Shown here piece after piece: positions 1-61,474 of a DNA stretch of 61,474 nucleotides. Numbering within the stretch: position 1 is the stretch's first letter; each line of letters starts with the position of its first letter. Below the pieces are notes generated by a model. It had not been told where the DNA came from, did not search any database, and was given only the letters and a program-made list of their open reading frames with translations. The stretch is from positions 1 to 61,474 of the forward strand of contig JAHQWL010000011.1 in assembly GCA_029856155.1 (NCBI GenBank), read 5' to 3'. The stretch comes from Promethearchaeia archaeon (GTDB lineage: Archaea; Asgardarchaeota; Lokiarchaeia; Sigyniarchaeales; SOKP01). The position numbers were made by a program, and so were the translations under genes.

Positions 1-1
1 C

Positions 2-1990
2 GCCTTAGCATTTAGAATTGAATCTCACAATCATCCATCTGCAATTGAACCTTATCACGGAGCCGCTACAGGTATTGGAGGTATAATAAGAGACATTCTA
101 TGCATGGGTGTTCGTCCAATAGCATTATTAGATCCATTGAGATTTGGTCGTTTAAAAGATAATCCTCATTCTCAGTGGCTATTCAAATACGTAGTAAAGG
201 GTATTGCAGATTATGGAAATTGCACGGGAATACCTACCATTGGTGGTGAAGTTGAATTTGATGATAGTTTTGAAAGTAATTGTTTAGTAAATGTTGCATG
301 TATAGGATTAGGAACAATAGAAGATTTTAAACATGCACCAAGTAGAGCTTATAATCCTGGTGATTATGTAATCTTAATGGGAGGATCTACAGGTAGAGAT
401 GGAATCCATGGGGTCACATTTGCCTCCCGTACTTTATCTGAGATGTCTGAAGCTGATAGACCTGCGGTTCAAATTGGGGATCCATTTACTAAAAAAATGA
501 TTATTGAAGCAACTTTAGAAGCTGTAAAGACAGGATATGTAAGAGGATTAAAGGATCTTGGGGGAGGGGGTTTAACTTGCGCAACTAGTGAATTAACGGG
601 AGATGGAAATACAGGAGCAATGGTAGATTTAAAAAAGGTTTTTACACGAGAACCCGGAATGAATTCTTATGAAGTTATGCTTTCTGAATCACAAGAAAGA
701 ATGGCTTTTATCGTTAAACCTGAGGGATTAGATACTGTTCTTGATGTATTTAGAAAATATGAAATAAATTTTGCTGTAATCGGAAGAACTGATGAATCAA
801 AAGTTTTAAAAGTTTATGATGGGGATGATTCCATAGTTAGTATTCCTGCAAAAGCACTTTCTGAATCACCTACCTTTAAACGAAAAGAGAAACGACCCTC
901 CTATTTAGATGAATTATTTGCTCAAAAAACTCCAAAACCTTCTTTACAGTTTGAAGATATTATCTATAGATTAATAGCATCAGAAAACATTTGTAGTAAA
1001 GAGTGGGTCTATAGACAATATGACCATGAAGTGGGTGTTAGATCAGTTGTAAAATGTGGAGAAGGTGATTCAGGTGTTTTAAGAATAATCGGTACCGATA
1101 AGTTTATTGCAGCGAGCGTTGGTGTTAATTCTAAACATTGTTTTTTAGATCCCTATGAAGGCGCTAAAGGGGGATTAGTTGAAGTTTGTGGAAATATAAT
1201 AGTAAATGGCGCTAAACCGATGGCAATGGTAAACTGTTGTAATTTTGGAAACCCCGAAATACCTGAATCTTTTTGGTATTTTTCTAAAGCTGTTGAAGGT
1301 ATGAATGATTTTTGTAGAACTATGAGAATTCCTATAGTCGGAGGAAACGTATCTTTCTATAATGAAGATGAGGTCAAGAAAACCGCGATTAAAGCAACAC
1401 CAATAATAATGATTGTAGGTCTTTTGGAAGGTGAAGAAAATATAATAACCCTCCCCTTTAAGAATGCTGGAGATGATATCTTTTTAGTGGGAGAAACAAA
1501 AGCCGAATTAGGTGGTTCAGAATATCATTCAGTAATCTATAATCTTGAGGGGGGAATCCCTCCAAAAGTTGATGAGGCTAAAATAAAGAATATTTGGGAT
1601 TTTATGTTTGAACTCTATAGAAGAAAATTAGTTAAAGCTAATCATGACGTGAATAAAGGAGGATTTATCATAACGATAGCAGAAATGTGTTTTAAGAATA
1701 AATTTGGTGCAAATTTAGATTTTACCAATTGTTTTGATGATAAATTAAGAGATGATGAGTTTTTATTTAGTGAATCTAATGGTAGATTTATTATTGAGAC
1801 AGATCCAAAAGATTATGATGAAATAATGAATTTAGCAAATAATTATGAAGTAAATCTTAAAAAAATAGGAGTTTTAATACCTCAGCCCGAAATTAAAGTA
1901 AGAGGATTAAAAAATAAAGATTTTAAACTTACGATTCCAAAATTAAAGGAATATTTCGATTCTACAATTCCAAACTTAATGGAAATATAG
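2..1990 (+). CDS. purL: Phosphoribosylformylglycinamidine synthase subunit PurL (5' end outside window)
   Basis: Large subunit of FGAM synthase, the ATP-dependent fourth step of purine synthesis, which works with PurQ and PurS. The frame is open from base 2, so the visible 662 codons lack the true start; an internal ATG at 104 is not the start. The first visible residues carry the family signature [21 protein letters not shown], followed by the GVRPIA stretch. The AIRS-type ATP-binding halves repeat (for example DLGGGGL near codon 180 and NHDVNKGGF near codon 555), as expected for PurL. Archaeal PurL is usually a little over 700 residues, so roughly 70-110 N-terminal residues should lie upstream. 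The next gene begins 207 bases downstream. Identification is firm. Confidence 0.96.
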
Positions 1991-2197
1991 TTTTTTAATT
2001 TATACCATTTAGAGATAAAAAGTTTAAAGATTATTGTGTAATATCTATCGATAAAAAATAATGTTCGTCATAATATAACATTTTTAATTAAAAACCGTAA
2101 CTTTGAAATATTTGTATACTTTTTCAGATCTTAGAGAATTACGTACGTATCAATTTTTTCATCGATATGATTAGTAAATAGCATATTAAATATTATT

Positions 2198-2398
2198 ATG
2201 AGAGCTCGTGCATGTATTAAATGTAGAGAATATGTAGTAATTCACCCAAATAATCCCGTTAATCAGTTAGAGATAAAAAAGTTTGAGAAGATACATTTAG
2301 GTCATACTATCATGACAGTCGATCTTAGTGAAATAAAGGGGATCTATTCTTCTTTTAAAAACCATGAAACAGAAAAACCACCTCAAGAAGTTAGTTAA
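2198..2398 (+). CDS. Small conserved-looking hypothetical protein with N-terminal CxxC
   Basis: A 66-residue protein starting at an ATG. It has one CIKC pair at residues 6-9, a central basic and acidic stretch, and a polar tail. I do not recognise a named family. The single CxxC could give half of a zinc site, completed by a dimer or by His35. The upstream gap contains an ACGTACGT palindrome (2141-2148) and an AT-rich stretch ending in TATTAAATATTATT just before the start, so transcription may begin very close to the ATG. It is independent of purL (207-base gap). Reality as a gene is supported by the clean start and lack of any overlapping frame; function is unknown. Confidence 0.6.
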   Translation: MRARACIKCREYVVIHPNNPVNQLEIKKFEKIHLGHTIMTVDLSEIKGIYSSFKNHETEKPPQEVS

Positions 2399-2602
2399 TT
2401 TAATTTTTGATACATAATAAACTTAAAGCTATACCTTTTAAAAATCATTTTAACTCATTTTCTTAGGATATTTTGTTATTATATTAATATATTATTATTT
2501 TATTTCAATGATCTTTCAATCAAAATCATAAATATATTTATATATTTGTATCTTATTTACCTAATAGGATCTTTCAACTTAATTAATCTAATTTATAAGG
2601 AA

Positions 2603-3211
2603 ATGGATGACATTCAACGAGAAAGGTTACAAAAAAGAATTAGAATAGAAAGATTATATAAAATAAAATTTAAAAATAATCTATTAGATGATGAAATTCT
2701 GCCATTTTCTAAACCTATAAACAATAAAAAACGTGAGAAAAAAGATTTAATTGAACATTTAGTTTTCTTGAAGAAATTATTGAAGTTCATTAATCGTGGC
2801 GCTACGGGATTTGATTTAGCTTATGAAGTGGAAAAAAATAAAGAAATGAAGTATTTAATATATGATGGTATTTTGTTTTATAATACTTTCCTAGAGATTG
2901 GCAATAATAGATTTATAGATGCTCCTGATAAAAGGAAAATAGACTTTAAATCATTTAAAACAATTGAAGATACTGAAAAATATATTTTCATGATATGGTT
3001 GAAAGATACAATCGAATCCTTTGAAAAGGAGATCAAGCCAAAAGGGGATTATGTTAAATATGTAAAAACGCGTAAAGAACAAGAGTTATTAAAAACTAAC
3101 AAGAAATTACTTGAAAAACTAACTCATTGTAAGAATTGCGGTGAGAGGATACGGAGCAAAGAACAAGAATACTGCGAAAAATGTGGCGTAAAACTCCTAG
3201 AAAACTTCTGA
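2603..3211 (+). CDS. Hypothetical protein with C-terminal zinc ribbon
   Basis: A 202-residue, lysine-rich, mostly helical protein ending in a treble-clef or zinc-ribbon motif, CKNCGERIRSKEQEYCEKCG, of the double CxxC type seen in many Asgard and Thaumarchaeal proteins. The frame is open from a TTG at 2546, but the ATG at 2603 (MDDIQRERL) is a more natural start, because the extra 19 codons encode only an AT-rich hydrophobic run. Residues 40-175 show no motif I know. It converges on the membrane-protein gene at 3271, separated by a poly-A/T stretch that could end transcription on both strands. Function is not assigned; the zinc ribbon suggests protein or nucleic-acid contact. Confidence 0.65.
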   Translation: MDDIQRERLQKRIRIERLYKIKFKNNLLDDEILPFSKPINNKKREKKDLIEHLVFLKKLLKFINRGATGFDLAYEVEKNKEMKYLIYDGILFYNTFLEIGNNRFIDAPDKRKIDFKSFKTIEDTEKYIFMIWLKDTIESFEKEIKPKGDYVKYVKTRKEQELLKTNKKLLEKLTHCKNCGERIRSKEQEYCEKCGVKLLENF

Positions 3212-3270
3212 ATGTGAACTTTTTTTTATTAAAAATAAGAATTATTAAAAAAAAAAAAATTATAAAATTA

Positions 3271-4755
3271 TTATTGTTCTACTTTAGTACCACACCATTT
3301 ACAGAATTGCTCTGTTCCAGTAAGTTTACTTCCACACAGGGAACATGTTTTTGCTGTAGCCGGAGTAGTTATCGAAGGAGTACCAACTTGTCTTCCTTCT
3401 ATTTTACCTCCACATTTTGGACAAAATTTAGAATCTGGTTTTAGTGGTGACTTACAGCGTGTGCATTTTTGTATCTTTTCTGGAGCTTCTGTAGTAGTGA
3501 CTTTATAGGGTGAAGGTTCAGTTGGGGTTTTTTCTGGTGTTTTAAGCTTCAATTTTTTCTGACCTCTTCTTGCTACTACGGCGGCTAATAATATAATAAT
3601 GACGACTACAAGAATAATAATTAAGATCCATTGAACATCAAGCCATCTCTCTTTTGAAGTGACTCCAGTATTATATGTCACATCAAAAGTAATAGTTGTA
3701 GATTCCTCTGGTGAAAGCATTGGATCAAAATAAACAAAGAAATACCAATTTCCTGAAGATGGTACTGTATAACTATCTGAAAGGGTTATTCCTTCTTGTA
3801 CATCTTGTGAATATATACCGTTAAGATCTATTACATTCGTAGCTGTATAGTTTATTGTATAATCAACATCAACAGGAGAAGCTCCGTCATTATACCACAC
3901 GATGTAATAATCTTGAGCTTCATTAATAATAAATGATCCGCTACTTTGATTAGTATTTTCAATATTTATATAGAACGATGGTGAGTAACCCTGATCCCAT
4001 AAATAGAGATCGTAAGCACTTGCAATAAAGAAATCCACCTGATTACTTGCATTAAATTCATAATCTATTATCGAGTTCGGTCTTAAAAACCACCATTCAG
4101 TCCAATATCCCTCATTACCTGGAATTGTTCTTGAATCTATAACATCACTATATATTGTAGTTGTAGGAAGGTTTTCAAAAGGGCTATTCCAAATAATAAA
4201 TCTTAAATCACTTGACAAAGATTGGACAGAGTAATCTATGGTTCCGGTTTCAATATATTCATATTCATACCAAAATTCATTGAAATATAGAGTTTCCGTA
4301 GATCGGTAATTTACATAGCCATTTGCATCAGCATTGCTAAAGGGAAACATAAAAGCTATTCCCGCAATAGGAAGAATTATTAATGCTAAGATTATCATAA
4401 ATAAAATTCCACCGCCTACATAGACGGGACTATAATACCAAGGACGATAATAATGTCCCGCCCACCAAGGAGAATACCACCATCTATAGTACCAGGGACG
4501 ATAATACCACCAAGAAGGTCTATAATATCTGCGATTCGGTCTATAATAACTATGTGTATAAGGGCCACTTGGAGATCTTGATGTTATTCTTGTCGCACCT
4601 GTTCTCCCAAATGGTACACCGCTCCGAGATCCACCTCCTCGATATCCACCACCAAATCCGCCTCCACGGAAACCACCACCAAATCCACCTCCACGGAAAC
4701 CACCACCACGAAATCCTCCGCCTCCACGGAAACCACCACCCCCCCCACGTGGCAC
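3271..4755 (-). CDS. Membrane protein with RGG-rich N-terminus, Tyr/Trp-rich segment and two C-terminal zinc ribbons
   Basis: A 494-residue protein starting at a GTG two bases after the stop of the upstream CBS gene, so the two are co-transcribed. Order of parts: residues 1-55 are repeated RGGG and FGGG units; 70-120 are packed with Tyr, Trp, Arg and Pro; a transmembrane helix lies near 115-138; a beta-rich outer domain of about 235 residues follows; a second helix lies near 376-398; then a basic stretch and two zinc ribbons, CTRC...CPKCGG and CSLC...CKWCG. Both ends should face the same side, probably the cytoplasm, with the middle domain outside. RGG-type tracts in other proteins bind RNA or drive condensation; zinc ribbons of this kind occur in many archaeal membrane proteins. 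No family name is known to me for the whole. Confidence 0.85.
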   Translation of the reverse strand: MPRGGGGGFRGGGGFRGGGFRGGGFGGGFRGGGFGGGYRGGGSRSGVPFGRTGATRITSRSPSGPYTHSYYRPNRRYYRPSWWYYRPWYYRWWYSPWWAGHYYRPWYYSPVYVGGGILFMIILALIILPIAGIAFMFPFSNADANGYVNYRSTETLYFNEFWYEYEYIETGTIDYSVQSLSSDLRFIIWNSPFENLPTTTIYSDVIDSRTIPGNEGYWTEWWFLRPNSIIDYEFNASNQVDFFIASAYDLYLWDQGYSPSFYINIENTNQSSGSFIINEAQDYYIVWYNDGASPVDVDYTINYTATNVIDLNGIYSQDVQEGITLSDSYTVPSSGNWYFFVYFDPMLSPEESTTITFDVTYNTGVTSKERWLDVQWILIIILVVVIIILLAAVVARRGQKKLKLKTPEKTPTEPSPYKVTTTEAPEKIQKCTRCKSPLKPDSKFCPKCGGKIEGRQVGTPSITTPATAKTCSLCGSKLTGTEQFCKWCGTKVEQ

Positions 4756-4757
4756 TT

Positions 4758-5756
4758 TTAAGCTGACACCTCACTCGTTTTTTCTTCAGGACTCTCTATC
4801 CCTCGGAAAATGTAATCTCTATTTATAGCTAGTAAAAAGAGGATCATAGAAACAATTGACATTGTTAGCCCCACCGCATCAATAGTAATAATAGGTTGAG
4901 TCGTAATTGCAAAAGCTATACTGAATAAAATCCATTCAAAAACCATAAAGAAAACAGCTAATCCAGGTATAACTGTTCTAATTTTCCACCCAGTTTCTAA
5001 ATTTCTCGCATCAGAAAAACTTGTATAAATGATTGAGAACAACCCAATAATACTAAAAACCAACATTAAAATGCTAAAAACGTCAATTACAATCCATATT
5101 GGGTCTCTTAAATTATAAAAAGGCATCAAAACCCCAGGACCTCTTACATCAAATAAAGTAAAAAATAATGTTGGATCTTCTGCAATTGGTCCCATACCAA
5201 GTAAACTCTTTAGATCACTATATTTCCCAACAAAAAATCCAAAAATTCCAGTTAAAGGTAGGATTATACCCAGTGTGAATCCAATAATTGCACATACACT
5301 CGCAAACCAAAATTCAGCAACTTTCGTATTTCTTACTGGAATAAGTCCAATCTCGTCAACTGTTTGATCTGGAATGTAACTCCAACAATCTTGAATAGTA
5401 CATACGCCAATAAGTTTTTCATTTTCAACTACAGGTACCACATTTACATTAAGGTCACGCATACGGGTAAATGCTTCAGTAACGGGAGTATCTAATGTCA
5501 CTGGAGAGATTTTATACATTGCGGATATTACTTTTTCAGCTTTAGCATCAATCCCTTCGGCAACGATATTCTGTATAATATCAAAATCAGCTATAACACC
5601 AATAACTTTCTGTTTTTCTCCTTTAAGAACTACTAAATCTGGAACTCCTAATTCTTTCATTTTTTTTGCAGCACTTTGAATCGTCTCATTTGAGTCAATT
5701 ATTCCATACTCGTCGTTAATAACTAAATCTCTTACAAAATATTCTTTTAAAGCCAT
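4758..5756 (-). CDS. Paired CBS-domain protein with four predicted membrane helices
   Basis: A 332-residue protein. Residues 1-130 form two CBS domains (IIDSNETIQSAAKKMKEL...GVIADFDIIQ and SPVTLDTPVTEAFTRMRDL...GVCTIQDCW), a module that binds adenine nucleotides and senses energy state. After this come hydrophobic helices near 152-176, 226-254, 268-290 and 294-314. This makes it a candidate membrane sensor rather than an enzyme. Its stop is two bases from the start of the RGG/zinc-ribbon membrane protein, so the two probably act together. The ATG start follows an AT-rich leader. The CBS call is firm; the ligand and the role of the membrane part are unknown. Confidence 0.85.
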   Translation of the reverse strand: MALKEYFVRDLVINDEYGIIDSNETIQSAAKKMKELGVPDLVVLKGEKQKVIGVIADFDIIQNIVAEGIDAKAEKVISAMYKISPVTLDTPVTEAFTRMRDLNVNVVPVVENEKLIGVCTIQDCWSYIPDQTVDEIGLIPVRNTKVAEFWFASVCAIIGFTLGIILPLTGIFGFFVGKYSDLKSLLGMGPIAEDPTLFFTLFDVRGPGVLMPFYNLRDPIWIVIDVFSILMLVFSIIGLFSIIYTSFSDARNLETGWKIRTVIPGLAVFFMVFEWILFSIAFAITTQPIITIDAVGLTMSIVSMILFLLAINRDYIFRGIESPEEKTSEVSA

Positions 5757-5957
5757 GTTTTATACATCCTATTTTTAATTAAATTATTATTTTATGAATT
5801 AACAAAAGAATGGAATATATAAATTTTTTTATTCACTCCTATTACAATACAATAAAAATGTTATGTAAAAATTGGTCTCTTTATGTTTATTATTATGTAT
5901 TTGATATGATTTTTAATCCAATAAAAAACTGGCTTACATTGGATAACCTTTCAATAA

Positions 5958-6749
5958 TTAAAACAATTCTGTTAAAGAACTAAATGAATCAAGAATTAAA
6001 TAAGGTTTAATTTTTGCCATGGTAGGATCAAAATACTGACCTTTTCCTGTTTTTACTAAAATTGCTTTAATACCTACACTAATAGCTCCATGAATATCGG
6101 ACTCAGGATCATCACCAATCACAATTACTTCATCAGAAGAAAGGTTAATTTTTTTTAAAGCTTGTAGAAAATATTCTTTTGAGGGCTTTCCAAATATTTT
6201 AGGAGTAATATTAGCTGCATATGCAATCATTTGTATAAAAGATCCAGTATCTATAACGGGTTCACCATTGTGAGCAAGATAATATCTATTACCTTGAGTT
6301 CCAAGAAGTTTAGCACCTTTAAGTACATATTTAAACGCAAGATTTAGACGATTCACATCCCAATTATCATGAAAATCACCCAAAACTACAAAATCCGGTA
6401 TTCCAGTACCTTCCACTTTAGGGATTTCTTGAAATTCGTTTTCAACTTCCACAGTTGTGACAAAAAAAGATTTTTTACTAGGAAATTTGGATAAGAATTC
6501 TTTTAAAGCTATAATTGGTGTAAAAATCTCATCCTTATAAATAAAGAATCCGTAATCTTGTAATATGTTTAGCACTGTTTTGGGTGATTTACTATCAGTA
6601 TTTGTGAAAAAAAGAAATTTTATACCCTTTTTACGAAGTTTTAAAATTGTTTCAATAGCCCCAGGAATCGGGGTTCCTTTAAAATAAAGTGTACCGTCAA
6701 TGTCAGTTAAGATTCCTTTAATTTCATTAAATTTCCTTTTTTTACTCAT
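5958..6749 (-). CDS. HAD-IIA family phosphatase (NagD/LHPP-like)
   Basis: A 263-residue haloacid-dehalogenase hydrolase. Motif I is DIDGTLYFKG (residues 17-26) with both Asp residues; motif II is FTNTDSKS near 48; motif III Lys lies in FGKPSKEYF near 185; motif IV is IGDDPESDI near 217. The cap is inserted between motifs II and III, the class IIA layout of NagD, 4-nitrophenyl phosphatase and LHPP. It should remove phosphate from a small molecule or phospho-residue; the true substrate cannot be read from sequence. It stands alone, with about 200 bases on the downstream side and 170 upstream. Length is normal. Confidence 0.9.
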   Translation of the reverse strand: MSKKRKFNEIKGILTDIDGTLYFKGTPIPGAIETILKLRKKGIKFLFFTNTDSKSPKTVLNILQDYGFFIYKDEIFTPIIALKEFLSKFPSKKSFFVTTVEVENEFQEIPKVEGTGIPDFVVLGDFHDNWDVNRLNLAFKYVLKGAKLLGTQGNRYYLAHNGEPVIDTGSFIQMIAYAANITPKIFGKPSKEYFLQALKKINLSSDEVIVIGDDPESDIHGAISVGIKAILVKTGKGQYFDPTMAKIKPYLILDSFSSLTELF

Positions 6750-6918
6750 TAATATTATAAAACCAGATGCTATTTTAAAAAATTACTCAAAAAAAGTCTG
6801 AGAATGTTCGTGAAAGCTTCATTTCACGCTTTTATAGATATCTTCTAATATTCTTTGGGGAATACCTCAATAATACAAGAAAGATATACAATTAAAAGAG
6901 AAAAAAAATATATGTCAT

Positions 6919-7653
6919 TTATGTTTTAATGAATAAGTCTTTGATGAATCTAGGTAATGTGAATCCTATATAGAAACAGATCGAACTAACAATTACAAAG
7001 ATTCTAGCAAAAAATATAGTTATTTCTGTAGGATTTTCTGCTCCAATAACATCTATCATCGTTCCAATTGTAAAAGTTAGAAATGCTAATATTAAAAATT
7101 TACCTTTTAGTTTAATTTCAGAAGAATCTGCTTTTAGACTGACTCTAGCAAATAAAAATCCAGTCACCAAGAATAGTCCGATAGAAAATAATAGATAAAT
7201 TTGTATCCATACCGCCCATTCTACTACAAAAGCGCTTTTTTGATCTCCTATTAGAAAAGGATTTATAAAAAAAACAATTAAAAAAGCAAGTTCAAATAAT
7301 AATGCTTCAATACCAAAAAATAGCATTATCTTCTTCTGTTGCTTTTTAAAAAGAAAATTAGTAAAAGCATAAAGCCATGTAATATGAATTGGAGCAATAA
7401 ACGCATTAGCTAAAAAGAAATACAAAGGAGGATCCAGACTTATCCCGAAAAATGTATTTGTAAAAAACTGTATCGCATCAGACCAGTATGGACTTGCTAA
7501 AAGTATCCATGTAATTCCAACTAAAAGAAGTTCTATTTTTTTATATTGTACATACTTTAACACAATAAAAAAACCTAAAATCGTAGATATTATGACAGAT
7601 GCTAATGTAAAACTACCATAAAATATTTCAAATCCAGTTAATTGTGCCAGCAT
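6919..7653 (-). CDS. Seven-helix membrane protein of unknown function
   Basis: A 244-residue, very hydrophobic protein with about seven predicted transmembrane helices (roughly residues 12-32, 40-58, 78-100, 108-130, 145-168, 182-202, 212-236). Charged residues cluster in short loops such as KKQQKK near 104. There is no signal peptide and no enzyme motif. The size and helix number resemble small sensor-type or 7TM domain proteins found in many archaea, but I cannot name a family. It starts at an ATG and ends in a single-gene unit. Confidence 0.7.
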   Translation of the reverse strand: MLAQLTGFEIFYGSFTLASVIISTILGFFIVLKYVQYKKIELLLVGITWILLASPYWSDAIQFFTNTFFGISLDPPLYFFLANAFIAPIHITWLYAFTNFLFKKQQKKIMLFFGIEALLFELAFLIVFFINPFLIGDQKSAFVVEWAVWIQIYLLFSIGLFLVTGFLFARVSLKADSSEIKLKGKFLILAFLTFTIGTMIDVIGAENPTEITIFFARIFVIVSSICFYIGFTLPRFIKDLFIKT

Positions 7654-8088
7654 TTTCTTAAATAGATAATCTCTTAAAAGAGTTACGTAGTTTATTTAAC
7701 TTAGTTATATATAAAAATGTTAGCTATTTAATGATTCTTATTAACTTTATTTTCCGAGTTATTCTTACGTATAAAAAGAGTTTCAATTTTCTCTAAATTA
7801 AATAACTACATCTATCAAGATCTATTCCTTTAACTTGCATTATGATAGGGAAAATCAATTAAAACATATTAAAATTAGAAACAGATCTGATTCAATTCTA
7901 AATATTTCAAATTAATTTTCATTACTATATTCTATAATCAACTTTATACTCTAGTGCCCTTAAATATAATAATTTTTTATAATATTCTCTAAAAGTATAG
8001 GTTTCTGTTGATTCTTACATCTATTTTGATGATATAATTAAAGAATAGGAATTATTCATTCTTAATTAAGTGATTTCTGGTTGTTCGA
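7654..8088. other. AT-rich intergenic region without recognised gene
   Basis: This divergent gap separates the 7-TM gene (minus) from padR (plus). It is strongly A+T rich, with stops in all frames and no frame over about 40 codons with a plausible start. TATA-like stretches near 7700 and 8030-8050 may serve the two flanking genes. I see no tRNA-like or repeat structure. Confidence 0.5.
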
Positions 8089-8159
8089 TCACCGATATAT
8101 TTAAATAGTTGTCTTACCATTAATATCACAAGTTTTATCAAAAACTGATATATTGGTGA
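8089..8159 (+). promoter_or_regulatory. padR promoter with a 12-bp inverted repeat, candidate operator
   Basis: The arm TCACCGATATAT at 8089-8100 is matched by ATATATTGGTGA at 8148-8159, its reverse complement with one mismatch, 47 bases apart. The left arm runs straight into a TATA-like TTTAAATA (8101-8108). The right arm ends ten bases before the padR ATG. PadR proteins bind dyad sites as dimers and often repress themselves, so two half-sites around the start region would fit autoregulation. The repeat is seen directly; the binding role is inferred. Confidence 0.5.
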
Positions 8160-8169
8160 AGTTAAAAAA

Positions 8170-8820
8170 ATGTTCTTTGGGAAAAGATTTAGCGGCTATC
8201 AAGGTGAAGCATTTTCAGGATTAGATATCTTGGTACTTTCAATTATCAGAAATCATGAAGGGATTTCAGGATATGAAATAAGTCAAGTAATTAATAAAAA
8301 ATTTAAACCTATATGGAGAGCTTCTCCGGGAACAATATACCCTTTACTAAATAGATTAGATGAGAAGGGATTTGTTGATACTGAAGAATTTATTGATAGA
8401 AATAATAGACAAAAGAAATTATACAGGATAACAGTCCAAGGAATAGAGAAGTTAAAAGAAGTCTTAAAAGAGAATTTCGAACATAGTATGAATACACTTG
8501 GTGATTACATTCGTACTGTAATAAATGCTTGGTTACCTAATGAAAAACGAATCAAAGGAGTCATGTCTTGTTTTCCTTATCATTGTGGAACCATCGATAG
8601 AGAAATAAATCAGGAGGATTTTTCTTTAAGAAATATTAAAAGAGTCGAAAGAATCGTGAATGATTTAAACTATACTAAAGAAAGGATTTCATTGAGATTA
8701 GAGGACATCAACCAGGAAGTTGAGAAATATGAAGAAATTTTAAAGACTCTAATAAACAAGAGGGAAACAAATATCAAGACAATTCCTATTGTTGATGATG
8801 ACGAGTACGAGAATTTTTAG
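8170..8820 (+). CDS. PadR family transcriptional regulator
   Basis: A 216-residue winged-helix regulator. Residues 20-95 form the PadR domain (DILVLSIIRNHEGISGYEI, ASPGTIYPLLNRLDEKGFV, LYRITVQGIEKL), including the family's TIYPLL recognition-helix motif. Residues 95-200 form a longer helical dimerisation tail with a CFPYHCG segment near 135-141 whose His and Cys residues could bind metal or sense redox. It lies 50 bases before hsp20 on the same strand, so it probably controls that gene and itself through the inverted repeat in front. The ATG at 8170 is used although no clear Shine-Dalgarno site precedes it, in keeping with a short or absent leader. Confidence 0.92.
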   Translation: MFFGKRFSGYQGEAFSGLDILVLSIIRNHEGISGYEISQVINKKFKPIWRASPGTIYPLLNRLDEKGFVDTEEFIDRNNRQKKLYRITVQGIEKLKEVLKENFEHSMNTLGDYIRTVINAWLPNEKRIKGVMSCFPYHCGTIDREINQEDFSLRNIKRVERIVNDLNYTKERISLRLEDINQEVEKYEEILKTLINKRETNIKTIPIVDDDEYENF

Positions 8821-8870
8821 CTTTTACCAATAAAAATTAAAAAAAAATAAACAAAGGAGGAAAATCAAGT

Positions 8871-9362
8871 ATGTGTGATGAAAGTCCCCATGGTCATATT
8901 CATGACCCAAAAACGATGATTGGCTGTCTTCCATTCACCCCTCAACAAATGCACAAAATGAAAAGAATGGCTAAACATTTTATGAGAGGATTTATAGGAA
9001 GTCAAATACCGTATAATGTTGAAGATCTTGGAGATAACTATTTGATTACTGTACCTTTAGCTGGTCGTACCAAAGAAGAAGTTAAAGTTTCTTTAATTAA
9101 TAAACACCTTAATATTAAATCAGAGAAACCTAAGATTCCAGAAGAAAGAAATGTAAAAGAAATACCAAAAGAAGGAGAACCTCTTCATGAACGTTGGAGT
9201 CAATCTTTCCGGAAAGGATTTACTTTTATTGATGTAGATATGGATATTCCTTTACCAGTTGATGCCGATTCAGATACAATAGTTTCAAAAATGGCCAATG
9301 GATTACTAAAGGTAACATTTAGCAAAAAACCAGCCAAAAAAATAGACATTAGTGAAAGTTAA
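8871..9362 (+). CDS. hsp20: Small heat-shock protein, Hsp20/alpha-crystallin family
   Basis: A 163-residue chaperone that holds unfolding proteins in an ATP-independent way. The alpha-crystallin domain covers about residues 58-155 (NYLITVPLAGRTKEEVKVSL ... ANGLLKVTFSKK). The GLLKVTF strand is the family's A-x-x-x-G-V-L signature. The N-terminal 45 residues are unusual, with His and Met enrichment (SPHGHIHDP, QQMHKMKRMAKHFM). A strong Shine-Dalgarno AAAGGAGGA sits at 8854-8862, which is rare in this window and fixes the ATG start. It is second in a padR-hsp20 unit and is followed by a hairpin plus T-tract. Confidence 0.93.
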   Translation: MCDESPHGHIHDPKTMIGCLPFTPQQMHKMKRMAKHFMRGFIGSQIPYNVEDLGDNYLITVPLAGRTKEEVKVSLINKHLNIKSEKPKIPEERNVKEIPKEGEPLHERWSQSFRKGFTFIDVDMDIPLPVDADSDTIVSKMANGLLKVTFSKKPAKKIDISES

Positions 9363-9384
9363 TCAAATACCTGAAATTAAAGGC

Positions 9385-9475
9385 GGAGCGCTTTAGATGT
9401 AAAGATAAAAAAGTATCCAGAAGATTACTATAATAATATCTAACTCTAAAGCACCCCAATTAATAATATTTTTTT
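9385..9475 (+). terminator. Hairpin plus T-tract after hsp20
   Basis: GGAGCGCTTTAGA (9385-9397) pairs with TCTAAAGCACCCC (9445-9457) over 11 of 13 positions, with an inner AGATA/TATCT pairing possible in the 47-base loop. A run of eight T follows at 9468-9475. The position, 23 bases after the hsp20 stop, suits transcription termination or mRNA stabilisation. The long loop is more elaborate than a plain terminator. Confidence 0.5.
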
Positions 9476-9555
9476 TATGTTTTTTATTTTACTCTTTAAC
9501 TATACTCTATTTATTTTATAATTATTAGATCGAAATAATAATAGTGTGAATAACT

Positions 9556-10680
9556 ATGGAAAAATTAAAGGTTGGAATCATAGGTTGCGGAGTTATCTTT
9601 GATCTCAATATATTGGGTTATTTAAATCGTGATGATATCGAAATTACGTGTTTATGTGATAGTAAAAAAAGACATGTTAAAGAAAAGATTGAAAAATATA
9701 ATCTAGGGCCCGATGTGAGACAATACCAAGATTATAAAGAAATGCTTGATGTCGAACACATTGATATTCTCGAAATTTTATTACCTCACTATTTACATTG
9801 TGACGCGACACTTTATGCTGCTCAAAAAGATATTTTAGGAATAAGTCTACAAAAACCAATGGCAAACTCTATTAGAGACTGTGATAAAATGATTAATGCT
9901 TGCAAAAAGAATAATATAAAGCTAAAAATCTTTGAAAACTTCACTTTTTATCCGCCAATTATGAGAGCGAAGAAATTATTAGAAGAGGGAATTATTGGTG
10001 AAGTAAATTCAGTTCATATTAAAACACTAGAAGCAAGTAAAGGAGGTTGGGATATAACTACTACTACATGGATATGGAGGTTAGATCCAAAACTATGTGG
10101 AGGTGGATTAGAATGTGGATCACCGATTATATTTGACGATGGATTCCATAAATTTTGGTTAGCCTTGCACTTAACTGGGGCAAAAATTGAAAAAGTATAT
10201 TCATGGATCGACAGATTTAATAATTTGGATGTTCCTGCTTATATCATGTGGAAGTATGCACCTCCAAAGGACTCAGATTTTCTTGTGCCCACATACGGAA
10301 GTATGGAATATAATTATTCTCCTCATATGACTTTACCTAGTCCCTATTATTCTGAAGATGATTTTATATCTATTACTGGTTCAGAAGGGATTATGTGGAT
10401 AAATCAAGCAACAGCTGGAGGAAATATCATGTCCAAATCAGAAGTTTTTCCACCAATAGTTATCTTCCGAGATGGAAAATTGGAGACCATTTCAGATATG
10501 GAACGAGATTGGAAGTATGGATTTATAAATTCTACACACCATTTCATTGAAGCAATAAAAAATGATGAAGAACCAGTATTATCGGGTGAGGAAGGTAAAT
10601 ACACTACCCAATTTGCTTTAGCAGCTTTAAAATCATCTATGATTGGAAAAGAAATTAATCCAAGTGATATAAGAGAATAA
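9556..10680 (+). CDS. Gfo/Idh/MocA family NAD(P)-dependent oxidoreductase
   Basis: A 374-residue sugar-type dehydrogenase. The N-terminal Rossmann fold opens with KVGIIGCGVIFDLN (residues 5-18), a GxGxxx nucleotide site. The QKPMANS motif near residues 99-105 matches the family's EKP signature, with Gln in place of Glu and the Lys kept; this Lys is normally catalytic. The C-terminal half has the alpha/beta substrate domain with the FDDGFHKFWLALHL helix near 195, which supplies the usual His. Typical substrates are inositols or sugars. It converges on the membrane-protein gene at 10685 with only four bases between. The nearby sulfatase, epimerase and MFS genes suggest a carbohydrate role. Confidence 0.88.
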   Translation: MEKLKVGIIGCGVIFDLNILGYLNRDDIEITCLCDSKKRHVKEKIEKYNLGPDVRQYQDYKEMLDVEHIDILEILLPHYLHCDATLYAAQKDILGISLQKPMANSIRDCDKMINACKKNNIKLKIFENFTFYPPIMRAKKLLEEGIIGEVNSVHIKTLEASKGGWDITTTTWIWRLDPKLCGGGLECGSPIIFDDGFHKFWLALHLTGAKIEKVYSWIDRFNNLDVPAYIMWKYAPPKDSDFLVPTYGSMEYNYSPHMTLPSPYYSEDDFISITGSEGIMWINQATAGGNIMSKSEVFPPIVIFRDGKLETISDMERDWKYGFINSTHHFIEAIKNDEEPVLSGEEGKYTTQFALAALKSSMIGKEINPSDIRE

Positions 10681-10684
10681 TTAA

Positions 10685-11164
10685 TCATTGGTTTTTAGCC
10701 ATAGAATTTTCTGATTCTTTTTCACGATCTCTAATAAATTTCTTTACAGGACGATATATTAAATAATGCCCTTGTTGGTAAGTTTTCGTTCCATGCACAA
10801 CTTTTCCCACCTTCGAGCCAAAATAATACCAAAATAAATATGAAATGAGTAAAAAACCTACGATAATTTCCATACCAGATTGATGAGTAATTTGAAAATC
10901 AACTCCGAATAATATAAAAGAATTCCATAAAAAATATTTACCCGCTTCAATTGATGGGATATTTACCCACGGGAGGAAATTTAGCCATGACATATCAATG
11001 ACATTAAAATAAATTAAGCTATCAACAGTCCACAATATTAGTAGAAATGTTACTGCCAAAAAAACAATCCAGTCTTTATTTCGTTTACGTAAATATTTTC
11101 GATATAAATAGGAATTTATCCAGCCAACAACAAAACTAAGAATCAATCCTTCTAATAATCCCAT
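10685..11164 (-). CDS. Small membrane protein downstream of epimerase
   Basis: A 159-residue protein with about four hydrophobic helices (roughly residues 3-20, 30-50, 65-88, 103-122) and a basic C-terminus. The ATG directly abuts the stop of the epimerase gene, so they are translated from one message and probably work together. I see no enzyme motif and no family name. The helix spacing and the internal Trp-rich stretch suggest a lipid-embedded accessory protein. Confidence 0.65.
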   Translation of the reverse strand: MGLLEGLILSFVVGWINSYLYRKYLRKRNKDWIVFLAVTFLLILWTVDSLIYFNVIDMSWLNFLPWVNIPSIEAGKYFLWNSFILFGVDFQITHQSGMEIIVGFLLISYLFWYYFGSKVGKVVHGTKTYQQGHYLIYRPVKKFIRDREKESENSMAKNQ

Positions 11165-12295
11165 TTAGATTTCACTCTCCAACCAATTATTTTTTAGATA
11201 CCATTCAACAGTATCTTTAGTCGCGCTTTTATAATCTGGAAATTTAAATTTAAATCCTAAATCTTTAATTTTTTTATTAGAAAAGAGATATTGATGGGTG
11301 GTATACTCTGCCATGGATAAATCGATTGGGGGTCTTGAGTTTAGTTTTTTAGCTTTTTGATTTTTCCTTTTATTCAACCAGTAAAGAAATTTCGAGAAAA
11401 CTTTGTAAATTGGCCACCAAATAGGGAAATTAAAATAATCTACATTTAGTAAATCTGCTAGATATTCTAAGAAGTCTTCTTGAAAACATGTGTCTAAAAC
11501 GAGATTATATGCTTCGCCTATTGATTGACCATTTTCAGCTAAAAATATAGCCGATCTGACTAAATCTTCAACATGAATTAAAGGCATTGCTAAACGTTTC
11601 TTCTTAGGGTAGATATGAATACCAGGACCAAATCCTGATTTATTAACAATTTGCATTATATGAAAAACACCATAGATCTGATATGGCCCCATAATTGGTG
11701 CAGGTCTTATAATCGTGGCTTTTAATTTATGACTATTTATATATTCCTTTAAAACCAGTTCTTGTTCCATTTTACTTACACTATAATTATTAGGGGGATT
11801 ATAAGGCGCTGTTTCATCAGCAGGAACGGGGTAAACTTTCTTTTTTTTTTGATATTGTGGTTCTCCATAAACACCACAAGTACTCCAGTGAAAAAATCTT
11901 AGTATATTTAAATCTTGTTTTTTACATATAATTTCAAGCAAATTTTGTATACCTCCTACGTTTATTTTTCTTAAAAGATCTAAATCAGCAAAATAGTCAT
12001 ACAAGCTAGCCACATGGAAAACCATATCATATTGTTTGTCTTGAAATAAATTGATAAGTGTCTTCTTTTCAGTTAAATCAGCTGGGATAAATGAGATTCT
12101 TTCATTTTCTAATATTTCAGTCATATACTTAAATCTGCTACTAAAAATTGTCTCCTTAGCCATTAATTCATCTCTTCTATTTGAAGGTAAATCTGTAGCC
12201 ACTATATTCCATTCTGGTTTTGTTTCTAATATTTCTTTTATAAGAAATGTACCAGTATGACCTTTTGCACCATCAACTAATACTAATTTACTCAT
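11165..12295 (-). CDS. NAD-dependent epimerase/dehydratase (extended SDR, 3-beta-HSD-like)
   Basis: A 376-residue extended short-chain dehydrogenase. The nucleotide site near residues 5-16 reads LVDGAKGHTGTFL, a variant of GxxGxxG with Ala-Lys inserted. The catalytic pair YSVSK is at about 170-174 (Tyr and Lys three apart), preceded by STCGVYG, which holds the catalytic Ser/Thr. The NILRFFHWS strand and GPYQIYG stretch fit sugar-nucleotide or sterol-type SDRs. The last 60 residues are basic and contain a hydrophobic stretch near 295-310, so it may sit at the membrane with the small membrane protein encoded immediately downstream. The substrate is not known. Confidence 0.88.
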   Translation of the reverse strand: MSKLVLVDGAKGHTGTFLIKEILETKPEWNIVATDLPSNRRDELMAKETIFSSRFKYMTEILENERISFIPADLTEKKTLINLFQDKQYDMVFHVASLYDYFADLDLLRKINVGGIQNLLEIICKKQDLNILRFFHWSTCGVYGEPQYQKKKKVYPVPADETAPYNPPNNYSVSKMEQELVLKEYINSHKLKATIIRPAPIMGPYQIYGVFHIMQIVNKSGFGPGIHIYPKKKRLAMPLIHVEDLVRSAIFLAENGQSIGEAYNLVLDTCFQEDFLEYLADLLNVDYFNFPIWWPIYKVFSKFLYWLNKRKNQKAKKLNSRPPIDLSMAEYTTHQYLFSNKKIKDLGFKFKFPDYKSATKDTVEWYLKNNWLESEI

Positions 12296-12337
12296 TTTTA
12301 CAATTTTAAAAAATTAGTTTAATTATTTTTATTTTAT

Positions 12338-12796
12338 TTAAATATATACAACATATTCGCAAATATTATCACCTGCACCTATTGATTTTAACATCTCAAC
12401 GTGAAAAGGCTTTTTAAGCAAGGTTTTAAAAATTATTTTTACCCAACCTAAGGAGCAATAACAAAATGTACTATTTAAGTATACAATTTTATTTCTAACA
12501 AGGGGACATCCACATTCGTTGCATATTGATCTAATGATATTGTCTTTTAAATTCCATTGACCGCACCAAGGAATTTGATTATTGATTTTTTCAATAATCT
12601 CTTCAATACAAGTCGTTTCTTCAGAAATTTTTTCTGCAATTTCATAACTCCCTGCTATTGCACACGCTTCTCCACTTTTTTCCATTCTTCTCTTTTTTTT
12701 TGCTATACTTAATTCTTCTATACCGTTAATAATAGAATTTATAACTCTACTAGCCCTTTCTAATAACGCTTTCTTGCTGTTATATTTGTCTAACAT
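12338..12796 (-). CDS. Cysteine-rich DUF6144-like protein (ATC hydrolase-like tail)
   Basis: A 152-residue protein whose second half reads as a known type of small Cys-rich domain: ICNECGCPLVRN, FCYCSLGWVK and a closing SIGAGDNICEY motif near residues 138-148. This resembles the L-2-amino-thiazoline-4-carboxylic acid hydrolase-like group, where the end motif is similar to GxGDxxCxF. The N-terminal half is helical and charged. It lies 42 bases upstream of the epimerase gene on the same strand and could be the first gene of that unit. A second protein with the same closing motif is encoded at 17392. Family assignment is from memory of motif shape. Confidence 0.6.
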   Translation of the reverse strand: MLDKYNSKKALLERASRVINSIINGIEELSIAKKKRRMEKSGEACAIAGSYEIAEKISEETTCIEEIIEKINNQIPWCGQWNLKDNIIRSICNECGCPLVRNKIVYLNSTFCYCSLGWVKIIFKTLLKKPFHVEMLKSIGAGDNICEYVVYI

Positions 12797-12990
12797 AAAT
12801 TATTAAACCTCACTCTTAGAATCTAAAGCATTAATGATTATAACATTTGGTTTTTATCTATGAAGATTTTTATTTGTTGCCTTAATTATAAATAATTCAA
12901 AGAGTTAAAAAAATATACTTTCAAAATATAATTACAACTGAATTTTAGATATATTATCGTAATATTTGTAGATATAAGAAAATAATGGAA

Positions 12991-14346
12991 TTAGATTGGA
13001 TTAGAAATAATAGTTGGAATATTTTCTCCAGCTTCAGCCATTTTTCTTTTTAAAATACGAGATAATTCATTTCTAACTTCAAAATATTGAGCATCTTTTA
13101 CTAGATTTCTTTTTTCATGAGGATCATTTTCTAAATCATACAAAAATTCTTCATCATATTTATCAGCTCGGGAATATAAAATGCCATCTTTACTCGGCGC
13201 TTTTACCGAATATTTCCATTTTATTGTTCTAATTGCTCTTCCAACTTGGGTTTCACTAATCTGAATAAAAATCTCTTCTGGCCAATTATTCACAATATCA
13301 TTCACTAAGCCTTGTAAGGGTTGACCTTTCATATGATTAGGTACTTCAATTCCCCCGCATTTTAGCAATGTTGGTGGAATATCAATTAAACTAACAAGCT
13401 GAGAGATGCGTTTTCCACCCTCGAACCCTGGTCCTTTTATAATTAACGGAATCCTTATCGATGATTCATGGCAATCACGTTTGTATTCCCAAGTTCTAGT
13501 TCTAAAATGACAACCATGATCACTACAATAGAATATAATTGTATTCTCTTCAAGATCCATCTCTTTTAATTTGTTTAATATTCTTTTAACATTCTTATCT
13601 ATACTATTACAACAACCAAGATAATCAGGGTAATTTTCACGCCAATCTCCTTCAGTATTCACAAGATCTTTCGGAATAATGTAATTTTTAAATTTCTCTT
13701 TACTTCCATTTGGTCCTTGAAATATATTCAAATCATTCTGCTGATGTGGTTCAAGATAGGACAGAAACAAAAAAAAAGGCTTAGTTCCTCTTCTGGAGTC
13801 TAAATAATCGATTGTAAAATCAGTTAAACAATCAACTCGATAACCTTTAAATTCAACTTTTTTCATATTACCATTAAAAAGATAACCTTCATAAGCATGA
13901 GAGGTGAATTCAAGAAGATCAGAAGCAAGCCAATAATCTTTATACCCTCCTCTAAGTTCGAGAGGCACTGCTTTAGTCATATAATTCATTCTTTTTAAGG
14001 TATAATCTTTTGATCTGCCAACATTACTCGCGAGGTGCCATTTTCCAATGTAAGCGACATCATAACCCTTATTCGAAAAATAATAAGCTATATTATCCTT
14101 ACTTATAGGAAGGGCAATACCATTTCGATAACAAGTTGATTCCGTCGCATATAGCCCCGTCTGTATAATTGATCTTGCAGGTCCACATAATGGCTGATTT
14201 GTAAAGGCATGTTCAAAAATCACTCCTTCTTTAGCCATTTTATCTAAATTTGGAGTAACATCTAATTCTTGACCATAACATCCTAAAGTATCATATCTCT
14301 GCTGATCAGAAAATAAAAATATAATATTCGGTGGATCCACGCTCAA
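12991..14346 (-). CDS. Sulfatase (type I, formylglycine-dependent)
   Basis: A 451-residue arylsulfatase-type enzyme that hydrolyses sulfate esters. The metal-binding start is FLFSDQQRYDTLGCYG, with DQQ in place of the usual DDQ. The catalytic motif CGPARSIIQTG, near residues 54-64, is the C-x-P-x-R site whose Cys is matured to formylglycine. GKWHL near 100 and CSDHG near 275 supply further active-site residues. The protein has no signal peptide, so it probably acts in the cytoplasm on imported substrate. It is divergent from an MFS transporter with only 59 bases between, a natural uptake-plus-desulfation pair. I saw no formylglycine-generating enzyme in the window. Confidence 0.93.
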   Translation of the reverse strand: MSVDPPNIIFLFSDQQRYDTLGCYGQELDVTPNLDKMAKEGVIFEHAFTNQPLCGPARSIIQTGLYATESTCYRNGIALPISKDNIAYYFSNKGYDVAYIGKWHLASNVGRSKDYTLKRMNYMTKAVPLELRGGYKDYWLASDLLEFTSHAYEGYLFNGNMKKVEFKGYRVDCLTDFTIDYLDSRRGTKPFFLFLSYLEPHQQNDLNIFQGPNGSKEKFKNYIIPKDLVNTEGDWRENYPDYLGCCNSIDKNVKRILNKLKEMDLEENTIIFYCSDHGCHFRTRTWEYKRDCHESSIRIPLIIKGPGFEGGKRISQLVSLIDIPPTLLKCGGIEVPNHMKGQPLQGLVNDIVNNWPEEIFIQISETQVGRAIRTIKWKYSVKAPSKDGILYSRADKYDEEFLYDLENDPHEKRNLVKDAQYFEVRNELSRILKRKMAEAGENIPTIISNPI

Positions 14347-14405
14347 ATAAATGTTTAAAATGTAATAAGCTTTTATATACTTATTATTAGAAATTATGAT
14401 GTATC
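14347..14405. promoter_or_regulatory. Short divergent promoter between sulfatase and MFS transporter
   Basis: Only 59 bases separate two divergent start codons. The stretch is AT-rich with a TATA-like TTTTATATA near the middle and little room for leaders, so both transcripts are probably nearly leaderless and may be controlled by one site. Confidence 0.45.
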
Positions 14406-15674
14406 ATGTCAGTGAAAACTCAAATCGCACGACAAATCATCTTAAGCATAGCACTTTTTTCTCTTGCTGGTCAATTAGCTTGGGCTGTTGAAAATCAGTA
14501 CTATAACTTGTTCATGTATAATGTAATTACACCAGAACCTATTTATGTGTCGATTATGGTAGCACTTTCTACGATTGTGGGAACTATTGCGACCATAATC
14601 ATGGGAGCATTTAGTGATGTTAAAGGGAAGAGAAAACCTTTATTACTATATGGTTTCATTTTCTGGTCTATCACCACAGCTATTTTTCCCCTTAGTGCTG
14701 GATTTATAGGAATTAGTACTGAAGTAGCTATATTCATAGCAATATTATTTGATGCTATAATGACATTTTTCGGAGCAATGGCTCTCAATGCGGGATTAAA
14801 TGCCTATATTACTGATATGACTAATTTAGATAATCGCGGAAAAGTAACAAGTATAGCACAAATGATGGTCATGGTCGCATTATTAATTGTAAATGGCGTT
14901 GGTGGGATCTTGATAACGGCATTAGGTTATTATACTTTCTTTTTCATTGTCGGAGGACTTGTTCTTGTATTAGGGTTGATAGGTAATCTTCAAATACAAG
15001 AATCACCAGATCTAACTCCTTTAGAAATTAAGACTTTTTCGCAAATTCGAAAAACATTCCGAAAAGAAAATCTGAAAGAGTATAAAGACTTTTTTGTAGT
15101 CTTAATAGTAATTACCACATGGCAAATAGGTTTGAATATTTTTTACCCTTTTCTCATGATTTATTTACAGCATAATATTGGTTTTTCTATTCTCACAGCA
15201 TCAATTCTAATTTTTATTGCTCTATTGAGTTCGATCGTTCTTGCATACCCTTTAGGAATTCTTACTGATAAAATCGGAAGAAAAAGAATGACTTTTATTG
15301 CTGCTATTTTATTTGGGGTATCATTATTCACTTTTGGATTTTTTACTGATATCACTATGCTTCTTATTCTCGGAAGTATTTGGGCTACATTTTATTTGGG
15401 AATATCCATTTCAACATTTTCATGGGCAAAAGATTTATATCCTGAAGAAAATAGGGGCGAATTTAGCGGTTATTGGAATCTTTTTTCAGGTACCATTCCT
15501 ATGGTAATCGGTCCTTTAATTGGTGGATGGTTAGCTACAGCTTTTGGGATTTACAAACTAATAGAAGGTAATTGGGGGTATGTACCTACTTCTTTAATTT
15601 TCTTTGTAAGTGGAATCGTGATTTTATTAACAATTATTCCATTATACTTTGCTAAAGAGGCTAGTATTGATTAA
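14406..15674 (+). CDS. Major facilitator superfamily transporter
   Basis: A 422-residue membrane carrier with about 12 helices in two six-helix halves. The conserved loop 2-3 motif is present as GAFSDVKGKRKPLL near residues 70-83, and its second-half copy as GILTDKIGRKRM near 282-293. These D-x-x-G-[KR]-[KR] motifs are the MFS hallmark. The neighbouring sulfatase suggests sulfated or related sugars as cargo, but the specificity cannot be read. The short spacing to the sulfatase start argues for co-regulation. Confidence 0.9.
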   Translation: MSVKTQIARQIILSIALFSLAGQLAWAVENQYYNLFMYNVITPEPIYVSIMVALSTIVGTIATIIMGAFSDVKGKRKPLLLYGFIFWSITTAIFPLSAGFIGISTEVAIFIAILFDAIMTFFGAMALNAGLNAYITDMTNLDNRGKVTSIAQMMVMVALLIVNGVGGILITALGYYTFFFIVGGLVLVLGLIGNLQIQESPDLTPLEIKTFSQIRKTFRKENLKEYKDFFVVLIVITTWQIGLNIFYPFLMIYLQHNIGFSILTASILIFIALLSSIVLAYPLGILTDKIGRKRMTFIAAILFGVSLFTFGFFTDITMLLILGSIWATFYLGISISTFSWAKDLYPEENRGEFSGYWNLFSGTIPMVIGPLIGGWLATAFGIYKLIEGNWGYVPTSLIFFVSGIVILLTIIPLYFAKEASID

Positions 15675-15899
15675 TATCTCCCAAAATATCATATCTCTTA
15701 TGCTATGATAATATTAAATTTATATTATAACCCAAAGGAGAACAATCTTATTAATTTTTTAAATACTCATAAAAATTTATTCTTAGGGATTCTGGGATAT
15801 ATTATGGTCGTATTATACTGATATATTATATTGTCAAATTTTGTAAAGTATAACAAAACCAATAAGTTTTGAATATTAAAAGGGGTTTTATAAAAAAAA

Positions 15900-16058
15900 A
15901 TGAAATTAATAACATGTCATATTCCCGAAGCGTATCTAAGTGGAATAGAAGAACTAGTTAACATGAACCTTTATCCCAATCGCTCAGAAGTAATTCGTGT
16001 TGCTATACGTGATTTGCTGAAAACTGAACTCAGTTCGCTTTTGAGAAAACCGGAATAA
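15900..16058 (+). CDS. Ribbon-helix-helix (CopG/Arc-type) mini-regulator
   Basis: A 52-residue ORF starting at an ATG after a poly-A run. It begins with a short beta strand (MKLITCHIPEAYL), then a helix (SGIEELVNM), the turn LYPNRSEVIRVAIRDLL and a short tail. The strand followed by xxxxSEVIRxAIRxLL is the ribbon-helix-helix pattern of CopG and NikR-like DNA-binding dimers. No toxin or other partner gene lies next to it; the closest gene is a ZIP metal transporter on the opposite strand, which may be a target. The length is typical for stand-alone RHH proteins in archaea. Confidence 0.75.
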   Translation: MKLITCHIPEAYLSGIEELVNMNLYPNRSEVIRVAIRDLLKTELSSLLRKPE

Positions 16059-16176
16059 TTAACTATTTTTTTCTCATTTCTTTTTCATATTCTTTGGGAT
16101 TAGAGTTTAAGAGAGAAATTTTTATAATAATCTAAAAAGAATATTCGATTTGCATTTCACCTAGCTTACAGATAAT

Positions 16177-17010
16177 TCATAAAATTGCCAGACTAACAGC
16201 CATGATAAACATCCCAGTAATAATTCCTATTATTGAGTAATGTTCTTTAGCTAATGAACGGGACATTGGTAGTAATTCATCTAACGAAATATAAACCATT
16301 ATTCCTCCAACTGCTCCTAACAAGGCGTTTAACACAAAATCGTTGATAAAGGGAAAAAGGATTAACCATGTTAATATAGCCCCTAAAGGTTCACTCATCC
16401 CTGAGATAAAAGACCATTTAAAAGCCTTTTTTTTATTTAATGTACAGGCATAAATTGGCACCGCTACAGCAATTCCTTCTGGTATATTATGTAAAGCTAT
16501 AGCTACAGCTAATAAAATTCCAAGGTGAACATCTGTTAAAGCACCGATAAAGGTTGCCATTCCTTCTGGGAAATTATGAATAAATACTCCAAAAAATATA
16601 AAGATAGATGTCTTTACTAAGTTATTATTACTTTTTTCACCACGATGAAGAGGACGACTACGATGACGATGTCCATAATGTAAATGTGGTTTACATTCTC
16701 CGCTATTATTTATTAAAATTTCAATTGAATCCTCAAACTCATATTCATGGGAAACTACTACATCAATTATAAACATAATTATCATTCCTATAAAGAACAT
16801 CAAAATTCCCATTAAAAAACCGATTGCTTTTATGCTATCTTGCAGAAGTTCCACAAATGAAATTAAAATCATAACCCCCGCAGAAAATCCCATAATAAAA
16901 GAAAGTACCTTTGGGTCGGGTCTTTTCATAAAAATCGCGATAAAACTACCAATAGAAGTTGACAATCCTGCAATTAAACTTAATAATAATGCAAGAATAA
17001 TGTTTTCCAT
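16177..17010 (-). CDS. zupT: ZIP family metal transporter
   Basis: A 277-residue carrier for Zn(II) or other divalent metals. Eight helices are expected. The signature HNFPEGMATF (near residue 145) and HNIPEGIAVAVP (near 177) are the helix IV and V metal-site motifs with His, Asn, Pro and Glu. A His-rich cytoplasmic loop (HLHYGHRHRSRPLHRGEK, around residues 108-125) lies between helices III and IV, as in many ZIP proteins. The single gene may be controlled by the RHH mini-protein encoded on the other strand at 15900, which is only a guess from position. The gene symbol is given by similarity to ZupT/GufA-type proteins. Confidence 0.92.
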   Translation of the reverse strand: MENIILALLLSLIAGLSTSIGSFIAIFMKRPDPKVLSFIMGFSAGVMILISFVELLQDSIKAIGFLMGILMFFIGMIIMFIIDVVVSHEYEFEDSIEILINNSGECKPHLHYGHRHRSRPLHRGEKSNNNLVKTSIFIFFGVFIHNFPEGMATFIGALTDVHLGILLAVAIALHNIPEGIAVAVPIYACTLNKKKAFKWSFISGMSEPLGAILTWLILFPFINDFVLNALLGAVGGIMVYISLDELLPMSRSLAKEHYSIIGIITGMFIMAVSLAIL

Positions 17011-17391
17011 ATTTAAGATCCTATTAAGTTATAAATCTGAATGATTATTTGAGTTTATTTGATGACATATTTTAATAATATCCCATGATACTGTTAATAT
17101 ATAACAATGTTGTCGAAACATTTACAATTAAAAAATTTAATTATTTAGTCTTATCTAAATAATTAAAAAATATCTACCTATTTAAGGATTTTGAGATTGT
17201 TAACAGAAGAAAATAAAATGATTTAACTATATTTTATTAATAATTTTCAAGGGTTTTTATAAAAAATTAGAGAAATATGAAATAATGCTTATTTATAAGA
17301 TCTAAATAAAAGTCGTATTTTGTTTATGATTATATATAATATGATATCTTTTTCTTTATTAATATTATTAAGATAAATTAGGGGTTGTCGA
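17011..17391. other. Intergenic region without recognised gene
   Basis: A divergent 381-base AT-rich gap. No frame with a credible start and useful length is present on either strand. TATA-like stretches at about 17325-17345 probably serve the plus-strand gene. Just before 17392 an AGGGG (17378-17383 region) is a likely ribosome site. Confidence 0.45.
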
Positions 17392-17886
17392 TTGAGAAAA
17401 GTAACTGATGCCGATAAATTGTTTTATTTCGAAAAGAACTTCTTTACCATGGATGGTGTGTGGATGCTAGAAACTGAAAAAGAAATAGGCTGGGACATTG
17501 CTCTAAAAATAGATAAAGCGGTTTGGATTAGACTCATGAGAATTATTTTTAGAAGGATAAAGAAATATCTGAAGATTGAATCAAACACTTTAGGTGATTT
17601 AATTGATATAATCACTTTTAGATGGTCTATAGAAGGATGGAAATATAAAGTTAATAGGATTTCTGCCTCAGAAGTGATTATTGATATAAATGAGTGTCCC
17701 TATAAAGCGATAATGGATAGAAATTCAGAACGACAAGAAAAAATTCCATTAATTTGCAATAATATGTGTATTCCTTTTTATAAAGCAGCTTTTGAAGAAT
17801 TTAATCCAAAAATTAAATTTGAACGAAATAAAGCAATGGGTTTAGGAGACAATAAGTGCGATTTTTGTTTTAAATTAATAGATTAA
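17392..17886 (+). CDS. DUF6125-like protein (ATC hydrolase-like)
   Basis: A 164-residue protein starting at TTG, supported by an AGGGG about eight bases upstream. The opening FTMDGVWMLETEKEIGWDIALKID resembles the small family that begins MDGLWFL...EK..G...A...D (DUF6125). The end, ERNKAMGLGDNKCDFCF, is the GxGDxxCxF motif shared with L-2-amino-thiazoline-4-carboxylic acid hydrolase-like proteins and with the protein at 12338. Four central cysteines (ECP, ICNNMC) may form a metal site. A methyltransferase gene converges 14 bases after its stop. The reaction is unknown. Confidence 0.65.
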   Translation: MRKVTDADKLFYFEKNFFTMDGVWMLETEKEIGWDIALKIDKAVWIRLMRIIFRRIKKYLKIESNTLGDLIDIITFRWSIEGWKYKVNRISASEVIIDINECPYKAIMDRNSERQEKIPLICNNMCIPFYKAAFEEFNPKIKFERNKAMGLGDNKCDFCFKLID

Positions 17887-17900
17887 TAATCACTTAAATG

Positions 17901-19787
17901 TTAATCATTATAAAGCACTCTAAAATGTTTAATTTGGTTTCTTACTTCTGAGATTATCGTCTTCTTTTCTTCTTCTGTAATTGAATATTGCCCAAATATT
18001 ATATCATCAATGCTTTTTAATAATTGATTAAAATTTTCACTGGTAATTAGGTTGTTCATAGTTAATAAATTATATATTGTGTCTACTTTTTCTACAATCA
18101 TTTTCTTAATTTTATTATTAACCGTAAGGATAGGTAAATGTCTAATCATATATTGATTTAGATTAATTGTGGTATCTTTTTGATTGTTGATACCATAGAT
18201 ACAATAAAATTGGATTAAACTTGAATTAAGAAAAGCACAGAGGTATTTTAGTTCATCAGAATCATTATGGAGTAATGAATAAATTGATGATGTAAAGCAT
18301 ACATTATCTTCGGTATAAATCGCTTCTGGGATAATATTATTGTGTTTTATTAACAATTTTGGCTGTATATAATATTCATAATTATTCCCTTTTAAGATCT
18401 TTGAATCAACTTCTTCTATATTAAATGATTTGATCTTTCTGAAATTAAAATAATTGAAATCGTTTCTCGCGCTAATAAAGAAGCAAGAACCATTTGTATC
18501 TTTTCTTAATTTTGTTTTTACTAGCTTAAGTCCTTTTTCTTCTTCGCCTCTAATCATTTTTGGAAAATTTACAGGATTTAAATAATTTAAATCTCCAAGG
18601 TTTTCAATTTTTTCAATTAATTCATATATTTGCTCATTTGGTTTAATTCTAATCCGATTCATTTCGAATGTATCTGAACCACAAAAAGGACAACTTTTCT
18701 TAAAAGTATATACATACAATTTTTTAGATTTTAAGTTTAAAGAGCAGCTCAAATTAAAGCAGATTCTTAAAGAATCTACAAATTGGTTTGGATAAGTAAT
18801 GATTTTAGTTTTTGAGTAATCATAAACATCTAAATCTCTCCTTTTTGAGTCATTTTTATTTTCATATATTACTATTTGTACTTCGTTTGTTGCTGTTTTA
18901 AACATTTTGGAACCAATATCATAGATTTTTAAGATATTTGCTTTAGAAAGAAAATCTCGCCTAAAATTAATATAACCTTGTCGCAGAAGGAAACTTTTTG
19001 GAACTAATAAACCTATAACTTCATTTCCCCACTCTAAAGCTTTTAATAAAAAAGCACAGTAAATATCCTTATAGAAAATGTTTTCATTTTTTAAAATTTC
19101 TTTATCATTTTGGTTTAAAATGTTCCCATAAGGCGGATTTCCTATAACTATATCAAATTTGATAAAATTCGAATTTATAAGACTGTTTTGTAATTTTAAA
19201 TTTGACTTCAAAATTGATATTGATTTTTTTACACCATCATCTAATTTATTATGATGCCATTTTAGAAGTTTTAATATACTTAATTTAATGGCATATTCAT
19301 TAATATCATACCCGAATAAGTTGTTTAGTATTTGATTCTTGATGTTAGCTAGATTTACGTTTGAATTCAGTTTTTTGATAATATTAAAAATGATATCAGC
19401 AGAACTTAATAGGAATTCACCCGAACCGCATGCTGGATCACAAATTTTTATATTTAATAATAGGTCTCTTAATTTTTGTTTAAAATCAGTACCATATTTG
19501 TAAAGTTCATCAACTTCTTTAATCTTTTCAGAATCCAAACCATAATTATTGAATTTTTTATTAATTAAACTAAGTAGTGTTTCAGATACAATAAAATCTG
19601 AAATAATTTTATTTGTATAAAAGGTACCTTCTTTCTTTCGTTTATGGTAACCACTTAAGAATTGTTCTTCAAACTCATCAATTAATGGAATTAATTTATT
19701 TAATTGCTGAAAATCATTAGTTTTTATAGAATTATCGAATAATCCAATGAATTCCTTGAATTTTTTAAGATCTTTTTGAAATACCAT
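17901..19787 (-). CDS. Orphan N6-adenine DNA methyltransferase (Eco57I/TaqI-like)
   Basis: A 628-residue protein of the gamma-type adenine methyltransferase class. Motif X and start: KEGTFYTNKIISDFI near residues 53-67; SAM site CDPACGSGEFLL at 116-127; catalytic NPPYG near 217; a target-recognition region of TaqI type in the last 350 residues, including a CPFC pair near 360 and the NLKLQNS / INLNQYMIRHLP segments. I see no nuclease motif in the protein and no restriction gene beside it, so it may be a solitary methyltransferase or a remnant of a system. Length fits a stand-alone M-plus-specificity protein. Confidence 0.88.
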   Translation of the reverse strand: MVFQKDLKKFKEFIGLFDNSIKTNDFQQLNKLIPLIDEFEEQFLSGYHKRKKEGTFYTNKIISDFIVSETLLSLINKKFNNYGLDSEKIKEVDELYKYGTDFKQKLRDLLLNIKICDPACGSGEFLLSSADIIFNIIKKLNSNVNLANIKNQILNNLFGYDINEYAIKLSILKLLKWHHNKLDDGVKKSISILKSNLKLQNSLINSNFIKFDIVIGNPPYGNILNQNDKEILKNENIFYKDIYCAFLLKALEWGNEVIGLLVPKSFLLRQGYINFRRDFLSKANILKIYDIGSKMFKTATNEVQIVIYENKNDSKRRDLDVYDYSKTKIITYPNQFVDSLRICFNLSCSLNLKSKKLYVYTFKKSCPFCGSDTFEMNRIRIKPNEQIYELIEKIENLGDLNYLNPVNFPKMIRGEEEKGLKLVKTKLRKDTNGSCFFISARNDFNYFNFRKIKSFNIEEVDSKILKGNNYEYYIQPKLLIKHNNIIPEAIYTEDNVCFTSSIYSLLHNDSDELKYLCAFLNSSLIQFYCIYGINNQKDTTINLNQYMIRHLPILTVNNKIKKMIVEKVDTIYNLLTMNNLITSENFNQLLKSIDDIIFGQYSITEEEKKTIISEVRNQIKHFRVLYND

Positions 19788-19907
19788 TTCTCTATTTTCA
19801 AAATTCTTTTGTATATCATCTATAATTTACAATTTAAAATATTTTATTGTTTATATGGTATTTTTGTTATATTTTTATAGTTAAATTAACTTAATATAAT
19901 AGAGCCT

Positions 19908-20402
19908 ATGACAAGTGATAAAAAGGAAAAAAAAGACTACTACGGAGTTGCTCCAATAAGTTCAGTCGTAAAAAAAATGAAAAAAGAGTATGATAATGAC
20001 CCTAAAGATTGGAGAGTAATAGGATCAAAGGATGATAGAGGAAATTCAGATACTTTTATAACAAAGAAGCCCAATGCTTTTTGGTTAAAATCAAAACAAT
20101 TGAGTCCTTATTCTGCTTTAAGCATGGGCACAGTTGTAAGAAATTTGGACAAGGATATTGACGAAACTATTGGGAAAAGAATGTCCCCAAACGATATGCT
20201 TCGCTTATTTGGAATGGTTGTCCCAATAAAGAAAGATCAGAACATTATTGCTTCTGGTATTGAAAAATATTCCCAAGAACATGGTAATTATTTAAAAGAA
20301 TTAGTAAAGGAACGAGATCCTAATATAGGAAATGCATTAGGAAGGCGGATTGATAAAGAATTCTTGAAAAGGCATCCACAACGAGGTGGTTTATATATTT
20401 AA
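19908..20402 (+). CDS. Hypothetical protein, 164 residues
   Basis: A soluble, basic and polar protein with a start at ATG. It has no cysteine and no membrane segment. Noticeable pieces are a Lys-rich opening (MTSDKKEKKDYYG), KDWRVIGSKDDRGNSDTF near 45, and KRHPQRGGLYI at the end. I do not recognise a family. It is divergent from the methyltransferase (120 bases between starts) and converges on the next gene with 13 bases between, so it is probably transcribed alone. A link to the methyltransferase is possible from position only. Confidence 0.55.
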   Translation: MTSDKKEKKDYYGVAPISSVVKKMKKEYDNDPKDWRVIGSKDDRGNSDTFITKKPNAFWLKSKQLSPYSALSMGTVVRNLDKDIDETIGKRMSPNDMLRLFGMVVPIKKDQNIIASGIEKYSQEHGNYLKELVKERDPNIGNALGRRIDKEFLKRHPQRGGLYI

Positions 20403-20415
20403 AAAAAAAGTATTT

Positions 20416-20826
20416 CTATACTTTCTCTTTTAACTTACCTAATTCATCTTTATTTTTAATTAGAAAATCAGTATTGCTCGTGTATTTTGAAGTATTATTA
20501 ATTAATTCCTCAATTACTGCGGCAATTAAATCAGAACCAGATTTTCCAGTACCTCCAGCAAATTCTTTTAGTAAAGGTACTTTTAAATCTTCAATATAAA
20601 AAGTAACACCCTTGGAAATCTCTTCCATCATTAATTGATAGGCAAAATCTGCTCCTTTTTCCCCTTTTAGTAAAGGATCATCAGGATCTTCAAAAGTATA
20701 AGAAACTTCTAGCCATTTATCACTTGCAGTAGGAACTATTCCATAAATGTAATCAGTCGTATAGATCCATAATGGTTTTCCGTTATCGAAAGAAGAATCT
20801 ACAATTGCTTTAAATTCCTCACTCAT
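20416..20826 (-). CDS. Hypothetical acidic protein, 136 residues
   Basis: A soluble, acidic protein with an alpha/beta look: strands such as KPLWIYTTDYIYGIVP and WLEVSYTFED, then helices QLMMEEI and DLIAAVIEELI, separated by a Gly-rich turn GGTGKSGSD near residues 91-99. That turn resembles but is not a proper P-loop, since the pattern GxxxxGK[ST] is not met in order. No family recognised. The start is an ATG, divergent from nadE. Confidence 0.55.
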   Translation of the reverse strand: MSEEFKAIVDSSFDNGKPLWIYTTDYIYGIVPTASDKWLEVSYTFEDPDDPLLKGEKGADFAYQLMMEEISKGVTFYIEDLKVPLLKEFAGGTGKSGSDLIAAVIEELINNTSKYTSNTDFLIKNKDELGKLKEKV

Positions 20827-20985
20827 TCTAAATCATTAATATAAATTTAATTTAATTTTAATCTAGTAGAATAAATTAAGTTAGTATTTTTATTTTTATA
20901 ATTATAAAATTTTTATTATAATTTTATCTTTTAAGTTTATGCTAAAATAAAATAGTGTTAATTGAAAAGATTTTTGATAAAGATT

Positions 20986-21747
20986 ATGCGAAAACTGGAT
21001 TATAAACAGACAGTCACTGAAATTCAAAAGTGGATAAGAAATTATGTAGATTCTGCAAAGGTTAAAGGTATCGTAGTAGGGATTAGTGGAGGTATTGATA
21101 GCGCAGTTACTACGTCATTATGTGTTAATGCTCTTGGAAAGAAAGATATTATTGGATTAGGATTACCCTGTTCATCAATCCCACAAGATTTAAAGGATGC
21201 AGAAAAATTAACTAAATTATTAGGAATAAGATTTATTAAAATAGAATTAACAAGCATTTACAACGAATTTGTAAAGGTTACAGAATCTCTCATTAGATCT
21301 AATAATATGGCATTAGCAAATTTAAAGCCTCGATTAAGGATGATGGCGATATATTTTATAGGCCAGTCCTTAGGGAAATTCCTTGTTGCGGGCACAAGTA
21401 ATAGAACCGAATTAGCAATTGGATATTTCACCAAATATGGTGATGGGGGTGTTGATTTTGAACCGATAGGAGGTCTCTATAAATGTGAAGTAAGAAAAGT
21501 CGCTAAATTATTAAATGTTCCCGAAGAAATCATTAAAAAACCACCAAGTGCGGGATTATGGGAAGGTCAAACAGATGAAGGTGAAATTGGTATAACTTAT
21601 GATGTGCTAGATGAAATTATTTTTAGGATTGATAATAAATTAGATTTAGATGATTTAAAAAAAGATGATGTAAATAGAGTCAAAAGTATGATAAAATCAG
21701 CACAACATAAAAATAGGATGCCCCCCTTTTTCAGAATAGATAAATAG
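20986..21747 (+). CDS. nadE: NH3-dependent NAD+ synthetase
   Basis: A 253-residue enzyme that amidates deamido-NAD with ammonia and ATP in the last step of NAD synthesis. The PP-loop SGGIDS sits at residues 36-41. ATP and NaAD contacts are seen in AGTSNRTELAIGYFTKYGDGG (near 133-153) and in the KPPSAGLWEGQTDE stretch (about 185), a clear NadE signature. The frame is open from a TTG at 20962, but the ATG at 20986 (MRKLDYKQTV) lines up with usual starts. There is no glutaminase domain, so free ammonia is used. Confidence 0.95.
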   Translation: MRKLDYKQTVTEIQKWIRNYVDSAKVKGIVVGISGGIDSAVTTSLCVNALGKKDIIGLGLPCSSIPQDLKDAEKLTKLLGIRFIKIELTSIYNEFVKVTESLIRSNNMALANLKPRLRMMAIYFIGQSLGKFLVAGTSNRTELAIGYFTKYGDGGVDFEPIGGLYKCEVRKVAKLLNVPEEIIKKPPSAGLWEGQTDEGEIGITYDVLDEIIFRIDNKLDLDDLKKDDVNRVKSMIKSAQHKNRMPPFFRIDK

Positions 21748-21763
21748 TTATAAAAGTAAAAAA

Positions 21764-23395
21764 TTATAAGCTCGAGATAACTCTCCTTATTTTATTTATT
21801 CTTGAAGTTATATTATCTAATTTCTCCCTAAGTTCTTCACTTCGATTTTGATATTCAGAATCGTTGATGGAACCTGCATTATAACTTTTTTCTATTTCAT
21901 TAAAATTTTTTTCTAATGAATACCGTTTACCTTCAAGAGCAATTAATTCTTGATATAAGGAATCCTTATCCTTAGGAAATTGTTCTGTACTAGTTGGCTC
22001 AGATTCATTGTAACTAGTTTTTTCTGGTTTTGATACACCAAACTCAATAAATGGTTTTGCATCAGGTTTCTTTATAAGTTCTTTTTCTTCTTTTTTCTTC
22101 TTTTTTTCATCCTTCTCTTTCTTTTGTTTTACTGGTAAGGACTCAAAAGTTTCGTTTAACTTAGGTAATTTTTCGGTTGTTTTTTCTCCTACCGATGAGA
22201 ATACATTGAATAAATCTGTACCTGTTGATCTAATTTCTTCAGTTTCAACTTCTTCTATGCTTACGGAAGTAATTTTAGGTTTTGTAGGAATTTCAGGTTG
22301 TTCAACAAGTTTAGGCTTTTTAATAGTAAAAGGTACCTCCTTTTCTTCTTCTAAGACATCTATCTCTATAATTTCAGAGATTAATGAACTCTTTTTTGGT
22401 TTTTCGGGCATATTTGAAAACGTGGGAGGTTCTGGAAGTATTTTAGATCCTTCAGACTCATTAAGGATTTTTGCTATTGATTCAGGTTTTTTTGGCAGTT
22501 CTGAAATCATTTTTGAAATTGGTTTATCTTGAGATTTATCTGATTCTTCTAAAATTCCCAGAACTGATTTTAGTTCTTTAGAGGGTTCTGAAATAATTTT
22601 TGGTTCTGATAATTTTGATAATGGTTTTAAATCTTCAGATTTAGGAATTTCTGCTTTTTCAATCTTTGGTTTTTTTTCAAAAATAGAGGGAACTTTTAAT
22701 TTTTCTAACTCTTCTTCAATTTTCATTTGTACTTGTTTCATAGATTTTATTCCGATCTTTTCTATGGGTTTTTCTGCTTCACGCTTAATAGGTGCTTTAA
22801 TGTGAGGAGCTTTTTCAGGTTTTTTAATAATAGGAATTTTAATTTTCGGGGGAGGTAACTTCACATCTTTTTTTGGTGTAATCTTTTTTATTATTTTCAT
22901 TTGAGAGACATGCTTAAGCGTCTCATCTTTCCTTTCTAATTCGAGTTTTAAACCATTAATCTCATGTTTAAGATCATCAATCTCTCCTTTAAATTGTTCA
23001 GAAACCTTACCAACAATTTCATCAATATCTATACTAGCAGTTTCTAAATCTTCATGTAAGCGCGCGGTTGGTGATTCTTTGATTTCTTCTTCAGGGTGAA
23101 ATTCAGGAGCTTCACCAGTGATATTTATTATTTTTTGTATATAATCAGGTAATTCAGATTCTACAAACCAAAGATCTAAAGTGTCCCAACTGTCTAATTT
23201 ATTCAATGAATCTTCAATAAGATTCATATTAGATTCTGTTTGGAACGAATTCACAGTTTTTAAGGTTTGTATCTTCTCAATTAGTTTCACTCGAGCAGTT
23301 ATTTCATCATCGGGAGTTGGCTCTCCTTGTATTAAGTATAAATAAATATCCTTAATCTCTTGAACAATCGATTCGAACTTTTCTTCTTCACTCAT
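21764..23395 (-). CDS. Large charged, Pro/Lys/Glu-rich protein with coiled coils
   Basis: A 543-residue protein. Residues 1-110 are helical and may form a small folded domain; 135-170 form a coiled coil (VGKVSEQFKGEIDDLKHEIN...); 175-460 are low-complexity and rich in Lys, Pro, Glu and Ser, with recurring PKI, PEK and KPE pieces, probably disordered; 475-543 form a second coiled coil (YQELIALEGKRYSLEKNFNE...). There is no membrane segment and no catalytic motif. The architecture suits a scaffold or cytoskeletal linker, as expected for a cell with many GTPases, but that is inference. Its stop is 16 bases from the nadE stop (convergent). Confidence 0.7.
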   Translation of the reverse strand: MSEEEKFESIVQEIKDIYLYLIQGEPTPDDEITARVKLIEKIQTLKTVNSFQTESNMNLIEDSLNKLDSWDTLDLWFVESELPDYIQKIINITGEAPEFHPEEEIKESPTARLHEDLETASIDIDEIVGKVSEQFKGEIDDLKHEINGLKLELERKDETLKHVSQMKIIKKITPKKDVKLPPPKIKIPIIKKPEKAPHIKAPIKREAEKPIEKIGIKSMKQVQMKIEEELEKLKVPSIFEKKPKIEKAEIPKSEDLKPLSKLSEPKIISEPSKELKSVLGILEESDKSQDKPISKMISELPKKPESIAKILNESEGSKILPEPPTFSNMPEKPKKSSLISEIIEIDVLEEEKEVPFTIKKPKLVEQPEIPTKPKITSVSIEEVETEEIRSTGTDLFNVFSSVGEKTTEKLPKLNETFESLPVKQKKEKDEKKKKKEEKELIKKPDAKPFIEFGVSKPEKTSYNESEPTSTEQFPKDKDSLYQELIALEGKRYSLEKNFNEIEKSYNAGSINDSEYQNRSEELREKLDNITSRINKIRRVISSL

Positions 23396-23496
23396 GAAGG
23401 CTTACTTGAATGGTTTAATTTAATTATCTCTTAAAATATCTCTTTAAGTATTTAAAAACATTTCACTAATATATTTCTTTCCGATGTTAAAGATAA

Positions 23497-23766
23497 TTAA
23501 ATCTTAAAAATTCATTAGCATTAATAATTCTTAAAAAAATAATTACGAATGCAGCTTTTCTTTCAGTCGGGAACTATTGGTTGGAAATCACTGCTGAAGA
23601 TCAACATGGGAATGCAATTATCACATCCATAAAGATATCAGTAGATGATAACTCAGTTGAACCTCCAAAAATCCCCGGTTTTCAAATTTACTTGCTCTTA
23701 ATAATTATCCTCTTAACTTGGATGGGACTAATATATTACAACAAATCTAAATTCAATTTAGTCTAA
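23497..23766 (+). pseudogene. Remnant of a secreted protein: Ig-like end plus C-terminal membrane anchor
   Basis: The frame is open from 23497 but has no ATG; only a TTG at 23581 could start it. The readable part, NYWLEITAEDQHGNAIITSI, looks like the final strands of an Ig/cadherin-like domain. It is followed by PPKIPGFQIYLLLIIILLTW and a Lys tail, a typical archaeal C-terminal surface anchor. No signal peptide or body of the gene is found upstream: stops appear in frame at 23494-23496 and there is a gap to the previous gene. I read it as the surviving 3' end of a large surface-protein gene. Confidence 0.6.
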
Positions 23767-23976
23767 GGATAATAATTTCTTTTTTTTCTTATTTTATTTA
23801 TTTCTGATGATCCCAAAACCTATAAATACAAGTCAATTTAACTAAAAACATACGCCAATTTTTCGAGGATTTGAAGATATAATTAACATCTAACTCCTTT
23901 TTTAATTATTCAAAGGAATTTTCATTGAAATCAGACGCTGAATTTACCTTTCCATCCAATTTCAATCTTCTTTTTT

Positions 23977-24000
23977 AGGAGGGGGCACCACGGGGGAGGG
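23977..24000 (+). other. G-rich tract in an AT-rich intergenic stretch
   Basis: Runs of G (2, 5, 5 and 3) spaced by A, CACCAC and A stand out strongly in this AT-rich genome. Four runs make a two-tetrad G-quadruplex possible on the plus strand. The tract lies just beyond the 3' end of the frameshifted remnant at 24043. The bases from 23767 to 23976 hold nothing else recognised. Confidence 0.4.
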
Positions 24001-24042
24001 AGAAGAAGTAAAAAAAAGTGTTTTTAACTTTTACCAACCGTA

Positions 24043-24350
24043 TCACAATTTTTCTTCTGGAACTTTTACATGCTCCCCTGATAGGGTTTCAAGATATTCG
24101 TCTTCACCCTCGTCGAGGTATGTGAAGCTAAATCCTGCCTTTATGGCAATATCCAATATCATCAGTAATGAATGAAGCATAATCATCCCCTACAGCACCA
24201 TCATCACTTAATTCAATCCCCCATTCCTTCCATTCTCTAAATTGTTTGGCAAGTGCTTCGAAAATGTCAATAAAATCATCAATGGTGCCAGCATTTGCCG
24301 TTATCCATTTATTCCTCCATGTGGTCGTATAAATTGTTTTTGGAATTTTA
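24043..24350 (-). pseudogene. Frameshifted remnant of a small acidic protein
   Basis: On the minus strand one frame reads KTIYTTTWRNKWITANAGT, IDDFIDIFEALAKQFREWK, EWGIELSDDGAVGDDYASF and then runs into a stop. A second frame takes over from about 24150-24170 with DIAIKAGFSFTYLDEGEDEY and LETLSGEHVKVPEEKL before a TGA at 24043. Joined, they give a coherent protein of about 100 residues, of a type I recall from other archaea as a stand-alone small protein. There is no start codon in the first frame. A single indel explains the break. Its base composition is clearly richer in G+C than the flanks. Confidence 0.65.
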
Positions 24351-24369
24351 TTACACCTTTATAATTTGA

Positions 24370-24735
24370 TTGTTGAATTTTATATTACATTTACATAATT
24401 TTGACAGTTTGTATGATGCATGGAAAGATTTAACATCAGAAGAACAAAAAGAAGTTGCCTATTTACAAGGTGTAAAGCATGAGCTTTTTAGACTATTGCG
24501 CAAATCTATTTGTGTTTGTCCTTTATGTACTAATGAAGATAAAAATATGGTTTTTATCCCTGATCACGAAAGTTGGTATTGTACTGAATGTCAAGAAAAA
24601 GGTCTTATCTGGTATCACCCTATGGGAAGCGAAGAAGATAGAAGACAGCATGATTATATTAATTATTACTATGAACAGAAAGAAAAATTTATAAAAAGAT
24701 ACCTTGCTAAAGAAAAGTCAAGTTCAAATGAATAG
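24370..24735 (+). CDS. Zinc-ribbon protein of unknown function
   Basis: A 121-residue (or shorter) protein. The start is unsure: there is no in-frame ATG, and TTG codons at 24370, 24373 and 24409 are the candidates; the last gives LYDAWKDLTSEEQKEV, which looks like a natural beginning. Residues 47-85 form a zinc ribbon, CVCPLC...WYCTECQEKG, followed by a Tyr- and charge-rich helix. It converges on the uS11 gene (41 bases between stops). The good codon texture suggests a real gene despite the decayed DNA just upstream, which may also have removed its original 5' end. Confidence 0.6.
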   Translation: MLNFILHLHNFDSLYDAWKDLTSEEQKEVAYLQGVKHELFRLLRKSICVCPLCTNEDKNMVFIPDHESWYCTECQEKGLIWYHPMGSEEDRRQHDYINYYYEQKEKFIKRYLAKEKSSSNE

Positions 24736-24776
24736 ATTAGCTATTTTTTCAAAGAGAGCAATCTCCTTAGAGGTTT

Positions 24777-25172
24777 TTATACCCTACGGCCCCTGTGACC
24801 CCCTTTTCTGCGGCAGTGGTCATGCGATCGAGGGGTTACTTCTTCTATCCTCCCGACTTGTAGACCGGCACGAGCGAGAGCGCGAATGCAAGCTTGAGCT
24901 CCAGGACCTGGGGTTTGTGATCTATTTCCACCAGGAGCCCTAACTTTAATATGAATCCCCCGAACACCCTTATCTCTTAGGTCGTTAGCTACTCTAAAGC
25001 CGCACTGCATAGCGGCGTATGGAGATGATTCATCTCGGCTAGCTTTAACGACCATTCCAGCAGTGCATTTTGCAAGCGTTTCCGCACCCGAAAGATCCGT
25101 AGCAGTTACGAGGGTATTATTATAAGAACTGAATATATGCACGATTGCCCATTTAGTCTCTTCTCTACTCAA
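24777..25172 (-). CDS. rpsK: Small ribosomal subunit protein uS11
   Basis: A 131-residue ribosomal protein of the 30S platform. Family marks include [16 protein letters not shown] at the start, the [10 protein letters not shown] stretch, [18 protein letters not shown] (near 80-97) and the RNA-binding end [16 protein letters not shown]. It is the third gene of uS13-uS4-uS11 on the minus strand, 12 bases after uS4. In many archaea rpoD (RNA polymerase subunit D) follows; here the next DNA is a convergent small gene, so the operon ends. The 3' part is much richer in G+C than the window, as expected from its Gly/Arg/Pro content. Confidence 0.98.
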
Positions 25173-25184
25173 TTTTTTTCACCA

Positions 25185-25688
25185 TTAACTTTTTTCTTTT
25201 AGTTCTGTATATGGACTCTTAGGAGCGAAGCGAATAAAAGCTTCTTCATCCTTTTTTACAATATAGGAAGGGGCATTAATTTTTTTCCCTCCGACTTGTA
25301 TATGCCCATGAGTGATATATTGTCTTGCTTGATATACTGTACTTGCGTAACCTTTTTCATAAACAAGAGTTTGTAATCTTCTCTTTAATAAGTCTTCTGT
25401 ACTAAGAAGCAGGATATCTTCAAACTCAGCTTCTGATCCAATAATTCCCAACCGGTTTAATTTACGAATTAAGGTCTGTTGAACTTCTACAGCTTGTTCT
25501 TTAGATAACGATCTAGACTGTCGAGCGATATTACGCCAGTTTCCTAGCATCGTACGCATTTTCCAGTATTCTCGTTTGTTTCTAAGTCCATATTTACCTA
25601 AAAATTCGAGTTCTTCTGTGATTCGATCTTTTTGAAATGGATGTTTTGGTTTCTTAAATTTCTTTTTTAAACGTCTTGGATCTCCCAT
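25185..25688 (-). CDS. rpsD: Small ribosomal subunit protein uS4
   Basis: A 167-residue primary 16S-binding protein. It opens with MGDPRRLKKKFKKPKHPFQKDRI, the archaeal uS4 start, and contains the S4 RNA-binding domain near residues 100-150 (RRLQTLVYEKGYA, ARQYITHGHIQVGGKKINAPS). It sits between uS13 and uS11 with 11- and 12-base gaps. The length is a few residues shorter than many archaeal uS4 proteins, at the C-terminus. Confidence 0.98.
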   Translation of the reverse strand: MGDPRRLKKKFKKPKHPFQKDRITEELEFLGKYGLRNKREYWKMRTMLGNWRNIARQSRSLSKEQAVEVQQTLIRKLNRLGIIGSEAEFEDILLLSTEDLLKRRLQTLVYEKGYASTVYQARQYITHGHIQVGGKKINAPSYIVKKDEEAFIRFAPKSPYTELKEKS

Positions 25689-25699
25689 TTTTCCACCTT

Positions 25700-26191
25700 T
25701 TATTGTTGTTGTTGACGTTTTTTCCTTCGCACGACACCAATAACTAATCCATGACGACCAGTACTTCTAGTTCGTTGTCCACGAACCTTTAATTTTAAGT
25801 GATGTCGAACACCTTTATAGCTTTTAATTTTCTTCATTCTGTCAATGTCTCTTTTGACGGTAATCTCTAATTTATTTCCTATGATGTGAAGATCTTCACC
25901 AGTACGTAAATCTTTTGGTCGATTTACCATCCAATTAGGAACCCCATTTTCAATAGGATTTAAGATAATTTCTTCGAGTCTATTCAAATCTTTTTCAGAA
26001 ATTGCCCCTATCCTTAAATTTGGGTCGATTCCCGCCAATTTAGTGATGACTTGAGCGAATCTTCTACCAATACCACTAATTTGTGTTAAACCATGTTCAA
26101 CTTTAGCATTTCCATCTACTTGGGATCTTAATTTACGAAAAAACACCTTTTCGCGGAAATTTTTAGGTCGAACCGCAGATATAGAACTCAT
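25700..26191 (-). CDS. rpsM: Small ribosomal subunit protein uS13
   Basis: A 163-residue head protein of the 30S subunit. The helix-hairpin-helix start (LTQISGIGRRFAQVITKLAGID), the archaeal insertion PNWMVNRPKDLRTGEDLHI and the basic end GVRHHLKLKVRGQRTRSTGRHG are all present. It is the first gene of the uS13-uS4-uS11 unit. The upstream region 26192-26322 contains TATA-like AATTAGTATTATATT near 26203-26218, a probable promoter. Confidence 0.98.
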   Translation of the reverse strand: MSSISAVRPKNFREKVFFRKLRSQVDGNAKVEHGLTQISGIGRRFAQVITKLAGIDPNLRIGAISEKDLNRLEEIILNPIENGVPNWMVNRPKDLRTGEDLHIIGNKLEITVKRDIDRMKKIKSYKGVRHHLKLKVRGQRTRSTGRHGLVIGVVRRKKRQQQQ

Positions 26192-26322
26192 ATGAATTCA
26201 ATTAATTAGTATTATATTTTCTTCTATGATTTAATGTTAGTAAATACAGAATTTAATATTAAATTTTTGGTTTTACCTATGGATAAATTATAGAATTAGC
26301 AAATATCTTTAAATAAAATTAC

Positions 26323-27822
26323 CTAGTAATTCGGTACTCTTACACTTTCTTCTTTTTTTGAATTAATGTGTTTATTACTTTTACTTTTTTTAGAACCCGC
26401 GATTTTTTGTAATAATGATAAACCGGGTTTCACTTCCGCTATAGGCTTCGACTCAATTAAGTCGTTTTCAATCAATTTATTATAGAGTTTTTTTCCTTTT
26501 TCAGTTCTAATAAGTACCGTATTCCATCCTGATGGAGACCCTATTGATCCAATTGAAATATCTGCGGATTCAGAGGTTAAATCGTAACAAATTTCACAAT
26601 CTTCTCGAGCTAAGTGTGAGATTTCTTTAATCGGAATGTTTAATTCTTCATCATTTTTTGTATATATAAAGAACTTTCCTTTATTGATATCCATTTTTTT
26701 TGCATTCTTAATATCCACATTCAATTTCTTACATATTTCCAAAAGTGACTCATAAGAAAATGATTCCATACAGAAGATTCCAATTTTATACTTAATAGTA
26801 TTTAAGGAGGGGATTCCAATATTGTAAAGCTCAGATTTTAAAATAGCTTGCATTTGACAAGGAACTCCTACTACCGCGATTTTTTTATTTTTTAGTTCCT
26901 TTTGATTTAGTATTTGCAAGTTAGGATTGTTTACATATTTAGTTCCAGCTGTTAATAGGATGTCTTCCTTATTTTTTAGTATTACTGGTTCAGGTCGCCA
27001 TAATGTATTACTCATTTTTGCTCCTAACGCAAAATCGATTTCATTTTTATCAAAAAGATAATGTAAACAAGTACTTGAAATTCCTCCATCTTGACATATC
27101 ATCGAAATTTCTTTTATTTTTGTTCTTGCTGAATAGGCTTCAAGAAAATGTCCAATCTTCTCATAATCTTTAATCTTGGAAGCTTTTTCTTGTGTCATAT
27201 TTAAAATTTTCATGGGTAAAAAAGTTCTTGGACAAACAAAATAACACAGTCCACAGCGAATACACTTATCTTCATCAATTTTCCCAAAACCATTATAAAT
27301 ATGAAGGCAATTCACAGGACATATTCCCGCACACAAACCACAACCAGAACAAATTTTAGAATCAAAAATCACTTTTACTGGTTCATATATAGGTTTTAAT
27401 TGTGAAATTGGATCATCATTAATTTTTATTGAATAATCTTTAAAGATGAATTTAGCAGGATTATTTTCGTCTCCTTCAATTTCATCAACTAATTCTTCAA
27501 GAAGTATTAGTTTTTCATTTTTAAGTAATTCTAGTAAACATAATGTTTTACTTAACTCAATAGAGTTAAGATCAGAAAATTTAATTAGAGTTTTTAAATT
27601 ATTTTTAGAATTATTTTTTAAATCATTAAATAGGGAATATTTTAGCTTTTCTTCATCTAACATTCTATAAAGGATAATATCATATTGAGATTCATCATAT
27701 ATTCCCGCTTTTAAAATGTCTTGCTTAGCATCTATTAGTGCTCTAATTCTATATGAATCTAAAGCATCTGCTACATTTTTTAAAAATTCCCATGAAAAAT
27801 TTTCTTCAAGATTCATAATCAT
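26323..27822 (-). CDS. FrhB-like F420/ferredoxin oxidoreductase subunit with two 4Fe-4S clusters
   Basis: A 499-residue redox protein. Residues 1-145 form an uncommon helical extension. Cys158, 161, 164 and 168 and Cys187, 190, 193 and 197 form two 4Fe-4S sites. The rest is the FrhB/FdhB domain: CQDGGISSTCLHYLF, a GTKYVNNP stretch, VVGVPCQMQAI, KIGIFCMESF, and a closing CEICYDLTSESADISIGSIG, as in F420-reducing hydrogenase beta. FrhB proteins pass electrons between iron-sulfur centres, flavin and F420. It is third after hdrA and mvhD on the same strand, 87 bases from mvhD, and probably gives the Hdr module its own electron partner. A cofC gene at 33372 supports F420 in the cell. Confidence 0.88.
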   Translation of the reverse strand: MIMNLEENFSWEFLKNVADALDSYRIRALIDAKQDILKAGIYDESQYDIILYRMLDEEKLKYSLFNDLKNNSKNNLKTLIKFSDLNSIELSKTLCLLELLKNEKLILLEELVDEIEGDENNPAKFIFKDYSIKINDDPISQLKPIYEPVKVIFDSKICSGCGLCAGICPVNCLHIYNGFGKIDEDKCIRCGLCYFVCPRTFLPMKILNMTQEKASKIKDYEKIGHFLEAYSARTKIKEISMICQDGGISSTCLHYLFDKNEIDFALGAKMSNTLWRPEPVILKNKEDILLTAGTKYVNNPNLQILNQKELKNKKIAVVGVPCQMQAILKSELYNIGIPSLNTIKYKIGIFCMESFSYESLLEICKKLNVDIKNAKKMDINKGKFFIYTKNDEELNIPIKEISHLAREDCEICYDLTSESADISIGSIGSPSGWNTVLIRTEKGKKLYNKLIENDLIESKPIAEVKPGLSLLQKIAGSKKSKSNKHINSKKEESVRVPNY

Positions 27823-27854
27823 TTTAAATTATTATAATTCTAAATTTTTCCGAA

Positions 27855-27903
27855 AACCCGAGCAAGGGGTTAGTTGCTTTTCAACTATAATTTTCTTGAA
27901 AAG
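27855..27903 (-). promoter_or_regulatory. Two hairpins in the mvhD 3' region, candidate SECIS
   Basis: The 87-base gap between mvhD and the FrhB-like gene is the only sizeable non-coding stretch in the operon. Reading the minus strand, CTTTTCAA pairs perfectly with TTGAAAAG (8 bp, 11-base loop, 27903 to 27877), then AACCC pairs with GGGTT (27871 to 27855) around CTTGCTC. An alternative pairs GAAAA with TTTTC outside CCC/GGG. Archaeal SECIS elements lie mostly in 3' untranslated regions, and the two upstream genes need one. By eye neither hairpin clearly matches the methanogen pattern with a GAA/A internal loop, so the assignment is by position only. Confidence 0.35.
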
Positions 27904-27909
27904 TTCATA

Positions 27910-28338
27910 CTATTTCGGATTGAATTTTGGAAGAGGAGGGAGTGCATTAATTTTAACGGACATATCTTCAACTGAATTTACAAATTTTTCAACTTCTGCT
28001 GCTGAACAGAAATACTGTTGAACCCGATCTTCAGAAATACCTTCATGTTTTAATAATTTCTTTAAAGTAAGTACATGTTCATATGTATTAATATTACCGT
28101 TACCAAATTCGCATTCACCTTCTTTTCAAGAAATTATTGCTACTCCATCAGCACCATTTAAGAAAGCTTCCATAATTAAATGTATTCCTATTCGTCCAGT
28201 GCATCTTACTCTAATGAGATGAAAATCTGTAGAGTATGATTTTCTTGTTGTGCCGGTTAAATCTGCTACAGAATAACCTCACTTATCACAACCAAAAGCA
28301 ACTATTCTTCTAGAAGTATTATCCTTTTTTATAGACAT
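27910..28338 (-). CDS. mvhD: MvhD/VhuD-like iron-sulfur subunit, selenoprotein with two UGA codons
   Basis: A 142-residue protein that appears broken in ordinary gene calls. Starting at the ATG at 28338, the frame is open to a TAG at 27910 if UGA at codon 20 (28279-28281) and codon 71 (28126-28128) are selenocysteine. The read-through gives AFGC-D-K-U-GYSVAD and GVAIIS-U-KEGECEFGNGN. In relatives these are the CxxC near the start and the GCHPGDCHY-type site; the shared RVRCTGRI and EAFLNGADGV pieces lie between them. MvhD links a hydrogenase or formate dehydrogenase to HdrA through a 2Fe-2S cluster. Methanogen VhuD is a known selenoprotein. The start is 21 bases after the hdrA stop. Confidence 0.92.
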
Positions 28339-28359
28339 TCTTTTTAACCTCTAATTTAT

Positions 28360-30336
28360 TTATTCTTCAATACTTTCAGGAATTCTTTCTACAGTTTCTA
28401 ATTCAGTGCTGCCAATACCTTTAAGTTCCTGAGCAAATTGCTTATCTCGATAATATTTCAAGTCAATAGCTCTTGCTGGGCAAGAAGATACACATACACC
28501 GCAACCTTTACATTTTAAATCATTGACTTCAGCGATTTCATTTTCATTAACTTTTATTGCTTCATAGAAACACAGTTTTTCACACCTATGACATCCCATA
28601 CATAGTTCTTCATTTACTTCAGCAATAATTAATTCTTGTTTTATTGTGTCATGAGATAAAATAGTAGCAACTTTACTTGCAGCAGCTAAAGCAGAAGATA
28701 CTGAATATGGAATATTTTTTGGTCCAGCAGCACATCCAGCGATATAAATTCCAATATCTTTCGTTTCTTGTGGGCTTAGACACCCATGAATTTCTGAAAG
28801 AAATCCTCCTGGACCTTTACTTAATCCCATTACTTCGACCATTTCTTCAGTTCCTTTGGAAGGAATCATTCCTGTAGATAATACAACTAAATCAGCGTCA
28901 ATCTTTACTATCTCACCAGTTAAAGATGAATATGCTCTGACTTTTAATTTGTTAGTTTTATTATCCTCTATTATCTCGCCTACTTTTCCTCTAATCATTC
29001 GTATCCCTGATTCTCTTACATTTCTATAATATTCTTCATTTCCCTTATCGGTTGTTCGAATATCAATATAAAATATAATCACATCCATGTCGGGATATTC
29101 TTGTTTCAGTAATTGGGCATTTTTAAGCGCCACACTACAGCAAACAAAAGAACAATATGGATTAGCATTAACATCTCTAGACCCAACACATTGAACCATT
29201 ACTACGTTTTTTGGTGTTTCTCCATTGGAAATTCGATATACATGTCCTCCTGTAGGTCCAATAGGACTTAATAATCTTTCTAATTCTATTTGTGTAATCA
29301 CATCGGGATAAAATCCATAATTATATTCGTTGGATTTCCATATTGGATACTCATCCCAGCCTGTCGCTATAATTACTGCTCCAACATTAATGTCGATAAA
29401 TTCTGTTTCTTGCTCAAAATTAATTGCTTCAGCAGGGCATATTCGCTCACAATTTTTGCAATCAATACAAACACTTCTATCCATAACAGCTAATTTCGGT
29501 ACTGCTTGGGGAAATGGAATATAGATTGCTCCTCTTTCACCAATACCTCTATCAAACTCACTAGGAACTTTAATAGGACATTTTGTTGTACATAATCCAC
29601 AACCAGTACATTTTCTCTCGTCAACATACCGAGCATTCTTTCTAATCTTAGCCTTATAATTTCCGGGGATACCACTGAATTCTATAACATCACTATAGGT
29701 AAATAAATTTATATTGGGATGTTTTGACGCATTAACCATTATTGGTGCCAGAACTCATATTCCGCAATCATCCGTTGGATATATCCTATCTAATTGTGCC
29801 ATTTTTCCCCCAATAGTTGCTTCTTTTTCAATTAAATAGACGGGAATTCCTTGATTGGCTAAATCTAAAGCAGCATTCATTCCAGCAATTCCTGCTCCAA
29901 CAATTAAAACTGCTTTTTCTACAGGAATTTCTTTTCGTGGAATGTTTTCTAATTCACGAGCACGATTAATTCCGGCTCTAACAAGTCTTATAGCTTTTTC
30001 AGTGGCCTTTTGTTTATCGTCTCTATGGACAAAAGAACAATGTTCTCTTAAATTAACCATTTGAAAATAATAAGGACTTAAACCGGCTTCAATTAAAACA
30101 GCTCTATAGGTGGGTTCATGAATTTTTGGGGTACATGCCGCAACTACTACTCTATTCAAATCCTGTTCTAAAATGTCATTTCTGATAGTATTTTGTCCTG
30201 GATCGCTACAAGTAAAAGAGTTTACCCTAGAGATCACTACATTTGGGAGATTTTCAATAGCATTTTTAACCGCATCACAGTCAACAGAAGCTTTTATATT
30301 CACTCCTCACTCACATACATAGACTCCTATTCTCAT
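28360..30336 (-). CDS. hdrA: Heterodisulfide reductase subunit A-like protein, selenoprotein with two UGA codons
   Basis: A 658-residue flavin and iron-sulfur protein, the electron-bifurcating core of Hdr complexes. From the ATG at 30336 the frame continues through UGA at codon 10 (30307-30309) and codon 194 (29755-29757) to a stop at 28360; without recoding it appears as two pieces. The start MRIGVYVCE-U-GVNI matches the HdrA opening VCxCG. The second site, PTDDCGI-U-VLAP, matches DDCxxC just after the FAD fold (GAGIAGMNAALDLA near 150). Four 4Fe-4S sites follow: near residues 243-253, 291, 578 and 607. It is first in hdrA-mvhD-frhB. HdrA with selenocysteine at the DDCxxU position is known from methanogens. 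No HdrB or HdrC lies beside it. Confidence 0.94.
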
Positions 30337-30568
30337 ATTGGTCTGATTTTCAGACACCTAATTCACCTTTTTGTAAAAACTCACCAAAAATTTTTTATTT
30401 ACTTAAAAGACTACATTAAATCTTATTGGTTTATGAAATTATGGAATTAATTTATTTTTTCTGATTAGACTTCAATAAGTGTTAATATATATTTTCTTTT
30501 ATTTCATTTTTAATTTTTAATTAATTCTTCTCGTGAATTTTTTATTGAAAAAATAATTATTTAATATT

Positions 30569-30754
30569 ATGTCAGAGGCAGAAGAAAATAAGAAAGAGAA
30601 TTTTGCAAAAGAGTTTATGATAGAAGAAGGTTTAAAAGGAAAAGCAAGACGAATAAAAATAATGAAGATTATCGATATGGTGGGTTATGACAAAATGAAG
30701 ATTAAAACCGCATTAGCACGTTCCACTATAGCAGATAGGATTCAGCATGAATAA
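30569..30754 (+). CDS. Small basic hypothetical protein
   Basis: A 61-residue, Lys- and Glu-rich, probably helical protein from an ATG 73 bases before serS on the same strand. It has the look of a small DNA- or RNA-associated protein (KGKARRIKIMKIIDMVGYDKMKIK) with a possible helix-turn-helix, but no known family. The upstream 30337-30568 gap is very AT-rich and otherwise empty. Gene status is likely but not certain. Confidence 0.5.
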   Translation: MSEAEENKKENFAKEFMIEEGLKGKARRIKIMKIIDMVGYDKMKIKTALARSTIADRIQHE

Positions 30755-30826
30755 TATCAATTTTTATAATCATATTTTTGAATAAATTTCATATTTTAAT
30801 TTAATAATAAAGAAGAGGGAATTATT

Positions 30827-32116
30827 TTGCTTGACATTGAGTTGTTCAGAAACAATCTTGATAATATAATTGAGTCCGAGAAAAAAAGGTTTAAGGAACC
30901 TATAAATGCTGAGAAGGTTTTAGAATACGATATTAAATGGAGGTCAGTGATACAAGAATTACAAGATTTAAGGAAAGAAAGAAATGAAATTTCAATTAAA
31001 ATTGGAGAATTGAAAAAATTAAATGAAAACAAAAAAGCAGAAGAAATAGTAAAAAAGTCAAAAGAAATTAAAGAAAAAATTGATGAATTAGAAACATTAA
31101 GAGAAGAATATTTTGAACAGCGAGAAAAATATCGTTATATGGTAGGAAATATTCTACATGAATCTGTTCCTATTGGTCAAACTGAAAAAGAAAATGAAAT
31201 TTTAAGGACTTTTGGAAAGGTACCAAAATTTGATTTTAAACCATTATCTCATGTTGATTTAATTGAAAAAATTGATGGCGTAGATATTAAAAAAGCTTCA
31301 GAACTTGTGGGTTCAAGATTCTTCTATTTAAAAGGAGACCTAGTTTTACTTAATTTAGCTCTTTTGAAATACGCATTAGACAAATTAATAAATAAGAATT
31401 ATAGCCCTATGTGGCCTCCCTTCTTTACAAAATATGAAGTGATGAAATCAGCAGCAGAATTAACAGATTTTGAAGATCAATTATATAAAATCCAGGATGA
31501 GGATTTATATATGATTGCTACATCTGAACAACCTTTAGCTGCTTATCATTATAATGAAATAATAGACCCAGAAAGGCTACCAATTAAATATGCAGGAATT
31601 TCTTCATGCTTTAGAAGAGAAGCGGGATCACATGGAAAGGATACTTTAGGAATTTTTAGAGTACATCGGTTTGAAAAAGTAGAACAATTTATTTTTTGTA
31701 AACCCGAAGATTCATGGAATTATCATGAGGAATTGATTAAAAATGCTGAAGAGATTTACAAGGAATTAAAATTACATTACAGAATTGTTAACATTGCTTC
31801 TGGAGAATTAAATGATAATGCAGCAAAGAAGTATGATTTAGAAGTATGGTTCCCTTCTTCAGAAACATACCGAGAATTAGTATCTTGCAGTAATTGTTTA
31901 GATTATCAAGCAAGAAAATTAAAAATTCGTATGGGAAAAGTTGGTTCCCTAGAAACGAAAGAAATCTTACATACCTTAAATTCAACTGCAATAGCAACCG
32001 AACGTACTATCTGTTGTATCCTTGAGAATTATCAAAACAAGGATCACTCAATATCAATACCTAAAGTACTCCAAAAATATATGGATGGCAGAAAGATTAT
32101 TAAGGCAATAAAATAA
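30827..32116 (+). CDS. serS: Seryl-tRNA synthetase
   Basis: A 429-residue class II synthetase that charges tRNA-Ser and, where present, tRNA-Sec as the first step of selenocysteine synthesis. It starts at TTG, fixed by an AGAGGGA ribosome site six bases upstream. Residues 1-105 form the antiparallel coiled-coil arm that grips the long variable arm. Motif 2 reads SSCFRREAGSHGKDTLGIFRVHRF-like near residues 257-280 and motif 3 is NSTAIATERTICCILENYQ near 384. This is the common form, not the rare methanogen type. The neighbouring tRNA-Ser lies far off at 60.6 kb. The selenoprotein operon lies just across the divergent gap. Confidence 0.97.
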   Translation: MLDIELFRNNLDNIIESEKKRFKEPINAEKVLEYDIKWRSVIQELQDLRKERNEISIKIGELKKLNENKKAEEIVKKSKEIKEKIDELETLREEYFEQREKYRYMVGNILHESVPIGQTEKENEILRTFGKVPKFDFKPLSHVDLIEKIDGVDIKKASELVGSRFFYLKGDLVLLNLALLKYALDKLINKNYSPMWPPFFTKYEVMKSAAELTDFEDQLYKIQDEDLYMIATSEQPLAAYHYNEIIDPERLPIKYAGISSCFRREAGSHGKDTLGIFRVHRFEKVEQFIFCKPEDSWNYHEELIKNAEEIYKELKLHYRIVNIASGELNDNAAKKYDLEVWFPSSETYRELVSCSNCLDYQARKLKIRMGKVGSLETKEILHTLNSTAIATERTICCILENYQNKDHSISIPKVLQKYMDGRKIIKAIK

Positions 32117-32134
32117 AACCTAATAGAAATTATA

Positions 32135-33367
32135 ATGATAGAAAAAGATTTAGAGGATTTCGAGGAATTTTATAAAGAGAAGCTCGAATCTCAATTTTTT
32201 AAATTAAGGAAAGCAATCAAAAAATTGATTGCTGGGATTAGAGAGAATTTAATTGAAATAAAAGTATGTTTAGATCACTTTTTAGAGACAGGTAAGGAAA
32301 AGATCGATCAAAAAGCTCAAAGATCATTAAACTTTTTCTCAGACAGAATTAGAAAAGAAATTGAAGAAATAGAAGTTCCTGAAAAGGAAATAAATTATGA
32401 TAACATCATGGAATTGTTAAATTCTATTAAAAAATTATTTACAAGTATTAATGAAATCGCTAGAAAATCTTTACCGAAGTTTCATAAAGAAGTTCAAGCA
32501 GAAATTAAAGAATTAAATTATATTACTCGCAAATTAGGTAAAAAACAAGCAGTTTTAGACGAATTTTTAAGAAAGAAGTATACCGATGTAAAAAATGCTG
32601 AAAATTTCCTTAAAAAGCTACCAAAGCTCTTTCACCTTAAAGAAAATATTGAACATACGAAGTTGGATTTAGATGAGTTTGAAAAGGAATTAGAGGAACG
32701 CAATAGAAAACAAGAAGAATTAAATTCAAATTTGTTAGATTTAGAAAAAAATGAACTTTTCAAGGCTTTGGAAGGAGAAAAGGACAACCTTTTTCAATTA
32801 CAATTAGCGATTAATGATGAAATAGGTTTTAAGAAAGCATTGAAAAAGCTTAAGTTTGAATTAGAAAAAGGTACAACTCATGCACCAAATATCGATTTAA
32901 ATTATTTAAGGGATTTTATTAAAAATCCAATTAAAATGTTAGCTAATGAACGAAAAGATTTACCAAAATTCACAAGTCTTATGGTACAACTACGGCATAT
33001 TTTGGAAGAGAACAAATTGAATCTTAAAACAGATACTAAACAAAAAACTATAGAACAAATAAACGCAATTTTTGAAGAAAAGCAATTACAGGAAAATATT
33101 GAAAAATATTTACAATTAAAAGATGAAATTAAAGAAATTGAAAAAAAAATTTTAGAAGCGGGGCTCGCTCAAAAATTAGATGATTTAAAAAATGAAATTT
33201 CTTCCAATACTGTGAAGTTAGAACACATTCAAAATGATTTTGAGAGAAAAAACAAAGATTATATCAGATATCTCGCCGCTCTTAAAACCGAAAGGGAAGA
33301 ATTCCAGAATTCTATAGAAGAAATCTTAAAGGAGAAAATTAAAATAAATATTACTTTTTCGTTTTAA
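32135..33367 (+). CDS. Long coiled-coil protein
   Basis: A 410-residue protein made almost entirely of charged helices with heptad patterns (for example IRKEIEEIEVPEKEI, KLDLDEFEKELEERNRKQEE, EIEKKILEAGLAQKLDDL). It has no cysteine-rich or membrane part. It begins 18 bases after the serS stop, so the two are probably co-transcribed. Such proteins are common in Asgard archaea and could be structural or SMC-like linkers; there are no ATPase motifs. Function is not assigned. Confidence 0.75.
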   Translation: MIEKDLEDFEEFYKEKLESQFFKLRKAIKKLIAGIRENLIEIKVCLDHFLETGKEKIDQKAQRSLNFFSDRIRKEIEEIEVPEKEINYDNIMELLNSIKKLFTSINEIARKSLPKFHKEVQAEIKELNYITRKLGKKQAVLDEFLRKKYTDVKNAENFLKKLPKLFHLKENIEHTKLDLDEFEKELEERNRKQEELNSNLLDLEKNELFKALEGEKDNLFQLQLAINDEIGFKKALKKLKFELEKGTTHAPNIDLNYLRDFIKNPIKMLANERKDLPKFTSLMVQLRHILEENKLNLKTDTKQKTIEQINAIFEEKQLQENIEKYLQLKDEIKEIEKKILEAGLAQKLDDLKNEISSNTVKLEHIQNDFERKNKDYIRYLAALKTEREEFQNSIEEILKEKIKINITFSF

Positions 33368-33371
33368 TTCC

Positions 33372-34103
33372 TTATTTTCTTTCTGTTATTTTAAAAGATC
33401 GATTATTATTGGCATCAATTTTTTTGATGGAGTACTTTAAATTACTCTTTAAGAATCTAAAGACTTCTGTATCCATTAATTTAAGAATTTTTAAATACTC
33501 ATAAGCGAGTACTAAATCTTGTTTTATATCTATATCAAAACCAGCTCTAAAAGAATCATAGATAGCTATTTTATCTATTCCTCTGTTGTAAGCATTATTA
33601 AGTAAAGCAATTAAAGATGGTTTGTTTGGATGAGAAAAATATGATGAAATAATTTCAGGAGGATTCCTTCCCAAAATAGAGATTCCCGCAGAATGAATTG
33701 CAGGACATATAACTAACTGATTTTTCTTTATAAGTGTATTAATTTCATAGAAGTTTTCAGCAGAGATTAAAATTAAATCTAGAAAAGAAAATATTGTCTG
33801 TTCTGCATTATAATGTTTAATTGCAATATTGTTAAGATCTTTAATTACATTATCAAACGATTTAGGCGGAATTGTTAATTCCTCTTTAATCCCTATTAAA
33901 TCATAGTTATTAGCAATTTCTAATATTTCAGGCGTATTACAATAAACTATCTTTTGATCAAAACAATCCACTTGTGCTAAAGTTTTTCCAAGATCCTTAA
34001 ACATTGCAATTGTTAAATCTCTAAGTTGATCAACTGAAAAACAATCTCTGAGACGCGATTTTGTCCTCGATAACGGGGCAATAGGAATCAATAGAATACT
34101 CAT
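33372..34103 (-). CDS. cofC: 2-phospho-L-lactate guanylyltransferase-like (CofC)
   Basis: A 243-residue nucleotidyltransferase of coenzyme F420 synthesis, which activates phospholactate (or phosphoenolpyruvate) with GTP. The start LIPIAPLSRTKSRL is the family's IPxKxxxxAKSRL signature. The middle holds ICPAIHSAGISILGRNPPEII, where most relatives read APxxdGGTNaL.rPP, so the GGTN is changed. The end carries FDIDIKQDLVLAYEYL, like the DIDxxxDL helix. It converges on the coiled-coil gene with four bases between. The atypical centre lowers certainty about substrate, but the overall pattern is good. It fits the FrhB-like protein at 26.3 kb. Confidence 0.75.
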   Translation of the reverse strand: MSILLIPIAPLSRTKSRLRDCFSVDQLRDLTIAMFKDLGKTLAQVDCFDQKIVYCNTPEILEIANNYDLIGIKEELTIPPKSFDNVIKDLNNIAIKHYNAEQTIFSFLDLILISAENFYEINTLIKKNQLVICPAIHSAGISILGRNPPEIISSYFSHPNKPSLIALLNNAYNRGIDKIAIYDSFRAGFDIDIKQDLVLAYEYLKILKLMDTEVFRFLKSNLKYSIKKIDANNNRSFKITERK

Positions 34104-34190
34104 AATAATTGCTTAAAGAACCTCTAAACAAAAAAAAAATGTAAGTATTAAAGTCAAAAATAAATTTTAATATTTAAGATTATTTGGAAT

Positions 34191-34748
34191 TTATTTAAAA
34201 GTATTTAAAATTTGAACTGATAAACTTTCAAATGCCTTATCAACATTGTCATTCAATTTCGCTGAAGTTTCAAAATATTTAACTCCTAATTCTCTAAGCT
34301 TGTTTTCTATTACTTCTGCACTAATTTCTCTTTTCAAGTCTAGCTTATTTCCAACCACTATATATGGTATGTCTCCACTTAATTCCTTTAATTTTGAAAT
34401 CCAAAAATCTATATGATCAAAAGAAGAGATTTTTTCTAAGCTAAAAATAACCATGGCTCCAACTGCTTGGACAAAATAATATTCATTGGCCCAAAGTTTA
34501 TCTGTTTGCCCTCCAATATCCCAAAAATAGAGCTTGAATCCCTTTTGTTTTATATCATTCTTTAATTTTAGATTTTTTAACTTTAATTTATCAATTATTT
34601 TGCCTAAATCGATTTCCTTTATTAAGAAATTTGCTCCTATAGTTTGATGGTATGATTCACTAAAGTGGCCGTCAACGTATTGAGCTAATAGACTTGTTTT
34701 GCCAACTCCCGCATCTCCGCATAAAATTACTTTTCCACGGTAAGACAT
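34191..34748 (-). CDS. Ras/Rab-like small GTPase with inter-switch insertion
   Basis: A 185-residue GTPase of the eukaryotic Ras superfamily type that is abundant in Asgard archaea. G1 is GDAGVGKTS (11-19), G2 Thr36, G3 WDIGGQ (76-81), G4 GNKLDL (133-138) and G5 ETSAK (160-164). WDIGGQ has Gly-Gly like Arf and Rag rather than the Ras Ala-Gly, while G4 and G5 are Rab-like. The stretch between switch I and G3 is about 20 residues longer than in Rab proteins and is Lys/Leu-rich (KLKLKNLKLKNDIKQKG). There is no C-terminal prenylation cysteine. It is a single gene with TrmB-type regulator upstream on the same strand. Confidence 0.94.
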   Translation of the reverse strand: MSYRGKVILCGDAGVGKTSLLAQYVDGHFSESYHQTIGANFLIKEIDLGKIIDKLKLKNLKLKNDIKQKGFKLYFWDIGGQTDKLWANEYYFVQAVGAMVIFSLEKISSFDHIDFWISKLKELSGDIPYIVVGNKLDLKREISAEVIENKLRELGVKYFETSAKLNDNVDKAFESLSVQILNTFK

Positions 34749-34864
34749 TAGACTTTTTTCCCTAATTCTTGAATAATATTTAAGATTTATTTATAAGATT
34801 TTGATTTTAGTTATATATTTTTCTAATAATTTACAATAATATATTTTTAATTTAATTAAAAAAT

Positions 34865-35695
34865 CTAATTTTTTTGTACTAATTGAATAGATTTACATTC
34901 ACTTGTAATGAAATGTTTAAACAAATGTTCATATCCTACAATCTGTTTTGGAGTACCATTTTCTAACCATAATCCTGATGTATATTCTGGTGCTTCTCGC
35001 ACACTATCTAAGGTGGTAAGGAGAAATTGATTATCAGTTATCAATAACCCAAAGGGAATAACATTATCTCCTTCAATAGAATGAATAATCACTGAGATTT
35101 TTAATAACTTTTTAATTTCTTCTTTTAAAAGTTCATTATATTTCAAAGCAACAACGATTTCAATTTCTGAAGAGAATTTTTTATTCCAAAGTTCCTTTAG
35201 TACCCAATCATAACCTCCTAATTCTTGCATAAGCAAATCAGGGGTAATTATAAAAAAGATCCTCTCTTTTGCTGAAATAATTAATTCTTTAACTTTTTTC
35301 CGAATTTTAGACCTAGAATTAATTGACCAAACCCGTGGTTCAGATTCCTCTTTATCAATTTCCAATCCACTGATAATCTTTTCTAATGAGAGAGTATCTT
35401 CAATTTTTGTTTTATATTCATCCCGAATTACCTTAAAAATTCTTTCAATAGGGATTACTTGATAATTAGCACCGCGTTTAATAGGTTCTTTTTGGATAAA
35501 GCCTTTTTCAATTAATCGGTTCAAAGAATCATAAACCCTTGCTCGATCAACCCCTGAATGCTTTGCAATATCTGCTGGGCTTAAAATCTTGAACTTACAT
35601 AATGTAAGTAATACTTTGGAGTCATTTTTCGTAAATCCCAATGTTTGAAGTGCTTCTTCAATTTCAGATTCATTTAGCTTTTTCTTTGTCGACAT
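34865..35695 (-). CDS. TrmB family transcriptional regulator
   Basis: A 276-residue sugar-type regulator. Residues 5-75 form the TrmB winged helix (LQTLGFTKNDSKVLLTLCK, SPADIAKHSGVDRARVYDSL, LIEKGFIQKEP), and the remaining part contains a phospholipase-D-like or regulatory domain (VKELIISAKERIFFIITPDLL). TrmB proteins control sugar transporters and central carbon genes in archaea. It lies 116 bases upstream of the small GTPase on the same strand and is divergent from the histone gene across a 624-base gap. Confidence 0.88.
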   Translation of the reverse strand: MSTKKKLNESEIEEALQTLGFTKNDSKVLLTLCKFKILSPADIAKHSGVDRARVYDSLNRLIEKGFIQKEPIKRGANYQVIPIERIFKVIRDEYKTKIEDTLSLEKIISGLEIDKEESEPRVWSINSRSKIRKKVKELIISAKERIFFIITPDLLMQELGGYDWVLKELWNKKFSSEIEIVVALKYNELLKEEIKKLLKISVIIHSIEGDNVIPFGLLITDNQFLLTTLDSVREAPEYTSGLWLENGTPKQIVGYEHLFKHFITSECKSIQLVQKN

Positions 35696-36230
35696 AAATT
35701 TTAAAAAACTAGTAGCAAAATCTGTACATATTTTTTATAATACTCTAATCAAACATTTAATATTTTAATTTTTAGATTTAAAAAAAACATAATACTATCA
35801 TTTATTAGATTTTAGGATTTTCAAGCTGAAATATTTCTTATCTTAAAACTTTATGAATTTGTTAAAAATCGAAAAAATTGATTTGTAATTATTTATAATA
35901 GAGAGTATTTATTGAATTGTTGATAACAGTTAAAATTGAAAAAAATTAGAAATCACCTCTTTATAAGGTAAAACATATAGTTTTTTTAATTCCCGATTCA
36001 GTAATCTTTTAATAAATTTTAATTTATGATTAATAAATTTTCAACTGGATCAATTGGATTATTAATTATAGTAAAACATAAAAAAATCAAGAAACTATGG
36101 CTCTATTTAATAAATAAAAAAAATTGTTTTTAGTCGGAAAAATTAATATCAAATTAATAAAACGATCTCATTTTCGATTCAATATGATCTCTTAGTGCTC
36201 TTTCATACTGATATTAATTCCAATCATAAC
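35696..36230. other. AT-rich intergenic region, no gene recognised
   Basis: The largest gap in this half of the window. It is very AT-rich, has stops in all frames and no convincing small gene. Short A- and T-tracts repeat at about 10-base intervals in places (for example 35830-35960), which could give curved DNA upstream of the histone promoter. I see no tRNA or repeat array. Confidence 0.45.
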
Positions 36231-36311
36231 ATTTATATAATAGAAATGTGTAGTTATACATAATTAACATCTAAAAAATAAACAAAAATAAACTAATTAA
36301 ATAGTGGAGGA
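36231..36311 (+). promoter_or_regulatory. Histone gene promoter and ribosome site
   Basis: A good archaeal TATA box, TTTATATAAT at about 36231-36240, is followed by a long leader and a GTGGAGGA ribosome site at 36304-36311, nine bases before the ATG. Most genes in the window lack so clear a pair, which fits a highly expressed gene. Confidence 0.6.
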
Positions 36312-36319
36312 ATATAATT

Positions 36320-36553
36320 ATGGCTAAAAAGAAAGCACCTGCTAAGAAATCTGAAGGATATATTGCTAAAGCTCCAATAAGACGCTTAATGAAAAAAGAG
36401 GGGGCAGATCTCGTAGCAGCAGAAGCATTAGATAAGTTAATTAATTTTCTTGAAAATAGTGCAGCTACAGCAACTAAAGATGCTATTAAAGTTTGTAAAG
36501 CTGATAAGCGTAAGCGAGTAACAGCAGCAGATATTCGAAATGCTACAAGATAA
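36320..36553 (+). CDS. Archaeal histone with Lys-rich N-terminal tail
   Basis: A 77-residue histone-fold protein that wraps DNA. The fold runs from about residue 14 (IAKAPIRRLMKKEGADLVAAEALDKL) to the end (KADKRKRVTAADIRNATR), with the usual alpha1, alpha2 and RVTAADI alpha3 patterns. Before it lies a 12-residue tail, AKKKAPAKKSEG, rich in Lys and Ala, longer than in most euryarchaeal histones, which have little or no tail. The gene has its own promoter. Confidence 0.96.
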   Translation: MAKKKAPAKKSEGYIAKAPIRRLMKKEGADLVAAEALDKLINFLENSAATATKDAIKVCKADKRKRVTAADIRNATR

Positions 36554-36633
36554 ACGTTTCAGATTTTTATAATTAAGAATCATTTTTTTTCTTTTTTTTA
36601 TTAATAGGAGTTTTTACATAATTCATTTGAAAC

Positions 36634-37140
36634 TTATTCAAAATTATTAAAAAACTCCTCATTTAGAAATTGATGAATAATGTTCTCTAACTTTAGTTTA
36701 ACAGAATCTAAACTTTCGGGTAAAACGCGAGTTTCTCCAATTATATCAATAAATCCAAGTTCAGAGCCATATCTAGGAATTACGTGAAAATGTAAATGTT
36801 CTATGCTACCCCCTGCATCTCGTCCTTGATTGATTCCAATATTATACCCTTTAGGGCTATATAAATCGTCTAATAACAATTGTATTCCTTGTATAGTCCT
36901 ATTAATATGGACTAGTTCTTCTTTAGTTAGTTCAATGAATTTAGTTAAATGCCTATGAGTAACAATCATTAAATGGGCAGGATTATACGGGTATAGATTT
37001 AATACAATAAAACATAAATTATCTTCATAAATTTTTAGGGATTTAACTCTCTCATCGTTATCACGCACAGCGCATAATATGCAATCTACATTTGGTCTTT
37101 CTTTTCCCTGAACGTAATCCAATTTTCCTAGTGCTTGCAA
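36634..37140 (-). CDS. HIT family nucleotide-binding hydrolase
   Basis: A 168-residue histidine-triad protein. The triad HLHFHVIPR sits near residues 118-126. The opening CILCAVRDNDE (near 21) with HLMIVTHRH supplies the usual HIT zinc or dimer features. Such enzymes hydrolyse AMP-lysine, Ap4A or similar nucleotides. It starts at TTG. The family name is firm; the substrate is not. Confidence 0.92.
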   Translation of the reverse strand: MQALGKLDYVQGKERPNVDCILCAVRDNDERVKSLKIYEDNLCFIVLNLYPYNPAHLMIVTHRHLTKFIELTKEELVHINRTIQGIQLLLDDLYSPKGYNIGINQGRDAGGSIEHLHFHVIPRYGSELGFIDIIGETRVLPESLDSVKLKLENIIHQFLNEEFFNNFE

Positions 37141-37185
37141 CCACTTCTTAAAAATTTTAATTCACCATAATATATAAAATTGAAA

Positions 37186-37716
37186 TCATGAATAGAGAGA
37201 AAAGTCGGAGTCGGATGTAAATTCTTTAGCTTTCATAAAATCTTCTGGTTTTATTTTACCGGCACAATAATCGTCTAAAATAAAATTACTATAAGTAGCA
37301 CCATTAAAAACCTTTCGAACCATTTTAAAAAAAGAATTTTTAGAGATAAATTCATCCTTATTAAGAAATCTTTGATCTATTATTTCATATCTATGATTTT
37401 TTATATCTATTCGATAGAAAACATCTTTTAAAAGAAATGATTTTCTTAAATCCATGAAAAAATTCATTTTTTTTGTAATTTCCAAGGAATTCAAAGCGTT
37501 TATGTGTGGTTCTGAAATTTGAACTCCTAAACTAACAATAATTAAACCTTTATTTTTAGGTCGAAAAACTAGCATATTCCTACCAACTGGACTTGGAGGA
37601 AAAATGAATTGGAATCCAAATTCAAGCTTAGGATCAGAAACTTTTCCTCGTAATAATCCTTCGTCTAATAGATAGTCTTGGATTAGTTGTGTGATATTAC
37701 TTTCTTTACTCGACAT
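37186..37716 (-). CDS. Hypothetical protein, 176 residues
   Basis: A soluble alpha/beta protein with a helical start (ITQLIQDYLLDEGL), a beta-rich centre (FGFQFIFPPSPVGRNMLVFRP, GLIIVSLGVQI) and a helical end (FYRIDIKNHRYEIIDQRFL). The arrangement resembles DUF2299-type archaeal proteins (about 150 residues with a KPKNKGLIIV-like strand), but I would not assert it. It lies 45 bases upstream of the HIT gene on the same strand. Confidence 0.6.
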   Translation of the reverse strand: MSSKESNITQLIQDYLLDEGLLRGKVSDPKLEFGFQFIFPPSPVGRNMLVFRPKNKGLIIVSLGVQISEPHINALNSLEITKKMNFFMDLRKSFLLKDVFYRIDIKNHRYEIIDQRFLNKDEFISKNSFFKMVRKVFNGATYSNFILDDYCAGKIKPEDFMKAKEFTSDSDFSLYS

Positions 37717-37815
37717 TATAATTCAGTAAGGTTAAGAATGAAGTTAGTTTTATATTTTTTTTCAAGAAAGGATATTAATTTCTACCTTTTTCAATCTGAA
37801 AGAATTAATAGAAAA

Positions 37816-38169
37816 TCAATATTTACCTTTTGGTCTGGGTTGAGGTTTAATTTCAGCGGATTTTAGTACTTTGATATTGCTTTCTAAATCTTCCTTAGGC
37901 GTACAATAAATCACTTGAAGAGAATCTAAGTCAATGTAAATCTTGCCAACGATACCTAAACCCATTAGTTGGTTATCTTTATTAACAAATGTATGGTCTA
38001 TATTCATTTTAATTGCTTTCTTTCCCCCTTCAAGTTCCACTAAAGAGGGTTTACAAGCAGTAAATCCAGGACCTCGTTTTTGAATTAAATAATTCATTAA
38101 GGCAAAATCGAGTTCATCATTGATTTCTCCTTGTTCTTGAATGATTTTAATTATACTTGGATCTTGCAT
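37816..38169 (-). CDS. Hypothetical protein, 117 residues
   Basis: A small soluble protein. It begins with a helix (IIKIIQEQGEINDELDFALMNYL) and continues with a beta hairpin ladder (KKAIKMNIDHTFVNKDNQLMGLGIVGKIYIDLD) ending in a Lys/Pro-rich tail. No catalytic or metal motif is visible. It belongs to a run of minus-strand genes with gaps of about 100 bases, so it is probably independently transcribed or loosely linked. Confidence 0.6.
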   Translation of the reverse strand: MQDPSIIKIIQEQGEINDELDFALMNYLIQKRGPGFTACKPSLVELEGGKKAIKMNIDHTFVNKDNQLMGLGIVGKIYIDLDSLQVIYCTPKEDLESNIKVLKSAEIKPQPRPKGKY

Positions 38170-38269
38170 CTCGACAAAAATTTTCTTATTATAAATAAAT
38201 TCGGTATAACTAATTTTTATTTTTTTGGTTAGTCCAATATTTAAAAAAAAATATGGAATTAAGATTTAA

Positions 38270-38524
38270 TTAATCCTTTTCTTCACAAATAACCTCATCT
38301 AGACTGTGTAAAGCACAATTATTCATTGAAAGTGTTTCAGTTATTTCTTCAATGGATAGATTACTCCCCTCAATGTGAATATGTAAAGAAGCTGTCTTTT
38401 GATCTAATTCATCTACTTTAACACTAACTCTTGTTACTCCATTAACTTTCATTAATTCTTTAGCCACAATATATGAATCTGGTTGATGAGGTTTTAGAAC
38501 ATCCAAAAGAAATTCTACTTTCAT
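38270..38524 (-). CDS. DUF211 protein (MTH889-like)
   Basis: An 84-residue ferredoxin-like-fold protein of the archaeal DUF211 group. The pattern LLDVLKPHQPDSYIVAKELMKVNGVTRV, with VDELDQKTASLHIHIEG and the closing LHSLDEV, follows the family well. Members form rings or filaments and bind Ca2+; the physiological role is not known. Slightly shorter than the usual 90-95 residues. Confidence 0.85.
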   Translation of the reverse strand: MKVEFLLDVLKPHQPDSYIVAKELMKVNGVTRVSVKVDELDQKTASLHIHIEGSNLSIEEITETLSMNNCALHSLDEVICEEKD

Positions 38525-38605
38525 TATTTTAGGTTAAACCCTTGTATTTAATATTTCAATAAAAGATTTAGTGGATATTTTATTGATATTTTATAAATTT
38601 CTTTT

Positions 38606-39298
38606 TTAATTTATAAGTTTTTCAATTTCTTCTATTAATTTTAATGGTATTTCATTTTCTTTAACTATTTTATCTGCTATTTGGAGGGTTTTAACTTTAG
38701 CTAACTTGGTATGTAATGCTATAGAATGAGCTCCTACATTGATAGCAGCCTCAATATCACGGATATTATCTCCAATTATTAAAATTTCGTCGGATTCTAC
38801 TTTTAATTGTTTACATATATAAGTTAAATGTTCTGGATGGGGTTTTAAATTGGTGACATTATCTCTTCCAACAATTAAATTAAAATAATGTAATAGATTC
38901 ACATTTCTGAGAGAAGTTTCAGCATTTTTTTTTGTATTAAAGGTAAAAATTGCTTGTTTTAGGTTATTATCCTTAGCAAATTCTAAGACTTTATCTATTC
39001 CATTTATCATTTTAGCATCCCTAGCAGCTTCATATTCTATTTTAATGATTTCATTATCCACTTCTTCTATTATATCATTTATTTTTCTCTGAGCTAAGCC
39101 TTCCTTTTCAAAAAATTCTCTGGCAGATTTCATATTTTCTAAAATAGAAATATTGACGGTAAGGAGCTGTTTAGGAACACCATATTTTTTTAAGATTTCT
39201 ATAGCAGTTCTTCTTGCTCTTAAATAATCGATTTTAAAATGAATTAATGTACCATCTAAATCCCAAACGATTGCTTTAATAGGTTTTTTTCTCTGCAT
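38606..39298 (-). CDS. HAD superfamily hydrolase
   Basis: A 230-residue phosphatase-type enzyme. Motif I is VWDLDGTLIHF (near 11-21), motif II TFNTK near 119, motif III Lys in NLKPHPEHL near 149 and motif IV IIGDNIRDIEAA near 174. The cap lies after motif I, class I (phosphoglycolate phosphatase-like). Its ATG start abuts the stop of the ThpR gene (38606-39298 and 39299), so the two are one unit. Confidence 0.9.
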   Translation of the reverse strand: MQRKKPIKAIVWDLDGTLIHFKIDYLRARRTAIEILKKYGVPKQLLTVNISILENMKSAREFFEKEGLAQRKINDIIEEVDNEIIKIEYEAARDAKMINGIDKVLEFAKDNNLKQAIFTFNTKKNAETSLRNVNLLHYFNLIVGRDNVTNLKPHPEHLTYICKQLKVESDEILIIGDNIRDIEAAINVGAHSIALHTKLAKVKTLQIADKIVKENEIPLKLIEEIEKLIN

Positions 39299-39871
39299 TT
39301 AATATACCAAATCTGAATAGATAGGACCAGTAGGAGTCAGCTGTGATTTTTTTAATTTTACTTGATCAATACTAAAGGCCCCAAACTCTAAATTTTTATT
39401 CTCACTAATTAAATTCTTAAGTGTATCAAATGTTTTATAATTTATTTTACCCATTTTAAGGCGTGCAATCGTCAGATGAGGTTTAAATTTTGTTCTCTTA
39501 TCGCGTTCAATGTGTAATTTATCAAATAAGTAATCTTCAATTGAATCCTTAATATTTTGCAGGAATTGAATATCGCCTATTAGTTTTGTCCATAGAACTG
39601 AAAACTTATTAAATTGGCCAACTCCTTTCAGAAAATAACTGAAAGTCTTCCCCTGAAATAATTTTTCATTAATATCTTCCTGTAAAATCCTGTAAATCTT
39701 AGGTGCTAAAGCTTCAGGTATATTTCCTAAAAATTTCATTGTCATATGTAAATTTTCAGGTTCTACCAGTTTAATCTTCGGCTGATTTTGCTTTATCCTT
39801 TGAGAAAATAAAGTTAATTTCTCGATAGTTTCTAAATCTTTTAATTCAATAGCGATAAATGATCTAATCAT
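39299..39871 (-). CDS. thpR: RNA 2',3'-cyclic phosphodiesterase ThpR
   Basis: A 190-residue 2H phosphoesterase that opens 2',3'-cyclic phosphate RNA ends. The two HxTx sites are HMTMKFLG (near 44) and HLTIARLK (near 131). The frame is open from 39883, but the ATG at 39871 (MIRSFIAIEL) matches family starts and overlaps the preceding stop as ATGA, a typical coupled junction. It is in one unit with the dehydrogenase upstream and the HAD gene downstream. Confidence 0.93.
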   Translation of the reverse strand: MIRSFIAIELKDLETIEKLTLFSQRIKQNQPKIKLVEPENLHMTMKFLGNIPEALAPKIYRILQEDINEKLFQGKTFSYFLKGVGQFNKFSVLWTKLIGDIQFLQNIKDSIEDYLFDKLHIERDKRTKFKPHLTIARLKMGKINYKTFDTLKNLISENKNLEFGAFSIDQVKLKKSQLTPTGPIYSDLVY

Positions 39872-41007
39872 TTTGCATCCCAATAATTAAAAATTTTCCA
39901 ATTTTTTTTTGTTATTAATTTTTTTTGATCTGGAATAATATGAATTTCTCCTAAATCTTCTAGAGAAGATGATTTTATAATCTTAATGATATCTTTTAGA
40001 AAGATTATATTCATTTTAGCACGAGTATTTCCATCTGCGGAGGCATTATGTGGCATTAGAATCATTCTCATATTTGGTTGTTCACGTTTAATATTTTTCA
40101 ATCTCCTAAGAGTTTTAACATCAATAGGTTCTATAGGAAAAACATCAAAAGCAATATTTATTTTAATTTCTTTATTTTTTAACATGTCTAAAAGAGTTTT
40201 CAGTTCTAAAATACCTCCTCGTGCACTATTTATTAGTAAAGCCCCTTTTTTCATTAACTTTAGTAAGTCTCGATTCACTAAATTTTCAGTATGTTTATTT
40301 AAGGGAACATGTAGACTCACTATATCTGATTCTCTAAAGATATCCTCAATATTATTTTTAAATTTAATTAAAGGATAATCCTTTTCAAACTGTTCCATTT
40401 GATTATTGTCATTATAAAGGATCCTTACGCCCCAGGGATACAATCTTCTTACTATTTCTTTCCCAATTTCACCCAACCCTACAATTCCGAGTGTTTTTTC
40501 TGAGATTACAGAGGAGAGAGAATTGTCTAAATCCCATTTATCATCAGGAGTCCATTTTTCATCCCATACATAATTATGGAGATCAATTATATTCCTTAAA
40601 TTCGCCATTATTAGTGCTATAGTATAATCTGCTACAGTTTCGTAAAGAACTCCAGGAGTATGCGTAATCAATATATCATCTTTTTCAGTTCTTTGAATAT
40701 GATTATATCCTGCAGTGGATGTTGAAATTGCGAAAATCTTTGAGTTTTTTAATGCCTTAGAGGATATTGGATGACTTAAATGGCATCCAAGAAGGTCCGG
40801 ATTGAATATTCTTATTTCTTTTTCAACTTCTTCCTCTGAAGGGAATCTTCCATTGAAATATTTAAATTCTGCTATTTGATCTAATTCTTGCCATAAATCC
40901 TCAATAGTATTGCGATAATTTTCAGAGATTCGCTCATTAGAGCCAATCTCCTTTATTGAGAATACATTTGAGGTAAAATATACCTTAGGTTTATAGGTCA
41001 TATCCAT
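39868..41007 (-). CDS. D-isomer-specific 2-hydroxyacid dehydrogenase
   Basis: A 379-residue NAD-dependent dehydrogenase of the glyoxylate/phosphoglycerate group. The NAD fold carries LGIVGLGEIGKEIVRRL near residues 171-187; the catalytic Arg lies in NSARGGIL near 260, the Glu in FDVFPIEPID near 290-298, and the His in LMPHNASAD near 322. The N-terminal third is the substrate domain. It is the first gene of a unit with ThpR and HAD. Substrate is not determinable. Confidence 0.93.
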   Translation of the reverse strand: MDMTYKPKVYFTSNVFSIKEIGSNERISENYRNTIEDLWQELDQIAEFKYFNGRFPSEEEVEKEIRIFNPDLLGCHLSHPISSKALKNSKIFAISTSTAGYNHIQRTEKDDILITHTPGVLYETVADYTIALIMANLRNIIDLHNYVWDEKWTPDDKWDLDNSLSSVISEKTLGIVGLGEIGKEIVRRLYPWGVRILYNDNNQMEQFEKDYPLIKFKNNIEDIFRESDIVSLHVPLNKHTENLVNRDLLKLMKKGALLINSARGGILELKTLLDMLKNKEIKINIAFDVFPIEPIDVKTLRRLKNIKREQPNMRMILMPHNASADGNTRAKMNIIFLKDIIKIIKSSSLEDLGEIHIIPDQKKLITKKNWKIFNYWDAK

Positions 41008-41129
41008 ATCCAGAAGTAGTGAATATTTAAAATTAATAGTAAATCGAATATATTTGTATCTTTGCTATTATCAAGATTTATTAAAATCAAATCTAATTTA
41101 TAATTAACAAAACTTAATGATGGTAGAAA

Positions 41130-41282
41130 ATGGCTAAAGTAAAATGTCAAGAATGTAAAAAAGAAATAATCGGGGGGGTTAAAATACAAGAGTTTGACCC
41201 AATCGAGCCAACAACCATGCACGTTTTCTGCTCTAAATCGTGTAGAGATAAATGGATTTCTGATCAAGAGAAGAAAAAATAA
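41130..41282 (+). CDS. 50-residue TRASH-like zinc finger protein
   Basis: A short gene from ATG at 41130. It encodes MAKVKCQECKKEIIGG, then FCSKSCRDKW at residues 33-42 and a Lys tail. A CxxC followed about 24 residues later by CxxxC with Phe before and Trp after is the TRASH/MYM-type treble clef, known in metal-handling and regulatory proteins. It lies in the divergent gap upstream of the 2-hydroxyacid dehydrogenase and is convergent with the gene at 41299 (16 bases between stops). Confidence 0.7.
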   Translation: MAKVKCQECKKEIIGGVKIQEFDPIEPTTMHVFCSKSCRDKWISDQEKKK

Positions 41283-41298
41283 GTTGTGCTTCTTAGCA

Positions 41299-42261
41299 TT
41301 ACCTTTTTATTTTTTCTGGAAGATAAAAATCATACCCTTTCTTAAGTAATTTAGTTTTTAAGTATCTATCAAATCTTCTGGCATTTTGAAAAACAACCCA
41401 AATCAACTTATCACTTTTATAATACTTATATACTTCTTCAAACGTGATTGGCTCTATTTCAAAATTACTTGCTTCTTCTTTAAAAAATCTATTTATCCTC
41501 CTTAACAACCTTGGTATAATTTCAGGTTTCTGTTCTTTGAAAAAATTGGCAATTAGATCAATAGTTACTAACCGCCAATCATAGTATCTATCTACAACTT
41601 CTTGTACAAATAAAGCTTTTAATAGAAATCTCAGAAATGATGGAGCACTTTTTAAGAACAGTTCTGCTTCCATTGCTTCAATATTGTTTTTTCTAAAAAG
41701 TGGTGTACTTGTATCTAGATATAATAATTTTGAGGTGTCATTGATTCTTGGATTTTGATGATCATAATCAATAACAACAAAATTTGATATTTGTCCATCT
41801 AATCCAACATCATAAATCTTATTTTTTTTGTTAAACGTCCATACTTTTTTTAACTCTCTCATTGTAAGGACAATTAAATTTTCAATTTCATCATCTGATA
41901 AATTATGAATAACCTTATTCCCAACACCTTGAGGATCGATCTTTTTTTGTATACAATAAAACTGGATTTGCCCCTTATGATCTTTAAACCATAAGGCTTT
42001 ATGTTCAGGAAGGTTTAGACCAATGTCTTCACTTAAGATCTTGCAGTATTCATTATATGCCCATAAATGCCTTTTTACTTGTTTCTCGTTATCAAAAATA
42101 GGGATCCTTTTATAAGCTAAATGTTCGGGATCATCAAGAATTTCAAAAACTAAGCTAATTTCTCCGAATCCGAGAATTTTAATTGGTATTCTCCCTTTTT
42201 CTGGGTGTATAGTATCAAGAGTTTTTTCAAATTCTTTTAACAAATCAATATTTACATTCAT
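41299..42261 (-). CDS. Kinase-fold-like hypothetical protein (DUF6206-like)
   Basis: A 320-residue protein. The start ILGFGEISLVFEI resembles a Gly-rich ATP loop, KRIPIF a VAIK-like strand with Lys, and LDGQISNFVVIDYD with LLYLDTSTPLF look like catalytic- and DFG-type pieces in a divergent protein-kinase fold. The catalytic Asp of HxD is replaced by LDGQISN. This pattern matches my memory of the DUF6206 family, but no function is established. It is divergent from the beta-galactosidase gene, 137 bases between starts. Confidence 0.6.
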   Translation of the reverse strand: MNVNIDLLKEFEKTLDTIHPEKGRIPIKILGFGEISLVFEILDDPEHLAYKRIPIFDNEKQVKRHLWAYNEYCKILSEDIGLNLPEHKALWFKDHKGQIQFYCIQKKIDPQGVGNKVIHNLSDDEIENLIVLTMRELKKVWTFNKKNKIYDVGLDGQISNFVVIDYDHQNPRINDTSKLLYLDTSTPLFRKNNIEAMEAELFLKSAPSFLRFLLKALFVQEVVDRYYDWRLVTIDLIANFFKEQKPEIIPRLLRRINRFFKEEASNFEIEPITFEEVYKYYKSDKLIWVVFQNARRFDRYLKTKLLKKGYDFYLPEKIKR

Positions 42262-42389
42262 AAGAGACCATTGCAGAATTTAGAAATTTCTTTTAATTTT
42301 AATTTAACATTGCTTTTATTTAAAAGTATAAATTTTATTCATTTTGTTATCCTTAATTAATTAAAATTAAAAGAAATTACAGTAGTTAG

Positions 42390-45539
<3,150 letters not shown>

Positions 45540-45622
45540 AAATCCATAGAATAACTATTTATTTATTAAAAACAATTTAAAAAATAAATTAAAATATTGA
45601 AATATAAAGTTGAGAATATTAG

Positions 45623-46438
45623 ATGGCTCGTCCTTTATGGTTTGTAAACTTAATTAAAAAGACCTTCCCAAATGTAAAAATCGTAGCAAAATTAACAAAA
45701 CTACCTATTATTGGAACTTTTATTGATCTTCTCCTTTTTAAAGGTGATGATATAATTTATCTTCCCCAGGATAAAGTCATTGAAATTAATAAACCGTTAG
45801 GAGAATATGATGAATACGTTTTACCATCTCAAGTATTGGAATACTTCATTGAAAAAGCTAGACACCATTGGATCATGAATTTCTGTATTTGTAGATCAAG
45901 TATGAAATGCAAAGATTATCCTATCGATTTAGGATGCCTTTTTCTTGGTGATGCGGTTTTAGATATCAACCCACAATTAGGAAAATTGGTATCGAAAAAA
46001 GAAGCTTTAGAACATTTAAAAAAATGTAGAGATGCAGGTTTAGTTCATATGACAGGTCGAAACAAATTAGATGCACAATGGCTTGGTGTTAATAATGGAG
46101 ATAAACTCTTGAGCATCTGTAATTGCTGTCCATGCTGTTGTTTATGGCGTGTAGCCCCCATTGTAGCTCCAAAAATTGGATCTAAAGTTAAAATGATGCC
46201 AGGTATAGAAATTCAGGTTACTGAAAGGTGTATAGGATGTGGGACATGCACAAAAGGAGTGTGTTTTGTTAATGCTATTAAATTAGTAAACGATCATGCT
46301 GTGATTAATAAAGAATGCAGAGGATGTGGACGATGTGTAGATATATGCCCACAAAAAGCAATTAACATAACAGTTAAAGATAGTAATTATGTCCAAAAAG
46401 CAATAAAGGAAATTGAAAACCTTATAGACGTTACTTAG
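45623..46438 (+). CDS. Ferredoxin-type 4Fe-4S protein with extra cysteine-rich region
   Basis: A 271-residue protein. The N-terminal half has a CICRSSMKCKDYP motif near residue 92 and a CNCCPCCCLW cluster near 171-180, both rich in Cys and typical of a small family of iron-sulfur proteins. The last 75 residues hold two 4Fe-4S sites (CIGCGTC...CFVNAI and CRGCGRCVDICPQKAI). The first site is short: CxxCxxC then GVCFVNA in place of the usual spacing. The start at 45623 is an ATG. It may be a membrane-side electron carrier; no partner is next to it. Confidence 0.8.
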   Translation: MARPLWFVNLIKKTFPNVKIVAKLTKLPIIGTFIDLLLFKGDDIIYLPQDKVIEINKPLGEYDEYVLPSQVLEYFIEKARHHWIMNFCICRSSMKCKDYPIDLGCLFLGDAVLDINPQLGKLVSKKEALEHLKKCRDAGLVHMTGRNKLDAQWLGVNNGDKLLSICNCCPCCCLWRVAPIVAPKIGSKVKMMPGIEIQVTERCIGCGTCTKGVCFVNAIKLVNDHAVINKECRGCGRCVDICPQKAINITVKDSNYVQKAIKEIENLIDVT

Positions 46439-46441
46439 ATT

Positions 46442-47890
46442 TTATGTTTTCTTTTCCCAAAATACATTATCTTGTTTAATATTTCTAATTCTTGTTCTTT
46501 CTTTAAGCGCAGAAACCGCTTGAACTGCTTCTTTGATAGAATGAAAAACGGGTATATTTGCAAGTTCTAATGAGTCAATTATTAAAGAATATTTCGGAAT
46601 ATAGGGCATAAAACAAACAAGTGGTTTTCTTTTTGTTAACACAACATTAGCAATTCTTCTCCCTATTTGAAAAGATATATTCGGGGGATATGGAAGTATT
46701 AATAAAATAATACATTCAATTCTATCAATATCAGATAAAAATTTAACTACATTTTCAATATCAGTATCTAAAACTGACCCTGTTAAATCAATTGGATTGT
46801 TAAATGAAGCAATTTCTCTAGCAACAGGACTAGTTAATGATTTCAGTTCTTCTTTCTCTTTTTCTGTTAATTGTACGGCATTCAACCCATACTTTCTCAA
46901 CATATCACTTGCTATAACACCATGTCCTCCAGATCCAGAAACTATTACAACATTTCCAAATGTCACTACATTCTTACCAAATGGGTTTCTGCGATGTGAT
47001 AATACATCATAAACTTTGAGACATGTTAATAATTCTCTCTCAGAATGAGGTTGAATGACGTAATTTTGTCTCAGTGCATTGTAAATAATATTATAATTCC
47101 CAGCAAGACTTGCTGTATGAGATTTAGTTGCTATTTTTCCTTCCTTTGTCTTTCCTCCGTAAAATACTATGACGGTATCATCTGATTCTTTTGCTAATTG
47201 TGCAAATTTTTTTGCTTTACCCTCTTTAAAACCTTCTAAATAAAATGCAATATTAGAAGTTTCTTTGTCTACTTTACTAAAGTATTCTAACAACATCGAT
47301 TCATCTACTACCGCACGGTTACCTATAGAAACCGCAGTAGAGACACCTATATTTCTTTCCGCAAATTTCACAAAGAATTGATCGACCAAAAATCCTCCAC
47401 TTTGGCTTATTAGCGCTACAGAACCTTTTGGTGGTCTTGTGATGCGTTCTGTAGGTAGAAATATAGTATCAACAGTAGGAGGTGCATAAACACCAAGGCA
47501 ATTAGGACCTAGAACAGCAATATCATTATCAAATGCTATTTCTTCTAATTTTTTTTGACGATTTACACCTTCACCACCTACTTCAGCAAAGCCGCCTCCA
47601 ATTATTACACTTGCTGGGATACTTAAATCAGCACACTCTTGAATGTATCCTAATGTATCATCTGGGCCTACAGCAATAACTAAAAGATCAGGGATCTCGG
47701 GGAGTTTGTCTAGTCGTTCATATAACGCTACTCCCTCAACCTCACCCCCATTAGGATAAATACCATAAACCTTAACATTCATTTCAAATTCATTTTTTAA
47801 TAAAACAATTCTCCCCGGACTAAGAGGGTTCTTTTTTGAGACCCCAACAACTGCTATTGATTTTGGTTTAAAAAGCTTCTCTAAATTCAT
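46442..47890 (-). CDS. Acyl-CoA synthetase (NDP-forming), alpha subunit-like
   Basis: A 482-residue protein of the ADP-forming acetyl-CoA synthetase type, which makes ATP from acyl-CoA in archaea. The N-terminal CoA-binding domain (KSIAVVGVSKKNPLSPGRIVL, PNGGEVEGVALYERL) and the flavodoxin-like Succ-CoA ligase domains are present. The phospho-His loop is ATKSHTASLAG near residue 260. Length corresponds to an alpha subunit alone; no beta subunit (ATP-grasp) is next to it, so the partner must be elsewhere in the genome. Confidence 0.9.
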   Translation of the reverse strand: MNLEKLFKPKSIAVVGVSKKNPLSPGRIVLLKNEFEMNVKVYGIYPNGGEVEGVALYERLDKLPEIPDLLVIAVGPDDTLGYIQECADLSIPASVIIGGGFAEVGGEGVNRQKKLEEIAFDNDIAVLGPNCLGVYAPPTVDTIFLPTERITRPPKGSVALISQSGGFLVDQFFVKFAERNIGVSTAVSIGNRAVVDESMLLEYFSKVDKETSNIAFYLEGFKEGKAKKFAQLAKESDDTVIVFYGGKTKEGKIATKSHTASLAGNYNIIYNALRQNYVIQPHSERELLTCLKVYDVLSHRRNPFGKNVVTFGNVVIVSGSGGHGVIASDMLRKYGLNAVQLTEKEKEELKSLTSPVAREIASFNNPIDLTGSVLDTDIENVVKFLSDIDRIECIILLILPYPPNISFQIGRRIANVVLTKRKPLVCFMPYIPKYSLIIDSLELANIPVFHSIKEAVQAVSALKERTRIRNIKQDNVFWEKKT

Positions 47891-48087
47891 TCTTGACAGA
47901 ATTCAATAATGGTTTATATTAAATTATATTTTTTAAAAATTTAAATCATATTTATTTTTACCTTAGATTAGTAGAATTTTTTTTTTATTTCTTTACCATA
48001 TTCTTCAGCAGCTAAATCAGATGTAAAGAAAAAGATTTAGTTCAATGAAAAATCGTTAGAAATTTTAATTTGCAATTTTGCTAAATA

Positions 48088-48122
48088 TTTATTAAGAAGT
48101 AAGGAGAAATACTATTATTTAA
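48088..48122 (+). promoter_or_regulatory. Conserved promoter of first GPH symporter
   Basis: The segment TTTATTAAGAAnnAAGGAGA followed by AATAnTA and then TATTTAAA-like sequence recurs at 49664 in front of the second symporter. It ends about 20 bases before the ATG, the distance of a TATA box for a nearly leaderless transcript; the purine-rich AAGGAGA is at the BRE position, too far to be a ribosome site. Confidence 0.5.
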
Positions 48123-48142
48123 ACATTATTTTGTGATTTTTT

Positions 48143-49555
48143 ATGGTTAAAGAAGATTTAAATTTAGAACGAACTAAATTTTCATATAAACGAGCCGCAG
48201 CATACGGAATTGGACAATTATCAGACATTGCATCATATCAAGCATTTACATTTCTCACATTTACATTTTATTTTGCAGTGGTTGGTATCGATATTCTGTG
48301 GATATCGATTGGATTTATAATATGGTCAATTTGGAATAGTTTTAATGATACATTTATAGGATATCTTTCAGATCGAACTCACACTAAATGGGGCCGACGA
48401 TTTCCATGGATAATGATTTCATTGTTTCCTCTCGCAATAATAATGATTTTATTATATACACCACCGATTAGTTTGGGTATTACTAATCTTGTAGTAAATT
48501 TCATATATTTTCTCTCCATCATCATAATTTTCGAATTATTTTTTACAATGTATGATATCAATTATACGTCTTTATATCCCGAAATCTTTCTTACTGGGGA
48601 AGAAAGAACAAAAGGTAATAATGTTAGACAGTTATTTGCTATATTTGGATTAATTACTGCTTTTATTATGCCCGGAATATTTATTTCTAGTTATACTAGT
48701 CCAAAACCTGGAGAATATCCACTCTATGGAATAATTGTAGCATTAGTAGTAGTTATTGCAGGACTACTCTTTTTAAAGGTATCTCCTAAAGAAAGAGTTG
48801 AATTTCAAAAAGATTACAAAAAAGCACCTTCATTTTTTAATACTCTGAAGTATTGCGTTAAAAGTAAAAGTTTCATGAGATATATTCCTGCCGAAATCGC
48901 AAATTGGTTTGTTTATGGGATGTTACCTGTAATAGTGCCTTTATATGGTGAATTTATATTGGGATTTGTAGATCCTCTAATGATTTCTTTATTACTATTG
49001 GCAACATTTTTATCAGCAGCTCTTTTTATGACTTTCTTATGGAAACCGTTAGTCCAAAAAATAGGTCCAAGAAAATCTTGGTTAATATCAATGAGTATCT
49101 GGATTTTAACTCTTTCTCCATTATTTTTCCTAAATTCAACTATGCCATTTTTAGAAGTTATCGCATATATCGTTTTTTTCCTTATAGGAATTGGCTTATC
49201 CGGTTCCCTATACATCATTGATATAATTATAGCAGATATTATTGATGAGGATGAAGTAAATACAGGTGCACGTAGAGAAGGTGGTTATTATGGAATAAAT
49301 ATTTTCTTTCAACGATTTGCTACTGTTTTTGTATTTCTTATTATCGGACCCGTATTTTTAATATCTGAGTGGGGACAATTTAATCCAATCAATATTCCAG
49401 AATTTGGTCTACGTAGTTTAATGTTTATTTTTCCAACAATAGCTTTACTGATTGCTATCATAGCTATATTCTTTTATCCTTTAGATGGTGAGAAACTAAA
49501 ACAAGTAAAAGAACAAAGAGAGGAAATTCATCAAGAAAAAAAATTACAGATATAA
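48143..49555 (+). CDS. GPH family sugar:cation symporter (MelB-like), copy 1
   Basis: A 470-residue, 12-helix carrier of the glycoside-pentoside-hexuronide group. The helix 2 signature IIWSIWNSFNDTFIGYLSDRTHTKWGRRFPWI (near residues 60-91) and the pattern of polar residues in helices match MelB and XylP-type carriers. The second-half RREGGYYGINIFFQRF loop near 372 is also typical. It is a tandem duplicate of the next gene. These proteins import oligosaccharides or glycosides with Na+ or H+. The lacZ gene nearby makes a galactoside cargo plausible. Confidence 0.93.
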   Translation: MVKEDLNLERTKFSYKRAAAYGIGQLSDIASYQAFTFLTFTFYFAVVGIDILWISIGFIIWSIWNSFNDTFIGYLSDRTHTKWGRRFPWIMISLFPLAIIMILLYTPPISLGITNLVVNFIYFLSIIIIFELFFTMYDINYTSLYPEIFLTGEERTKGNNVRQLFAIFGLITAFIMPGIFISSYTSPKPGEYPLYGIIVALVVVIAGLLFLKVSPKERVEFQKDYKKAPSFFNTLKYCVKSKSFMRYIPAEIANWFVYGMLPVIVPLYGEFILGFVDPLMISLLLLATFLSAALFMTFLWKPLVQKIGPRKSWLISMSIWILTLSPLFFLNSTMPFLEVIAYIVFFLIGIGLSGSLYIIDIIIADIIDEDEVNTGARREGGYYGINIFFQRFATVFVFLIIGPVFLISEWGQFNPINIPEFGLRSLMFIFPTIALLIAIIAIFFYPLDGEKLKQVKEQREEIHQEKKLQI

Positions 49556-49663
49556 ATTCTTAATATATCCTTTTTTTTTAAGACTTTAAATTTAAACACT
49601 TCTATAATAAATATTATTAAGATTGATTCTAAATTTCTCTCTTAATGTTTCTTTAATTAAATC

Positions 49664-49710
49664 TTTATTAAGAAAAAAGGAGAAATATTATCAATTTAAA
49701 ATTTAAAAAC
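49664..49710 (+). promoter_or_regulatory. Conserved promoter of second GPH symporter
   Basis: A close copy of the element at 48088, TTTATTAAGAA, then AAAAGGAGAAATA and AT-rich TATA-like sequence, but placed 30 bases further from the start codon. The match shows that the duplication included the promoter. Confidence 0.5.
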
Positions 49711-49738
49711 TTTAAAAAAAAAAGAATATGGGATAATT

Positions 49739-51148
49739 ATGAGTGATGACCGAAATGAAGAGAAGGAAAAATTTAAATTAAAAGTAGCGTTAAAGTTTGG
49801 AACAGCTCAACTTTCGGACGTAGTATCATATCAAACTTTCTTTTTCTGGATATTTACATTCTATTATACAATTGTAATCAGGGATTCTGTTCTTATTGCG
49901 ATTGGTTTTATAATATGGTCTGTGTGGAATGCTTTAAATGATCCACTTCTTGGTTATTTATCAGATCGAACTCATACTAAATATGGGCGTAGAGTTCCCT
50001 GGATTATGGTTGCTATTATACCGTTATCAATTATTATGTTCCTATTGTTTTTTCCTCCTATAACATATGGAATAAGTTCCCAAATAACCAATTTTATTTA
50101 CTTTTTCATTATAATAATCATCTTTGAAGGATTTTACACGATGTTTTCATTGAATCAAACAAGTTTATTTCCTGAGCAGTTCATTGAGAAAGATGTAAGA
50201 GAAAAAGTTAATACTGTAAAGCAAACGTATTCTGTATTGGGGTTAATAGTTGCTGCTCTTTTACCTACTCTGTTTATGGATGATCCCATGGTTCCAGAAG
50301 CATTACCTAATTGGGCAATCTTTGGAATTGTCTTAGCCATAATCACATTTATTTTTGGATTTATTTTTATAAAGTGGGGTGCTAAGGAGAAAATGGAATT
50401 CAAAGAAGATTATAAAGAAGCGCCACATTTCTTTGAATCTATTAAACTTTGTGTCAGAAGTAAAAGCTTTAGATGGTATATTCCAGCAGAAATAGCCAAT
50501 TGGTTCGTTTATGGTATGCTTCCAACCATAATCCCTCTTTACGGAAGATATGTTCTTAACATTGAAGCAGAATCATTCCTTTTATCTGTATTACTTGGAA
50601 TCGGATTTATTTCAGCAGCAGTCTTCATTAATTTTTGGAGATGGGTTTCTAAAAAAATGGGCCCAAGAAAAGCATGGATGTGCTCTTTAACGGCTTGGAT
50701 ATTTACTTTATTACCATTATTATTCATTAATAATTTTATTCAGGGATTAGTTGTTTTCTTTTTCATAGGAATTGGATTAGCTGGCTCAATGATACTTATA
50801 GATTTAATAGTTTCTGATATTATCGATGAGGAAGAAGTAAAGACAGGAATCAGAAGAGAGGGTGCTTACTATGGTGTCAATGCTCTCTTTTTACGATTTT
50901 CCACCGTTTTCGTTTTTATCGCAATTGGTTTTGTGTTTTCCGGTTTTGGCTGGGAAGAATATGATCCATTAATTAACGATCCTTCAGCACTAGTGATAGC
51001 TTTGAAAATATTAATATTTGTACTTCCAGCTATAGCTTTGACAATTGCAATATTATCTTTAAGTAAATATCCATTAGATGGGGAAAGATTAAAAGAGGTC
51101 AAAGAAAAATTAAAAGAAATTCATGAGCAAAAGAAATCTAAAGTATAA
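49739..51148 (+). CDS. GPH family sugar:cation symporter (MelB-like), copy 2
   Basis: A 469-residue 12-helix carrier closely similar in length and order to the one before it. The same signature occurs as WSVWNALNDPLLGYLSDRTHTKYGRRVPW, and the second-half loop as RREGAYYGVNALFLRF. The hydrophobic cores are alike but loop residues differ widely, suggesting an old duplication and different cargo. It converges on the aminotransferase gene (11 bases between stops). Confidence 0.93.
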   Translation: MSDDRNEEKEKFKLKVALKFGTAQLSDVVSYQTFFFWIFTFYYTIVIRDSVLIAIGFIIWSVWNALNDPLLGYLSDRTHTKYGRRVPWIMVAIIPLSIIMFLLFFPPITYGISSQITNFIYFFIIIIIFEGFYTMFSLNQTSLFPEQFIEKDVREKVNTVKQTYSVLGLIVAALLPTLFMDDPMVPEALPNWAIFGIVLAIITFIFGFIFIKWGAKEKMEFKEDYKEAPHFFESIKLCVRSKSFRWYIPAEIANWFVYGMLPTIIPLYGRYVLNIEAESFLLSVLLGIGFISAAVFINFWRWVSKKMGPRKAWMCSLTAWIFTLLPLLFINNFIQGLVVFFFIGIGLAGSMILIDLIVSDIIDEEEVKTGIRREGAYYGVNALFLRFSTVFVFIAIGFVFSGFGWEEYDPLINDPSALVIALKILIFVLPAIALTIAILSLSKYPLDGERLKEVKEKLKEIHEQKKSKV

Positions 51149-51159
51149 CTATATTATTT

Positions 51160-52467
51160 TTATTTTATTTTTTTTAAATTTAAGATTCCTAATCTAATTC
51201 TTGTTAAAATTTCTTCAATTTCTTCTTTCTTTACTATCAAGGGTGGCATGATAATATGAGTATCTTTCTTATTGGCACAATAATTAAGTAAGACGCCTTC
51301 CTTTATTATGGAAAGCATACCTAACTGGCTATCGTCTTCATTATGAAATTCTAAACCCCACATAAGTCCTCTACCTCTTGCTTCTTTAATAAGATCTGAA
51401 AGATCCTCTGCAATCTCTTCTAAACCTTTACCAAATAAAATACCCATTTCTTTAACGTGATCCAAAAATTTCGGATCAGATTGTATTTCCAACATCTCAA
51501 AAGCAATAGCACATCCTAAATCTGAACCTCCTGTGGTTGAAATATGGATAAATGGATCTTCTTTGTAAACTGCTTTTTCTATAAATGGTTTATAGCTACA
51601 AGTTGATAAAGGATATACACCAGAGCTCATTCCTTTTCCACAAACTATAAAATCTGGCACTACTTTTTCATTCGGATACAATCCACCATAAATTGCCCAG
51701 AAAACACCTGTTCGTCCTAATCCTGCTTGAACCTCGTCATTTATCATCATTACACCTTTATCATCGCAAATTTCTCGAACTTCAGCATAATAGCCTTCTG
51801 GAGCAATCAACACACCACCACTTGCTGGAATTGTTTCTAAAATAACGCATGCAATATCTTCTGTTACAGCTTTTCGCATAGCATCTATGTCTCCATAAGG
51901 AATTTGTTTAAATTCGGGAAAATTCCAGAGGAAAGGATCTTTAAAGTCAGGATCTCCTGTCAATAGAGCATAGCCTGTGTGACCATGATACCCTCCAACT
52001 GCGGAGATACATCCCTTTCTTTTAGTATAGGCCCTTGAAAATTTAATAGCCGTATCTATTGCTTCACCTCCACTCACTCCAAAAGTAGTTTTAGTTATAT
52101 CTCCAGGCATTAAATCTGCTAATTTTTTTCCTAATAATGCTCTCCATTCTGATAAAAGTAAATGGTCGCCTAAATCTAATCCTCCATCTAAAGCATCCTT
52201 GAGACGTTGGATGATCTTTGGATTTCTATGTCCTAGATTAAATACACCCCCGGAAGATCGACAATTGAGCAATTCTAATGGTGGTGTTCCTGGTTTTAAT
52301 CCTTCTAATGTTTTTAAACGAATTCCATCTCTTTCTCCAGGAATTACACCTAACCCAAATCCTTTAAACATCCGGACCTTAGGACCATTTACATGCTTTG
52401 AGTATAATTTTAGTAGTTCCTTCTGAGGTAAGGAACCTATAAATTTCTTATGAGGATTATTATTCAT
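51160..52467 (-). CDS. Class III aminotransferase (PLP-dependent)
   Basis: A 435-residue transaminase of the omega-amino acid or ornithine/4-aminobutyrate class. The PLP Asp lies in NDEVQAGLGRTGVFW near residue 240 and the Schiff-base Lys in VCGKGMSSGVYPLS near 275-282. GGEAID near 130 and GYHGHTGYALL near 157 bind phosphate and ring. An unusual point is the C-terminal TRIRLGILNLKK end and the SPGxxPGE start VIPGERDG. No adjoining pathway partner is visible. Substrate unknown. Confidence 0.93.
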   Translation of the reverse strand: MNNNPHKKFIGSLPQKELLKLYSKHVNGPKVRMFKGFGLGVIPGERDGIRLKTLEGLKPGTPPLELLNCRSSGGVFNLGHRNPKIIQRLKDALDGGLDLGDHLLLSEWRALLGKKLADLMPGDITKTTFGVSGGEAIDTAIKFSRAYTKRKGCISAVGGYHGHTGYALLTGDPDFKDPFLWNFPEFKQIPYGDIDAMRKAVTEDIACVILETIPASGGVLIAPEGYYAEVREICDDKGVMMINDEVQAGLGRTGVFWAIYGGLYPNEKVVPDFIVCGKGMSSGVYPLSTCSYKPFIEKAVYKEDPFIHISTTGGSDLGCAIAFEMLEIQSDPKFLDHVKEMGILFGKGLEEIAEDLSDLIKEARGRGLMWGLEFHNEDDSQLGMLSIIKEGVLLNYCANKKDTHIIMPPLIVKKEEIEEILTRIRLGILNLKKIK

Positions 52468-52605
52468 AATTGTTATTTAGAATGTAAGAATCTTTTAAAA
52501 TTTTAGAACATTTTTTTCATACTCCAATAATTACTTATTTTTCTTTATGCCTTATTACAAAATTTCAAAAATTGAATAATAAAGCAAATTTAGATTAAAC
52601 TTTAG

Positions 52606-52631
52606 TAGAAAAGAAAAAAGGAAAATTAAAA
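52606..52631. repeat. 26-bp direct repeat, left copy
   Basis: The sequence TAGAAAAGAAAAAAGGAAAA followed by TTAAAA is identical to that at 54756-54781, 2.15 kb away, so the two copies bracket the secreted repeat protein gene. The sequence is simple and purine-rich, so chance or a common terminator or leader element is possible. The rest of this 261-base gap (52468-52728) has no gene. Confidence 0.55.
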
Positions 52632-52728
52632 TAATAGCTTAGAAATTATAATTCCTTTGAGGTACATAAAAGTTATATAATTTATTTGTGTTATTTTTAT
52701 TCAAACATTATTTTGGAGAATAAAAAAA

Positions 52729-54633
52729 ATGAAATTCAATTTAACTAAAGCAAATATCTCTACTCTCATAGGGATTTTACTAGTAGTAACAATAATTTCA
52801 AGCAATTTGCTTTTTTGTTTATCTATTAATGGAGATAAAGTGGTTTTTCAAGGTATTAAGACAAGTCAATCAATTCAATCGACAAACGGTATTCCTATAG
52901 GGAAGACTAATGATGATGAAACAAACCCTTTAATCTGTATTGATGGATATGGGGGAGCATTTATAACTTGGGCTAAATATAATGGCGCCGTTGATTTTTC
53001 TGGTCAGTGTGTTGATCCAAATGGAAATGAACAATGGGTAGAAAATGGTATAGATTTAGATTTAGGCATACCAAGATATCCGAAATTAATAAGTGATGGG
53101 CTCGGGGGTTTTATTTTAGTATGGGATCATTATGTTATAGGAGAACCTGAAATTTATGGGATGCGTTTTAATTCGAGTGGATCCAAACTATGGCCTGGTT
53201 TTGGTGTTGATATCTCTAGTGTTAATGAAGGTCTAGGTGGAGTAGTTGATCCTCATAAAAAACAAGTATGCGGTGATAGTAGTGGTGGAGTTATTGTGAC
53301 TTGGAAGGATTCGAGAGGTGGATTACTTTACCATATTTATACCCAAAGAGTTAATTCAACTGGAGATGTCCAATGGACTACGGATGGTGTTCATATCTGT
53401 GTTGGTGGTACACTTCCAGATGACATTACAAGCTGTAGCGACGGAGAAGGCGGTGCAATAATTGGGTGGTATGATCAAAGATCAGATGATGGTAATATTT
53501 ATGCTCAAAGAATTAATTCAACTGGAGATGTCCAATGGACAACTAATGGCAAAGACGTATGCTCTTATATTAGAATGCAGCACTCAACTCAGATGTGCAG
53601 TGATGGCAATAAAGGTGCAATCATTGCCTGGCATGATTATAGACATACTTCCATTGAAAGTATTTATGCCCAAAGGATCAATTCAACGGGAGATAAACAA
53701 TGGGCTGAATTTGGAATTGAGATTTGTAAATCAGAATCTTATATAGATGACATTAAAATTATCAATGATGATTCCGAAGGGGCAATAATCACATGGCGTG
53801 ATAATAGGTATGGTTCTGGCGATATATTTGCTCAAAGGGTCAATTCCAGTGGAGATTTATTATGGACTACTAATGGGTCAGCTATCTGTACTGCAGCTGA
53901 AAACCAAAGGTTACCTCAAATTTGTAGCGATGGAGCTGGTGGCGCAATCATAACATGGCAAGATGAAAGTACAGACGACGGTGATATCTATGCTCAAAGA
54001 ATTAATTCCAGTGGAGATTTGCAATGGGCTACTAATGGTATTCCCATATGTAGAGCATTTTACAGACAAGAAGAACCAAGTATTTGTTCTGATGACCAAG
54101 GAGGTGCAATCATAACTTGGCAGGACATAAGAAGCGAAACGGATAATGATGTCTATGCACAAAGAGTCACATCTAATGGAACTGCTCTATGGTCCATTGA
54201 AAATGATATTCCAACCTCAAATCATCCTGATGACATGTTTTTAATAGGAAATTCTTCTGCAATAATAAATTGGACATTAACCGATGATGATGGATTTGGT
54301 AATTATCGTGTATTTGAAAATAATAATGGTGGCACACCTATTATATTGACTGATTGGACAGGTTGGTATAATAATACTCCTATAGTAGCTCCAATTGATA
54401 GTTCTATTGCGGGAATCTATAATTATACAATTGAATACTATGATAATGAATATACAAACGGTCTTCCTGATTCTGTTATAGTTACTATTAATGCAACCTC
54501 GGATGGAAATGGAAATGGAAATGGAGGCGAACCAGCTATTCCCTTTGGAAATTTCTATTTACCATTTGGATTCTTTACAATAATTTCAATAATTATTGTT
54601 AAAAAACGTAGAATTTTATCTAAATCTAAATGA
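52729..54633 (+). CDS. Secreted, membrane-anchored repeat protein (beta-propeller-like)
   Basis: A 634-residue surface protein. Residues 1-36 form a signal sequence (SLIGILLVV-type core near 13-30). From about residue 60 to 485 there are roughly seven or eight repeats of about 50 residues with the pattern DGxGGAIIxWxDxRxxxxDIYAQRINSxGDxQWxTNGxxIC, one beta-propeller blade each. Then a polar linker with an Ig-like piece (485-600), a GNGNGNGGE spacer, and a C-terminal helix with RRILSKSK tail that anchors it. The repeats resemble those in many archaeal surface proteins; its ligand is not known. It is transcribed alone. Confidence 0.85.
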   Translation: MKFNLTKANISTLIGILLVVTIISSNLLFCLSINGDKVVFQGIKTSQSIQSTNGIPIGKTNDDETNPLICIDGYGGAFITWAKYNGAVDFSGQCVDPNGNEQWVENGIDLDLGIPRYPKLISDGLGGFILVWDHYVIGEPEIYGMRFNSSGSKLWPGFGVDISSVNEGLGGVVDPHKKQVCGDSSGGVIVTWKDSRGGLLYHIYTQRVNSTGDVQWTTDGVHICVGGTLPDDITSCSDGEGGAIIGWYDQRSDDGNIYAQRINSTGDVQWTTNGKDVCSYIRMQHSTQMCSDGNKGAIIAWHDYRHTSIESIYAQRINSTGDKQWAEFGIEICKSESYIDDIKIINDDSEGAIITWRDNRYGSGDIFAQRVNSSGDLLWTTNGSAICTAAENQRLPQICSDGAGGAIITWQDESTDDGDIYAQRINSSGDLQWATNGIPICRAFYRQEEPSICSDDQGGAIITWQDIRSETDNDVYAQRVTSNGTALWSIENDIPTSNHPDDMFLIGNSSAIINWTLTDDDGFGNYRVFENNNGGTPIILTDWTGWYNNTPIVAPIDSSIAGIYNYTIEYYDNEYTNGLPDSVIVTINATSDGNGNGNGGEPAIPFGNFYLPFGFFTIISIIIVKKRRILSKSK

Positions 54634-54755
54634 AGATATCATCAAAATTAATCTCTAAATCTTTTTTTCATTTTATTATTCTTTAAACTTAATTCTAATT
54701 AGCTTATTGAAATAATATCGAATTATTTCATCTAATATTTTAGATGAAGCCTTAA

Positions 54756-54781
54756 TAGAAAAGAAAAAAGGAAAATTAAAA
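54756..54781. repeat. 26-bp direct repeat, right copy
   Basis: Identical to 52606-52631. On the minus strand it is a pyrimidine-rich stretch beginning just eight bases after the stop of the coiled-coil gene at 54789, where archaeal terminators would be T-rich, so in this place it may end that gene's transcript. Confidence 0.5.
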
Positions 54782-54788
54782 AAATCAC

Positions 54789-55658
54789 TTAAAATTCATA
54801 GCCACACTTTTTACATACATGCTTTTTGGCGTACATAGGGATGTGACCAACATATGAGAGAACTTTACCTTTATCTTCCACTGTTTTAATGTCACTACCT
54901 ACAGCCCCGCACATCGGACACGTAATTCGTTCATCACTCGCGAAACCTCCTGCACCTATGTCTGGGGGTTTTAATTCATCGAGTTCAGATTCAACTTCAG
55001 TAAGGTGTGCTGTTGTAGATTCTAGTACTTGTTCTTTTTCTGAGACTTGATCAGTTAAATCTTGAACTTGAGTATCTCTTTGCAAAAGTGTATTATTCAA
55101 TTCACTTAATTGAGAATTTAATTGAGTAATCTCACCTTGAGAGGTTGTAAGTTTAGAATTAAGTTCATCAACTTGAGAATTTAGACTATTTATTTCTTCT
55201 TCTTTAGCTGATATTGTATCATTAGCATCATTTAATTCTGCTTCTAAGCTTGAATATTTTTCTTTAAAAGGCTCTAATTCAGAAATTTTTGCTTCTTTTA
55301 AGGTTAAATTATTTTCAAGATCATTAGTTTTAGTGTTAAATTCTGCCAATTCTGTTTTAAGGTTATTATTTTCAGTATTCAAATCTCTAATTATATCTTG
55401 ATCATCCGTTTTAGTCTTTTCTAGATCAGCTTTAGCTTCTGTCAAGGTATTTTCTGATTGTTCAAGTTTACTTTGAGTTTCATCAAGCTCATTCATAGTA
55501 TCGGCAAGTTTATCTTTTGTTTCAGCGAGTTCTTTTTTGGTATCAGTTAATTGCTTTTCTAAATCATTTACTTTGGCTCTTAGATCAAGTAAGAATTTGC
55601 CTTCAACTGACATTTTCTTATCGGGTTTTTCCTCTGCCCTTGCCCAGTCTATTGACAA
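54789..55658 (-). CDS. Coiled-coil protein with C-terminal zinc ribbon
   Basis: A 289-residue protein. Residues 20-235 form an almost unbroken coiled coil (VNDLEKQLTDTKKELAETKDKL, EEEINSLNSQVDELNSKLTTS and similar heptads). The last 55 residues hold a zinc ribbon, CPMCGAVGSD...CKKCGYEF, with about 35 residues between the pairs. There is no membrane segment. It resembles structural or vesicle-tether-like proteins in outline only; no function is assigned. Confidence 0.8.
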   Translation of the reverse strand: MSIDWARAEEKPDKKMSVEGKFLLDLRAKVNDLEKQLTDTKKELAETKDKLADTMNELDETQSKLEQSENTLTEAKADLEKTKTDDQDIIRDLNTENNNLKTELAEFNTKTNDLENNLTLKEAKISELEPFKEKYSSLEAELNDANDTISAKEEEINSLNSQVDELNSKLTTSQGEITQLNSQLSELNNTLLQRDTQVQDLTDQVSEKEQVLESTTAHLTEVESELDELKPPDIGAGGFASDERITCPMCGAVGSDIKTVEDKGKVLSYVGHIPMYAKKHVCKKCGYEF

Positions 55659-55862
55659 TTTTATTTCACCTTATTCAATTTTTTTGTATTTTGAATTGAT
55701 TTTATGAATTTAATTTTTTAATAATATATAAATCATAGTGTATTAAGTTTTTAATTATTTTTACTTTTAGAATTCAATTTCCAAATTTAAATATTATGAT
55801 TTAATTATTTTCGAAATTATAATATAATATAAAGAAATCAAAATTAAAATTTAATTAGCTCA

Positions 55863-56729
55863 ATGGAAAATAAAGAAGTTTCTCAAGAAACAATTGAATA
55901 TATTTCCACTTCAGGAGTTTATAAAACATCATTTACTTTAATTATCCTCTTACAGTTATTTGCAGGTTGCATAGTTGTCATTTTAATCAATCTTTGGTTC
56001 TACAATGATCTTTATTTTCTATTAACAGGAGAGTCATTTTTATCATTTATTTTGATTGGTGAGTGGTGGGAATGGTTGTTACTTCCATTAAATATTTATG
56101 GGAATCTTCTATTATTTGCGTTCTCCATAATATTATTTTCAACAGTCATTTATAAGATATTAAATAAGCTCTATCCTCCTAAAGAAGGTGTATTTGAAAG
56201 GGGGAGTAAAGAATGGAAATATACCCATCGAAGATTTTGGACTGCTTATTTTCCAATCTGGTTAGCAAGAGCTTTACCTTTACCTTGGTCAGATATTTTT
56301 GTTTATCGATTTCTTGGAGTTCATATAGGGAGAAATGTTGTTGCTTATGAAGGGTATATAGATCCAGAATTTGTAGAGATTGGGGATTATACAATGACTT
56401 CACTTAATATTTGCATTTTTTCCCATTTAATTTATCAGGATAAAATTTTAATCAAGAAGGTAAAAGTGGGAAAAACATGTATTGTTGGACCACAAACTAT
56501 AATTAGTCCTGGGACTATACTCCAAGATGGAGCAATTTTGGGAGTAAATAGCTATACGTGGACAAATCAAGTATTACAAGGAGATTTAATTCATGTGGGA
56601 ACACCAGTAAGTATGACACTCCAAATCCAGTCCGTAGAAGATTCTCAACAGAAAGCAGAAAAAATAAAAGGAGACTCTATAGAGAATTCAAATCGCATTG
56701 ATAAAATTAATAGTGGAGGGAGCAGCTAG
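55863..56729 (+). CDS. Membrane-anchored left-handed beta-helix protein (hexapeptide acyltransferase-like), copy 1
   Basis: A 288-residue protein. Residues 20-115 hold two or three membrane helices (FTLIILLQLFAGCIVVILINLWF, WLLLPLNIYGNLLLFAFSII). After a link with a Trp-rich PIWLARALPLPWSDIFVYRFLGVHIG stretch comes a left-handed beta helix (residues 155-250) with hexapeptide-like steps (VHIGRNVVAY, VEIGDYTM, VKVGKTCIVGPQTIISPGTIL, GAILGVNS). Acyl or sugar-nucleotide transferases use such helices. It is first of three genes (gaps of 3 and 6 bases), so one operon. Confidence 0.8.
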   Translation: MENKEVSQETIEYISTSGVYKTSFTLIILLQLFAGCIVVILINLWFYNDLYFLLTGESFLSFILIGEWWEWLLLPLNIYGNLLLFAFSIILFSTVIYKILNKLYPPKEGVFERGSKEWKYTHRRFWTAYFPIWLARALPLPWSDIFVYRFLGVHIGRNVVAYEGYIDPEFVEIGDYTMTSLNICIFSHLIYQDKILIKKVKVGKTCIVGPQTIISPGTILQDGAILGVNSYTWTNQVLQGDLIHVGTPVSMTLQIQSVEDSQQKAEKIKGDSIENSNRIDKINSGGSS

Positions 56730-56732
56730 AGA

Positions 56733-57470
56733 ATGTTCCAACCAGCAAGTTTAAAAGGGGATTCGCCGACTCCTATAGATGAGAGACTTAGAAATAAATA
56801 TATTATTCTATATTTTATTATCGTCTTTTTTAGTTTTATTCCGAGTATTCTTTTTGAATATGCTTATCTTCTCTTAATCTGGAGAGAAGGAGTATATCTT
56901 TTTTTCTTCTTCCTTTTACCCTTTAATATTATTATTTTAATTTACTTATTGCAATTTAGTGCAATATTAACTTCAGTTTTATTTTTGGCTTTAATAAAAT
57001 TAATTTTTCTTCCAAAAGAGGGAATATTTAAGAGAGATATAAAAGATAAAAATTACTTTTATTGGAATTTAAGAAACATCATTAAAAAATGGCCACTTTT
57101 TATTAGTGCATCAAATCCACTTCCCTGGTTCAAAAATCGTTTCACACTCCGATTTTTTGGAGTAAAGATAGGTAAAAACGGAATGCATGATAATAGCTGG
57201 ATCTCTTCTGAATTTGTATCTATTGGAAAGAATGTTATTATTGGAATGAATAGCACTCTTTTAAGTTTTGGAATCGAGCAGGATAAGTTTATTCTAAAAA
57301 GAATAATTCTAGAAGATGGCGTTTTAATCGGAGCTAAATGTGTATTACTACCAGGAACTCATGTGAAACGCAATGCAAAATTATCTGCTCATTCTTATAC
57401 AAAATTTAATGATATATTGGAAGAAGATTCTATATATATTGGGCATCCCGCAACAATAAAACAAAGCTAA
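56733..57470 (+). CDS. Membrane-anchored left-handed beta-helix protein, copy 2
   Basis: A 245-residue paralogue of the previous protein: hydrophobic helices at about 25-50 and 60-90, the KWPLFISASNPLPWFKNRFTLRFFGVKIG link (compare the WPLP segment in copy 1), and a shorter beta helix (EFVSIGKNVIIGMNS, LEDGVLIGAKCVLLPGTHV, AKLSAHSY). The His of the usual hexapeptide transferase site is not obvious, which leaves enzyme activity open. The start is 3 bases after the previous stop. Confidence 0.8.
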   Translation: MFQPASLKGDSPTPIDERLRNKYIILYFIIVFFSFIPSILFEYAYLLLIWREGVYLFFFFLLPFNIIILIYLLQFSAILTSVLFLALIKLIFLPKEGIFKRDIKDKNYFYWNLRNIIKKWPLFISASNPLPWFKNRFTLRFFGVKIGKNGMHDNSWISSEFVSIGKNVIIGMNSTLLSFGIEQDKFILKRIILEDGVLIGAKCVLLPGTHVKRNAKLSAHSYTKFNDILEEDSIYIGHPATIKQS

Positions 57471-57476
57471 ACGAAG

Positions 57477-59072
57477 ATGATTTCAGAAAGGAGTATCAAA
57501 ATAATTCCTGAAAAGAAAATTACATCAAAAAAAAGAATTGTTCTAATATCGGATACTCATATTACTCGATCTAGAGGTCCTTTTAACCTTCATGCATATA
57601 ATTTGGGTATTGAACAGGTAAATAAGATAAAAGACGTTGATCTTTATTTACATCTTGGAGATATTACTCATACTGGCACTCTTTTAGACTATCAATATGC
57701 TATAGAACAGTTTAAGAAATTTAAACCGAGATCCAAATGTCCTATTATGGTTCTTATCGGGAACCATGATGCAATGAACGTAGGCTACTTACTTTTTGAA
57801 GAAATGATAGGGAAGAGGCATTATGAATATGAGGATGATGATATCTATATAATTGGAATAGATAGTACTAAACCAGACTTGCCTGGGGGTATTATCCATC
57901 ATAATGTAATAGAGGCGGTGAGGAAGAGATTAGAAAAACGAGAAAGAGAAAATAAATTTAAAGTAGTTTGTTTTCACCATCAACTCATTCCTATTCCAAA
58001 TACAGGGAAAGAAAGATCTGCTATTGATGATTCAGGAGATATGCTTAAAATGCTTTTAGAGACAAAAGCAGATTTAATTTTAAATGGTCATAGGCATACT
58101 TCAAATTTATATACTGTAAGCAGTAGTGAAAAAGATCTATACATTTTTAATGCGGGGACATTCTGTTGTAATAAAACTAGATATAGAGAGTTATTCACTT
58201 ATTCAATTATAGATATTGAAGAAAATAATATTATTTTTAAAATCATTCCTGTTTTAGATTCGAATTCCCAACATGAAATACAACGTCAAGTCAATTACTA
58301 TCTTCCATTAGACATTAAACCTAATCAAAAATCAATATGCAAATTTATACAATTCTCAGATTCGTTAATTAATGAAAAATCAGCAAAAATGAATAGCAAT
58401 TTTGACAGAGCAATAGATAAAATTAATTCTATAGAAGATGTGGATTTAGTTGTACATACTGGAAATGTAACACAAAATAGTTATAAGGAAGAATTCAAAA
58501 TAGCAAAAGACAAAATATGTAAATTAAAACATCCATATTTAGTTGTACCAGGCTATACTGATTCTAAACCACCCGCTTGGGAATATTGGAAACATTTTTT
58601 TGGTGAATTTAATCCCTTATATGAGAATGAGAAGTTATATTTTCAAGGATTAAATTCTACAACACGAGATTCTACGGATGGATATATTGGAAGAAAGAGG
58701 ATGGGTAGGTTTATAGAAAAAGTTCTATCATTAAGTCATCAAAAAATATTTGGGGTTTGTTGTTTTCATAGTTTAATACCTACACCTTTAAGTGTGTGGA
58801 GAACCGAATTAACTGACTCAGGAGATGTCCTTTCTCAGTTTGCTCGTTCACAAATTGACTTATGTTTAAATAGTTCACCAAGTATCTCCTTCAATGTGAA
58901 AATTGATTATACTGTTTTTTCTAATGGTGGAAATCTTAACCCTGAAAGATTTGATGAAACATTTATTGAAATTGATATTTACAAAAAAGGTAATGTGGTA
59001 GTTAAAGAACATAATTTGAAAACGGGTCAAATAAAAATAGTAGGTAATTATAATATAACGATCTTTATTTGA
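57477..59072 (+). CDS. Tandem metallophosphoesterase, second domain degenerate
   Basis: A 531-residue protein with two calcineurin-like domains. Residues 15-265 have all metal motifs: ISDTHI (DxH), HLGDIT (GD), IGNHDA (GNHD), VCFHHQ (H) and NGHRHT (GHxH). Residues 290-531 repeat the fold, but with FSDSLI for DxH, HTGNVT for GD, VPGYTDS for GNHD, CCFHSL retained, and LNSSPS for GHxH, so most metal ligands are gone. The second half is probably a structural or regulatory pseudo-enzyme. It is last in the operon with the two beta-helix proteins and may act on a phosphorylated lipid or glycan they handle. Confidence 0.85.
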   Translation: MISERSIKIIPEKKITSKKRIVLISDTHITRSRGPFNLHAYNLGIEQVNKIKDVDLYLHLGDITHTGTLLDYQYAIEQFKKFKPRSKCPIMVLIGNHDAMNVGYLLFEEMIGKRHYEYEDDDIYIIGIDSTKPDLPGGIIHHNVIEAVRKRLEKRERENKFKVVCFHHQLIPIPNTGKERSAIDDSGDMLKMLLETKADLILNGHRHTSNLYTVSSSEKDLYIFNAGTFCCNKTRYRELFTYSIIDIEENNIIFKIIPVLDSNSQHEIQRQVNYYLPLDIKPNQKSICKFIQFSDSLINEKSAKMNSNFDRAIDKINSIEDVDLVVHTGNVTQNSYKEEFKIAKDKICKLKHPYLVVPGYTDSKPPAWEYWKHFFGEFNPLYENEKLYFQGLNSTTRDSTDGYIGRKRMGRFIEKVLSLSHQKIFGVCCFHSLIPTPLSVWRTELTDSGDVLSQFARSQIDLCLNSSPSISFNVKIDYTVFSNGGNLNPERFDETFIEIDIYKKGNVVVKEHNLKTGQIKIVGNYNITIFI

Positions 59073-59230
59073 ATACAATGGAAAATGATTGTAGAGATGC
59101 CCTCTCAATAAATTGAGTGATCTATTTTTGATAAAAAATAAACTTAAAAGGAATATTTTTTTATTAAAATAAAGAAAATGCTTAAAATGAATATTATATA
59201 AAAGATTTCTAGCATTTTAAGTGTGTTTTT

Positions 59231-59512
59231 ATGGCTAAAGTGAAATTGAATTTATTAAATATTTTCCAGCTTAGAATTAATAAGAAATTTATTGAGTATG
59301 AAGGGAAAATTGTTGGAGATATAATTTCTCAATTTTTAGACGAACATAAAAATAAACTCGATGATGGATTATTAAATAAAAATAAAAAACAGTTTAATAC
59401 TCAAGTTCTAATTTTATTGAATGGCAGAAACATAAAATATCTAAAAAACTATAAAACAAGCCTTAATGACGGAGATGAACTCTATATATCTTATGCTCTA
59501 GCAGGGGGTTAA
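59231..59512 (+). CDS. MoaD/ThiS-family ubiquitin-like sulfur carrier
   Basis: A 93-residue beta-grasp protein ending in ALAGG. The C-terminal diglycine is the site of thiocarboxylate or conjugation chemistry; the middle LLNGRNIKYLKNYKTSLNDGDELYISYALAGG matches the ThiS/MoaD pattern. It may be a molybdopterin or thiamine sulfur donor or a SAMP-type modifier; no E1-like or MoaE gene is next to it. It is transcribed alone, with the Rag-like GTPase downstream. Confidence 0.85.
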   Translation: MAKVKLNLLNIFQLRINKKFIEYEGKIVGDIISQFLDEHKNKLDDGLLNKNKKQFNTQVLILLNGRNIKYLKNYKTSLNDGDELYISYALAGG

Positions 59513-59649
59513 GATTATTACGTTTTTAAACGTTAAGCTTAAATATTAAAAGCATCATTATATTTTTACGAAAAGCGATTATTTATTAATAGTTCTTAAT
59601 ATTGAATAATTTAGACGACGCTTCATTAAAAACTATTTAAAATCTAGAT

Positions 59650-60597
59650 TTGGTGATTTTTATAAGTAAAAAAATTGGCGTGATGGGTCTTGATAATGCG
59701 GGGAAAACCAGTATCATAACGGCAATTACAAAACGCTTCGGCTTTGAGGAAGAAATTGCAAGATTAACACCAACAAGAAGAATTGCGCGTGATTCATTCC
59801 GATTCCTCGGAATTGAATTTAACAGAATGGATTTTGGAGGACAAAGGCAATATAGGGAAGAATATTTAAAACATCCTGAAAAATATCTAATGGGAACAGA
59901 CTTATTATTCTATGTTATAGATGCTCAAGATTTTAATCGATATATTGAATCAATAGATTATTTAGAGGAAGTTCTACTTTTCTTCAAAGAAGAACAAGAA
60001 TACGTACCAATTTGCATTCTTTTTCATAAATTCGACCCTCAACTAGTTAATGATAAGGATATAAATAAAAGAATTCTTACCTTAAAACAAGCATTAACGC
60101 GATACTCCAATGATTTTGACATCTTTTTTTTTGAAACCACTATTTTTGATATAAAATCGATTATGGATGCTTTTTCAAGCGGTTTATCAATGTTATTCGA
60201 AAAGATGGAGATGGTATCACAATTATTTTCACAAATTAGCAAGAATTATAACACAATATTAATCGCTTTATTTGATGCAAAAGGTATAACTTTAGGAGAA
60301 CATTTTAGACCCCATCTCCAATTGCAAGAAAAATTAACGATATATGAAAAATATATTGTATTGCAGAAGCGTGTCGTTTCTGAGAATAGAACACTACTCG
60401 AGTTTTCAGATAAATTTCATAGCGGAGAAAGGTTTTCTGGTCTAATTGAGGTTCTCAGCTTTGGAAATTTAGAGTTTTACTTGTTATTTATTGTTGAAGA
60501 GGATGAATCCAATTTAGAAAATACTATAACACTTCTAGATAGAATTGAAGCAGCAAAACCTCAAATGGAAAACCTGATTTTACAAATTATCCAATAA
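59650..60597 (+). CDS. Rag/Arf-like GTPase with C-terminal domain
   Basis: A 315-residue GTPase. Motifs: G1 GLDNAGKTS (13-21), G2 TPT at about 40-42, G3 DFGGQ (61-65), G4 HKFD (126-129). G4 with His before Lys and DFGGQ rather than DxAGQ recall Rag/Gtr GTPases. Residues 195-315 form a separate alpha/beta domain (NYNTILIALFDAKGI, FYLLFIVEEDES) of roadblock or longin kind, as in Rag proteins. Rag GTPases control nutrient-linked membrane signalling in eukaryotes; their Asgard relatives are a eukaryotic-signature set. Start is TTG (59650) or GTG (59653). Confidence 0.85.
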   Translation: MVIFISKKIGVMGLDNAGKTSIITAITKRFGFEEEIARLTPTRRIARDSFRFLGIEFNRMDFGGQRQYREEYLKHPEKYLMGTDLLFYVIDAQDFNRYIESIDYLEEVLLFFKEEQEYVPICILFHKFDPQLVNDKDINKRILTLKQALTRYSNDFDIFFFETTIFDIKSIMDAFSSGLSMLFEKMEMVSQLFSQISKNYNTILIALFDAKGITLGEHFRPHLQLQEKLTIYEKYIVLQKRVVSENRTLLEFSDKFHSGERFSGLIEVLSFGNLEFYLLFIVEEDESNLENTITLLDRIEAAKPQMENLILQIIQ

Positions 60598-60612
60598 AAG
60601 TGCAATAAGAAA

Positions 60613-60717
60613 CGCAGCTGGAGGGATTCGAACCCCCGAGCGCTTATGCGCACCGGCTTTCTTGATCATCATAAAAAACGCTCGAGGCCGGCGTCTTACC
60701 ATCTAGGCTACAGCTGC
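60613..60717 (-). tRNA. tRNA-Ser(CGA) with 22-base intron
   Basis: On the minus strand, acceptor GCAGCTG (from 60717) pairs perfectly with CAGCTGC, with discriminator G at 60613. The anticodon stem CCGGC/GCCGG is perfect, the T-arm reads GGGGG-TTCGAAT-CCCTC, and a long variable arm GCGC-ATAA-GCGC marks a class II tRNA. With the loop C-T-CGA-G-A the anticodon is CGA. A 22-base insert (60680-60659) lies between positions 37 and 38, the usual archaeal intron site. The D stem has one mismatch (C11/A24). The tRNA is not for Sec, since the acceptor is 7 bp and the anticodon is not UCA. Confidence 0.93.
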
Positions 60718-60813
60718 TTTATCTATTATATCAATAAATAACAAAAAAGTTTTTCTATATAGCTTATAACTTTTTATAAATAAAATTATTTCCCCCTTTA
60801 AAATTAGGGAAAC

Positions 60814-61116
60814 TTATTTCGATGAAGGTACATAAATTTTTAATTTTAAGGAAGGGTCTAGTAATCTTATTAATCCTTCTTCTTCATATTGTTTTAACAA
60901 TAACTTTATCGTTGATACTCTTATATCATATCTTAATGCAATATCCGTTGCTAAAATCGATTTTCTTTTCAGGATTGATTCTTTTATTTCTTTCTCAAGG
61001 TTTTTTGGGATAAATGCATCTCTCTCAACAATATTTATTTGTTTTGTCCTTCCATATTTTCTTCTAAGATTCAGGGTAGCTTTTCTTATTATTTGTTTTT
61101 CTTCCTTTTCCGACAC
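60814..61116 (-). CDS. Ribosomal protein eS25-like (small subunit)
   Basis: A 100-residue protein starting at GTG. The first half is basic (KATLNLRRKYGRTKQ). Residues 40-98 match the eS25 winged-helix pattern: IPKNLEKEIKESILKRKSILATDIALRYDIRVSTIKLLLK, then LIRLLDPSLKLKIYVPS. eS25 is found in crenarchaeal, other TACK and Asgard genomes but not in Euryarchaeota, which supports the Asgard-type setting. An alternative is a small winged-helix regulator. It is isolated from other ribosomal genes. Confidence 0.65.
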   Translation of the reverse strand: MSEKEEKQIIRKATLNLRRKYGRTKQINIVERDAFIPKNLEKEIKESILKRKSILATDIALRYDIRVSTIKLLLKQYEEEGLIRLLDPSLKLKIYVPSSK

Positions 61117-61271
61117 CGAAAATCACAATATACTAATTATAATATAGTAAATATTATCTAATTGAAATTATAAATATTTAAAATTTAATAAAATTTTTGA
61201 TTTATTACTGAAAATTTACGTTAATTTTTCAATATTGATTATCTGATTAAAATCTTTAAGTTTAATGAGAT

Positions 61272-61474
61272 TTGAACGAAAAATATTATTTTAATGTTAA
61301 AAGGAAGAGACCAGAAGAAATTTATACTAACGTTTCAGATTACTTTAGAGGTGAAATCTTAAGTCAATATGCAAACTCTAAAAGTATGATGAAAATTCAA
61401 GAAAAAATAACCACTAGAGCTTTAGGATTATTAGATCTTCGGAAAAAAGATGCTTTAATTTTAGATGCGGGTTG
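61272..61474 (+). CDS. SAM-dependent methyltransferase start (Bud23/WBSCR22-like), 3' end outside window
   Basis: The visible 67 codons begin at a TTG (61272), the only likely start after an in-frame stop. The piece KRPEEIYTNVSDYFRGEIL, then SMMKIQEKITTRALGLLDL and LILDAGC at the edge is the beginning of a class I methyltransferase of the kind related to Bud23 (rRNA G-methylation). LDAGC is the start of the SAM-binding motif. The start site is uncertain. Confidence 0.7.
   Translation, partial: MNEKYYFNVKRKRPEEIYTNVSDYFRGEILSQYANSKSMMKIQEKITTRALGLLDLRKKDALILDAG

Follow-up and report, generated by a model that had tools for sequence, protein, structure and literature searches.

Two predicted selenocysteines of an Asgard archaeal HdrA at probable ligand sites of one iron-sulfur cluster

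The DNA analysed here, a stretch of 61,474 nucleotides from a Promethearchaeia archaeon that we call the window, carries an hdrA gene whose reading frame contains two UGA codons. The question raised by this locus is whether these codons are read as selenocysteine (Sec) and, if so, what two such residues would do in HdrA. The features concerned are the following.

28360..30336, minus strand: hdrA, 658 codons, two in-frame TGA codons predicted to encode Sec
30307..30309, minus strand: UGA codon 10 of hdrA (VCE-U-G), predicted Sec, in the N-terminal domain
29755..29757, minus strand: UGA codon 194 of hdrA (DDCGI-U), predicted Sec, aligning with Cys197 of 5odc_A

An earlier note on this DNA had described a single open frame starting at an ATG, with UGA at codons 10 and 194, and had proposed a double-Sec HdrA. 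Its frame and coordinates are right; the strand, which it left unsaid, is the minus strand. With TGA counted as a residue, the frame is uninterrupted over its 658 codons from the ATG at 30336 to the TAA ending at 28360, a GTG at 30357 being a possible alternative start, and the plus strand at this locus holds many stops. The read-through protein is homologous over residues 2-641 to 5odc_A, the HdrA of Methanothermococcus (phmmer 1.5e-210), and to 9sfi_A. Its AlphaFold model (pLDDT 86.4, pTM 0.83) has the HdrA fold and matches 5odc_A with a TM of 0.92, so that both UGA sites lie within a normal HdrA fold. 9sfi_A has an X, probably Sec, at the U194 site, and where the window protein has U10, C43 and C68 both chains carry Cys. 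Among named contigs, the nearest are those of Candidatus Lokiarchaeota MAGs, the best of them 99% identical across the entire HdrA. Matches to NF040770 (HdrA2, 816 bits), NF041891 (616 bits) and NF041778 (593 bits) do not reach the respective cut-offs of 1100, 1300 and 1400. NF040770 joins HdrA and MvhD in one model, of which the window HdrA covers positions 1-642 and the FrhD encoded downstream positions 643-772, whereas the window has two genes, scores below the cut-off and an FrhB-type gene next.

We compared 86 non-identical full-length HdrAs of the Sec type with 121 Sec-free homologues, having dropped partial loci, copies with identical last 550 residues and database proteins of 640 aa or less. 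Site 10 is U in 86/86 Sec-type proteins and Cys in 121/121 Sec-free ones; site 194 is U in 86/86, a set collected with a Sec-type query and thus not a census, and Cys in 120/121. The earlier note had expected Cys at both sites in relatives, and the alignment agrees, homologues having Cys or Sec at either site except for one Tyr among the 121 at site 194. It had also called the N-terminal Sec the less expected of the two, which did not hold: site 10 is Sec in each of the 86 Sec-type HdrAs and, in a later set, at 15 of 17 loci that bear UGA. Further U sites among the 86 are 68 (in 23 proteins), 43 (in 12) and 296 (in 6). Only 26 of 641 columns are more than 90% Cys in the Sec-free set, and these take 213 of the 215 UGAs of the 86 frames, the expectation from scatter being about 9. 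Because the UGAs are conserved in 86/86 at both sites and almost all stand at Cys columns, chance is excluded. C8 and C191, equally invariant, are never Sec (0/86), nor are Cys 383, 395, 399 and 400, which we take to be the ligands of the FAD-domain cluster, or the Cys of the C-terminal ferredoxin part (0/86). Single TGAs at non-Cys columns were seen at site 105 of locus L091 and site 157 of L094 and L223 (the same place); these could be errors, real stops or odd Sec sites.

Many assemblies contain relatives, of 52-99% identity, that have the same UGA codons. U10 and U194 are also found together in loci of Sigynarchaeota, Freyarchaeota, Jordarchaeia and Helarchaeota (L095-L099, L110), so that the pair predates this organism. 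It is not obligatory, since 2 of the 20 loci in the later set, L206 and L207, combine a TGA at 194 with a Cys at site 10. L119-L147 and some of L206-L225 come from the same contigs as L039-L118 (L208 and L115, for instance, are one place, as are L223 and L094), so neither this 20-locus tally nor that of the frhD pairs is a count of independent loci. The Sec states are nested, as {194}, {10,194}, {10,68,194} and {10,43,68,194}, with 296 added in some. A tally of N-domains at sites 8/10/43/68 gave CUCC 64, CUCU 11, CUUU 13 and CCCC 24 (n = 112, and one more partial), Sec occurring at 43 only with Sec at 68, and at 68 only with Sec at 10. This nesting suggests that Sec was gained in the order 194, 10, 68, 43. 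Within the genome of the window (4.1 Mb, 104 contigs), hdrA paralogues carry two TGAs on C11 (the window), C22 and C98, three on C21 and four on C3, where the gene is cut by the contig end; several further paralogues have none. Across the phylum, with five candidates scored per genome, 208 of 227 genomes have a match of E 1e-120 or better, and among the matches listed the number of TGAs per HdrA runs from none to five.

The Sec system of this locus extends beyond hdrA, with two more UGAs in frhD and a SECIS element behind it:

27910..28338, minus strand: frhD/mvhD/vhuD, 142 codons, TGA at codons 20 and 71 (Pfam FlpD PF02662, 1.1e-37)
28279..28281, minus strand: UGA codon 20 of frhD, predicted Sec, recurring in relatives
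28126..28128, minus strand: UGA codon 71 of frhD, predicted Sec, recurring in relatives
27840..27930, minus strand: SECIS, eukaryote-like, AUGA core at 27908-27905, covariance model R1
26323..27822, minus strand: gene like the F420-hydrogenase/dehydrogenase beta subunit (FrhB/FdhB type), with ferredoxin motifs, directly after frhD

Aligned to the window FrhD, 5odc_D has Cys at both UGA sites. The spacer of 21 bases suggests that hdrA and frhD lie on one mRNA. The product of the FrhB-type gene (Pfam FrhB_FdhB_C 1.2e-44; NF006807 293.7 bits, cut-off 269) is a possible electron donor subunit.

The SECIS begins in the last frhD codons and contains the frhD stop codon. Model R1 was trained on the frhD 3' ends of 41 relatives' loci, leaving the window element out; on the window it scored 89.8 bits (E 5.6e-22) at this held-out element and 17 bits at its next match, so the element behind frhD is the only strong SECIS in the window. 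The alignment shows three helices, with the AUGA and the AAA of the apical loop invariant in 41/41, two-sided changes in 16 of 18 pairs and 92.7% of cells paired. Of 500 shuffles, none scored as high on paired cells and two-sided changes and five did on pair types; a one-column shift of the partners lowered paired cells to at most 61%. By eye, the window element has AUGA and AA, in line with the Asgard eukaryote-like type I SECIS, which has an AUGA_GA or AUGA_AA core and, in its apical loop, unpaired As. We propose that this one SECIS serves all four UGAs (hdrA 10 and 194, frhD 20 and 71), of which U10 of hdrA is the farthest, about 2.4 kb from the core. A short hairpin noticed by eye just ahead of the hdrA start, near 30357, was weighed as another SECIS and rejected: by eye it has no AUGA core, and R1 has a single strong match in the window. 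Elsewhere, the five-TGA HdrA frames (10, 43, 68, 194, 296) of L208 and L209 are each followed by a two-UGA frhD and then by one R1 SECIS (65.4 and 60 bits). R1 recognized the SECIS of 10 out of 17 UGA-bearing loci and missed that of the other seven, four of these loci being from other taxonomic families and three from a same-family paralogue group at 46-48% identity to the window HdrA; it found none in six Sec-free loci, where the L216 stretch barely extends beyond the gene.

In the whole genome, R1 gave nine matches of 45-90 bits and one of 24 bits, a lower bound as 150 of 7041 first-look candidates were scored. Six of the nine lie behind genes of known selenoprotein families:

C11 and C98: hdrA-frhD pairs
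C30: hdrA end and frhD
C22: hdrA alone
C57: peroxiredoxin-like gene with GNWUSHC (Pfam AhpC-TSA)
C33: short VhuU-like frame (by eye) behind a hydrogenase large-subunit gene

The C22 gene (L155, C22:47457-49552, minus strand) is a two-UGA hdrA with its own SECIS directly after the stop and no frhD behind it. R1 misses SelD and the hdrA-frhD pair on C21, after which an AUGA hairpin is visible. The other three of the nine lie behind short one-TGA frames without a Pfam match (C24, C74, C103).

The frame on C24 and nine relatives (family A, L191-L200) encode proteins of about 66-88 aa with one hydrophobic segment, followed in the 88-aa C24 member by a Sec-Cys pair. The taxonomic family has 65 genomes, of which 10, the present one among them, contain a member. 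Every member has an in-frame TGA (L198 two) and a SECIS of 46-76 bits at the stop codon; the motif is UxC in eight and CxU in two, and in a separate alignment of their SECIS elements 10 of 16 pairs change on both sides. Among 5.8 billion proteins searched, 37 matched, and Cys does not replace the Sec in any of the 15 examined: six end at the UGA site and nine continue with Trp (P0134 in a changed motif). The C74 frame and three relatives (family B, L202-L205; 4 of the 65 genomes, this one included) encode proteins of about 100 aa with a hydrophobic segment, an acidic stretch and then a Cys before the Sec, by two residues in three of the four and by four in L205. TGA and SECIS are present in 4/4, and, judged by eye, the SECIS carries the stop codon in its apical loop. 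The third frame (L201, C103:54554-54778, minus strand) encodes 75 aa with two hydrophobic segments and one TGA (TVSUR), with a 55-bit SECIS behind it; a search of the taxonomic family's 64 other genomes at E 0.001 gave no relative.

The genome also holds the machinery for Sec that the earlier note had suggested looking for. A tRNA-Sec at C44:153209-153297 scores above the cut-off, in a search that gave weak matches in all 14 control genomes, 5 of them above the cut-off. Near it are a SepSecS gene (385.6 bits; TIGR03531 483.4 bits, above cut-off) and an aEFSec-like factor whose 238.8 bits fall just below the selB cut-off of 242.25. SepSecS is adjoined by L153, on the same contig, a match to NF045535, a putative Asgard Sec-system protein (219.6 bits, cut-off 132). 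SelD is above its cut-off and has one in-frame TGA of its own, and a PSTK-like gene matches over its full length (E 2.1e-45; 155.7 bits, cut-off 290.5). The locus thus combines UGA at Cys sites, a SECIS and Sec genes in the genome, the PSTK and SelB matches lying below curated cut-offs, and we predict from these that Sec is actually inserted at the hdrA UGAs. A serS gene (30827-32116, plus strand) lies divergently to hdrA, its start about 490 bases away; its product would charge tRNA-Sec with serine, and its position is possibly a coincidence. At the other end of the window (60613-60717, minus strand) is a tRNA gene of unusual length (Rfam 43.4 bits), probably with an intron; ARAGORN reported 0 tRNA genes in the window.

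As to what Sec would do at these sites, residues 2-207 of HdrA align with 5odc_A gap-free at an offset of +3, so that site 194 corresponds to chain position 197 of 5odc_A, which is the published Cys197 provided that numbering of the chain begins with its first residue. According to the accessible text of Chadwick et al. 2022 (PLoS Biol, PMC9012536), the N-terminal HdrA cluster is held by Cys of the N-domain together with Cys197 of the other subunit, and electrons cross this cluster on their way to the inserted ferredoxin domain. PMC9012536 is the one source found to number the ligands, its accessible text naming Cys197 only. The invariant Cys (Cys or Sec) of the N-domain are at 8, 10, 43 and 68 only, and three of them, 10, 43 and 68, are found as Sec; the four sites are equally conserved (all Cys or Sec in 112 N-domains), conservation not setting C8 apart. 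By elimination, sites 10, 43 and 68 are likely the three N-domain ligands of this cluster, and the simplest reading would make 10, 43, 68 and 194 the four ligands of a single one, around which Sec probably replaces Cys, in some paralogues at as many as all four positions. Site 296, in the inserted ferredoxin domain, would belong to a later cluster on the same electron branch. A further-reaching reading, to which we assign a probability of about 0.55, is that the intersubunit cluster of HdrA is a selenolate-ligated [4Fe-4S] cluster, with Sec as two of four ligands in the window protein and as four of four in the paralogues with four UGAs (one on C3), acquired stepwise in the fixed order 194, 10, 68, 43 and then, in some lines, 296. 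We hold with considerably more confidence the joint statement that codons 10 and 194 of hdrA are read as Sec and that both residues are likely ligands of one common iron-sulfur cluster. The double-Sec HdrA of the earlier note is supported as the best reading of hdrA.

In the mechanism that we propose, the UGAs at hdrA 10 and 194 and at frhD 20 and 71 would be read as Sec under the one SECIS behind frhD. Sec194 of one subunit would be donated to the N-terminal cluster of the other, and Sec or Cys at 10, 43 and 68 would supply the remaining ligands. The selenolates may then adjust the potential of this cluster, which stands between the bifurcating FAD and the inserted ferredoxin domain on the electron path, in an HdrA-MvhD-FrhB-type complex that would perform electron bifurcation or confurcation. 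Such a role is likely, rather than the heterodisulfide reduction of methanogens. On contig C33, away from the window hdrA, the genome has a CCG-domain gene (HdrB-like, 104.6 bits) and one of ferredoxin type.

The two residues could also be Sec and yet serve as redox-active selenols, in CxxU (191/194) and CxU (8/10) pairs like those of thioredoxin reductase or selenenylsulfides, instead of binding a cluster. Sites 10 and 194 do each stand beside an invariant Cys that is never Sec in 86 sequences (C8 and C191), and the accessible text of a 2022 review (PMC9312934) gives the HdrA motif as CxxU. However, site 194 aligns with Cys197, a published cluster ligand, 43 and 68 become Sec without a close Cys partner, and site 296 falls within a ferredoxin CxxCxxCxxxC motif. 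The Cys of this motif are cluster ligands. We consider redox-active selenols unlikely and keep to the reading of Sec as cluster ligands.

Both of these readings take the UGAs to encode Sec. If they were real stops, the locus would be a broken gene, a product of assembly errors or two shorter proteins, and the standard code does yield two separate ORFs, of 459 and 182 aa. Against this, the codons recur in many assemblies at 52-99% identity, which also excludes a sequence error at both codons, the protein is conserved on either side of each UGA, and the SECIS is conserved; conservation thus rules out stops, a pseudogene or sequence error, unless SECIS and machinery serve other genes only, and we judge them highly improbable. 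Still less credit can be given to the idea that this lineage generally reads UGA as an amino acid. Database proteins P0122-P0129 do have Trp where small relatives from the phylum have UGA, but P0122 is L200 with TGA translated as Trp, so the Trp versions are probably gene calls made under another code. Moreover, 213/215 of the HdrA UGAs are at Cys columns, a Cys-only placement that rules reassignment out, and tRNA-Sec is present. As the earlier note had stated, TGA is a plain stop in other genes of the window: among 33 longer ORFs tallied, TAA ends 22, TAG 7 and TGA 4, and reading through these four would gain only 5-14 codons. Sec at codons 10 and 194, probably as cluster ligands, is therefore the reading that we retain.

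Parts of this picture have precedents. The Lokiarchaeota selenoproteome of Mariotti et al. 2016 reportedly comprised five selenoprotein families, of which three have more than one Sec. HdrA and VhuD probably belong to these three, and a double-Sec HdrA may already be included there. HdrA and FrhD have been described as selenoproteins with a common SECIS across Asgard archaea, within seven families in all (Huang et al. 2024, PMC11227280, accessible text). As far as that text goes, the pair resembles that of the window in gene content, order, short spacer and joint AUGA-type SECIS, and hdrA and frhD always occur together, to which the hdrA of C22, followed by a SECIS but by no frhD, is an exception; we found in it no mention of site numbers or of multiple Sec in HdrA. 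In the accessible part of a 2026 review (PMC13188914), FrhD/VhuD is the only protein said to have multiple Sec. The literature searched gave nothing, as far as the texts were accessible, on more than one Sec site in HdrA or on Sec as a ligand of its cluster. Families A and B and L201 are absent from the seven families in the accessible text of Huang et al. (PMC11227280), and a literature search found nothing on them; A and B are candidate selenoprotein families and may be newer than the HdrA finding. What is known, then, in the accessible texts, is that Asgard HdrAs are selenoproteins and share a SECIS with frhD; the ligand pattern was not found in print there.

Few proteins contain several Sec, and little work has been done on Sec as a ligand of iron-sulfur clusters. 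If the ligand reading is true, Asgard HdrA would be a natural series in which one cluster carries 0, 1, 2, 3 or 4 selenolate ligands, and the effect of selenium on cluster potential and on bifurcation would become directly testable. A single SECIS appears to cover four UGAs here and as many as seven in the relative L115, where hdrA has five and frhD two; this lineage is regarded as one of the closest to eukaryotes. In addition, the SECIS model points to selenoprotein families that homology searches starting from known families would miss.
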